Source of the DNA: Lachnospiraceae bacterium
Lineage (GTDB): Bacteria; Bacillota; Clostridia; Lachnospirales; Lachnospiraceae
NCBI GenBank assembly: GCA_016288005.1
Contig: JAEEXY010000027.1
Location: 1 to 38,331 of the forward strand
DNA: 38,331 bases
Reading direction: 5' to 3'
Shown: positions 1 through 38,331 of the stretch, piece by piece
Layout: the number at the start of each line of letters is the position of its first letter
Numbering within the stretch: position 1 is the first letter of the stretch
Notes under the pieces: model-generated
Seen by the model: the letters and a program-made list of their open reading frames with translations, nothing else
Told to the model about the DNA's origin: nothing
Database searches by the model: none
Position numbers and translations under genes: made by a program

Positions 1-270
1 GTCATTCCTTCGATCAAGAATGTCATCAAGGTCAGCATCATTTTCGCGATCACCGGATCCTTAAAGAGCTACGATCTGATCAAAGTCTTCGCGAAAGACG
101 CGCGAAACCTGCCATACGAAGTACCAAGCCTGCTTCTTGTCCGTTACGTATTCGGAAACTACGGAGGCATAGCGAGCGCGATCGCCGTTATGATGATCAT
201 AATGTGCTTCTTCTTCGCCATCCTCATAAACAGGTTATTCAAGGAGAGAAATCCATATGGCAAAAAATGA
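1..270 (+). CDS. Sugar ABC transporter permease, MalF/UgpA type (3' end only)
   Basis: The frame is open from the window edge to a TGA at 268-270 and encodes the last 89 residues of a membrane protein. It ends with a long hydrophobic helix (about residues 60-80) followed by a basic tail, as in the first permease of CUT1-type sugar ABC transporters. The segment KVFAKDARNLPYEVPSL resembles the periplasmic loop before the last helix in this family. It overlaps the next permease by 14 bases, so the two are translationally coupled. The EAA loop and the binding protein lie outside the window. Family placement rests mainly on the downstream neighbour. Confidence 0.8.
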   Translation, partial: VIPSIKNVIKVSIIFAITGSLKSYDLIKVFAKDARNLPYEVPSLLLVRYVFGNYGGIASAIAVMMIIMCFFFAILINRLFKERNPYGKK

Positions 271-1177
271 AATAACAGCATTCAATCCGGAATTATATAC
301 GGTCAAAAAAACGAACAAGTTCGTGAAAGCACTGATATATGTTGGTCTCGTCGTATGGCTTCTCATTGACCTGTTCCCTATTTACTATCTGCTCACGTTC
401 TCGCTGAAGGACAAGAGCGAGATCACCGGCCAGAATGTTATCGGGCTTCCGAGAAAATGGCTCTGGGAAAACTACACCCGCGTTTTCAACATGGGTAAGA
501 AGACCGGCAATCCTCCGGTCAAGCATTTCTTCGCGAACGGCAGCCTTGAGAAATGTTTCTCGAACAGCGTATTTGTAGTTACGCTGGCCATTGCTCTCGC
601 GCTTATCGCCGCTCTCATGGCGACCTACGCGATCACGAGGATCGTCTGGAAAGGCAGAAAGACATTAAACAGCATTTTCATGCTCGGTATCACGATCCCG
701 ATGCATGTTGCTCTTTATCCGATCTATTCCACACTCAGCAAGATCCATATGTTAAAGAGCTATACTGCGCTCATCATCCCTTACGCGGCGTTCTCGGTAT
801 CCATGGCGATACTTGTCTGTACCGGTTTCATGAACGATATACCGACGGAGCTTGACGAGTCCGCCTGCATCGACGGCTGCGGCCTCTGGGGCACATTCTT
901 CCACATCATCGTGCCTCTGATGAAGCCCGCTCTCGCAACGATGGGCATCTACATTTTCCTGCAGTGCTGGAACGAGTTCATGTTCGCGAGCGTATTCAGC
1001 GATGAGGCTCACTACACACTTCCGGTATTCGTTGCAAACCTCAAAGGCGCAAACATCACCGACTGGGGAATCGTCGGCGCCGGCCTGGTGCTGGCCACTT
1101 TGCCGATGCTGCTTGTTTATGTGTTCATGAGCAGGAGGATCCAGGAAAGCTTTATGGTAGGCGCTGTAAAAGGATGA
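257..1177 (+). CDS. Sugar ABC transporter permease, MalG/UgpE type
   Basis: A 306-residue inner-membrane permease of the CUT1 carbohydrate importer family. It has about six hydrophobic segments starting near residue 25, and an EAA loop near residues 200-220 (DESACIDGCG followed by HIIVPL) that docks onto the ATPase. The C-terminus (QESFMVGAVKG) is typical of MalG-like proteins. AAGGAG at 241-246 lies 10 bases before the ATG. The gene overlaps the upstream permease and is followed by a YesM/YesN pair, a common Firmicutes arrangement in which the two-component system senses the sugar the transporter imports. No ATPase is encoded beside it; a shared MsmK-like ATPase is expected, and the enlarged one at 36632 is a possible but unproven partner. 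Substrate unknown. Confidence 0.92.
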   Translation: MAKNEITAFNPELYTVKKTNKFVKALIYVGLVVWLLIDLFPIYYLLTFSLKDKSEITGQNVIGLPRKWLWENYTRVFNMGKKTGNPPVKHFFANGSLEKCFSNSVFVVTLAIALALIAALMATYAITRIVWKGRKTLNSIFMLGITIPMHVALYPIYSTLSKIHMLKSYTALIIPYAAFSVSMAILVCTGFMNDIPTELDESACIDGCGLWGTFFHIIVPLMKPALATMGIYIFLQCWNEFMFASVFSDEAHYTLPVFVANLKGANITDWGIVGAGLVLATLPMLLVYVFMSRRIQESFMVGAVKG

Positions 1178-1178
1178 T

Positions 1179-1207
1179 TTGAATTTGCCCGGCAAAAATG
1201 GTAAAAT
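1179..1207 (+). promoter_or_regulatory. Predicted sigma-A promoter of the yesM/yesN-like pair
   Basis: TTGAAT (1179-1184), a 17-base spacer and TAAAAT (1202-1207) lie just after the permease stop. A short palindrome, TTTGCC-C-GGCAAA (1184-1196), sits between the two boxes and could be an operator or a weak hairpin. This suggests the kinase/regulator pair can be transcribed separately from the transporter. Confidence 0.5.
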
Positions 1208-1238
1208 ATCTGCAGAATGTATGGGGGCACATTGATTC

Positions 1239-3023
1239 ATGACAGATACGGGGGCCGGCAGCAGTAAACTGAAATCAAGGAAATCGATGGTATCGGGCTT
1301 GAGGATCATCATGCTCCTCATAGTCTTGTTATTGTCGGTTTCTTTTTTTGTTTCGGTCTTCTATATCGTCAACAAGGAGCGCCGGGAAAATATCACGCGT
1401 GAGGCCGTCACCACCCTCAACACGCTTTCCGAGAGTATTTCTTCCGATGTTGAAAGATATAAGGAAATTTCCCGACTTGTCATGATGGACGACGGTCTGG
1501 TCACGTTCTTAAAGGCGACGGGTACTCCCGTTGACGCCGTATTTATCAATGACACGAGAAGCAGCATCATGCGAGTTCTCAATCCCACGACCATGGTGGA
1601 TTCGGTTTTCGGTTTCAGGGATGACGGCATATACATCGTATCGAACCGAAACCGTTATTCGATGGATTTCTCTATAATAAACGATCCCGAATGGAAGCAG
1701 GCTATCGAAGACCAGAAGGGCGGCGCCGTGATCTCGGTCAACGCCGACGGCGGCATCTCCAGAGTCGTCGGACGCCCGCTCGTCAGCATCGGTCGTACCG
1801 TATATGATGTTAACACCCAGCAGCGTATCGGTATGATCATCATGAACATATCGAGCGCGTTCATCGACAGAAAGCTCATACCCATCACCGGCAAAAAGGT
1901 TGCGGTGCTCGGAACCGACGGTTTGCTGCTCTCAGGCGATGACAGCGTGTCCGCCTATCTTAACGGTATTGATATAGGCAAGGATATAGTGCATAAGGAT
2001 ATCAGGGACGGCAGCCGCGCTCTTCTCCTGTCCGTATGCCGGATACCCGATATGCCCGTCTGTATCGCTGTTGCGACGCCCATTGAAAACGGCTTTGTTA
2101 TGTACGGAACGATATATGTCCTGCTCGGGCTGCTGTTCGTGTTCATGTTCGCGATCGCGATAGCTGGTATGTACATCACGCGCAATATCACAAAGCCTAT
2201 CTCCGACGTTACCCAGGCCCTCGATGATACCAGGGAAAAGGGTACGCTTAAAAAAATAGACATAGATATCCCGCCAAATGAGATAGGTGTCTTAAAAGAC
2301 GCTTACAACGGCATGGTCGAGCGCGTGAATGACCTTTTCGACAAAGTCCTTGATAACGAAAAAGCGATCCGCCGCGCAGAGATGCGCATGCTCCACGAAC
2401 AGATAAAGCCGCATTTCCTGTATAATTCGCTTGAGACCATCGGATATCTCGCGATGGAGGCCGGCGCGGAGGATGTTCACAGGGCTCTGGAGACACTCGG
2501 CAGCTTCTACCGCAACTTCCTGAGCAAAGGCGAAAGGGAGATCACCTTAAAGACCGAGCTCAGCATCATAAAGGATTATCTGGCGCTTCAGAAGCTCCGC
2601 TACGGCGATATCCTGACCGATGAGTACGATATAGCCGAGGATACGCTCAACTGCAGGATACCCAAGCTCATACTCCAGCCGATCGTCGAGAACAGTATCT
2701 ATCACGGCATCAGGCTGAAAGGCGAGATGGGGCTGATCCGCATATCCAGCCGTTTCGTTGACGGACTGCTGCATCTGTCAGTATATGATACGGGTATCGG
2801 CATGCCGCAGGAACAGATAGATGAGATACTTTCAAAGAGGCAGTACAACGGCGACACCGACTCGTCCTTCGCCGATATCTACGATACTTCGGACAGTTTC
2901 GGTCTGTGGGGAACGATCGAGCGTGTGCGCGGCTTCTGCGAAAATGACGATGTCGTGAGCATCAGGAGCGAGCAGGGTGAATTCACCGAGGTAGAGTTCG
3001 TGATAAAGCCCAGGAGCCGGTGA
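1239..3023 (+). CDS. YesM-type membrane sensor histidine kinase
   Basis: A 594-residue LytS/YesM-family kinase. One transmembrane helix (about residues 20-45) and a second (about 288-312) bracket an extracellular Cache-like sensor region; a HAMP domain follows, starting at TRNITKPISDV. The His_kinase motif QIKPHFLYN contains the predicted phosphoacceptor H392. The C-terminal ATPase domain has an N box (QPIVENSIYHGI) and a G box (DTGIGMP). A GGGGGC run about 10 bases upstream is the likely ribosome site for the ATG at 1239. An in-frame ATG at 1287 is a possible alternative start. It pairs with the response regulator 31 bases downstream, and by position probably senses a carbohydrate linked to the upstream ABC importer. 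Confidence 0.93.
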   Translation: MTDTGAGSSKLKSRKSMVSGLRIIMLLIVLLLSVSFFVSVFYIVNKERRENITREAVTTLNTLSESISSDVERYKEISRLVMMDDGLVTFLKATGTPVDAVFINDTRSSIMRVLNPTTMVDSVFGFRDDGIYIVSNRNRYSMDFSIINDPEWKQAIEDQKGGAVISVNADGGISRVVGRPLVSIGRTVYDVNTQQRIGMIIMNISSAFIDRKLIPITGKKVAVLGTDGLLLSGDDSVSAYLNGIDIGKDIVHKDIRDGSRALLLSVCRIPDMPVCIAVATPIENGFVMYGTIYVLLGLLFVFMFAIAIAGMYITRNITKPISDVTQALDDTREKGTLKKIDIDIPPNEIGVLKDAYNGMVERVNDLFDKVLDNEKAIRRAEMRMLHEQIKPHFLYNSLETIGYLAMEAGAEDVHRALETLGSFYRNFLSKGEREITLKTELSIIKDYLALQKLRYGDILTDEYDIAEDTLNCRIPKLILQPIVENSIYHGIRLKGEMGLIRISSRFVDGLLHLSVYDTGIGMPQEQIDEILSKRQYNGDTDSSFADIYDTSDSFGLWGTIERVRGFCENDDVVSIRSEQGEFTEVEFVIKPRSR

Positions 3024-3054
3024 CCGCGACACTATAAAAGAGGGGAGAAACAGG

Positions 3055-3810
3055 ATGTACAGAGTTATGCTGATCGATGATGAGATGCCGGTGAGGAAGC
3101 TGATGCGTTCCTCGATCGACTGGGCATCGCTCAATATGGAGGTCGTGGGGGAGGCAGCCAGCGGTATCGAGGCGATCAATGTCATAGACGACATGCGCCC
3201 GGACATTGCTTTTGTCGATATATCGATGCCTTTCATGAACGGCATCGAGTTTACGGAAGTCGCCACAAAAAACTATCCCGAGCTGATCATCATAATCATG
3301 ACCGCGTTCGACAAATTCGAGTACGCGCGCAAATGCGTGAGCCTTCCGGTTTTTGATTATATGCTCAAACCCATGGTCCGCGACGAAGTCGTCGAGACGC
3401 TTCAGCGCGTAAAGACACGGCTTGATGCGCGTCTGGGCGACCGTAATTCCCTGGTGTTCGGTTCGGCTGACGCCAGCGACGACCAGACCGGCGATGACGC
3501 TTCGGTCAGTGACCGCATCATGCGCTACATCGAGGCCAATTACACGGATTCCTGCCTCAACCTGACTTCGGTCGCGCAGCAGTTCGGTTTCAGCTCCAGC
3601 TATCTCTCCCGTAAGTTCAAGCAGGAAACCGGCCGCAATTTCCTCGAATACCTGACCGAGTGCCGCATGAAAAAGGCCATCGAGCTGGCCGAGAAAAACG
3701 AGAAAATGTACAAGGCTTCGGCTGCCGTCGGCATACCGGACCCGAATTATTTCGGACGGTGCTTTAAAAAGTATACCGGCAAGGGCTATTCCGAATACAC
3801 AAAGCAGTAA
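3055..3810 (+). CDS. Short YesN-type response regulator (REC + AraC HTH)
   Basis: A 251-residue regulator with an N-terminal receiver domain (acidic D8/D9, phosphoacceptor D55 in FVDISMP, T83, K105 in MLKPM) and a C-terminal AraC double helix-turn-helix beginning near residue 160 (IMRYIEANYTDSCLNLTSVA, then SSYLSRKFKQETG and CRMKKAIELAE). Typical YesN proteins exceed 500 residues because of a long central region; here the linker is only about 30 residues, so the domains are almost directly joined. RBS GAGGGG at 3041-3046. Cognate of the kinase immediately upstream and likely activator of the transporter operon. Confidence 0.92.
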   Translation: MYRVMLIDDEMPVRKLMRSSIDWASLNMEVVGEAASGIEAINVIDDMRPDIAFVDISMPFMNGIEFTEVATKNYPELIIIIMTAFDKFEYARKCVSLPVFDYMLKPMVRDEVVETLQRVKTRLDARLGDRNSLVFGSADASDDQTGDDASVSDRIMRYIEANYTDSCLNLTSVAQQFGFSSSYLSRKFKQETGRNFLEYLTECRMKKAIELAEKNEKMYKASAAVGIPDPNYFGRCFKKYTGKGYSEYTKQ

Positions 3811-3814
3811 AACA

Positions 3815-3851
3815 GATTGTCAACCATTGCCATCTTTCATGGTTGACAATC
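3815..3851 (+). promoter_or_regulatory. Predicted BirA operator (BirA box), also a possible terminator hairpin
   Basis: A 13-base perfect inverted repeat (3815-3827 with 3839-3851). Its core reads TTGTCAACC-N15-GGTTGACAA, very close to the known BirA box TTGTAAACC-N14/16-GGTTTACAA of biotin regulons. It lies immediately upstream of a BirA that carries the DNA-binding domain, and its right half covers the -35 box of the birA promoter, as expected for autorepression. The arm followed by a T-rich run (3852-3860) could also end transcription of the upstream regulator gene. Confidence 0.8.
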
Positions 3852-3870
3852 TTTTCTTTTGTGCTATACT
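3843..3870 (+). promoter_or_regulatory. birA-bioY promoter with extended -10
   Basis: Consensus TTGACA (3843-3848), a 16-base spacer and TATACT (3865-3870) preceded by TG at 3862-3863, which makes an extended -10. The -35 lies inside the right arm of the predicted BirA operator. Transcription would start near 3877, leaving a leader of about 45 bases. This excludes an in-frame TTG at 3843 as the start of BirA. Confidence 0.8.
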
Positions 3871-3920
3871 TACTCCCGTCGACAAAAACGCATCAAGCGT
3901 ACACACCATGGTATGAATCT

Positions 3921-4907
3921 ATGAATACAAAAGAAAAGCTTCTCGGTTTATTGGAGAACAATACGGAAAAATATCTCTCCGGCGAAGACATTGCGGAAAC
4001 GCTCAGCATCTCGCGTACCGCCGTCTGGAAAGCGGTCAACGCGCTGCGCTCGGACGGCTGCAGCATCGAAGCCGTATCGAACAAGGGCTACCGCCTGGTT
4101 TCCGATGCGGACGTACTCTCGGAGAACGGGATCAGAAGGCATCTGGACGCTTCGATCGCCGATATCGGGCTGAGCGTATACTCTGTCACCGACTCGACCA
4201 ACATACGCGTTCGCGAAGCGGCTTTATCGGGTGCCCCCGAAGGTTTTGCGGCCGTTGCCGGTTCACAGACCGCCGGACGCGGAAGGCTCGGCAGATCCTT
4301 TTATTCCCCTGCGGGCACAGGACTGTATTTAAGCCTCCTGCTGCGCCCTGCGTCACTCCCTTCGAGGCAGACGATCAAGATCACCACTCTGGCCGCCGTG
4401 GCCGCGTGTGAGGCCATAGAGGCCGTCAGCGACCGCAAGGCGATGATAAAGTGGGTAAACGATATCTTCATCGACGGCAAGAAAGTCAGCGGGATACTGA
4501 CCGAGGCCTCGTTCAGCTTAGAGAGCGACTCGGCCGAATACGTGATCCTCGGGATAGGTTTCAATATCCTGACACCCGAAGGCGGTTTTCCCGACGAGAT
4601 AAAAAATATCGCGGGATCGATCTTCGACACTCCTCAAAAGGACATCAGAAACCGTCTCGCCGCAGAGTTTATCAGCCGTTTCATGACGGCCTACAGGGCC
4701 CCTCGTTTCGGAGGCTACGAGGAGAAATACCGCGCACGGAGCCTGGCTGTGGGTCACACAGTAAACGTATTGCTGCCCGACGGACCCAAAGAAGCTTATG
4801 TTCTCGATGTGGACGATGACTGCCGCCTGATCGTAAGATATCCCGACGGCACCGAAGATTCGCTCTATTCGGGAGAAGTCAGCATAAAGCTGCCGGCACG
4901 CTTATAA
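3921..4907 (+). CDS. birA: Bifunctional biotin-protein ligase / biotin operon repressor
   Basis: A 328-residue group II BirA. It adenylates biotin and transfers it to biotin carboxyl carrier proteins; loaded with biotinyl-AMP it also represses transcription. The N-terminal winged helix (residues 1-62) contains the HTH around LSGEDIAETLSISRTAVWKA. The catalytic core has DSTN (91-94), GRGRLGR (119-125, nucleotide/biotin loop) and KWVNDIFIDGKKVSG (177-191; V replaces the usual P of KWPND). The short C-terminal SH3-like domain is present. ATG at 3921 is chosen because the in-frame TTG further upstream falls within the promoter; the Shine-Dalgarno is weak. It is followed by bioY, and a BirA box precedes it, indicating biotin-responsive autoregulation. 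Confidence 0.95.
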   Translation: MNTKEKLLGLLENNTEKYLSGEDIAETLSISRTAVWKAVNALRSDGCSIEAVSNKGYRLVSDADVLSENGIRRHLDASIADIGLSVYSVTDSTNIRVREAALSGAPEGFAAVAGSQTAGRGRLGRSFYSPAGTGLYLSLLLRPASLPSRQTIKITTLAAVAACEAIEAVSDRKAMIKWVNDIFIDGKKVSGILTEASFSLESDSAEYVILGIGFNILTPEGGFPDEIKNIAGSIFDTPQKDIRNRLAAEFISRFMTAYRAPRFGGYEEKYRARSLAVGHTVNVLLPDGPKEAYVLDVDDDCRLIVRYPDGTEDSLYSGEVSIKLPARL

Positions 4908-4979
4908 GTCCGGCTCCGGCGGCAAGCCCACGGGCCGGTCCCCGGCAAACACAGAATACAGATTAAAGAGGCTATAAAA

Positions 4980-5609
4980 ATGAATACAGCGGAAACAGTC
5001 ACAAAAAGCGGCGTCAAAGGCCGCACCTACGCAATTGCGGCAACTGCAGTCATGGCCGCGGCGCTCTGCATCATCGCGCCTTTTTCGGTTCCGATCGGTC
5101 CTGTTCCGATCTCGCTCGCCACTCTCGTGGTTTATCTCGCGGCATATGTGCTCGGCTGGAAGATGGGCGCCGTAAGCGTCCTGATCTATCTCCTGATCGG
5201 CACGGTCGGCCTGCCCGTATTTTCGGGATTCTCGGGCGGCTTCGCAAAGCTCGCGGGCCCCACCGGCGGATACCTGATCGGATATGTTCCGCTCGCGCTG
5301 ATCTCGGGACTTTTCATCCTGCTTTCCGAAAAGCTCCGCCGCAGACCTGCTGCTGCAGCCGGGCAGACCGCAGCAGCAGGTAAAGGCAGAGTATTCGATT
5401 TTATCACGCGCCGTCTGATCGAGCTCGCCGGCATGCTTATCGGCACCGCCATCCTCTACACGCTCGGCACCGCATGGTTCTGCATCCTCTCGGGTTCAGC
5501 ATTATCCAAAGCCATGACGCTGTGCGTGCTGCCCTTTATCCCTGGCGATCTGATCAAGATTTTTATCGCGCTGGTCATCGGACCGGAGCTTCGGAAACGG
5601 ATAAAATAG
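4980..5609 (+). CDS. bioY: Biotin transporter S-component BioY
   Basis: A 209-residue membrane protein of the BioY family, the substrate-binding S component of the ECF biotin importer. Signature segments are APFSVPIGPVPISLATLVVYLAAYVLG near the N-terminus and GLPVFSGFSGGFAKLAGPTGGYLIGY around residues 78-103. About six hydrophobic helices are visible. A hydrophilic Ala/Gly-rich loop (about residues 121-137) is longer than usual between helices. RBS AAAGAGG at about 4962-4968. It lies 72 bases after birA, probably in the same biotin-repressed transcript. No biotin synthesis genes or ECF ATPases are present here, so this is a scavenging unit using an ECF module encoded elsewhere. Confidence 0.95.
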   Translation: MNTAETVTKSGVKGRTYAIAATAVMAAALCIIAPFSVPIGPVPISLATLVVYLAAYVLGWKMGAVSVLIYLLIGTVGLPVFSGFSGGFAKLAGPTGGYLIGYVPLALISGLFILLSEKLRRRPAAAAGQTAAAGKGRVFDFITRRLIELAGMLIGTAILYTLGTAWFCILSGSALSKAMTLCVLPFIPGDLIKIFIALVIGPELRKRIK

Positions 5610-5640
5610 GACATCTCGCGAACAAGTTCGCTCGATGTCC
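5609..5640. terminator. Hairpin after bioY
   Basis: A stem-loop begins at the last base of the bioY stop codon: GGACATC (5609-5615) pairs with GATGTCC (5634-5640), and inside it GCGAAC pairs with GTTCGC around an AA loop. There is no clear T-run, so it may act as an mRNA 3'-end stabiliser or as part of the larger structured element that follows. Confidence 0.5.
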
Positions 5641-5649
5641 GTTCACTCG

Positions 5650-5758
5650 GCCCTCAGCGCTTTTCAAGCTCTTGCACCACTGTATAAAAGCCTGCTGTAA
5701 ACCAATGGTTTACGCAGGCTTACATACAGTGGCACAGGTGCTTCGCACCTCTGAGGGC
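5650..5758. repeat. Large branched inverted-repeat element between convergent genes
   Basis: Closing stem: GCCCTCAG (5650-5657) with CTGAGGGC (5751-5758). Inside are three arms: GCTT/AAGC (5659-5669); a long arm of three stacked stems, CCACTGTAT/ATACAGTGG (5677-5685/5724-5732), AAGCCTGC/GCAGGCTT (5688-5695/5714-5721) and GTAAACCA/TGGTTTAC (5697-5704/5706-5713); and AGGTGC-TTC-GCACCT (5736-5750). Together they form a cloverleaf-like fold of 109 bases. It lies between bioY and the convergent cyclase gene and may end transcription in both directions, be a small repeat element, or encode a structured RNA. It is not a tRNA. Confidence 0.7.
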
Positions 5759-5771
5759 TCTCGCTTATCGC

Positions 5772-7517
5772 TCATATCTTCCAGTTATTTCTTCCGGCCT
5801 CTTTGGCCCTGTACAGTGCCTCATCTGCACGGGCGAGAGCTGCCTTTACGTCCTCGTCTTCGGGGCTGAAATACGCAAAGCCCATCGAAGCGGTGATCTT
5901 GCGTTTTCCTTCGAGTTCGGGCAAATTGATGCCGCGTACCGCATTGATTATCTTATCCGCAACATCGGGCTGGTATTTGGGCGCCACATTGTTCAGCACC
6001 ACGATAAACTCGTCTCCGCCCCAGCGGATCACCGAATCTTCCTTTCTGACAGCACTCTTTACAGCCTTAACAAACTCCTTGAGCACCAGGTCGCCGACAT
6101 CGTGTCCGAAATTGTCATTGAACTGCTTAAAGAAATCGACGTCCATTATCAGCAGCAGCATGTATTCACTGCCCGACTGATATGCCTCAAACGCGTCGGC
6201 CATCGCTTTTTCACCGAAAAGACGCGAGCCTGCGCCGGTAAGAGCGTCCTTGTTCAGCTTGTCGCTGAGCTCTCTGTTCTTTTTCTCGTATACGCCGATC
6301 TTCGATCTCCTGTAGCTGTACGACATGATCAGGAAGAATCCGATCCATGTGATGGCAGTCGCTATCAGGATGATCGTCTGATACATTCCGAAGCTCTCCT
6401 GCGCCTGCTTACGATAATGATACAGATCGTCGATATTCACGCCCATGCACACGATCCAGTCATATCTGTCGTAGAGGCGCGAATACGTTACTTTCTCGGT
6501 GACTTCGTCGGAATCCAACTTTTTGAAAGCATAATTGAGATAAACGGCTCCGTTGGCCTTAACGCCCTCGAGCTCCTCTTCGTATGCCTTCATGCCCATC
6601 TCGTTGACAACCTCGGTGGAAAGGTACGAACCCTCGGTATCCGAGAGATTGGGATGTATGAGTCTGATCGCGTAGTTGTCTCCGCCGTTAAAATCAAGAA
6701 CCTTCTGGACCCACATATAGGTCCCGTCGACATGCGTTTCGGAATATATCTTCCTGCGTGCGATATCGGTCAGCTCCGCCTCGATATCGGCATCGCTCAC
6801 GCCGCTGTCCCGGAGATTATCAGCGCACACATCGAGATAAGCGATCAGGTTGTCGACATTTTCCTTCAGCATGCTCATCTTCATCTCAAGCGCCGTGCTG
6901 TAAGTCATTCTCGCGCTGACTGATGTGATCGCCCTGGAAAAAAGTATAACGAGCAGGACGGAAACCAGCACGCCCGCAACGGCCTTTCTGACCGATTTGT
7001 GGTATTCGCTCTGCAGTTCATCCGAAGTATCGGGGAACCACGGAAGACAGCGGTTTACCCTCCTGCAGTATTTCTCGTATGCCGTGCCGAATCTTTCCCT
7101 GTAAACCTTCTCTTCGGTCTCACGCAGTATCAGCGTCATATAGAGCCAATAGAGCATTGGAAGCAGGAATGCCAGGTAATTGGCCGTCAGTATCAGCGCT
7201 CCCGAATTGATCAGCAATACGGACGAATACAGCGGATGTCTGACCCATGCGTATACTCCCGTGTGGAGCACCCTGTCCGCGCACATGTTGGTGGGCTGTT
7301 TCGCGACCACCAGCAGGCGGTACAGCATTACGACGCCGAAAACAATCGTGACGCCGCCTATAAACCAGGCCACCGACACACCTTTGTCAAGATTTGCGAA
7401 TGACAACTTCTCTATGAGGTTCACGCAGAGAATCGCTGCCAGCGTCACTCCGCACAGAATACTGATAAAAATGATCCCGGCGCTGCTGAGCGCCTTTTGC
7501 TTAGTGTTGTCGTTCAT
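5772..7517 (-). CDS. Diguanylate cyclase with N-terminal ICMT-like methyltransferase domain and Cache sensor
   Basis: A 581-residue membrane protein with an unusual domain order. Residues 10-160 resemble the isoprenylcysteine carboxyl methyltransferase / phospholipid methyltransferase family: membrane helices, then GVYAWVRHPLY (87-97), RETEE (132-136), FGTAYEKYCRRV and a final CLPW (157-160). A helix near 177-197 leads to an extracellular Cache_2-like sensor (about 205-370; TYMWVQ, RLIHPNLSDTEGSYL, YDWIVCMGVNIDD). A last helix (about 378-400) precedes a GGDEF domain with DALTG (424-428), an intact GGDEF (500-504) and an inhibitory I-site RKED (491-494) five residues earlier. It is therefore expected to make c-di-GMP with product feedback. 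It starts one base after the EAL gene stop, so the two are coupled. What the methyltransferase-like part does is unknown. Confidence 0.88.
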   Translation of the reverse strand: MNDNTKQKALSSAGIIFISILCGVTLAAILCVNLIEKLSFANLDKGVSVAWFIGGVTIVFGVVMLYRLLVVAKQPTNMCADRVLHTGVYAWVRHPLYSSVLLINSGALILTANYLAFLLPMLYWLYMTLILRETEEKVYRERFGTAYEKYCRRVNRCLPWFPDTSDELQSEYHKSVRKAVAGVLVSVLLVILFSRAITSVSARMTYSTALEMKMSMLKENVDNLIAYLDVCADNLRDSGVSDADIEAELTDIARRKIYSETHVDGTYMWVQKVLDFNGGDNYAIRLIHPNLSDTEGSYLSTEVVNEMGMKAYEEELEGVKANGAVYLNYAFKKLDSDEVTEKVTYSRLYDRYDWIVCMGVNIDDLYHYRKQAQESFGMYQTIILIATAITWIGFFLIMSYSYRRSKIGVYEKKNRELSDKLNKDALTGAGSRLFGEKAMADAFEAYQSGSEYMLLLIMDVDFFKQFNDNFGHDVGDLVLKEFVKAVKSAVRKEDSVIRWGGDEFIVVLNNVAPKYQPDVADKIINAVRGINLPELEGKRKITASMGFAYFSPEDEDVKAALARADEALYRAKEAGRNNWKI

Positions 7518-7518
7518 G

Positions 7519-9261
7519 TCAGGTTATGGGATTCGATCTTTCCCACTGCATCCCCTTTCCTCGCGTGAATGCGCGCGATTCTTCAATCGGCATGGGCTTT
7601 CCGAAGAAATATCCCTGAGCCCTCTCGCAGCCGGTCTTGCGCAGGAACTCGTAATGCGCCTCCGACTCCACGCCCTCACAAAGAGGCGCAAGTCCCATGG
7701 CCTTCGAGCCCTCGATGATGTAGGTCATCAGCATGGCTGTCTTCGGATTGCGGTCGAAGCATCTTAAGAATACCAGGTCGAGCTTCAATACGTCGAAATC
7801 ATACTCCGCAATAGTGTTCAGCGACGAATATCCGCTGCCGAAATCATCGAGCCAGATATTGTAGCCCATGTTGTGCATCTTCTCGCACTCGGTCTTGATA
7901 ACACCCTCATTGTCGTTAAGAGCGCTCTCCGTGATCTCGAGATCTAGGAAATTGCGGGGTATATTGAAGCTGTCACGCGTTTTCTCGACCGATCCGAAGA
8001 TATCGCAGACATCGAAGTCCATTCGCGAGATATTGATCGAAACCGGCACGACCGGCTCGCCCTTATCGATCAGCGAGCGGAGGTCTTCGCATACCCTTCT
8101 CACAACATATCTGTCCACAAGATATATCAGATGCGCCTGCTCCAGGGTCTCGATGAAATCGCCGGGAGAGAGCATTCCCATCTTCGGGTCGATCCAGCGT
8201 ACCAGCGCTTCATAGCCGCAGATCTCACCGCTCTTAACCCTGATAACGGGCTGGTAGAACACCTTGATATAGCCCATTTCGAGGGCCTCATCGACATGAT
8301 CCACAACATACTGCTGTTTGCGCAGCCTCTCACGGAGCATGTCGTCGTAAACACAGAAATTCACATCGTGCCTGCCCTTTATGCTGTTGCAGGCAAGTCT
8401 CGCATGGTCGCAGGCCAGGCCGATTTCGGAGCGCCTATCATCCAGGTAAAAGATACCCGCCTTCATCCTCACGCGCTTATTTACATCGACTGAACGAAGC
8501 ATCGTCTTATAGACCTGATCGACTTTTTCCTCGACATACTGCCTGTCTCCCTCGGTGCAGACAAAGAAATGGTCGTCGGAGAAACGGGCGATCGTAGCTC
8601 CCACAAAAATGTCGCGCAGGCACTTGGCCACATCGCAGAGCAACTCGTCACCCTGAGTGAATCCGTGCCTCTCGTTATATAATTTAAAGTTCGGAACATC
8701 AAAATGGATAAAAGATATCTGGCGCCTCCTGCTATCGGGCGACATCAGCATCATCTGGACCTTGTGATAAAAGAATGGCATATTGAAAAGGCCGGTCAGC
8801 TCATCGGTCTCCCTGTTTGCCGAAAGGATCTCCGCCTCCGCGAGGGAATTGCGGTTTTTGTTCATGAATTCGTTTTGATCGACATCGACGATGAATACAT
8901 AGAAATAGCTGTTATGCTCATCATAATGCAGCAGATGGCCGAAGTCCTCGATATATCTGACCTCGCCCTTTTTCGTGATGATACGGTATCGGACGTAATC
9001 ATGCCGCTTCTCTCCGAACACGGTCTGCGCCTGGATCTGGTTTTCGATCTTGTGCAGATCTTCGGGATGCACCATGCCTTTAAAGGAACCGCCGACATAC
9101 TCAAAAAACTCATCGAAAGTCTCGCAGTCGTAAAGACTTATAACATTCTGATCCGCAAACAGGATCTTTTCGTCTTCCTCAGCCTCATAGACAAAGAATC
9201 CGCCCGGAAGTCCGGAAGGGATCACTCCGTCAGAGCCGTATCTTTTTGTTTCGTCCACCAT
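7519..9261 (-). CDS. PAS - degenerate GGDEF - EAL c-di-GMP phosphodiesterase
   Basis: A 580-residue soluble protein. A PAS fold occupies about residues 15-128. A GGDEF-like domain (about 150-305) has SDDHF (228-232) at the active-site position instead of GGDEF and no obvious I-site, so it is probably catalytically dead and may be regulatory. The EAL domain (about 318-575) keeps the key residues: EALVRW (E351), SINIS, LEITES, LDDFGSGYSS (471-480), LKLD, a later EGVE and QGYFFGKPM, so hydrolysis of c-di-GMP to pGpG is expected. The ATG at 9261 follows a strong purine-rich RBS (GAGGGAGGCGG). An in-frame start 22 codons earlier is less likely. It forms an operon with the downstream cyclase, one base away. 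Confidence 0.92.
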   Translation of the reverse strand: MVDETKRYGSDGVIPSGLPGGFFVYEAEEDEKILFADQNVISLYDCETFDEFFEYVGGSFKGMVHPEDLHKIENQIQAQTVFGEKRHDYVRYRIITKKGEVRYIEDFGHLLHYDEHNSYFYVFIVDVDQNEFMNKNRNSLAEAEILSANRETDELTGLFNMPFFYHKVQMMLMSPDSRRRQISFIHFDVPNFKLYNERHGFTQGDELLCDVAKCLRDIFVGATIARFSDDHFFVCTEGDRQYVEEKVDQVYKTMLRSVDVNKRVRMKAGIFYLDDRRSEIGLACDHARLACNSIKGRHDVNFCVYDDMLRERLRKQQYVVDHVDEALEMGYIKVFYQPVIRVKSGEICGYEALVRWIDPKMGMLSPGDFIETLEQAHLIYLVDRYVVRRVCEDLRSLIDKGEPVVPVSINISRMDFDVCDIFGSVEKTRDSFNIPRNFLDLEITESALNDNEGVIKTECEKMHNMGYNIWLDDFGSGYSSLNTIAEYDFDVLKLDLVFLRCFDRNPKTAMLMTYIIEGSKAMGLAPLCEGVESEAHYEFLRKTGCERAQGYFFGKPMPIEESRAFTRGKGMQWERSNPIT

Positions 9262-9433
9262 CAAATACCGCCTCCCTCTCCAATGATCACGGTCTTTGCA
9301 TCCGATGTGCACCCAAACACACATCACATATACAAAACTCCGATATTATCGTACACCTTTTCAGGGTGATTTTCCAGCAAAAAATCAGTATCGGCAAACA
9401 GTTTTTTGTAAGCGACACGATTCGTCTATTCCC

Positions 9434-9462
9434 TTGAACTTTTCCGCATTTTCATGTATAAT
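9434..9462 (+). promoter_or_regulatory. Promoter of the beta-helix gene
   Basis: TTGAAC (9434-9439), a 17-base spacer and TATAAT (9457-9462). A sequence resembling the LacI-type operators of this window, TTTACACGTTTTA (9474-9486), lies just after the expected start of transcription, with a degenerate right half. The rest of the gap between the divergent EAL gene and the beta-helix gene (9262-9505) shows nothing else I can support. Confidence 0.7.
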
Positions 9463-9505
9463 AGAATTCTGGTTTTACACGTTTTATCAACAAGGAGGTT
9501 CGATT

Positions 9506-10867
9506 ATGTTGTTTAAGAAAAAAGCAGCCGTTCTGATCATAGCCATGACGCTGGTTTTAGCGCTGATCGCGCCCGCCGCGGGTGTACAGGCATATACACC
9601 GCCGGCACAGGCAGGAGAGATAATTCAGGCAGACGGCGTAAAATACATGGTTCTCTGGAGAGGTGAAGGCAACAGATCCGTCCTTATTTACGACTATCCG
9701 GACGTCAGCGCCAAGACCGTAACCATACCCAAGACCGTAAACGACGGCCTGTACGAATGGAAGGTTATCGGCGCTCTGAGCGGCGCGTTCAAAAACTGCA
9801 CCACTCCGAAGACTATCGAGATCCCCAAGGATACCAATATCAACTGGTATTACATGTGTCCCGACGCGTTCATAAACGGCGCTAAACAGACCATCAAGGT
9901 ATATCCCGCAGACGGCGAGTGGAACACGCTCTATCTGATCCTCGAGATCAACGGACCGAAGCCCGCTTTCCTCGCGTCAAAGATATATGAGACCTGCGGC
10001 GTTTCCTCTTACGCGTCCTACACTCCCGTTGCCAATACCGAGGATACTCTCTATGTGACCGTTCCCGCCGGAACCTACACGCTTGACAATGCAAAGGATC
10101 CGGGAAAGGGCGCAGAGATCAGGGTTTATTCGAACACCACCCTGTATCTGAAGGGCGTAACCTTTAAGCGCGGCACTACCGATGCCGCCCTGAAAAAGCA
10201 TATGCTCACGCTCGGCACCACCGACCTGAAGATGGCCGACGGCAGCGTTAATGCCAAGAAGTACAACGGCGGCAGCAATATCCAGATCCTGTACGGAACA
10301 TTTGACAACGGAACAAAGCCCGGCGCAAACAATATCTGCCGCGGCTCCCATCTGTCCGGTGTTACGATAAAGGGCACCACCTTCAAGTATCTGCCCGATT
10401 CGCCCCTGACCGACGGTATGACGAACTCGCACTGCATCGAGCTGGCGGGCGTTAAGAAATTCACGATCAAGAGCTGCAAATTCTACAACAACTCGAACTG
10501 CTTCTTCAACAATGAGGCTGTCCAGATCGAGTCCTGCGGCTCCGATCCCACCGCGCAGACTCATACCAATGTCGCCGCTCCTCTCGACGACACCCAGACC
10601 AGCAACGTCACGATCACCAAGTGCCGCTTCGAGGGCTTCAATTACGGCTGCGGCAGCAACCACCTCAGCGTCAACGACTGTTACAAGAACATGAAGTTCA
10701 CTTACAACACCTTCATCGGCTGCCAGAAATACTGTGTCTGCCTCTACAACTACGACACAGTCACGATCGCCTACAACAAGATGAAGAACTGCAGCACGCT
10801 GATCCTTGATCCCAGCGACCACAAATCGACCAACATCAAGACAAAGAAGAATAAGACCGTGAAATAA
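9506..10867 (+). CDS. Secreted right-handed parallel beta-helix protein
   Basis: A 453-residue protein with a classic signal peptide (MLFKKKAAVL, a hydrophobic core, then a likely cut after GVQA at residue 29). The mature part has repeated short strands with Asn and Cys ladders typical of right-handed beta-helices (FKNCT, FYNNSNCFFNN, KCRFEGF, YNTFIGCQKYCVCLYNYDTVTIAYNKMKNC). This fold is common in pectate lyases and other polysaccharide-acting enzymes and in surface proteins. I cannot see a definite catalytic set, so its substrate is unknown. RBS AAGGAGG at 9492-9498 fixes the ATG at 9506; earlier in-frame codons lie upstream of the promoter. No dockerin, sorting signal or S-layer domain was seen, so it is likely released. 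Confidence 0.85.
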   Translation: MLFKKKAAVLIIAMTLVLALIAPAAGVQAYTPPAQAGEIIQADGVKYMVLWRGEGNRSVLIYDYPDVSAKTVTIPKTVNDGLYEWKVIGALSGAFKNCTTPKTIEIPKDTNINWYYMCPDAFINGAKQTIKVYPADGEWNTLYLILEINGPKPAFLASKIYETCGVSSYASYTPVANTEDTLYVTVPAGTYTLDNAKDPGKGAEIRVYSNTTLYLKGVTFKRGTTDAALKKHMLTLGTTDLKMADGSVNAKKYNGGSNIQILYGTFDNGTKPGANNICRGSHLSGVTIKGTTFKYLPDSPLTDGMTNSHCIELAGVKKFTIKSCKFYNNSNCFFNNEAVQIESCGSDPTAQTHTNVAAPLDDTQTSNVTITKCRFEGFNYGCGSNHLSVNDCYKNMKFTYNTFIGCQKYCVCLYNYDTVTIAYNKMKNCSTLILDPSDHKSTNIKTKKNKTVK

Positions 10868-10884
10868 TAAAACATTCAATAAAC

Positions 10885-10944
10885 AGACACGGGGACGGTT
10901 TTCTGTCTGCGAACTGCGCAGACAGAAGAACCGTCCCCGTGTCT
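10885..10944. repeat. Palindromic intergenic repeat, copy 1
   Basis: Two arms of about 27-28 bases form a nearly perfect inverted repeat differing by one single-base gap. The conserved core is ACACGGGGACGGTT. It lies between the convergent beta-helix and glycosyltransferase genes, and the same core recurs at 24386-24416 and 25721-25784. The hairpin may end transcription from both sides. Similar palindromes are scattered in many Firmicutes genomes and resemble REP-type sequences mobilised by single-strand transposases; that link is an inference. Confidence 0.85.
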
Positions 10945-10963
10945 GAATTAATCCTTCTCTTTA

Positions 10964-12142
10964 TCAGTTTACGGCTTCTTTGCCGGTAAGCACGTATTTC
11001 TTTTTGATGGCGTCCATATAGAGCCGCTCCACACTGTTTACAAAATTCGCCGTGGAGAAGCGCTGCGCCTCGGACACCGCGTTAATCGACATATTTTTCC
11101 GCATCTCGGGATCGGCGATCAGCTTTTCCACATGGGCACGGAACTCCGACTCGTTTGAATACTGCCAGCCGTTCACTCCGTCCTTTACCATGCCCTCGAG
11201 ACATTCGTCGTGCCTGCAGAGCATCGGAAGCCCTGCTGCCATCGCCTCCACATAGGTCAGTCCCTGCGTCTCGCTGGTCGAAGCATTTACGAAAACATCG
11301 CCGATATGATAGTACTCTCCGACCTTATCGGGAGAGATCATGCCGGTAAATCTGACCTTATCGTTAAGGCCGAGCCTTTCGCAATGCTCCTCGATATCTT
11401 CCCTGACGGGACCGTCGCCGACTATCAGCAATCTGACGGGCAGATCCCTGCACCCGGCCATCATATCGAGCAGCTCGTCCACATTCTTTTCCTTGGCGAG
11501 GCGTCCTACATAGATCAGTCTTAAGTCCCCGCCGTCGAGCCCATACTCGGCGCGTCTCTCATTGATCCAGTGTGCAGCGGGCATATGTGAGTATCTCACG
11601 ATGTCTATGCCCGAAGGAATGATCGATACCGGAGTGCTGACCCCGTATCTCTCGAGCAGCCTGCCGACCTTATAGGAAGGCGCGATCACGGCGTCCGTAT
11701 TGTTCAGTACGTGGCGCGAGAATCTGGATACCAGGAAAGTCCCCAGCTTTTTCGAAGGACAGAAATAATGTGTATAGTCCTCGTAAACCGTATGATATGT
11801 ATGTACCAGCGGAGCTCCGCAGGCTCTCGCGATTTTCTTCGCGCAGCCGTAGGTCGAGAACTCACACTGAGAATGAACAACATCCGGATTCCATCTGATG
11901 ATATCGCGGAAGAAATTGTGCGGTATCTTCAGGCGGATCCTGGTGCCGGGATAAACCCAGCCCGAATTAAGCGAACCGATATAGTATACGCCGTCTCTCT
12001 CATAGGAAACGGTATCCTGTGCCAGAGTGAGGATACGGACCTCATGTCCGCTGCGCTCCAGCCCGTTTTTGATATTGATAACGGAAGTCACCACTCCGTT
12101 TACCAACGGCTTATACAGATCGGTAGTGATCAGTATCTTCAT
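10964..12142 (-). CDS. GT4 glycosyltransferase, diacylglycerol glucosyltransferase-like
   Basis: A 392-residue GT-B fold enzyme. The N-terminal acceptor domain begins MKILITTDLYKPLVNGVVTS and has VHSQCEFSTYGCAKK and PLVHTYHTVYEDY, segments typical of glycosyltransferases that glucosylate diacylglycerol in Firmicutes and mollicutes. The C-terminal donor domain has IPSGIDIVRY, YVGRLAKEKN (sugar-nucleotide loop) and ASTSETQGLTYVEAMAAGLP (the EX7E-type motif of GT4). A UDP-sugar donor and a membrane lipid acceptor are likely, though not proven. ATG at 12142 is preceded by AAGGAG. It begins 11 bases after the PAP2 gene, which suggests a two-gene lipid-modifying operon. Confidence 0.88.
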   Translation of the reverse strand: MKILITTDLYKPLVNGVVTSVINIKNGLERSGHEVRILTLAQDTVSYERDGVYYIGSLNSGWVYPGTRIRLKIPHNFFRDIIRWNPDVVHSQCEFSTYGCAKKIARACGAPLVHTYHTVYEDYTHYFCPSKKLGTFLVSRFSRHVLNNTDAVIAPSYKVGRLLERYGVSTPVSIIPSGIDIVRYSHMPAAHWINERRAEYGLDGGDLRLIYVGRLAKEKNVDELLDMMAGCRDLPVRLLIVGDGPVREDIEEHCERLGLNDKVRFTGMISPDKVGEYYHIGDVFVNASTSETQGLTYVEAMAAGLPMLCRHDECLEGMVKDGVNGWQYSNESEFRAHVEKLIADPEMRKNMSINAVSEAQRFSTANFVNSVERLYMDAIKKKYVLTGKEAVN

Positions 12143-12153
12143 AGCCGCTCTCC

Positions 12154-12831
12154 TTATACACGTCCGAGCTTCCTGCCGAGGCGGAGGGCACGAACAAACT
12201 CCGGGGTGCCGAGATTCCATGCGAAATCAGCGATCATCACACCGGCTACCATGTCAACAAATACATGCTGTTTTGTGAATACGGTCGAGAGGCAGATCAG
12301 GAAGGCCAGTACAAAGGCCGATGTCTTGATCCATGTCGGAACCTTCTCCTCATCCCTGATCGCGAGAAAGCAGATCCAGCTCTCGAGACAGTGTATCGAC
12401 GGGAACAGATTGTCCGGACTGTCGGTAGCATATATGAAATTAAGGAGCGTCTCGCCCAGACCGCTGCCTGTTACCGCAGGTCTGACATTGGTGGTGGGGA
12501 TCAGTACGAAGATCACTCCGCACAGCATCTTGGCCGCCACGTCAGTAATAACAAGTCTCCAGCATCTGTCCCTGTCACTGCGGCAGATCAGGAAATACGT
12601 TAAATACCAAAAAGGAAAAGCTATAAAATAGATGATCGAAAAAGCCGGAATAACGGGAATGACACCGTCAATAGCTCCGGTCATGTCAAGATAATTTCTC
12701 CCAAGCCAGGCATTCAGCATTCTGGCTCCGTAATAAACTACCAGATTGGATATTACCAATAGAGAAAGACCCACAACTGCATAGGGAGGCAGGAACTTAC
12801 GACAGGCCTCCTTAAACTTTGCTGCATTCAT
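12154..12831 (-). CDS. PAP2-family membrane phosphatase
   Basis: A 225-residue integral membrane protein with about six helices. The phosphatidic-acid-phosphatase/vanadium-haloperoxidase motifs are visible: FPSIHCLESW (PSxH with the catalytic-site His) and STVFTKQHVFVDMVAG (S..T..H....D, with the nucleophile His). It presumably removes phosphate from a lipid or isoprenoid phosphate on the outer face of the membrane. An RBS AAGGGAG lies about nine bases before the ATG. It is the first gene of an operon with the GT4 enzyme; dephosphorylation of phosphatidic acid to diacylglycerol would make that enzyme's acceptor, an attractive but untested link. Confidence 0.85.
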   Translation of the reverse strand: MNAAKFKEACRKFLPPYAVVGLSLLVISNLVVYYGARMLNAWLGRNYLDMTGAIDGVIPVIPAFSIIYFIAFPFWYLTYFLICRSDRDRCWRLVITDVAAKMLCGVIFVLIPTTNVRPAVTGSGLGETLLNFIYATDSPDNLFPSIHCLESWICFLAIRDEEKVPTWIKTSAFVLAFLICLSTVFTKQHVFVDMVAGVMIADFAWNLGTPEFVRALRLGRKLGRV

Positions 12832-12848
12832 TACTCATACTCCCTTCC

Positions 12849-12925
12849 GCTGCCGTTCCGGCAGCACGACTCACTGCGCCCCCGCGCATTAACTCAATAC
12901 CCCCGGAGTGCGGCGCCCCGCACTC
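12849..12925. promoter_or_regulatory. Two GC-rich hairpins ahead of the PAP2 gene
   Basis: GCTGCCG-TTC-CGGCAGC (12849-12865) lies beside the PAP2 ribosome site, and GAGTGCGG-CGCC-CCGCACTC (12906-12925) lies further upstream. Neither is followed by a T-run. They could be leader structures of the PAP2 mRNA or 3'-end structures of the upstream DUF2130 transcript. A weak promoter-like pair (TTGTTT, 17 bases, TTAAAT, minus strand) occurs at about 12933-12961. Confidence 0.4.
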
Positions 12926-12996
12926 TCGATTACATATTTAACCACTTATTCGATTAAGAAACAAGACATAAACAGATTAAGATTTGATTAAAAATA

Positions 12997-14286
12997 TCAT
13001 TCTTTCTGTTTTTTGAGCTTTTCAAACTCCGCTTTCATCGTCGGATTGTCCTTTGTAAGCTTTTTTACGGAGACCTCATCGACCTTATTGTTCGCGATGC
13101 GCAGCTGGTTATCCGACCCCTGCAGCTCCTTCTTTACCTTCTCGAGATGCTGTATGGTCTTGTCGATCTCATCGATCGCCTTGTCAAAATGATCGTGCGC
13201 GATCGCATAGTTTCGCCCGAAATCATCCTTAAACTTCATAAGATTGTCTTCGAATTTGGTGATATCGATGTTCTGGTTCCTGACAACGGCGAGCTCCTGT
13301 TTGTATGAGAGCGCGTTCATTGCCGCGTTGCGCAGCAGTGTGATGATCGGGATGAAGCACTGCGGCCTTACCACATACATCTTGTCGTATTTGTAGGAAA
13401 CGTCGACGATGCCGCCGTTATACAGTTCACTCTCGCTCTCGAGCATGGACACGAGCACCGCGTACTCGCAGTGTTTCTCCTTGCGGTCCTTGTCGAGTTC
13501 CTTGAAAAAATCCTCGTTCTTATGCTTGGTCGAGGTCTCGTCCTGCTCATTCTTCATCTCGAACATGATCGAGACGATCTCGTTGCCGAGCTCGTCGTTT
13601 TCGCGGTAGATATAGTCACCCTTGCTGCCCGTGCGAGCATCGTTGTCCTTTTCGAAGTAGGCGTTCTTAAAAGCGGTCGCCCTCAGCTGGTTAAACTGTA
13701 TCTCACAGTGCTGCTCGAGCGTCTCTCCGAGCATCTTAACGGACATTTTCGTCTTAAGGTCCTTATAGAACTCGATCTGCGCGTTTTTTTCGGAGACGAT
13801 CAGATCGTGTTTTTCCTTTTCGCCGGCCAGCTGGCGCTCCAGATTCTGCTTTTCTTTCTCAACCTTGCCTACGGCCTCGAGGATCTCGATCTTTCGCCTG
13901 TTCTCCTCCTCGGCAACGGTCATTTTGAGGCTGTTTACCTCTCCCTCGTACTTTCTGACCGCATCCTGCACGGCAAGCTTCTGTTTGTCGGCCGCGGCGT
14001 CGACGGAAGCCTTAAGCCGCTGATTCTCGGCCTCAGCCTTTGCCAGCAGTTCGTTCAGCTTTTTGACTTCTTTGCCGTACTCTTCCTGAGTTTTTAGCCT
14101 GATATCGCTTTCTTTTGCCTTCAGATCGACCTCATGCTTTTCCGCGAGATGGTGCACAAGTTCCTCAACCCTCTCATCCACCTCGCGCTTAAACTCGCCG
14201 TCCCTGATCTGCTTAACTATCGAGTCAAGCTCGCTGCCGTCAACCGTAAATGCCTGTCCGCAATGCGGGCATCTTAATTCTGCCAT
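12997..14286 (-). CDS. DUF2130-family coiled-coil protein
   Basis: A 429-residue protein of the DUF2130 family. It has a short N-terminal zinc-ribbon-like CPHC (residues 6-9), a long charged coiled coil (about 30-185, rich in E/K/A/L) and the conserved C-terminal domain with HCEIQFNQLRATAF, GSKGDYIYRE, SIMFEMKNEQDET, KNEDFFKELDKDR and YAVLVSMLE. The pattern D...E-M-K in this domain resembles a PD-(D/E)XK nuclease core, consistent with ideas about the family, but the biochemical role is not established. RBS AAGGAGGAG just upstream. It follows the cation efflux gene by 26 bases and is probably in its operon. Confidence 0.9.
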   Translation of the reverse strand: MAELRCPHCGQAFTVDGSELDSIVKQIRDGEFKREVDERVEELVHHLAEKHEVDLKAKESDIRLKTQEEYGKEVKKLNELLAKAEAENQRLKASVDAAADKQKLAVQDAVRKYEGEVNSLKMTVAEEENRRKIEILEAVGKVEKEKQNLERQLAGEKEKHDLIVSEKNAQIEFYKDLKTKMSVKMLGETLEQHCEIQFNQLRATAFKNAYFEKDNDARTGSKGDYIYRENDELGNEIVSIMFEMKNEQDETSTKHKNEDFFKELDKDRKEKHCEYAVLVSMLESESELYNGGIVDVSYKYDKMYVVRPQCFIPIITLLRNAAMNALSYKQELAVVRNQNIDITKFEDNLMKFKDDFGRNYAIAHDHFDKAIDEIDKTIQHLEKVKKELQGSDNQLRIANNKVDEVSVKKLTKDNPTMKAEFEKLKKQKE

Positions 14287-14312
14287 GTCTCCTCCTTACC
14301 TTACCAAACAAC

Positions 14313-15434
14313 TCATTCTTCACTGAAATCCGTATCCATCGCGATCTGCAGCGTGTACCCCGGGAACTCTTTCTTTACCTTCTCTGAAACGGATCTGTAA
14401 ACCTCATTGCGGTCTTTTGCGTCAAAGCTTACAACGATGTCGAAGCGGACCGTTTTCTCCGCCTTGTCGAGATAAAAGCCGTGCATCTGCAGCACATAAG
14501 GCTCATCCGCCATGATCGCGGCAACGCGCTCCCTGGCGCGGACCGCGTCCGGATCCGTCGTATTGTAAGAATACACGCCTATCGCGGTAAGTATTACATC
14601 ATGATCGTTATAGACCTGTACCTGTATCCTGCGCAGCAGCTTGTCCAGATCGTCGGCCGAGAGGGTATCGGGCACCTCGATGTGAACCGAACCGTTATAC
14701 GAATCGGGGCCGTAATTATGCATTACGAGATCGTAGACTCCGTGCACCTCGTCAAATCCAAGGATCGTTTTCTTGATGCTCTGCGCCAGTTCGGCATCCA
14801 CGCGCTCTCCGAGTATCTTCGAGAGAGTCTCCTTAAGCATTTCAAAGCCTGCCTTTATGATCCAGGCCGCGATCAGCGCGCCGAGCCAGGCCTCCAGGGA
14901 AACACCGAATATCAGATAGATCGCCGCAGCCACCAGCGTGGTCACCGAGATGACCGAATCAAACACGGCGTCGTTGCCCGAATTGATCAGCGCGTCCGAA
15001 TGAACCCTTTCTCCGACGCCCTTTACGTATCTGCCGAGCAGGAACTTTACTATGACCGCGGCGCCGACGATGATCAGCGCGGCCGTGCCGTAGTCGGGAG
15101 TGACGGGGTCGATTATCTTTTTGACCGATTCGGTAAATGCGGTGATGCCCGCATAGAGCACGAGCAGCGAGATGATCATCGCGCTCAGATACTCTATCCT
15201 GCCGTATCCGAAGGGGTGCTTTCTGTCGGGCTCCCTGCCCGCGAGTTTGGTGCCGACTATGGTTATCGCCGAGCTCGCCGCATCGGATATATTGTTTACC
15301 GCGTCGAGCACGATCGCCACAGAATTCGCCGTAAGTCCGATCACTGCTTTAAAGCCCGCAAGCAGTACATTTGCGACAATTCCCGTAATGCTCGTCCTGA
15401 TTATGGTCGTATTGCGGTCGTTGTTCCCGTTCAT
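14313..15434 (-). CDS. Cation diffusion facilitator (CDF) metal efflux protein
   Basis: A 373-residue CDF-family exporter: about six transmembrane helices (residues 10-210), then a cytoplasmic metal-binding alpha-beta domain (about 215-300) and an extra C-terminal domain of about 75 residues. In helix 2 the motif is DAVNNISD (N47 and D51 at the usual metal-site spacing), and in helix 5 NDAVFD (D155, D159). Lack of the zinc-type His in helix 2 hints at manganese or iron rather than zinc, but this is uncertain. The arginine-flanked RKHPFGYGRIEYL loop is a family hallmark. ATG at 15434 is chosen for the GGAGG RBS nine bases upstream; an earlier in-frame start overlaps that RBS. Co-transcribed with the DUF2130 gene. 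Confidence 0.92.
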   Translation of the reverse strand: MNGNNDRNTTIIRTSITGIVANVLLAGFKAVIGLTANSVAIVLDAVNNISDAASSAITIVGTKLAGREPDRKHPFGYGRIEYLSAMIISLLVLYAGITAFTESVKKIIDPVTPDYGTAALIIVGAAVIVKFLLGRYVKGVGERVHSDALINSGNDAVFDSVISVTTLVAAAIYLIFGVSLEAWLGALIAAWIIKAGFEMLKETLSKILGERVDAELAQSIKKTILGFDEVHGVYDLVMHNYGPDSYNGSVHIEVPDTLSADDLDKLLRRIQVQVYNDHDVILTAIGVYSYNTTDPDAVRARERVAAIMADEPYVLQMHGFYLDKAEKTVRFDIVVSFDAKDRNEVYRSVSEKVKKEFPGYTLQIAMDTDFSEE

Positions 15435-15480
15435 GATAGCGTTCCTCCTCTTCCTGCTGCCTCGCAAACCCTTTTATATG

Positions 15481-15509
15481 ATTTTATCCTTATCTCAAAA
15501 AAGTGTCAA
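15481..15509 (-). promoter_or_regulatory. Promoter of the CDF-DUF2130 operon
   Basis: On the minus strand TTGACA (15504-15509), a 17-base spacer and TAAAAT (15481-15486), about 45 bases before the CDF start codon. The 324-base gap between the divergent CDF and ATPase genes (15435-15758) holds this promoter, the tandem palindromes, the ATPase promoter and a leader palindrome. Confidence 0.75.
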
Positions 15510-15567
15510 AGCAATCTCGCCGGATCCTTAACTGTTTCTAAAATGAATAACCACGGATATAAAAACA

Positions 15568-15678
15568 GATAATCAGCCGCGAACGGTGGTTTTATATCAA
15601 TTCCGGCTGATTATCTCGGGTTTTTGTGGGGATAATCAGCCGCATCGAGGTCAAATATGGTGTTGACGGCTGATTATT
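15568..15678. repeat. Two tandem palindromes of identical geometry at the ATPase promoter
   Basis: Four half-sites: GATAATCAGCCG at 15568-15579 and 15631-15642, and its inverse CGGCTGATTATC/T at 15604-15615 and 15667-15678. Each palindrome is exactly 48 bases with a 24-base centre, and the unit repeats at 63 bases, although the centres differ in sequence. The last half-site fills the spacer of the ATPase promoter. An additional interleaved inverted repeat GATATAAAA/TTTTATATC occurs at 15556-15564/15590-15598. Most likely a multi-site operator; a mobile-element end is possible. Confidence 0.85.
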
Positions 15679-15691
15679 CTGAAGATATAAT
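15663..15691 (+). promoter_or_regulatory. Promoter of the ATPase gene
   Basis: TTGACG (15663-15668), a 17-base spacer and TATAAT (15686-15691). The spacer contains the fourth half-site of the tandem palindromes, so a protein bound there would block RNA polymerase. Confidence 0.75.
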
Positions 15692-15703
15692 TGTGGTGTA
15701 AGC

Positions 15704-15726
15704 AGTATCCTGCACCTAGGGATACT
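15704..15726 (+). repeat. Short inverted repeat in the ATPase leader
   Basis: AGTATCC (15704-15710) and GGATACT (15720-15726) form a 7-base stem within the predicted leader, between the transcription start and the GGAGG ribosome site at 15743-15747. Possible leader hairpin or additional operator. Confidence 0.4.
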
Positions 15727-15758
15727 CATTGATCGTAAATAATGGAGGCAAAACAGAT

Positions 15759-17198
15759 ATGGTCGGAAGAGAAAAGGAAACAGCAGAATTACTGTCGCTA
15801 TATAATCGCAGCAGCGCAGAGCTGGTTGCCGTTTACGGTCGTCGCCGTGTAGGCAAGACTTATCTGGTTGACGAGACATTTAAAGGTATGATCACGTTCA
15901 GACATGCCGGATTATCTCCCATCGAAGACAGTGAGTCCGCAGGCGGCAGTCTTATAAAAAAGCAGCTGCAGGCGTTCTATTATTCTCTTGCAACTCACGG
16001 CATGAAGGAATCACATTGCCCCGCCGACTGGTTAGAGGCCTTCTTTATGCTCGAAACATTTCTCATGTCATGTTACGACGGCAGCCGACAGATCGTGTTC
16101 CTCGATGAACTGCCCTGGATGGATACGCCCAAATCAGGGTTTATTACTGCATTTGAATCATTCTGGAACAGCTGGGCATGCACCAGAAATATTATGATCA
16201 TAATCTCCGGCAGCGCCAACTCATGGATAAATGATAAGCTGATCAATAACCACGGAGGTCTGTACGGCCGCGTTACATATGAGATCAAACTCGCACCTTT
16301 TTCCCTGAGGGAGTGCGAGCTCCTGTTCAACGAGCGCGGGATCAGTATTTCGAGATATGACATAGTGCAGAGTTATATGATATTCGGCGGGATCCCGTTT
16401 TATCTGAATTACTTCAGGCGCGGGATCAGTCTGGCGCAGACTGTCGACGAATTGTTTTTCGTTAAAGGCGCCAAACTGCAGTTGGAATATGACAGGCTTT
16501 TTTCTTCGATATTTGCCAAACCCGAAATGATGAAAACCATCATCAAGGCGCTGTCCGGCAGGAGCATGGGTTACACCCGGAAAGAAATATCGGACAACAC
16601 CGGGCTCGCCAGCGGCGGAACACTCACGGAGGCTCTGAAAGCCCTTATTGCCAGCGATTTTGTAGAGAAATACGTCCCGTTCGGATGCAGCAAGAGGGAT
16701 GAATACTATAAGCTGGTTGACCCTTTCTGCATCTTTTATCTTAGATTTGTCGATAACAAAAAGTCTCTTCCCGACTCTTTCTGGCAGCAAAACACGGCAT
16801 CACAGGCTATAGCCTCATGGCGCGGTTATGCATTTGAAAATGTATGTTTCAACCACATCAGCCAGATCAAGCAGGCTTTGGGCATAAGCGGGATAGGATC
16901 GGTTCAGTCAGCCTGGACCAAAACCGACGGAGATACCAGAGGGACGCAGATTGATCTGCTCATAGTGCGCAAAGACAATGTTGTCAATATGTGCGAGTTG
17001 AAATTCTACAGCGACATCTTTACCGTAGATAAGGATTACGATCTCATATTAAGAAATCGGAGGAGTCTCCTTGAAGAAGACATCCCCCGAAAGAGCACGA
17101 TCCACAGTACACTGATAACCACATACGGAATCAAAGACAACGAATACAGGTGGTCATTTGACAATGTTGTTACTATGGATAGTTTATTTGCAATTTAG
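15759..17198 (+). CDS. ATPase_2/DUF234-type ATP-binding protein with nuclease-like C-terminus
   Basis: A 479-residue protein starting MVGREKE, the usual start of this archaeal-type ATPase family. Walker A is YGRRRVGKT (26-34), Walker B IVFLDELPW (near 110), and a sensor-like IIISGSANSW follows. A winged-helix-like region (about 265-310) precedes the C-terminal DUF234-type domain, which has D399 in QIDLLIV and E413-x-K415 in CELKF, the pattern of a PD-(D/E)XK nuclease core. The family is multicopy in many anaerobes and its function is unknown; roles in defence, mobile elements or regulation have been considered. ATG at 15759 has GGAGG upstream. The gene stands alone with its own palindrome-rich promoter and terminator. 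Confidence 0.88.
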   Translation: MVGREKETAELLSLYNRSSAELVAVYGRRRVGKTYLVDETFKGMITFRHAGLSPIEDSESAGGSLIKKQLQAFYYSLATHGMKESHCPADWLEAFFMLETFLMSCYDGSRQIVFLDELPWMDTPKSGFITAFESFWNSWACTRNIMIIISGSANSWINDKLINNHGGLYGRVTYEIKLAPFSLRECELLFNERGISISRYDIVQSYMIFGGIPFYLNYFRRGISLAQTVDELFFVKGAKLQLEYDRLFSSIFAKPEMMKTIIKALSGRSMGYTRKEISDNTGLASGGTLTEALKALIASDFVEKYVPFGCSKRDEYYKLVDPFCIFYLRFVDNKKSLPDSFWQQNTASQAIASWRGYAFENVCFNHISQIKQALGISGIGSVQSAWTKTDGDTRGTQIDLLIVRKDNVVNMCELKFYSDIFTVDKDYDLILRNRRSLLEEDIPRKSTIHSTLITTYGIKDNEYRWSFDNVVTMDSLFAI

Positions 17199-17255
17199 TT
17201 GCTGTCATACCTCCGCTGGAATCTAATGTAGTTATATCAAAAAACAAGCGGAAAG

Positions 17256-17291
17256 CAGTGTAGGAATTACTGCAAAATCCACACTGTTTTT
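17256..17291. terminator. Terminator between convergent ATPase and metallophosphoesterase genes
   Basis: CAGTGT (17256-17261) pairs with ACACTG (17281-17286), extended past a bulged A by GGA/TCC, and a TTTTTC run follows on the plus strand. On the minus strand the same hairpin is followed less closely by a T-run, so it may work in both directions. Confidence 0.55.
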
Positions 17292-17303
17292 CAGGTACTC
17301 TCC

Positions 17304-18548
17304 TTACTCCGCATACAGCTTCAGTATCTCGGCCTGCGCGTCGGGATACAGATCCGCGTTGTGGACCTGTTCGATCTCGAAGCTTCCGTCACCTTTGAAG
17401 TAATATCTGGTAAACCCGCGGATCAGTTTAGTGTCCCGCTTCGTGGTGACCATGTTGTAGCTCGAATAGCCCGAAGGCACATTGTAGGACAGGATCACGC
17501 CTTTGTAGCTCAGGACAAAATCGTTGACGTGGTCGTGGCCGCAGACGAACAGGTCGGTCGAGCCGGCATCGAGGATCGCGTCAAAGAAATGACTGTTGTG
17601 GCCCGAGCAGCAGATCGTCTCGCGGCGCTGGCCCATGATGATATAGTCGCCGTTCGCGTTTTTCACGTTGTAGTCCGGCACATCCATCGTGGGCTCGGTC
17701 TCGCCGGTCAGCTCATTGTACGCGATGGTGTACTCGGGCAGCGCGATGTGGTCAAATACCGTCGACTTTATCTGCCTGCCCTCCGCGTCGTTGATCGCGG
17801 CGACTGTCTCGCTGTACCATTTTATCTGGCTGTCCTTGACATAGTCATAGTCGTTATGGTCCTTGTCGTCGAACTCGGCGTCGTATTTGATCATGTCCTC
17901 TTCGCTCATGTACGCGCCGCCGTCGATAAAGTACAGGGAGCGCGTCACGCCCTTAGAGTTCGCGAGATTGATGACGTGATTGCCGCTGCCCCAGACCTTT
18001 TCGCCGTCGGAAGTGCGCTTCTTTCCCGCCTCGATCAGGCAATGGTCGTAGGACGCGAATACCCTCACCATGTACGGGCGTGTGTCGCTCCAGAAATTGT
18101 CTCCTTCATGGTTTCCGAGCACCAGATCCCAGTAAACGCCCAGTTTCTCCATCACGCGGGCAAGCTGCCTGACTCTGCGCCAGTTGAGGCCGCCGGTGAT
18201 GTTGTCGCCGACAAAGACCACCAGATCGGGCTTTTCATTTACGACATTCCTGATGATGTACTCCATCGTCACGTCGCTCTTTTGCTTTTTCATATCCAGG
18301 TGCGTATCGGTAAATCCGATGACCTTGAAATCATCGTCGAGGATATTGCCGGCAGCGTCCTTTTTCACCAGCGTTTTTACGCCGTTCCTCTCCTCGACGA
18401 ATACATTGTAATCGGGATTCTTCACGAGCAGCGACTTGTCGATAGTCTGCACGGGAGGCATGATCCACTGTACATATACCGCCGCGATGATCATCGCACA
18501 AAGTAAGAATACAAGAACTCCGATAAGTATCTTTTTCTTTTTTGTCAT
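17304..18548 (-). CDS. Membrane-anchored calcineurin-like metallophosphoesterase
   Basis: A 414-residue protein. A lysine-rich start and one hydrophobic helix (about residues 7-27) suggest a signal anchor with the catalytic domain outside the membrane. The binuclear metal-site motifs occur in order: DTH (81-83), GDN (114-116), GNHE (145-148), SGHNSHFF and CGHDH (about 335-340). The family hydrolyses phosphomono- or diesters; the substrate is unknown. Its start overlaps the stop of the upstream gene in ATGA, so it is the last gene of a minus-strand operon probably driven from the LacI-site promoter near 22.94 kb. It is one of three unrelated phosphoesterases in the locus. Confidence 0.88.
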   Translation of the reverse strand: MTKKKKILIGVLVFLLCAMIIAAVYVQWIMPPVQTIDKSLLVKNPDYNVFVEERNGVKTLVKKDAAGNILDDDFKVIGFTDTHLDMKKQKSDVTMEYIIRNVVNEKPDLVVFVGDNITGGLNWRRVRQLARVMEKLGVYWDLVLGNHEGDNFWSDTRPYMVRVFASYDHCLIEAGKKRTSDGEKVWGSGNHVINLANSKGVTRSLYFIDGGAYMSEEDMIKYDAEFDDKDHNDYDYVKDSQIKWYSETVAAINDAEGRQIKSTVFDHIALPEYTIAYNELTGETEPTMDVPDYNVKNANGDYIIMGQRRETICCSGHNSHFFDAILDAGSTDLFVCGHDHVNDFVLSYKGVILSYNVPSGYSSYNMVTTKRDTKLIRGFTRYYFKGDGSFEIEQVHNADLYPDAQAEILKLYAE

Positions 18549-20383
18549 ATTCTGCCCCCTTCCGCCGGCCGCTTGAAATCAGGCACAAATTCCTTGCCTC
18601 CGACCGTAAATGCTCCGCCGTATTCAAGACAGCAATCGTACAGGCTGTATGAGACGGTTTTTTTCTCCTTTGAAAACTCCAATCGCCTGCCGGCTGCCTG
18701 CGCCTTAAAATCTTCGAAACTCAGATTGTCGTCAACCTCAAATACATAGTAATGCGGTCCCGCAGCCCTGTTGATGAGGTCATATTCCCCGCCGAAATAC
18801 CCTGCAGGAACCTTTTCGTCCGCGAACATCGCCGCGTCATTGTTCGCGCTCTCATCCGCGGGCACAAACGACACTCCCGGATCGGTCCGGACGCATACAT
18901 TCACGTTGCCGGTCCTTGCGAGGAGTATACCCTCTCCCGCCCGCGTAAGATCGGTCTCGTCAAACAGCCTCACGGGGAAGAACAGATGCGTGTACTTAAA
19001 TCCCCTCTTTGCGCGGTTCATGTCGAATATGCACATCGCGACATTCCTGTACGCCGCAGCCCTCGGCGCGATGCCGCTGCCGACCCAGTAGCCCGGCGAG
19101 CCCGTTTTGCCGCGCTCCGAAAACGGATTGGTAACGCACAGGCTGATCCTGTACGAAAGATTCACCGCCAGGACGTTCTGCTGGAAAAGCACCTGTCCGA
19201 CGCGGTAGTCAAATGCCGCCGAAACGGAATAATCGTGACGCAGATATGTGTAAACCCTGCCCTTTTCCATCGCCGCGCCGTCAAATCCGACGGGGACGCA
19301 TCTCTTCATGAGCCTAAGCAGGCCGGATCTGTACAGGAACGGCTTTGCGAAAGGCCTGAGGCTCTTTAACATGCCGTTTTCTATCAGCCCGGTCTCGTTC
19401 AAGTACCGCATGCTGCGGCATATCACCCTGTAGTCCGAAACAGCCCCCGCTTTAAACGCGAAGCGCACGTTCTGCTGTGAGTAATCCGCCAGCCCCTCGC
19501 TCTCATATTCATCTATGTCGACGCCCTGCATCAGCGCGATCTCGCGGTCGTCCTTATCGGGCAGCGCTTTCCACTCATCGGGTATCGTAAACAGCGGCTT
19601 TCCGTCCTTGCTTTTAGCCTTAAGCAGCAGGACCATGCAGCCCTCTTTTTCCTTAAAACGCGTCACGTTCTCACCGCGCATCGCCATAGTCTGAGGCTCG
19701 ATGTAGCTTCCGATGTCCGCGGAAACCTTGTTGTCAGCGTAAGCGCGGGCACAGGCCGGATTATAGACATATCCCCCGCTGTAAAATGTCTGTGACAGTA
19801 TATCGTAACACATCATGAGCAAAGCCCTGCGCGCAGCTTCCGCGATCGCGTTGACTTTTGCAAACTGCACGAGATTGGCCAGCCCTGCCATGGTTTCAGA
19901 ATAATAGTTGTTGCTGCCCCATTCGGAAAAACCGTATTTGAGCATCTCCGCAAGACCGGCTGTCAGCTCTTTTTTCGCATGACCGAGATGATACTCACAG
20001 CCTCTTTCATCCCCGAAAACCGCATCAGGAAAGAGCTGTGCCAGCAGGTATTCGGTTCCCGCCGCGTACAGCCTGTGGTTCTCGGTCCATGTGCACATGC
20101 TGTGCCCGCCGCAGTCTTCATACGGAAAATCGAGCAGCGCCCGCGCGATGTCGTCGTAGAGATCCCCGGGCAGCGCATCGCCGAAGGAATACAATATCCT
20201 TACCAGATATGCCGCACGGAAATCGGCGCAGTCCTTCCTCGAGCGCACATAGTTAAGCAGAGCTGCCCCCAGCTCTCTTATGCCCGTCTCATCCGTACCG
20301 CCCTGCGCCAGGTATTCGAGCAGGTTCGAGGCCCGCTGTCCGTCCGCGCTCACATAGCGGTATGAAGCGCTCCTGTCCTTCAT
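18545..20383 (-). CDS. Uncharacterised alpha/alpha-toroid-like protein of a carbohydrate locus
   Basis: A 612-residue protein I cannot assign to a characterised family. The N-terminal two-fifths looks helical, with conserved-looking aromatic and His motifs (CTWTENHRLYAAGTEYLL, then EYHLGHAKK and GFSEWGSNNYYSETMAGL). This pattern recalls alpha/alpha-toroid polysaccharide lyases and glycosidases. The rest appears beta-rich (GYWVGSGIAPRAAAYRN, THLFFPVRLFDET). No signal peptide, so it acts in the cytoplasm. RBS AGGAAAGGA lies before the ATG at 20383, and the gene overlaps the metallophosphoesterase start by four bases. A degradative role on an imported sugar is inferred only from context. Confidence 0.75.
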   Translation of the reverse strand: MKDRSASYRYVSADGQRASNLLEYLAQGGTDETGIRELGAALLNYVRSRKDCADFRAAYLVRILYSFGDALPGDLYDDIARALLDFPYEDCGGHSMCTWTENHRLYAAGTEYLLAQLFPDAVFGDERGCEYHLGHAKKELTAGLAEMLKYGFSEWGSNNYYSETMAGLANLVQFAKVNAIAEAARRALLMMCYDILSQTFYSGGYVYNPACARAYADNKVSADIGSYIEPQTMAMRGENVTRFKEKEGCMVLLLKAKSKDGKPLFTIPDEWKALPDKDDREIALMQGVDIDEYESEGLADYSQQNVRFAFKAGAVSDYRVICRSMRYLNETGLIENGMLKSLRPFAKPFLYRSGLLRLMKRCVPVGFDGAAMEKGRVYTYLRHDYSVSAAFDYRVGQVLFQQNVLAVNLSYRISLCVTNPFSERGKTGSPGYWVGSGIAPRAAAYRNVAMCIFDMNRAKRGFKYTHLFFPVRLFDETDLTRAGEGILLARTGNVNVCVRTDPGVSFVPADESANNDAAMFADEKVPAGYFGGEYDLINRAAGPHYYVFEVDDNLSFEDFKAQAAGRRLEFSKEKKTVSYSLYDCCLEYGGAFTVGGKEFVPDFKRPAEGGRI

Positions 20384-20430
20384 ATACCGATCCTTTCCTG
20401 TGGTTTACGGTGATCTGCGGTGATCTTTAC

Positions 20431-20462
20431 GGATTGCTCCGTGCTGCGCACTCTCGCAATCC
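20431..20462. repeat. Intergenic hairpin between the beta-propeller and toroid genes
   Basis: GGATTGC (20431-20437) pairs with GCAATCC (20456-20462), with a second internal stem GTGC-TGC-GCAC (20441-20451). The GCAATCC arm is repeated directly nearby (20474-20480). There is no T-run, so it is more likely an mRNA-processing or stabilising element, or a small repeat, than a terminator inside the operon. Confidence 0.5.
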
Positions 20463-20500
20463 TCCCTTCATTCGCAATCCACGGGGTCCCTTCCCCTCTA

Positions 20501-21886
20501 TCACATCCCGCAGCTTACATGCCCATGGATATGATTGTATCCCGTGCCCATGAAATGCTGCATCCTGAAGTGATACGGGTTCGAGAATCGTTCCTTTGTG
20601 AATTCATTCTCGCAGGCGTCCGCGTCGCCCCATATCCTTACCTTGCCCTCCTCGGGATAGTAGACCATAACGGTCTCGCCGGGATGGTCGATGACCTTGC
20701 CGCTGCGCACGGTATGGCCTCCGATATAGCCGAGCACATTGCCCTTCGCGTCGAGAACAAAGCCGTTCTTCTCTCCGTCGGTGCAATAAAATTCGTGCTG
20801 TCCGTCGCCGTTGAAATCGATCGGTGTCGCTTCATCCCCTTTGAACGGGAGCGGATCGTCGAGGGGCTCGCCGGTGACCGCGTCGAAATAGAAATCGGTG
20901 GGCTCGGTATCCACGATCGAATTATTGATCACCTTACGGTTGATGCGCATGGCCATCGCGACCTTTCTGCAGTCGGGTCCGATGTTTGCGAGCCAGCCGC
21001 TGTGCATGTGTCCGATGTCGGGAACGCCTGTCCACGCGCGTTCGCCCTTTTCGTTATAGGTTACGACTCTCGGAACACCCTCGCGCTCATCATCCTCGCG
21101 GCAGGTGAAAATGAATTTCCTGCCCGAAGCCCTGTCAACAAAAGGCATAACGATGTCCGAATGCCCGAAATATCTGCCCTTGTCCCCGCAGAACAGCTCA
21201 TGTCCGTCGTCGAGGCTGATCAGACGCTCTCCCCAGAACATCTCGTCCACGCCGTCCTCGTCAAAATCGAGGATCGGGCAGAGATGACTGGCCCTCGCGC
21301 CGCCGTCGCCGTAAGGTATCTTGATATCCCAGCGCTTTTCCATGTCGGGATTGTAGCCCTGCAGATACATATCGCGGTAGGTTCCCTGCGCCGTAACGAG
21401 CACAGGCGTACCATGCGCGTATCCGCCCGTGATGTAGAAACGGTAAGAATGCGACATCGTGTCGTCGATCGTATTGTCGGGCCATTTCCACTGTCCGGTG
21501 GTCTTGCCGCTGACCGGATCTATGCGCTCGAGTACCCTCGCATTAAGGCTGAAGGGAAGGTTCGGGTTCAGATTGTTCAGGAACCAGATCTCATCCACTC
21601 CGTCGCCGTCCAGATCAAATGAGATAAAAGGAGTGTACCAGACTCCCGGGATTACGCCCCATCCCAGATCCCTGGTCCACATAGGCACGCCGTCCTCCGT
21701 GTATAATGACATCTTCAGCGTGTCCTTCGGATAGTTAAACTCCTCGGGCCAGGGGTCCAAATTCCCCTGCGTGGAATAAACAAACAGCACGGCCTTAGGC
21801 ATGCCCTTTCCCAGTGCTACGGGCACGGACCTGATCTGGCCGAGTTTAGTGTTCATATCGTATTCCTTTAAGCATGTAATATTCAT
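20501..21886 (-). CDS. FG-GAP/VCBS-type beta-propeller protein, PL11-like
   Basis: A 461-residue protein with several acidic calcium-loop repeats of the FG-GAP/VCBS type: FDLDGDGVDEIWF, LDFDEDGVDEMFWG and IDFNGDGQHEFY. These alternate with HS, GHMHSGWLANIG and WP motifs in a pattern similar to beta-propeller rhamnogalacturonan lyases (family PL11). It lacks their signal peptide, so it would act inside the cell. Enzymatic activity is uncertain, and the protein could be a non-catalytic propeller. RBS GAAGGGA precedes the ATG at 21886; an alternative ATG lies 10 codons downstream. It follows the PHP gene in the same operon, 83 bases away. Confidence 0.7.
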   Translation of the reverse strand: MNITCLKEYDMNTKLGQIRSVPVALGKGMPKAVLFVYSTQGNLDPWPEEFNYPKDTLKMSLYTEDGVPMWTRDLGWGVIPGVWYTPFISFDLDGDGVDEIWFLNNLNPNLPFSLNARVLERIDPVSGKTTGQWKWPDNTIDDTMSHSYRFYITGGYAHGTPVLVTAQGTYRDMYLQGYNPDMEKRWDIKIPYGDGGARASHLCPILDFDEDGVDEMFWGERLISLDDGHELFCGDKGRYFGHSDIVMPFVDRASGRKFIFTCREDDEREGVPRVVTYNEKGERAWTGVPDIGHMHSGWLANIGPDCRKVAMAMRINRKVINNSIVDTEPTDFYFDAVTGEPLDDPLPFKGDEATPIDFNGDGQHEFYCTDGEKNGFVLDAKGNVLGYIGGHTVRSGKVIDHPGETVMVYYPEEGKVRIWGDADACENEFTKERFSNPYHFRMQHFMGTGYNHIHGHVSCGM

Positions 21887-21969
21887 ATTCTTCCCTTCTC
21901 CCGTATTTCCCGGGATAGATAGTTAATCCGGTCCCTGTCGTTCCCTTGGTGACAGGCATCAAGTGTACT

Positions 21970-22893
21970 TCAATCAAGAAAGATCGGATTCGTGTATGCC
22001 GACCGCCCCGCAGCATCCATAACTTCAGCGCGGACCAGCTTTTCCGTACCTTTGAGTTTAGTCACGAACTCAGTCACGTGACGTCCGAGCTTGCGCTGAT
22101 ACTGCCTGAAATGCCCCATGATCCATATCCTCTCGCACGGAGAGCAGACCACATGCACCTCATCGTCCTCCACATAAAAATCATATATCTGCGGCCCTGT
22201 AGAAGTATAAAAGCTGCCTGTAAACAACGCCTCCATGATAGCCTTTGAGGATCTGTCCCGCGCCTTGACCACGGTAAAGCCTCCGAACGAATCGCTGTAC
22301 TGGTCATCGATCGGCGCATGGTTATGATTGTCGTCGGAGCCCGTGCCCCACAGCTTTACACCGCGATATAGCATTTCCGACCAAAATACACTTCCGTCAC
22401 CCGTATTTTCCAGCCATTCGGTGCCGTAATTAATGATCTCAACGGCATGGTAAGGATTCTCATCCTCTATTTCCGAGCTCCAGAGGAATGACCAGTGAGG
22501 ATGGTTCAACTGCACAAAACAGCCCTTTTCGCGCATCTCATACGCGAATTTGGCTGAGGCCGTTCCGGTCCGTTCGGGCAGATCGCAGCGGGTATTGGGC
22601 TTTATCGCCTCTATCGAGTCCTCCCAGAGGTAGTGCACATGGATATCCTTGTCGTCTGTCGCGTTCGAATACAGCTCAAAGCCCTGGATCATCGTAAAAT
22701 CCTTGTCTGTCATGGCCCGGGTATCCGTATAAAATTGATGGTCGGAAATGCACAGAAAGTCATAACCGTGATGCTTGTACGCCTCCTTCATCTCCTCCGG
22801 CGTCAGGCAGCCGTCCGAATTGGTCGTGTGGCTGTGCAGATTGCCCTTGAGCCACAGCGCGTTCGGGTCCTGTAAAAAAGTTGTTTTCTTCAT
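21970..22893 (-). CDS. PHP-domain metal-dependent phosphoesterase
   Basis: A 307-residue protein of the PHP superfamily. Its first motif is NLHSHTTNSDG (metal ligands H20, H22, D27), followed by ISDHQF (D51, H52), then DIHVHYLWE, VQLNHPHW and TGSDDNHNH, which complete the trinuclear metal site. Family members hydrolyse phosphoesters such as histidinol phosphate or nucleotide ends; stand-alone PHP proteins in glycan loci are poorly characterised. No signal peptide. It is the first gene after the LacI-type operator and promoter at 22911-22972, with an AAGGAG ribosome site, and leads the four-gene minus-strand operon. Confidence 0.88.
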   Translation of the reverse strand: MKKTTFLQDPNALWLKGNLHSHTTNSDGCLTPEEMKEAYKHHGYDFLCISDHQFYTDTRAMTDKDFTMIQGFELYSNATDDKDIHVHYLWEDSIEAIKPNTRCDLPERTGTASAKFAYEMREKGCFVQLNHPHWSFLWSSEIEDENPYHAVEIINYGTEWLENTGDGSVFWSEMLYRGVKLWGTGSDDNHNHAPIDDQYSDSFGGFTVVKARDRSSKAIMEALFTGSFYTSTGPQIYDFYVEDDEVHVVCSPCERIWIMGHFRQYQRKLGRHVTEFVTKLKGTEKLVRAEVMDAAGRSAYTNPIFLD

Positions 22894-22910
22894 AACTGTC
22901 TCCTTGTCAA

Positions 22911-22934
22911 ATATTTTAACGCGTGTTAAAATAT
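22911..22934. promoter_or_regulatory. LacI-type operator site A
   Basis: A 24-base palindrome with one mismatched pair: ATATTTTAAC-GCGT-GTTAAAATAT with the second half read outward. It lies just after the PHP promoter and upstream of the divergent GH125 gene. It shares the TTAAC/GTTAA arms and CG centre with sites at 29.29 and 30.51 kb, so it is the predicted target of the LacI-family regulator at 29378-30421. Confidence 0.8.
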
Positions 22935-22943
22935 CCTTGTTAA

Positions 22944-22972
22944 ATCATACTCTCTTTGCAAAGAATATGCAA
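22944..22972 (-). promoter_or_regulatory. Promoter of the PHP operon
   Basis: On the minus strand TTGCAT (22967-22972), a 17-base spacer and TATGAT (22944-22949). Transcription would begin just ahead of operator site A, the standard arrangement for LacI-type repression. No equally clear promoter for the divergent GH125 gene was found in the same 136-base gap. Confidence 0.6.
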
Positions 22973-23029
22973 TACCGTTTGGTCTATTTAATCCCGCGGG
23001 CACAGCCTGCGGAAGAGATGAGGTAAATT

Positions 23030-24388
23030 ATGAACGATAACAGACTTCCCGCATCGGCAGACAGGTATATCCCCGACCGTGACGCGCTGCTCTCAGCTCT
23101 CAGCGAAGCGGCGGATACGGTCTGCAGCCGCATAGATACCGGTGATGCCGCATTTGACGGCAAACTGCGCGCAATGTATAAAAAGTGTTTCATGGATACG
23201 GCTGAGCGCACTCTGCTGCTGCCCGGCATGGAATCGAGCGACCATGCGGGGAACACTCATACTGTCAGTGATGAGGTTTTTATCATAACCGGCGACATTA
23301 ACGCGATGTGGCTGCGAGACAGCAGCGCTCAGGTCTGCCACTATATGCCTTTTGCGGGTATGTATCCCGAGGTCGCGGGACTCATCGCCAGCCTGATACG
23401 CCGCCAGCAGATATGCATCCTGCGCGATCCGTATGCCAATGCCTATCTCGAATGGCCCGGCGCTGTGTCCGAATGGAAAAATGACCGCTGCGGCATGATC
23501 GCAGGCGACTGGGAACGCAAATACGAGACGGATTCGCTGAGTTATCACATCCTGCTCGTAAACAATTATATCAGATATACGGGTGATACTTCGATACTCG
23601 ATGAGCGCGAACTCAAAGTCCTCGACCGGATCATCTCCCTCTGGGAGCTCGAGACCGATCACGAAAACCGTTCGGATTATACATTTGAGCGTACGCGCAA
23701 GAACGGCATGTACGCCGGTCTCGCGCGCGGCGGCCGCGGCACGCCTCTTGCGCGCACCGGTATGACCTGGTCAGGCTTCAGACCCAGCGACGACCCCTGT
23801 GAATACGGCTACAATATCCCGGAGAATCTGTTTGCCGCGACGGTTCTCAAATACATAGAGGGTATGTTGTCTTCGCTCGCCTCACGTGCCGGGGCACTGC
23901 GCCGCTCTGTCGAGGACGGAGTGAATGAACACGGAACGATAAACCATCCGGAGTTTGGAAAAATATATGTCTACGAGACCGACGGCATGGGCAATCACAT
24001 TTTGATGGACGACCCGAACGTCCCGAGTCTGCTCGCCCTGCCGTATCTCGGAGTCTGCGCGCCTGATGACGAAGTCTACCGGAACACCCGGCGTTTTATC
24101 CTGAGCGATCGCAATCCCTGGTATTACAGCGGTTCCGCGGCATCCGGCACCGGCAGCCCTCATACCCCCGAAGGCTATATCTGGCCGATCGGCCTGATCA
24201 TTCAGGGCTTTACTTCGACAGATCCCGATGAGCGAATGTCACTCCTTCGCACGCTCGTTGAGACCGACGCCTCCACGCTTTCCATGCATGAGTCCTTCGA
24301 TGTCAACGACCCTGCCCGCTACACCCGTTCCTGGTTCGCCTGGGCTGACTCGCTGTTCGCGGAGTATGTGGTCTGGCTGTTCCCGTGA
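23030..24388 (+). CDS. GH125 exo-alpha-1,6-mannosidase
   Basis: A 452-residue member of glycoside hydrolase family 125 (formerly DUF1237), which removes alpha-1,6-linked mannose from the non-reducing end with inversion. Family motifs: GDINAMWLRDSSAQV (about residues 87-101), IPENLFAA, TDGMGNHILMDDPNVPSLLALPYLG, SPHTPEGYIWPIGL, and the C-terminal MHESFDVNDPARYTRSWFAWADSLFAEYV with a Glu at the position of the catalytic base. No signal peptide, so it acts on imported oligosaccharides. RBS GAGG about eight bases before the ATG. Transcribed divergently from the PHP operon across LacI-type site A. Its TGA is formed by the end of the palindromic repeat at 24386-24416. Confidence 0.95.
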   Translation: MNDNRLPASADRYIPDRDALLSALSEAADTVCSRIDTGDAAFDGKLRAMYKKCFMDTAERTLLLPGMESSDHAGNTHTVSDEVFIITGDINAMWLRDSSAQVCHYMPFAGMYPEVAGLIASLIRRQQICILRDPYANAYLEWPGAVSEWKNDRCGMIAGDWERKYETDSLSYHILLVNNYIRYTGDTSILDERELKVLDRIISLWELETDHENRSDYTFERTRKNGMYAGLARGGRGTPLARTGMTWSGFRPSDDPCEYGYNIPENLFAATVLKYIEGMLSSLASRAGALRRSVEDGVNEHGTINHPEFGKIYVYETDGMGNHILMDDPNVPSLLALPYLGVCAPDDEVYRNTRRFILSDRNPWYYSGSAASGTGSPHTPEGYIWPIGLIIQGFTSTDPDERMSLLRTLVETDASTLSMHESFDVNDPARYTRSWFAWADSLFAEYVVWLFP

Positions 24389-24416
24389 AGACATGGGGAC
24401 GGTTCTTTTGTCTTCA
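24386..24416. repeat. Palindromic intergenic repeat, copy 2 (short form)
   Basis: A 31-base single-arm copy of the repeat with perfect 8-base terminal inverted repeats, TGAAGACA and TGTCTTCA. It shares the GGGGACGGTTCTTTTGTCT core with copy 3. Its two ends provide the TGA stop of GH125 (24386-24388) and, on the other strand, the TGA stop of the phosphodiesterase gene (24414-24416). Confidence 0.85.
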
Positions 24417-25682
24417 AATATTAAGTATCCTCCTGAACATTGCAAAATACTCGAGCACACTGCCGCCGTCGGTGACCTTACCTTTCTCAAAATCAGGACC
24501 AAAGCCTATGAACACGGGCTGCGGTCCTTTTTCGGGTCTGTGTCCGTGCGCCGAATGCCCGAGTCCGGGCGCTGCAGGAGGCTCAGCATATATCGCCTCG
24601 CCCTGCCATTCATCGGAAAAATGATATCCTTCGGCGGCTTCGATAACAAATGAGAAATCTCCCTTAAGCCCGTATGCGCGGTCCGTTTCGCACGCCGTCA
24701 TGACCTCGCCGATACCGGCGTTTCCTTCATCGCGCCATCTGTGCAGCAACTCAGTTACTCTCCCTGTAAGCTCAGCGTCCTCCGGCCTGCTCACATAGAT
24801 CTGCGCCGACAGGTCGCTGCTGTGCGCGTACGCCTCCCAGCCGGTCACATGTCCCACGTCATCGATACTTATCAGACCCTCATCCGCAAAAAGCTTATTC
24901 AGTCTTACGATCTTTGAATACGGCAAATGCCCGTGATCGCTCAGTATCACAAAATCGGTATCCGCGTATATCCCGGCATCCTTCGCCGCCTGTATCAGCC
25001 GTCCGATCCATTCCTCGCTCTTTTTAACGGACGCCGCAACATACGGCGAAAACAGCCCTGTCCTGTGCCTCTCCGAATCAACATATCCCGGATGCGTCAG
25101 CAGCAGATCCGGCTTATAGCGCCTGATGATCTCGCAGGCACAGTCGATCTGTATCTCATCGTATTCCGGATGCTCCACGTGCGACATCGTATGCGACGGA
25201 GAGATCGCCCTCTCCATGATCCCCTTCAGGCACTCTGTCATCCCTATGTTCAGATACCCGCGGATCACATCACCGCCGGCATTCTCCAGATCCTTATCCA
25301 TCAGCTCGGGAATAAGAAAATCGATCTTATCCCCCGCATTGGCCGTAACCGGCCACCGGCAGGCGGCAGTGACCGCCCCCGCTGCGTGAGCAAGATCGAA
25401 TATAGTCTCACATTTGATCTGCGACAGATCGTTGTACCAGGGCATGTCTGCCGAACCGGGCGTAAAGACCGTATTTGAAACGATCCCCGTAACGCCCGCA
25501 GGCTGCCCCGTAATTATCGAGGCATGCACCGTATGCGTCAGTGAAGGATAGACCGTGCGGACATTTTTGATCAGACTGCCGCCTCGGATAAGCTCCGCAA
25601 ACAGCGGCAGCTCGCGCGTATCCGCGATATCTTCATACACCAGCGCATCCACGCTGATCACAACCAGATGTCTCTTCCCCAT
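24414..25682 (-). CDS. Alkaline-phosphatase-superfamily phosphodiesterase
   Basis: A 422-residue protein of the type I phosphodiesterase / nucleotide pyrophosphatase family. The zinc-site pattern is visible: SVDAL (D12), YPSLTHTVHASIITG with the probable nucleophile T49, HPGYVDSERH, ILSDHG and GLGHSAHGHRP. Such enzymes cleave phosphodiesters or phosphomonoesters on nucleotides, lipids or glycans. There is no signal peptide, so it is cytoplasmic and could act on imported phospho-sugar diesters. ATG at 25682 is preceded by GGAGAGAG; earlier in-frame ATGs fall inside the palindromic repeat copy 3. It is the last gene of the GH105 operon and converges on GH125. Confidence 0.9.
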   Translation of the reverse strand: MGKRHLVVISVDALVYEDIADTRELPLFAELIRGGSLIKNVRTVYPSLTHTVHASIITGQPAGVTGIVSNTVFTPGSADMPWYNDLSQIKCETIFDLAHAAGAVTAACRWPVTANAGDKIDFLIPELMDKDLENAGGDVIRGYLNIGMTECLKGIMERAISPSHTMSHVEHPEYDEIQIDCACEIIRRYKPDLLLTHPGYVDSERHRTGLFSPYVAASVKKSEEWIGRLIQAAKDAGIYADTDFVILSDHGHLPYSKIVRLNKLFADEGLISIDDVGHVTGWEAYAHSSDLSAQIYVSRPEDAELTGRVTELLHRWRDEGNAGIGEVMTACETDRAYGLKGDFSFVIEAAEGYHFSDEWQGEAIYAEPPAAPGLGHSAHGHRPEKGPQPVFIGFGPDFEKGKVTDGGSVLEYFAMFRRILNI

Positions 25683-25720
25683 ATTCTCTCTCCAACCCTT
25701 TTCTGACACCGCAGGACACA

Positions 25721-25784
25721 GAAGACACGGGGACGGTTCTTTTGTCTGACGGTTCGCAGACAAAAGAACCGTCCCTGTGTCTTC
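25721..25784. repeat. Palindromic intergenic repeat, copy 3 (full inverted form)
   Basis: 28-base arms (25721-25748 and 25757-25784) with one mismatch and an 8-base loop. It shares the core ACGGGGACGGTTCTTTTGTC with copies 1 and 2. It lies between the lipoprotein and phosphodiesterase genes within a minus-strand operon, so its hairpin could attenuate or process the transcript. Confidence 0.9.
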
Positions 25785-25800
25785 CCCTTGTCTTCAGGAC

Positions 25801-26604
25801 CTACTCTGCTGCACTCCCGGTCGCTTCCCGCAACGCCCTTACCGCTGATGTAAGATCAAACATATCCCCAAAGGAAGCACAGGATCCCTGTGCGTTATCA
25901 CAGTACTTTGCGTACGCGCCGCGGCAGGCTTCATACCCCTCGCCGCTTCCCGATTCAAAATCCTTAAACATCTCCAGCATCTTCGCAGCGTCATATGCCA
26001 CAAATGTCTCGTCCGCCAGCTCCTCTTTGTTCGAGAGCGCATAGACCGCGCAGTACTGCATTACTTCGGGATATTTCTCCCAGTCGACGTCCCTGACGCC
26101 CTTCATGGACTCCAGCGCGTCCGCATAGCCCATGTTCATGTGCGATGCCCGGTAGTCTGAGCTCTTTGCGAGTCCCAGTAGGAATCTGTACGAATAATTC
26201 GGCGCATTCTCGAGCCATGATTCTTTCGCGACCCAGACGCCTTTAAGCATGCCGTCCCCGTCAAAGCAGTCCGGAAAAACAACCTTTAGCCCGCTGTCCG
26301 GCTTTATGAGTGCCATATCCTTTGCTGACAGATACGTGATGTCAATGCCCTGTTTTTCCAGCGAGATCTTGTCTATCGCATCCTGTGCCGATTCCGCGAA
26401 AAACACATAATTCGATATTTTCTGGAACCCGTTTACCGTATTCGTCAGATACAGGCTCATGCCCACGGTCGACATCTCCACGCCTACATTGACGTATTTG
26501 TTCTCTTTTGCGCAGCCCGCGCAAAGTAATACGGTCAGGGCTAAAACAACACACAGCGCCGTAATCATCCCCATTCTCTTTCCATGTCCGGTCATCGTCT
26601 TCAT
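25801..26604 (-). CDS. Lipoprotein of unknown function, weakly like NMT1/THI5 binding proteins
   Basis: A 267-residue lipoprotein: a basic start, a hydrophobic stretch (about residues 12-28) and lipobox LCAGC with the acylated C31. The mature part begins VNVGVEMSTVGMSLYLTNTVNGFQ and includes AIDKISLEKQGIDITYLSAKD, which recalls NMT1/THI5-like substrate-binding proteins. It is smaller than usual and no ABC permease or ATPase is encoded beside it. Its ATG overlaps the symporter stop (ATGA), and a strong GGAGGGAGG ribosome site lies inside the symporter gene. By context it may bind a sugar or its fragment at the cell surface, or modulate the symporter; this is inference. Confidence 0.75.
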   Translation of the reverse strand: MKTMTGHGKRMGMITALCVVLALTVLLCAGCAKENKYVNVGVEMSTVGMSLYLTNTVNGFQKISNYVFFAESAQDAIDKISLEKQGIDITYLSAKDMALIKPDSGLKVVFPDCFDGDGMLKGVWVAKESWLENAPNYSYRFLLGLAKSSDYRASHMNMGYADALESMKGVRDVDWEKYPEVMQYCAVYALSNKEELADETFVAYDAAKMLEMFKDFESGSGEGYEACRGAYAKYCDNAQGSCASFGDMFDLTSAVRALREATGSAAE

Positions 26605-28094
26605 GCTTCGGCACCTCCCTCCGCTTTGTGCGCAGCGTCCCACTCTGCCTGGCGCTTCGCCCTCATCTCATAGAGCTCGGCAAGGATCTTTTCCTTTCGT
26701 TTGCCGGTGTAATTGTCGAAGGACATTATAATGCCGGGAACGATATTGCCCACGATGCCCGAGAGCGTGATCATATAGAAAATGCCGTTCAGTGTCTTTG
26801 TGGACTGAACCACACTGATCGTCGTGCCGCCGAAGGACTTGGCGCTGACATAGCCGATGATAACCAGAGCTGCAGGGAAGAGAAGGCTCTTCCACAGTCC
26901 CCCGAGTCTCGTCGCTGTCGAGCGCACCGCAAATACCATGGCCTCGGAACGCACAGGCTCACCGTACTTTTTCCAGGTCATGTATTCCATGTAATCGGTC
27001 GAGTCGGCGAGCAGGATATTTCGCGAGGAACTCATCGCGCCGTTCGGCAGTCCCGCGAAGCCTACGATCAAAGCCACCACAATCAGCGAATTGTAGCCGA
27101 CGATCAGGAAAATGATATACAGGATGCCTGTCCAGAAATAGCCGTACATGATGATGTCGCGCGACGAAAGCTTATTGCCGATGAAAGGCACCGCGGCGAT
27201 ACCGATGTACGAGAGCGTCGCGGAAATAGTGCCCGCGACCGAAGCCATCCAGAACGAACCGAGAGTTTCAAGATAAAAGTAAGCGAGTCCCGAGTAGCAT
27301 ACCTGCCTTACCGAATCGACGATCTGTGAGAAGATCAGGCACCACATCGGGCGGTTGAGGAGCAGCGCCTTGAAGTTCATGGCGACAGGAGCCTCTTTTC
27401 TCCATGCGGCCGCTGTTTTCTCGGTGAGCGTAAAGTAAGGCACCACCATCATCGCGAAGCCCACAACTCCGAAGAATATCGCGAACAGCAGATAGATCAG
27501 GGCCTCTTTTTCCATCCAGATCGCCACGAAAACAGGGATCAGACCGCTCGGGAGCATGCCTCCGAGCGTCGAGGCAAACTGCGCCACGGTATAGAAATTT
27601 TTCCTGTCCTTGGGATTGGTGGTCATTCTGGCCGATATGGTCGAAAGCGCCATATCGTAGAAGCCGTCCGTGATGCAGTAGATCAGGTAGAATACAAATA
27701 CATAGACGATCCTGGCCGAGAGTCCGATGCCCGGAACCACGAACAGCAGGATCGAAGAAACCGCCAGCGGCAGAGGCATGACGAGCGAGAACACCTTCGC
27801 GCGGCTCCTGCCGTTTTTGCCCTTTCGGTCGAGAATAACGCCCGCGATGGGATCCACGATGATATTGGCTATCTTCGCGACCATCTCGAGAATGAGGACA
27901 TACGACGCCGCGATACCCATGAAACGAGTCAGGAACAGCGTAAGCGCATAGGCCTCCACATCCTGCGCCATGGAATTGCCCATAATGCCCGCAGAATAGC
28001 CGAACTGCTCCTTGATCGTAAACGTAGGATTGTTTACGACCTTGCTCCAGCCGGCTTTAAACTTTGATAAGAAACCGCTTTTCTCTTTTCCCAT
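26601..28094 (-). CDS. GPH-family sugar:cation symporter
   Basis: A 497-residue transporter of the glycoside-pentoside-hexuronide:cation symporter family (major facilitator superfamily) with about 12 transmembrane helices. Typical features are a first segment IKEQFGYSAGIMGNSM, the loop DPIAGVILDRKGKNGRSRAKVF after helix 2, and DRKNFYTVAQFASTLGG in the middle. The tail is charged and cytoplasmic. It lies 51 bases after the GH105 gene and overlaps the lipoprotein gene by four bases. It is the probable importer of the oligosaccharide that the locus degrades, since all its glycosidases lack signal peptides. The ribosome site (GGGGTGA) is weak. Confidence 0.93.
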   Translation of the reverse strand: MGKEKSGFLSKFKAGWSKVVNNPTFTIKEQFGYSAGIMGNSMAQDVEAYALTLFLTRFMGIAASYVLILEMVAKIANIIVDPIAGVILDRKGKNGRSRAKVFSLVMPLPLAVSSILLFVVPGIGLSARIVYVFVFYLIYCITDGFYDMALSTISARMTTNPKDRKNFYTVAQFASTLGGMLPSGLIPVFVAIWMEKEALIYLLFAIFFGVVGFAMMVVPYFTLTEKTAAAWRKEAPVAMNFKALLLNRPMWCLIFSQIVDSVRQVCYSGLAYFYLETLGSFWMASVAGTISATLSYIGIAAVPFIGNKLSSRDIIMYGYFWTGILYIIFLIVGYNSLIVVALIVGFAGLPNGAMSSSRNILLADSTDYMEYMTWKKYGEPVRSEAMVFAVRSTATRLGGLWKSLLFPAALVIIGYVSAKSFGGTTISVVQSTKTLNGIFYMITLSGIVGNIVPGIIMSFDNYTGKRKEKILAELYEMRAKRQAEWDAAHKAEGGAEA

Positions 28095-28144
28095 TTGTCA
28101 CCCCATACATTGTAAAAACAGCCTGCGTGCCCCAAAAACATATA

Positions 28145-29245
28145 TCACGGTCTGATGTCCCGCGCCGTAAAGCCCTCTATGAGAGCCAGCAGCGCGAGCG
28201 CCTGTCCGTAATGCATCTTGACCAGCGGTATGTCGCGGTAATGCTGCAGTGTCCTGCCGACATTCGTGCCGTAGGAAACGCGTGCCAGCTCGCCGCTCTC
28301 GCTGATATTGTCCAGTATCGCGTCCAGTGCCCGGTTTCCGCACTCCTTAAAGGAATCATCGAGGTACCCCATCCTGATGCCCTTTAATATGCCGTAGCAG
28401 AATCCCGCAGTGGCTGATGCCTCCAGATACGAGGTTTTATCCGTGATCAGCGTGTGCCATAATCCCTCGGGGCTCTGATATTTGCGCAGCGCCGCCGCCT
28501 GGTTTTGCAGGAGTCCGAGCGCAAATTTCTTTTCGGGCCCCTCAAGCCCCATGATATCGATATAATCGGGAATGAACACGGTTATCCAGCAGTTGCCCCT
28601 GCCCCAGAGAGCGCCCGCGAAATGTCCTCTGTCGATAAAGCTCCAGCCGTGATACCACAGTCCCGTAAAGCTGTCGTAGAGATACTTCGCGTGCAGCATG
28701 AACTGATACTTTGCTTCATCGAGATAATCCTGCCGGCCAGTCATCCTGCCGTATTTGGTCAGGAACAGCACGGTCATGATCAGCGTGTCGTCCCAGAGCT
28801 GCTGATCGTTCTCGAGCTCAGCATGCTCATGCTGGATGCCGCCCTCCTCGGTGCGCTTCATGTCGTGCATGATCCACTCCGCCCACTCGTCCATGATCGC
28901 CCTGTACCTGTCGTCGGGCCTTTTCTCATGGAGAAAAGCCATCGTGAGGAGCGGGCAGACGGTATTGACATTCTTATCCGGCAGGCCGATACCGATCCTG
29001 TCGTCAAACCACTCCGCGATCATGTCCAGATATCTCTCATCGCCGGTGAACTCATAGATCTTATGCAGGCCGTAGAGCCCTATCCCGTGCGTCCAGTCCC
29101 ATGCACCGAGGCTCTTTGCCTCAGCGGGCGTACGTCCCAGGCTTTTTACCAGGTTGTCGATGTATTTCTGATCGATGCTGTGCAGAAATCCGTGCAGATT
29201 GGCGCAAACGGCCTCAAACACTTTTACATACTCTTCTTTAGTCAT
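28145..29245 (-). CDS. GH88/GH105 unsaturated glucuronyl/galacturonyl hydrolase
   Basis: A 366-residue (alpha/alpha)6-barrel enzyme similar to YteR/YesR. These release a 4,5-unsaturated uronic acid left at the non-reducing end by polysaccharide lyases. Visible motifs are WDWTHGIGLYGL (50-61), NDQQLWDDTLIM with the catalytic Asp at about residue 152-153, the W-rich WYHGWSF, ALWGRGNCWITVFIPDY, and SPEGLWHTLIT. No signal peptide. First gene of an operon with the GPH symporter, driven by a promoter overlapped by LacI-type site B. RBS CGGAG before the ATG at 29245. GH105 members vary in specificity (rhamnogalacturonan, other uronides), so the substrate is not fixed. Confidence 0.93.
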   Translation of the reverse strand: MTKEEYVKVFEAVCANLHGFLHSIDQKYIDNLVKSLGRTPAEAKSLGAWDWTHGIGLYGLHKIYEFTGDERYLDMIAEWFDDRIGIGLPDKNVNTVCPLLTMAFLHEKRPDDRYRAIMDEWAEWIMHDMKRTEEGGIQHEHAELENDQQLWDDTLIMTVLFLTKYGRMTGRQDYLDEAKYQFMLHAKYLYDSFTGLWYHGWSFIDRGHFAGALWGRGNCWITVFIPDYIDIMGLEGPEKKFALGLLQNQAAALRKYQSPEGLWHTLITDKTSYLEASATAGFCYGILKGIRMGYLDDSFKECGNRALDAILDNISESGELARVSYGTNVGRTLQHYRDIPLVKMHYGQALALLALIEGFTARDIRP

Positions 29246-29286
29246 TGTCTTTTCTCCGATAGAGTCGCACTTCGTTTACGTCAATT

Positions 29287-29315
29287 ATTATACACGTGTT
29301 AAATTATTTTCGCAA
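29287..29315 (-). promoter_or_regulatory. GH105 operon promoter with overlapping LacI-type operator site B
   Basis: On the minus strand TTGCGA (29310-29315), a 17-base spacer and TATAAT (29287-29292). The operator core ACACGTGT (29292-29299), with a TTAA-type right arm, lies within the spacer and overlaps the -10 box, so a bound repressor would exclude RNA polymerase. Confidence 0.8.
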
Positions 29316-29328
29316 CCTGAAAATACAC

Positions 29329-29361
29329 AAAAGGAGCATATTCTTACGCTATGCTCCTTTT
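29329..29361 (-). terminator. Terminator of the LacI-family gene
   Basis: A perfect 12-base stem (AAAAGGAGCATA at 29329-29340 with TATGCTCCTTTT at 29350-29361) and a 9-base loop. On the minus strand it ends in TTTTGTGTATTTT, a good rho-independent signal separating the regulator from the GH105 promoter. Confidence 0.85.
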
Positions 29362-29377
29362 ACATATTTACTCGTGT

Positions 29378-30421
29378 TCAGTTATCCTTTTTAGGTTCGG
29401 AAAGAGTTCCGCGCTCCACATATTCCGCGGGAAGCTCGATATGATTAACGACCTCCGCTCCTTCTATCAGATCTATCAGGGAATTGACCGCGGTGGACGC
29501 GATCTGTTCAAAATTGCAGCTCATGGTCGTAAGACCCGGCGTCAGGTATTTCGACACGGGTATATCGTCAAAGCCAATGATCGAAACATCACCGGGGATG
29601 TCGTATCCGAGCTCCTTTAACGCGTTCATCGCGCCGATCGCCATAATGTCGTTGGCCGCAAAAATGCCCGTGGGCTTCTTGCCGGTTTTGTCACCGAAGA
29701 TACGCTTCGTCTCGTTATATGCCTTTTCTTCGTTGAAATCGCAGTCGATCTCGGTCAGCGACTCGATCTCGTCCTTATGCTTCTGCAGGGCGGACATAAC
29801 GCCCTCATGGCGCCGCATGGCGGGCAGGCGGTGTCTGTTGCAGCCGATATAGAGTATCCTTTTGTGGCCGCGCTCCACGAGCTTTTCTATCGCGAAATAG
29901 GCCGAAACCTGGTCGTCCATATTGACCGCGACGGTATTCTTATATCTCGAGTCGCGTTCCTGGTTAACCAGCACGATCGGATAACCGTGCTTCCCGATGC
30001 GCTCGATATCCTCGTTGCCCGTGTTATAGCCGAGCAGGATCGCGCCGCGGATCAGCTTGCTGTTGAACAGGCGCTCGATCGATCTGACGTCCTTCTCGAC
30101 GTCTGTCAGGCTCACGAGAGTCTTATATCCGCGCTTTTGCGCGCTGTTTACCGCCAGATGTATGAGTTCGGTCGCAAAATGGGACGAAATGTTCTTGCTC
30201 GCGCCCGAATAGCTCTCCGAATAAGCCGATATCAGGCCGATGATCTGCTCTTCTTTTCCGACGAGGCTGCGCGCCTTTGAGTTGGGCTCAAAGTTGTACT
30301 CCTCGATATACTTCCTGATCTTTTCTTCGGTCTTGGGCGATACCCCGCCGACTCCGTTGATAACCTTCGAGAGTGTGACTCTGGACACGCCTATTATTTT
30401 TGCCAGTTCTTCTGTCGTCAT
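29378..30421 (-). CDS. LacI-family transcriptional regulator
   Basis: A 347-residue regulator. The N-terminal HTH (TTEELAKIIGVSRVTLSKVI) is followed by the hinge region (NSKARSLVG) and a periplasmic-binding-like sensor domain (from about residue 55; IIGLISAYSE, VNQERDSRY, FAANDIMAIGAMNALKELG, ISIIGFDDIPVS-like). It likely represses the carbohydrate operons until a sugar or sugar phosphate binds. ATG at 30421 is favoured by GGAGAG 8 bases upstream; a TTG 10 codons earlier is the alternative. Matching palindromes occur ahead of its own promoter and at two operons in the window, pointing to a local autoregulated regulon. Confidence 0.93.
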   Translation of the reverse strand: MTTEELAKIIGVSRVTLSKVINGVGGVSPKTEEKIRKYIEEYNFEPNSKARSLVGKEEQIIGLISAYSESYSGASKNISSHFATELIHLAVNSAQKRGYKTLVSLTDVEKDVRSIERLFNSKLIRGAILLGYNTGNEDIERIGKHGYPIVLVNQERDSRYKNTVAVNMDDQVSAYFAIEKLVERGHKRILYIGCNRHRLPAMRRHEGVMSALQKHKDEIESLTEIDCDFNEEKAYNETKRIFGDKTGKKPTGIFAANDIMAIGAMNALKELGYDIPGDVSIIGFDDIPVSKYLTPGLTTMSCNFEQIASTAVNSLIDLIEGAEVVNHIELPAEYVERGTLSEPKKDN

Positions 30422-30476
30422 ACGCTTTGCTCTCCGAATCCGTTTTAACAAACCTTTACAGTAAGAAAGTAAGGAT

Positions 30477-30506
30477 ATTCTACTATATCCGGCGTATTTT
30501 CGTCAA
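30477..30506 (-). promoter_or_regulatory. Promoter of the LacI-family gene
   Basis: On the minus strand TTGACG (30501-30506), an 18-base spacer and TAGAAT (30477-30482). The operator at 30513-30524 lies a few bases upstream of the -35 box. Confidence 0.55.
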
Positions 30507-30512
30507 GCAAAC

Positions 30513-30524
30513 TAACACGTGTTA
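30513..30524. promoter_or_regulatory. LacI-type operator site C
   Basis: TAACACGTGTTA is a perfect 12-base palindrome with a CG centre, the cleanest of the three sites. It lies between the YitT-family gene and the regulator's promoter, consistent with autoregulation, although its position upstream of -35 is less usual for repression. Confidence 0.75.
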
Positions 30525-30529
30525 ACCCG

Positions 30530-31420
30530 TCAGTCGGTCGGCCGCCGGTAGAACTGTCCGATCACGCGGTCCGTTTTGATGACATTCACGAAGGCCGCGG
30601 GATCCGCCTCCTTTACCGCGCTGACCACGCGTCCCGCTTCGGCGCGCGAGACGACCGAATATACCACAGTGTGCTCGGCGTGCTTGTACGAACCCTCGCA
30701 GTCTATGATCGTGGCGCCGTGATGGCTCAGCTGCGATATCTGCTCGCTCACTTCGTCCGGCTTGTTCGTGACGATGAACAACGTCATCTGCTGGTATTTG
30801 CGGTAGAGCGTGTGGATCGTCGCAGTGGACGTAAACTGGAATATGATCGAGTAGAGCGCCTTATCCGGGCTGAACAGCAGTCCCGCCGCGACAAGTATAC
30901 CCGCGTTGATCAGCAGTGTCACATTGAACGAATCGATCCCGCGCTTTTCCGAGAGATAGATCGCAACGAAATCCGTGCCGCCGCTGGTCGCGTCCATCAG
31001 CAGACAGATGCTGATCGCGGTACCGTTGATCAGGCCTCCGAAAACGCTGATCAGCAGCGTATCCTGTGTGATCGAATAAGCCGGTATCAGGTCCGTCAGC
31101 AGGCTCGTAAGCAGTATAAAACCGCAGGACAGCAGCGTGAATCTCTTTCCGATGTACCTTAACCCGATATAGATCGGGATCGAGTTGATCAGGACATTGA
31201 TCAGGGTATAGGGTACCGTTAGTCCGAAGAACTTCGCGAATATCTCCTGGGTGAGCAGCGTAAGGCCCGTGGCGCCTCCCGGGAGCAGTCCCCCGGTATG
31301 TACGAAGGTGTTGATGTTCAGGGCCATTACACACGACGCAAAGGCGATTATGAGGACCCTGAAACCCATGCGGTCCCTGAGTCTGCCTATACCCTCTTCA
31401 CTGCCTTTCAACTTAGTCAT
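30530..31420 (-). CDS. YitT-family (DUF161/DUF2179) membrane protein
   Basis: A 296-residue protein with five to six transmembrane helices (about residues 20-205), including family segments FVHTGGLLPGGATGLTLL and DATSGGTDFVAIYLSEKRG, and a cytoplasmic C-terminal DUF2179 domain (about 215-290; IVTNKPDEVSEQISQ, YSVVSRAEAGRVVSAVKEADPAAFVNV). The family is widespread in Firmicutes but its transported substrate is not established. AAGGG ribosome site upstream. Its stop lies six bases from operator site C, so the region is compact. It follows the nucleoside transporter genes on the same strand after a likely terminator. Confidence 0.92.
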   Translation of the reverse strand: MTKLKGSEEGIGRLRDRMGFRVLIIAFASCVMALNINTFVHTGGLLPGGATGLTLLTQEIFAKFFGLTVPYTLINVLINSIPIYIGLRYIGKRFTLLSCGFILLTSLLTDLIPAYSITQDTLLISVFGGLINGTAISICLLMDATSGGTDFVAIYLSEKRGIDSFNVTLLINAGILVAAGLLFSPDKALYSIIFQFTSTATIHTLYRKYQQMTLFIVTNKPDEVSEQISQLSHHGATIIDCEGSYKHAEHTVVYSVVSRAEAGRVVSAVKEADPAAFVNVIKTDRVIGQFYRRPTD

Positions 31421-31452
31421 AATTCTTAACCCTTTCGGTATTTAGGTGCAAA

Positions 31453-31481
31453 AGCTGCCACACCATACAGGCGCGGCAGCT
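31453..31481 (-). terminator. Terminator after the nucleoside transporter operon
   Basis: AGCTGCC/GGCAGCT stem (31453-31459/31475-31481) with further internal pairing, followed on the minus strand by a short TTTTG. It lies between the last permease and the YitT gene. Partial read-through is likely because I see no clear promoter for YitT. Confidence 0.55.
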
Positions 31482-31500
31482 GTTTGCCGGATCTATTATT

Positions 31501-32496
31501 TTATCTCATGCCCTTGTCGTAAGGAATACCCTCAGCCTTGGGAGCTCTGGACTTCTTCGAGGTAAGGATCAGGACTATCATCGTTACCACATAGGGCAGC
31601 ATCAGATAGATGTACTCACTCGACTTAACGCTCCTGAAGCTCGGAAGGAACGGGATACTGTCGCTGTAAGAACCGATGATCTTGAACAGCGCGAAGAACA
31701 GCGAAGCACCGAGGATGCTGAACGGCTTCCAGTTACCGAAGATCATAACAGCCAGCGCCAGGAAACCGTATCCGGCAACGGATGACTGGAATCCCGAGCC
31801 CGCCGCCACAGTGAACGCAAGTCCTCCGATACCGCCGAGGCAGCCGGAGATGATAACGCCCGCGTATCTCATCTTGAATACGTTGATACCTACCGAATCT
31901 GCAGCCTGGGGATGCTCACCGCAGGCACGGAGCCTCAGACCGAACTTGGTCTTATAGAGGAGCACATACGCTGCGATAAAGAGGATCACCGCGATGATCG
32001 TGGTCAGGTAAAAGCTCTTGAATATAAGGTTCTGGAAGAAGGTATCCGCCTTCTCGATACCGAAATTATCCTGGGTGATACGTGTCCAGGTAGGGATAAG
32101 GATAGTGGTCTGGCCCTGTCCCTGAACCGCCCAGGTAAGAACGATCGCGAACGCGGGAGCCAGCATGTTGAGCGCCGTACCGCCGATCGTCTGGTCGGCT
32201 CTTAAGTTGATCGACGCAAATGCGAGCAGCAGTGAGAATACCGCGCCCGAAGCCGCGGCTACGAGGATCGCGATGAACATGCCCAGCTGGGGATGTGCCG
32301 CGCCGAAGCCCGACTTGTCCAGTCCCACGAGGGTAAGGCAGCTGCACAGGGCACCGACGATCATGATACCTTCGAGAGCGATGTTGATGACACCGCTTCG
32401 CTCGGAGAACATACCGCCGAGAGCCACTAGGAGCAGAGGAACCGCGAACAGTACGGTAGCGCCGAGCAGGTCGGCAAGAATATTAGCCCAACTCAT
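31501..32496 (-). CDS. Nucleoside-type ABC transporter permease (NupQ/YufQ-like)
   Basis: A 331-residue membrane protein of the BPD_transp_2 family paired with BMP-type binding proteins. Features are GGMFSERSGVINIALEGIMIVGA near the N-terminus, INLRADQTIGGTALNMLAPAF, and LRACGEHPQAADSVGINVFKMRYAGVIISGCLGGIGG, the coupling region with the ATPase. Its ATG overlaps the previous permease's stop by one base (TAATG). Likely imports purine nucleosides such as guanosine, as the NupNOPQ system of Bacillus does. Confidence 0.93.
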   Translation of the reverse strand: MSWANILADLLGATVLFAVPLLLVALGGMFSERSGVINIALEGIMIVGALCSCLTLVGLDKSGFGAAHPQLGMFIAILVAAASGAVFSLLLAFASINLRADQTIGGTALNMLAPAFAIVLTWAVQGQGQTTILIPTWTRITQDNFGIEKADTFFQNLIFKSFYLTTIIAVILFIAAYVLLYKTKFGLRLRACGEHPQAADSVGINVFKMRYAGVIISGCLGGIGGLAFTVAAGSGFQSSVAGYGFLALAVMIFGNWKPFSILGASLFFALFKIIGSYSDSIPFLPSFRSVKSSEYIYLMLPYVVTMIVLILTSKKSRAPKAEGIPYDKGMR

Positions 32497-33776
32497 TACT
32501 GATCGCCTCCTTCCCCATTATTGACATCCGCATCCGAAACAGGAACCGCCTTTTCACCGGTGTCCCCGGGTGCCGGTTCTCCGGCAGGCTCTCCCGCAGG
32601 TACTCCGACAGGCTCTCCTGCGCTCTCTCCCGTTTTTTCTCCCGCGGGCGGGGCAGGCGGAGCGGCCTTTATCGCTGCGGCGCCTTCGTCGTTTACATTG
32701 CCGGTATCGCCCTTGAAATACTTGCCGAGGATGTTCTTAACCAGCAGCGAGAACGCGGACAGGTAAATGATGACCGCAATGATGATATCGATGATCTCTT
32801 TCGCGTATTCGGGCTGGAGAGCCTCGCCTCCGACCTGGATATACGAAATGAACACAGCCGCGAAAATGATGCCTATCGGGCTCGAAGCACCGAGCAGGGC
32901 AACGGGGATACCGTTGAAGCCCATTGAAAGGAGGGACTTAACGATAGTGTACTGCGCCGTGCCGCTCAGGTAGTAAACGCCGCCGCCGATACCGGCAAGC
33001 GCGCCCGAGATGACCATCGAAAGAACGATATTTCTCTTTGCGTTGATGCCGGCGTAGATGCTCGCGTCCTTATTGAAGCCGCAGGCCTTGAGCTCATATC
33101 CGAAGGTCCTCTTTTCGAGGATGATATAAATGATTATCGCGATGATGATCGTAAGGAATATCGAGATATTCATGTAGTTCGAACCGAGCAGCTTATCAAG
33201 TCCGGCCTTGGGGATGATAGCTGAGGGGTTCGCCGAAGCCAGCGCGCCGGTACGGTCCTTGTTGGACGCGCCCCAGAAATCCGCCAGCATCTTGGGCATA
33301 TTGTTGAGGAGCAGGTTTACCATGAAAAGGCCCAGCCAGTTGAACATGATCGAGGTGATAACCTCGTTAACGTTGAACAGCGCCTTGCAGATGCCGGGGA
33401 TGAAGCCCCATACCGCACCGCCGATCATGGCTGCGATAAGGCATACCCACCAGGGAAGCTGGAGCTGGATACCGCACACGAGAGCGCAGAAAGCGCCGAC
33501 CGTATACTGTCCGGTAGCTCCGATATTGAACAGACCCGTCTTAAACGCAAAACCTACGGAAAGACCCGTCATGATAAGGGGAGCTGCCTGATACAGAACC
33601 TTTGCCAGCTTGTCCGCACGCGAGAAACCTGCGGTAGCTATGCTTTTGAGTCCGCCGAGAGCATAGGGCGGATTGAACGCGATCAGCAGGATGAATCCGA
33701 TGAGCAGACCCGCAACGATCGAGAGGACGGACGCAAGAATGCTTATAAAAGTCTTGCTCTTGAAAAACTGTTTCAT
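32496..33776 (-). CDS. Nucleoside-type ABC transporter permease (NupP/YufP-like) with low-complexity tail
   Basis: A 426-residue BPD_transp_2 permease. The membrane domain (about residues 1-350) includes FKTGLFNIGATGQYTVGAF and ELKACGFNKDASIYAGINAKRNIVLSMVISGALAGIGGGVYYLSG. After about residue 355 the C-terminus becomes a low-complexity Pro/Gly/Ala/Glu tail of some 70 residues with repeated AGEP units, not typical of the family and probably cytoplasmic and disordered. Its coding bases are highly GC-rich. It overlaps both neighbours by one base, forming a tightly coupled NupO-NupP-NupQ block. Confidence 0.93.
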   Translation of the reverse strand: MKQFFKSKTFISILASVLSIVAGLLIGFILLIAFNPPYALGGLKSIATAGFSRADKLAKVLYQAAPLIMTGLSVGFAFKTGLFNIGATGQYTVGAFCALVCGIQLQLPWWVCLIAAMIGGAVWGFIPGICKALFNVNEVITSIMFNWLGLFMVNLLLNNMPKMLADFWGASNKDRTGALASANPSAIIPKAGLDKLLGSNYMNISIFLTIIIAIIIYIILEKRTFGYELKACGFNKDASIYAGINAKRNIVLSMVISGALAGIGGGVYYLSGTAQYTIVKSLLSMGFNGIPVALLGASSPIGIIFAAVFISYIQVGGEALQPEYAKEIIDIIIAVIIYLSAFSLLVKNILGKYFKGDTGNVNDEGAAAIKAAPPAPPAGEKTGESAGEPVGVPAGEPAGEPAPGDTGEKAVPVSDADVNNGEGGDQ

Positions 33777-35317
33777 TAAGCACGTCCTCCTTCCATGGTC
33801 TGTCTCTTTGCTCCGGCCATGTAAAGACCGAGCTCCTGCACCGTAACCTGTTTGGGATCGAATTCGCCGACGATCTCGCCCTCGTACATTACGAGGATCC
33901 TGTCGCTGACGTTCATAACCTCATCAAGCTCGAGGGAAACGAGAAGAACAGCCTTGCCTTCGTCTCTCTCCCGTACGAGCTGCTTATGGATGTATTCGAT
34001 GGCACCGACGTCAAGTCCGCGTGTGGGCTGGACCGCAACGAGCAGCTCGGGCTCTTTGCTGATCTCACGTGCGATGATAGCCTTCTGCTGGTTGCCGCCC
34101 GACATGCTGCGCGCGGTCGTTATCGGGCCCTGTCCGCTGCGTACGTCGAACTCATCGATAAGCTTCTCCGCATAGTCGCGGACAGCCTTTTTATCTATAA
34201 ATCCATGGTGTTGGAAGCGGGGCTCCCAGTACTGCTGGAGCACCAGATTCTCTTCGAGTGAATAATCCAGTACGAGACCGTGCTTATGTCTGTCCTCGGG
34301 GATATGGCTCATGCCCAGCTTTGACTTCTCACGGATCGAGGCATTGGTAATATCCTTGCCGAGGAGTTCGAGACGGCCTTCGGACATCTTCGTAAGGCCC
34401 GTAATGCCCTGTACGAACTCGGTCTGTCCGTTGCCCTCGATGCCTGCTAGACATACGATCTCGCCCGCATGAACCTCGAGTGAAACGTCATTGACCGCGT
34501 TTTTCTTATGGAGCTTTGAAGGAACGGTCACATGCTCTGCCCTGAACACGAGCTTGCCGGGCAGGATGTCCTTTTTGTCGACCTTGAAGTTGACATTTCG
34601 GCCGACCATCATCTTCGAGAGTTCCTCTTTGGTGGTCTCGGCAACATTAACGGTACCCATGTATTTGCCCTTGCGCAGTACCGTGCAGCGGTCCGCAACA
34701 GCCATGATCTCGTTAAGCTTATGGGTAATGAAAAGAATTGACTTGCCCTCAGCCTTAAATCCGCGCATGATCTCCATGAGCTCGTCGATCTCCTGGGGTG
34801 TCAGAACTGCCGTGGGCTCGTCAAAAATAAGTATCTCATTGTCGCGGTAGAGCATCTTGAGTATCTCTACTCTCTGCTGCATACCGACGGATATATCTTC
34901 GATTAAGGCATCAGGATCAACCTTGAGGCCGTATTTTTCGCTTAGATCGATAACTTTCTGTCTGGCTTCCTTTTTCTGCAGGAATCCCATCTTGTTGGGC
35001 TCTACGCCCAGAATGATATTGTCAAGTACCGTAAAGCACTCGACCAGCTTAAAGTGCTGATGCACCATACCGATGTGAAGAGCGTTCGCGTCGTTGGGAT
35101 CGTTGATCTTAACAACCTCTCCGTTCTTCTTGATGCATCCTTCCTCGGGCTGGTAAAGACCGAAAAGGACACTCATGAGTGTGGACTTGCCCGCTCCGTT
35201 CTCACCGAGCAGCGCATGTACCTCGCCCTTCTTCAGCTGAAGGGTAATGTTGTCATTCGCAATGATTCCGGGGAACCGCTTTGTGATGTTCAACATTTCA
35301 ATTACGTAATCGCTCAT
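33776..35317 (-). CDS. Nucleoside-type ABC transporter ATPase (NupO/YufO-like)
   Basis: A 513-residue protein with two ATPase domains. In the first, Walker A is LLGENGAGKST, the signature is degenerate (SVGMQQR) and Walker B is EILIFDEPTAVLTPQE. In the second, the Walker A region is modified (CLAGIEGNGQTEF), the signature is MSGGNQQKAIIARE and Walker B reads ELLVAVQPTRGLDVGA, where VQPTRG replaces the usual DEPTRG, as in related BMP/sugar ATPases. The first half carries the better ATP-binding motifs. It lies after an attenuator-like hairpin that follows the binding-protein gene. Confidence 0.93.
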   Translation of the reverse strand: MSDYVIEMLNITKRFPGIIANDNITLQLKKGEVHALLGENGAGKSTLMSVLFGLYQPEEGCIKKNGEVVKINDPNDANALHIGMVHQHFKLVECFTVLDNIILGVEPNKMGFLQKKEARQKVIDLSEKYGLKVDPDALIEDISVGMQQRVEILKMLYRDNEILIFDEPTAVLTPQEIDELMEIMRGFKAEGKSILFITHKLNEIMAVADRCTVLRKGKYMGTVNVAETTKEELSKMMVGRNVNFKVDKKDILPGKLVFRAEHVTVPSKLHKKNAVNDVSLEVHAGEIVCLAGIEGNGQTEFVQGITGLTKMSEGRLELLGKDITNASIREKSKLGMSHIPEDRHKHGLVLDYSLEENLVLQQYWEPRFQHHGFIDKKAVRDYAEKLIDEFDVRSGQGPITTARSMSGGNQQKAIIAREISKEPELLVAVQPTRGLDVGAIEYIHKQLVRERDEGKAVLLVSLELDEVMNVSDRILVMYEGEIVGEFDPKQVTVQELGLYMAGAKRQTMEGGRA

Positions 35318-35341
35318 ACCCCATATCCCTTCTTAAAAACA

Positions 35342-35380
35342 GAGGATGCTGCGCTAAACGCCGTTTGTCGCAACATCCTC
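35342..35380 (-). terminator. Attenuator-like terminator between the BMP and ATPase genes
   Basis: A 12-base stem with one mismatch (35342-35353 with 35369-35380). On the minus strand it is followed by TGTTTTTA. It lies inside the operon, right after the binding-protein gene, so partial termination would give more binding protein than membrane components. Confidence 0.75.
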
Positions 35381-35431
35381 CGTATTAGTATTGATTTTTC
35401 GACATCTCGTCGGAAGATATCCGATTAATTA

Positions 35432-36514
35432 TCAGTTCTGGTAATCAACTGCGATAGCAACCGAAGGAGCTGCGTCGGTAGCGTTCGAGATAGCGATGCT
35501 GCCGTTCTTAACCTTCTCAAAGAGAGCCTTGTACTCGTCAACAGTGAAGTTCTTCATGCTCCAGGTAGCGGTAGGAAGGCCTACGCAGCCCTCAACTGCA
35601 CCGAGAACAGAAGTCTTGCCGCCAAGATCTGCGGGCCATGTTCCACCGTTCTTGTAGAGATCGGTAAGAGCAAGAACTACAGAGTTAGCCAGCTCCTTCA
35701 TAGCTGAAGTGATGATGGTAGCGGACTCAGCGGACTGGTCAACGTCAACGCCGATAACCTTCTTGCCTGCTGCCTCAGCAGCTGCCGTACACGAAAGGTA
35801 GATACCGCCGCCGCAAGAGAATACAACTTCTGTGCCGTCTGTGTACCAGCCGGACATCTTTGTCTTGATATCGTCTGTGGGAGCGAATCCGCCGCAGTAC
35901 CAGTACTTAACGGAAACGTCGCCTGCTACGCCGAGCTCATTAGCTGCTGCGTCAGCGCCCTGAACGAAGCCGTAACCGTAACGGATAACAGCGGGAACAT
36001 CCATGCCGCCTAAGAAGCCGAGCTTGCGATAGCCTTCCTTAACTGCCGCATAACCTGCAAGGTAGCCTGCCTGCTCCTCTTTGTAGAGGATGTTGTGGGT
36101 GTTGGCTGCGGTCTTGTAGGTAGCGTAGTCAGGTGTGTGGGGCTCACCGTCAAGGAGCAGGAACTGAACTGATGAATACTGATCCTGTACCTCATAGATG
36201 GCATCCTCGAAAAGGTAGCCGGGGCAAACAACAACCTTAGCGCCCTTGTCGATAGCCTGCTTGATGGTCTCTACACGAGCCTCGGTAGAGTCCTCAGAGG
36301 GACGATAGTAGTTGTAGGTCCTTTGTGTGTCTTCAGCGTACTTCTTAACGCCTTCCCAAGCGCCCTGGTTGAAGGACTTGTCATCGATGTTTCCTACGTC
36401 TGTTACGAGAGCGATCTCATAACCGTCAGACGCCTTCTTGTCGTCTGCCTTCTTGCATGCGCCGAGTGAAAGAACCAGGCACAGTACAAGAACGAGTGAT
36501 AAAATTTTTTTCAT
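35432..36514 (-). CDS. BMP-family nucleoside-binding lipoprotein
   Basis: A 360-residue lipoprotein: signal peptide MKKILSLVLVLCLVLSLGAC with the acylated C20, then a BMP (PnrA/BmpA/NupN) domain. Conserved segments include IALVTDVGNIDDKSFNQGAWEG (the nucleoside-binding Asp-rich start), VVVCPGYLFEDAIYEVQ, KLGFLGGMDVPAVIRYGYGFVQGADAA, and VFSCGGGIYLSCTAAAEAAGKKVIGVDVDQS. It captures purine nucleosides for the downstream NupOPQ-like genes. RBS AGGAGG before the ATG at 36514. Its codons are strongly biased toward frequent forms, suggesting high expression. Confidence 0.95.
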   Translation of the reverse strand: MKKILSLVLVLCLVLSLGACKKADDKKASDGYEIALVTDVGNIDDKSFNQGAWEGVKKYAEDTQRTYNYYRPSEDSTEARVETIKQAIDKGAKVVVCPGYLFEDAIYEVQDQYSSVQFLLLDGEPHTPDYATYKTAANTHNILYKEEQAGYLAGYAAVKEGYRKLGFLGGMDVPAVIRYGYGFVQGADAAANELGVAGDVSVKYWYCGGFAPTDDIKTKMSGWYTDGTEVVFSCGGGIYLSCTAAAEAAGKKVIGVDVDQSAESATIITSAMKELANSVVLALTDLYKNGGTWPADLGGKTSVLGAVEGCVGLPTATWSMKNFTVDEYKALFEKVKNGSIAISNATDAAPSVAIAVDYQN

Positions 36515-36533
36515 TACTGTTTCCTCCTAGAAA

Positions 36534-36586
36534 TATTCGCAGGGCAAGCCTTCGACATAAAAGTCAAAATGTTTACCCTGCGAATA
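36534..36586 (-). promoter_or_regulatory. Long stem-loop at the 5' end of the BMP operon mRNA
   Basis: TATTCGCAGGG (36534-36544) pairs perfectly with CCCTGCGAATA (36576-36586), and three more pairs (one G-U in RNA) lengthen the stem to 14. The 25-base loop can form only a weak inner hairpin. It begins about where transcription should start and ends shortly before the AGGAGG site. I could not match it to a known riboswitch class; the loop is too short for the purine riboswitch. Confidence 0.7.
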
Positions 36587-36615
36587 ATTATAACATTCCG
36601 TTAATTGAAAAACAA
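36587..36615 (-). promoter_or_regulatory. Promoter of the nucleoside transporter operon
   Basis: On the minus strand TTGTTT (36610-36615), a 17-base spacer and TATAAT (36587-36592), with TG one base before the -10 (extended -10, TGTTATAAT). Confidence 0.8.
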
Positions 36616-36631
36616 GAGATAATGTATTTAA

Positions 36632-38278
36632 TTACAGTTCAAGGCTTCCCGCACAGATAAGTTTTCCGCTTATTCTGTCAAAAAGCAAAATGTCGTTTCC
36701 GCTGATGCTCACCTTTGCGTCACTGCCGATGGCATAAGTGTCGTTTCCGAACACCACTCCGGTGATCAGGTACTCGCCGATCCTGAGTTTTAAGGTCGAC
36801 TCCATACCTGTGGGCATCGCGCCGTAGATCGTCGATGCGAGCTTTCCGTCAGCCGAAAGCTTTACAGCCTCGGGACGGATACCGATCACGTAATCCTCCT
36901 CGGTCGGGATGATCTCGTCGGCCACGCTCTCGTCCTCTTCGGTCACCTTCTGGACATGATACTTGAATACCTCGTCCTTATTGGCCTTTTCCACCGCGCC
37001 CTTCTGTGACAGGCGCTTTGCGGTCTCGGCCGCTTTCTTATCCGCCTCTTCGTTGCGGCGCTTCTTCCACTCCGCCATATTGAGAGGCTCGGAAGGCACA
37101 AACCTTGCCTTTACGCCGTCAAAGATATCGAGCGAAACGCTGCCGTCCGACTGCGCGGTCCCCTTGCCCTCGACAAAGTTGATTGAAGGATTTCCTACGA
37201 AATCCGCAACGAAAAGGTTGCCGGGTCTCGAATAAACGGTAAGGGGCGCGTCGTACTGCTGGAGCACGCCGTTGTTGATGAGGCATATCCTGGTCGCCAG
37301 GGTCATGGCTTCCATCTGGTCGTGCGTAACGTAAACGAAAGTGCTGCCTGTCTCAACATGGAGTCTCTGGAGCTCGTATCTCATCTCGAGACGGAGCTTC
37401 GCGTCAAGGTTTGACAGAGGCTCATCCATAAAGAGCACCTGGGGCTCGGGAGCCAGAGTTCTGGCGATCGCCACTCTCTGCTGCTGTCCGCCCGAAAGCT
37501 CCGCGGGATATCTGTCCATGAACATACCGATCTTAACGATGCGGGCGCATGCGCGTACCTTCGAATCGATCTCCTCTTTGCTGAGCTTTCTCTTCTCGAT
37601 AACTGGCTTGCCGCCTTTCGTTACCTCGAATCTGTCGTTGAGTTCCTTGCCCTCCGCCTGATAGTGCGCTTTGATCGCCGCGAGCTTTTCCTCGTAAGCG
37701 GTGAGCTTTGTCTTTGCCGCCGCGGTGGGGTCGGCTGCGGTGTGTATACCGAGTCCGAGCAGTTCCTTAGCGGAGAATACCGAGATATTGTAATTGTCGA
37801 TCAGCTTTACCTGCGCCTTTTTCTCGTCGAGCTTGCCGTTCTTTCCGACGCACTCTCCCACGATCTCCCTGATCCTTTTGCCGTTCGAGAGAGCCCTCGC
37901 GATGTCGGCGGTCTGCTTTGCCTCATCATCGAGAACGGGCAGCTCTTCGTTGATGTTCTTCAGACCGAAGGAGATATTCTCATAAACGGTCATGTTGGGC
38001 CAGAGCGCGTAGTTCTGGAACAGGAAACCGACCTTTCTCTTGTTGGCGGGAACGTTGATGCCCGCGTTCGAGTCGAATACGACCCTGTCGCCGATCGTAA
38101 TGCGTCCCTCGGTGGGTGTCTCGAGGCCCGCGATCATACGCAGCAGCGTTGTCTTACCGCAGCCCGAAGGCCCCAGAAGGGTTACGAACGAATTATCGGG
38201 GATGTCGAGGCTGATATTGTCAACTCCGAAGAACTTTCCCCAGCGTTTTGTAATGTTTTCCAGTTTAATCCCGGGCAT
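36632..38278 (-). CDS. Enlarged MalK/UgpC-like sugar ABC transporter ATPase
   Basis: A 548-residue ATPase, against about 370 for MalK/MsmK. Walker A GPSGCGKT (36-43), Q-loop FQNYALWP (Q88), signature LSGGQQQR (261-268), Walker B VLFMDEP (281-287), D-loop SNLDAKLR and switch His H319 are all intact. Between Q-loop and signature there is an extra, mostly helical and charged segment of about 120 residues (about 108-237). The C-terminal OB-type regulatory domain has a second insertion of about 50 residues (from AEWKKRRNEEADKKAAE to the acidic EEDESVADEI). It probably energises a CUT1 sugar importer. ATG at 38278 sits nine bases from AGGAGG; a GTG two codons earlier is too close to it. Confidence 0.92.
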   Translation of the reverse strand: MPGIKLENITKRWGKFFGVDNISLDIPDNSFVTLLGPSGCGKTTLLRMIAGLETPTEGRITIGDRVVFDSNAGINVPANKRKVGFLFQNYALWPNMTVYENISFGLKNINEELPVLDDEAKQTADIARALSNGKRIREIVGECVGKNGKLDEKKAQVKLIDNYNISVFSAKELLGLGIHTAADPTAAAKTKLTAYEEKLAAIKAHYQAEGKELNDRFEVTKGGKPVIEKRKLSKEEIDSKVRACARIVKIGMFMDRYPAELSGGQQQRVAIARTLAPEPQVLFMDEPLSNLDAKLRLEMRYELQRLHVETGSTFVYVTHDQMEAMTLATRICLINNGVLQQYDAPLTVYSRPGNLFVADFVGNPSINFVEGKGTAQSDGSVSLDIFDGVKARFVPSEPLNMAEWKKRRNEEADKKAAETAKRLSQKGAVEKANKDEVFKYHVQKVTEEDESVADEIIPTEEDYVIGIRPEAVKLSADGKLASTIYGAMPTGMESTLKLRIGEYLITGVVFGNDTYAIGSDAKVSISGNDILLFDRISGKLICAGSLEL

Positions 38279-38280
38279 GA

Positions 38281-38331
38281 TCACTTACCTCCTATACCGC
38301 TGTCAAGGCTTGCGCCGGTCAGCTTGTTAAC
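38281..38331 (-). CDS. C-terminal end of an unidentified gene at the window edge
   Basis: Reading leftward from the edge on the minus strand, one frame is open for 16 codons (VNKLTGASLDSGIGGK) and ends in TGA at 38281-38283, two bases before the ATPase ATG; the other two frames are closed. The stop/RBS/ATG packing suggests a coupled upstream gene, possibly a permease of the same importer, but the piece is too short for identification. Confidence 0.4.
   Translation of the reverse strand, partial: VNKLTGASLDSGIGGK

Follow-up and report, generated by a model that had tools for sequence, protein, structure and literature searches.

The stretch of DNA analyzed here, hereafter the window, spans 38,331 nucleotides of a Lachnospiraceae genome and encodes on its minus strand (positions 5772–7517) a 581-residue protein that joins a PEMT/ICMT-like domain, an sCache_2 sensor, and a GGDEF domain. 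The gene is a single ATG-started frame without internal stops, and the domain architecture, as read from the frame, Pfam matches, and alignments, is certain. The membrane methyltransferase-like domain (residues 1–165; 7023–7517), delimited by Pfam and NCBIfam matches, a profile match to 4a2n, and hydropathy, carries two SAM-pocket motifs located by an alignment of 42 rows: GVYAWVRHPLY (residues 87–97; 7227–7259) and RETEE..FG..Y..Y..VNRCLPW (residues 132–160; 7038–7124), the latter including RETEE (132–136), FGTAYEKY (143–150), and CLPW (157–160). A linker and the first Cache-flanking membrane helix follow (residues 166–205; 6903–7022; alignment and hydropathy), leading into the predicted extracellular sCache_2 sensor (residues 206–375; 6393–6902; Pfam and phmmer), within which an alignment of orthologues places a predicted short-chain carboxylate pocket (Y267, W269, H288, Y329, F331, and K342; 6492–6719). 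The second Cache-flanking helix and its linker (residues 376–422; 6252–6392; full-length model and hydropathy) connect to the GGDEF diguanylate cyclase domain (residues 423–581; 5775–6251; Pfam, phmmer, and alignment), where the I-site RKED and the GGDEF motif are evident from the sequence and alignments (residues 491–504; 6006–6047). A sequence-only reading of the window had described one uninterrupted frame with four methyltransferase motifs, a Cache-like sensor, and an intact GGDEF with an I-site, and the frame, motif positions, Pfam matches, and RxxD at 491–494 bear it out on each point. That reading also knew of no description of such a fusion. In agreement, the titles and abstract openings of literature on GGDEF cyclases combined with ICMT, phospholipid, or SAM methyltransferases yielded no paper on this architecture.

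Membership of the N-terminal half in the PEMT/ICMT methyltransferase family is nearly certain, judging from profiles and motifs. Taken alone, the window copy lies just below the curated Pfam cut-offs for PEMT (residues 81–145, E 4e-5, 24.4 bits against 25) and ICMT (residues 82–135, E 2e-4, 22.0 bits against 24), and it matches the NCBIfam protein-S-isoprenylcysteine O-methyltransferase model over residues 81–160 at E 2e-13, but with 50.5 bits against a cut-off of 160. Four orthologous fusions described below strengthen the assignment, which the sequence-only reading had proposed: all four exceed the PEMT cut-off (29.4, 32.7, 37.9, and 47.3 bits), three exceed that for ICMT, and a profile built from the five fused domains matches the solved ICMTs of M. 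acetivorans (4a2n, E 1.1e-10) and an insect (5vg9, E 4.2e-8). The SAM-pocket residues R93, H94, P95, and Y97 of the RHPxY region and the pair E135 and E136 are all present in the window copy. What ICMT-family members do in bacteria is reported to be mostly unexplored, RhlM having been the first of them to be characterized; its H122 and E162 are reported SAM contacts conserved across the family (PMC11069360). By our reading of the motifs, these two residues probably correspond to H94 and the EE pair. MaICMT, the insect ICMT, and RhlM have the C-terminal SAM-pocket motifs in common with the fusion but are not known to be joined to a signaling domain as the window domain is. The sequence network in the RhlM report (PMC11069360) took only proteins of 150–330 residues, so long fusions were excluded.

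Conservation of the fused domain is centered on the SAM-pocket motifs. G87, Y89, R93, P95, E135, and E136 are identical in all 42 rows of the methyltransferase alignment, as are G106 and Y150, while H94 is replaced by asparagine in 37 rows and in two of the five fusions. Among the 42 rows, some genes appear twice and seven rows are distant members (L089–L095); rows shorter than 110 residues (L026) and loci known to repeat a gene were left out. Among three close pairs of fusions, the SAM-pocket half (residues 81–162) gave dN/dS values of 0.070, 0.053, and 0.051, and the GGDEF domain gave 0.057, 0.058, and 0.084, indicating that purifying selection constrains the SAM-pocket half as strongly as it does the cyclase in these pairs. 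Comparisons with the two distant fusions gave 0.25 and 0.30 for the SAM half, values that say little either way because synonymous sites were close to saturated, and several GGDEF and Cache ratios were not computable. The N-terminal half of the domain (residues 8–80) is looser, with dN/dS of 0.27, 0.13, and 0.18 in the close pairs and differences at 40–42% of positions between L066 and either the window copy or L065. Seven other pairs from the family were tried, of which three gave both ratios (N-half/C-half: L047/L051, 0.086/0.074; L047/L097, 0.172/0.071; L041/L046, 0.424/0.108) and the remaining four had at least one saturated dS. The N-half was looser in all three, clearly so in two, suggesting that the fused domain evolves much like other members of its family.

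Structure prediction of this half was of low confidence. AlphaFold2 modeled the full-length protein from 14 sequences with a mean pLDDT of 68.1, in which residues 1–165 scored 37–76 per ten-residue block, and the methyltransferase half alone from five sequences with a mean of 60.5. A Foldseek search of the latter low-confidence model against the PDB returned 53 matches at E ≤ 10, none of them at E ≤ 0.001. The domain probably comprises four membrane helices (approximately residues 14–32, 47–65, 97–114, and 115–132), although the third and fourth form one continuous hydrophobic stretch (100–131) in the hydropathy profile and the split between them is our placement. Based on hydropathy and family knowledge, the addition of four helices, an even number, would leave the Cache domain outside the cell, GGDEF inside, and the loops that carry the two SAM motifs on the cytosolic side.

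The sensor domain matches sCache_2 (PF17200) over residues 213–372 (E 1e-13, 51.5 bits against a cut-off of 25), and a phmmer search with the Cache domain retrieved 5g4y (E 4e-7), 4k08 (E 7e-4; presumably Adeh_3718), and 4exo (only E 0.88). A gut receptor study reports that pyruvate- and lactate-binding sCache_2 domains have in common an aromatic sandwich of two residues and a set of three hydrogen-bonding residues, with a further position that is histidine in pyruvate binders and leucine in lactate sensors, and gives the 4EXO pocket as Y96, F98, H109, F148, W150, and K161 (PMC12415202). The window counterparts are Y267, W269, H288, Y329, F331, and K342. Of these, H288, Y329, F331, and K342 align by phmmer with PscD (5g4y) and, weakly, with 4exo, whereas Y267 and W269, which lie outside that alignment, were assigned by the DGTYMWV motif only. 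All six are invariant across an alignment of 14 orthologues, namely the five fusions and nine relatives that lack the methyltransferase domain (L072, L059, and L060 not included). Like PscD (5g4y/5g4z), 4k08, and 4exo, the window domain has the pocket residues set out in PMC12415202, with histidine at the pyruvate-type position, but those proteins are chemoreceptors and the window domain is approximately eight residues longer between W269 and H288. Given these six residues, carboxylate sensing is likely, and the outside signal is best guessed to be a pyruvate- or propionate-type acid; acids of this type are abundant in the rumen. A C2/C3 carboxylate at sCache_2, which the sequence-only reading had not named, appears to be the likelier primary signal. 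We know of no methyltransferase domain in GcbC, a diguanylate cyclase of Pseudomonas fluorescens that likewise contains a Cache domain. GcbC reads citrate or isocitrate through a putative pocket described as an arginine triad, in contrast to the Y/W/H/Y/F/K pocket of the window protein (PMC6050961).

On the output side, the GGDEF match (residues 423–578, E 7e-37) retains the GGDEF motif at 500–504, D459, and RxxD at 491–494, which we take to be the active site, the metal-binding aspartate, and the I-site, respectively. The GGDEF motif is kept in all 14 aligned orthologues and the I-site in four of the five fusions, L067 being without the arginine. The GGDEF part also matched, by phmmer, the ammonium-transporter chains 8qj3 and 8qpf, in which a metabolic membrane protein likewise precedes GGDEF, although their front part is a transporter rather than methyltransferase-like. 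Directly upstream of the fusion, on the same strand, lies a gene encoding a PAS_3 domain, a degenerate GGDEF (SDDHF), and an EAL domain (7519–9327; Pfam and sequence), the stop codon of which is one base before the fusion start (TGA-C-ATG). It retains the motifs EAL, NIS, EITE, DDFG, KLD, EGVE, and QGY, to which we ascribe the catalytic meaning they presumably have in the EAL family, and a cyclase and phosphodiesterase made together would plausibly constitute a local switch. An orthologue of this gene neighbors four of the five fusions, lying on the opposite side in G086 and running off the contig in G020; in L067, no EAL gene occurs within 3.6 kb before and 6.5 kb after the fusion. None was seen in the 12 loci that lack the methyltransferase domain, where absence is weak evidence if little flanking sequence is available (a total of 3 kb for L070, 1.2 kb upstream of L071, and a contig edge at L072), and two of these loci (L069 and L074) have another GGDEF-like frame close by. 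Elsewhere around the gene pair, at 3843–5609, a biotin ligase with an HTH domain adjoins a BioY gene that converges on the fusion gene, an adjacency also found in G020 and G005. Beside the EAL gene, a frame at 9296–10867 gave a weak beta-helix match (24.3 bits against a Pfam cut-off of 25.9) and also occurs in G005.

The fusion recurs beyond the window. Full-length orthologues were found in four other assemblies, with identities by multiple alignment of 92% (G020, the same locus as L065), 81% (G005, L066), 55% (G086, L076), and 50% (L067); all four are MAGs, three titled Lachnospiraceae and one Clostridia, and G020 is a yak rumen MAG by title. Carriers are a few gut-type bacteria, some from ruminants, amounting to 3 of 24 genomes of the genus and 2 of 397 drawn from the family (that of the window and G086). 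The genes flanking the fusion in G005 largely follow the order of the window on either side, except that two other frames occupy the place of the response regulator. The occurrence of the same architecture and open frame in four other assemblies excludes a chance frame or local misassembly. Neither a missing match to the methyltransferase family nor an artefactual join, the outcomes that would have spoken against the sequence-only reading, was encountered; yet cyclase orthologues lacking the methyltransferase and stand-alone methyltransferase relatives both exist.

Twelve Cache-GGDEF orthologues without the methyltransferase domain were retrieved at 51–60% identity (L068–L075, L077, and L078, together with L059 and L060 from G336 and G163), L071 and L072 being near copies of each other. 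Ten of these loci came from the same scan as the fusions, and several of the ten have titles that name the rumen or another ruminant gut source. The existence of these twelve indicates that a Cache-GGDEF cyclase either acquired the domain or once had it and lost it; their similarity to the fusions sets in just ahead of the first Cache helix. The best trees of both halves require two changes, and the five fusions group together in just 23% and 8% of the bootstrap replicates for the two halves; nevertheless, a single fusion clade is not rejected by the AU test (p 0.33 for Cache-GGDEF with 17 rows; p 0.16 for the methyltransferase, its 42 rows reduced to 28 by removing duplicates and the distant L089–L095). 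The domain may have been gained once and then lost in the lines of L059/L060 and L071/L072.

Stand-alone relatives of the methyltransferase domain are mostly 159–200 residues long and 29–42% identical over the matched part, and the subfamily is sporadic, with 26 of 397 family genomes positive at E ≤ 1e-20, two fusions included. Among the first nine stand-alone neighborhoods, two had an adjoining GGDEF or HD_5 (HD-GYP-like) gene. Across 37 stand-alone loci, one of which (L119) gave no methyltransferase frame, only three GGDEF frames (L102, L120, and L064, the last also with EAL) were counted among 450 frames, with no null computed, and a general link of stand-alone relatives to c-di-GMP genes was dropped on this count. 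Individual arrangements include an ICMT-like gene followed after 42 bases by an HD_5 gene (L106, 6389–7534) and one followed after 292 bases by a multi-helix GGDEF gene (L102, 6264–8619). The frames beside stand-alone members are often class I methyltransferase-like, hydrolase-like, or otherwise metabolic, as labeled by eye and motif. A recurrent cluster around ICMT-like genes of 175 and 299–310 residues (L124 and L127–L130), which also contains frames resembling, by eye, class I methyltransferases, hydrolases, and reductases, may perhaps represent an undescribed lipid or small-molecule pathway.

The five-sequence profile was used to seek further fusions to GGDEF in 392 genomes of the order, and PF04140 to seek them in 348 genomes of the phylum. 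Inspected by eye, frames of at least 350 residues from the order search, except those of G542, G736, and the window, had no Cache or GGDEF part. Five frames of 318–485 residues read from the phylum search likewise had none, although PF04140 at E ≤ 1e-5 misses the window genome itself and would therefore miss similar fusions. Related PEMT/ICMT-like domains were instead found, in the same order, ahead of an alpha/beta hydrolase (L048, 577–2016), a beta-lactamase-family domain (L090, 1950–3641), DUF218 (L091, 2423–3871), and a class I methyltransferase (L092, 2360–3589). Given these unrelated partners, the cyclase fusion looks like one case of a readily joined membrane domain.

We tentatively favor, at slightly less than an even chance, a membrane-bound diguanylate cyclase with two inputs, an external short carboxylate and a SAM-using membrane domain. 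According to this model, sCache_2 would bind pyruvate, propionate, or a similar short carboxylate outside the cell, and its two flanking helices would set the activity of the cytosolic GGDEF dimer. The PEMT/ICMT-type domain, which precedes the first Cache helix and has a SAM pocket predicted to face the cytosol, may act on the same helix bundle through the SAM/SAH state or a methylated membrane substrate, and the neighboring EAL protein would oppose the cyclase. For this scheme we infer the topology, SAM binding, methyl transfer, the ligand, the activity of both c-di-GMP enzymes, and the coupling. The twelve orthologues without the methyltransferase suggest that Cache-to-GGDEF signaling does not need the domain. 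Against two inputs, the tree allows loss of the methyltransferase, and the position that probably corresponds to a SAM contact of RhlM is the one at which asparagine so often replaces H94.

A rather less probable explanation is a bifunctional tether, in which the methyltransferase would run its own membrane reaction, the cyclase would answer the carboxylate only, and the fusion would hold both activities in one place or at a fixed dose with no mutual control. The enzyme-like conservation of the SAM half and the metabolic frames, labeled by eye, that often flank stand-alone relatives are consistent with a simple tether, and the ready joining of related domains to the unrelated partners listed above keeps it alive. 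Two features hint instead at a signaling role, neither decisively: every fusion has the domain at the identical position ahead of the Cache helix, and four of the five have the c-di-GMP gene pair.

It is improbable, more so than the tether, that the domain is a non-catalytic membrane or dimerization module kept for its helices. MASE-type sensors on GGDEF proteins are multi-helix N-terminal membrane inputs, as in the fusion, although the MASE-type sensors known to us are without SAM motifs. The existence of orthologues without the domain and the divergence of residues 8–80 would suit such a module, but a mere anchor should not need a dN/dS of 0.05–0.07 in close pairs, nor conservation centered on the SAM-pocket motifs in all 42 rows, even if G106 and Y150 are invariant as well. 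In the portions of a review of c-di-GMP inputs available to us, MASE1 is listed among putative sensory domains of unknown purpose (PMC8846402). Finally, although the window comes from a draft genome for which contamination is estimated at 5.98%, the open frame repeated in four assemblies and the gene order kept in G005 make an assembly artefact or chance frame exceedingly improbable.

The fusion adds a variant to membrane-input cyclases. In the same portions of that review, chemosensory systems supply the only methyltransferase named, and CBS domains are mentioned as potential binders of SAM (PMC8846402); the notion that SAM could be an input is therefore not itself new. Coupling of methylation or SAM to c-di-GMP is plausible but unproven, and we consider it doubtful that a membrane methyltransferase was recruited such that cyclase output is set jointly by an external carboxylate and by SAM/SAH balance or lipid methylation. 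A natural fusion with a measurable cyclase output, for which orthologues lacking the methyltransferase serve as controls, offers a practical handle on the role of the domain. If the two halves are coupled, a membrane methyltransferase would join the inputs of c-di-GMP signaling, providing a direct link of methyl-group metabolism to c-di-GMP in Lachnospiraceae.
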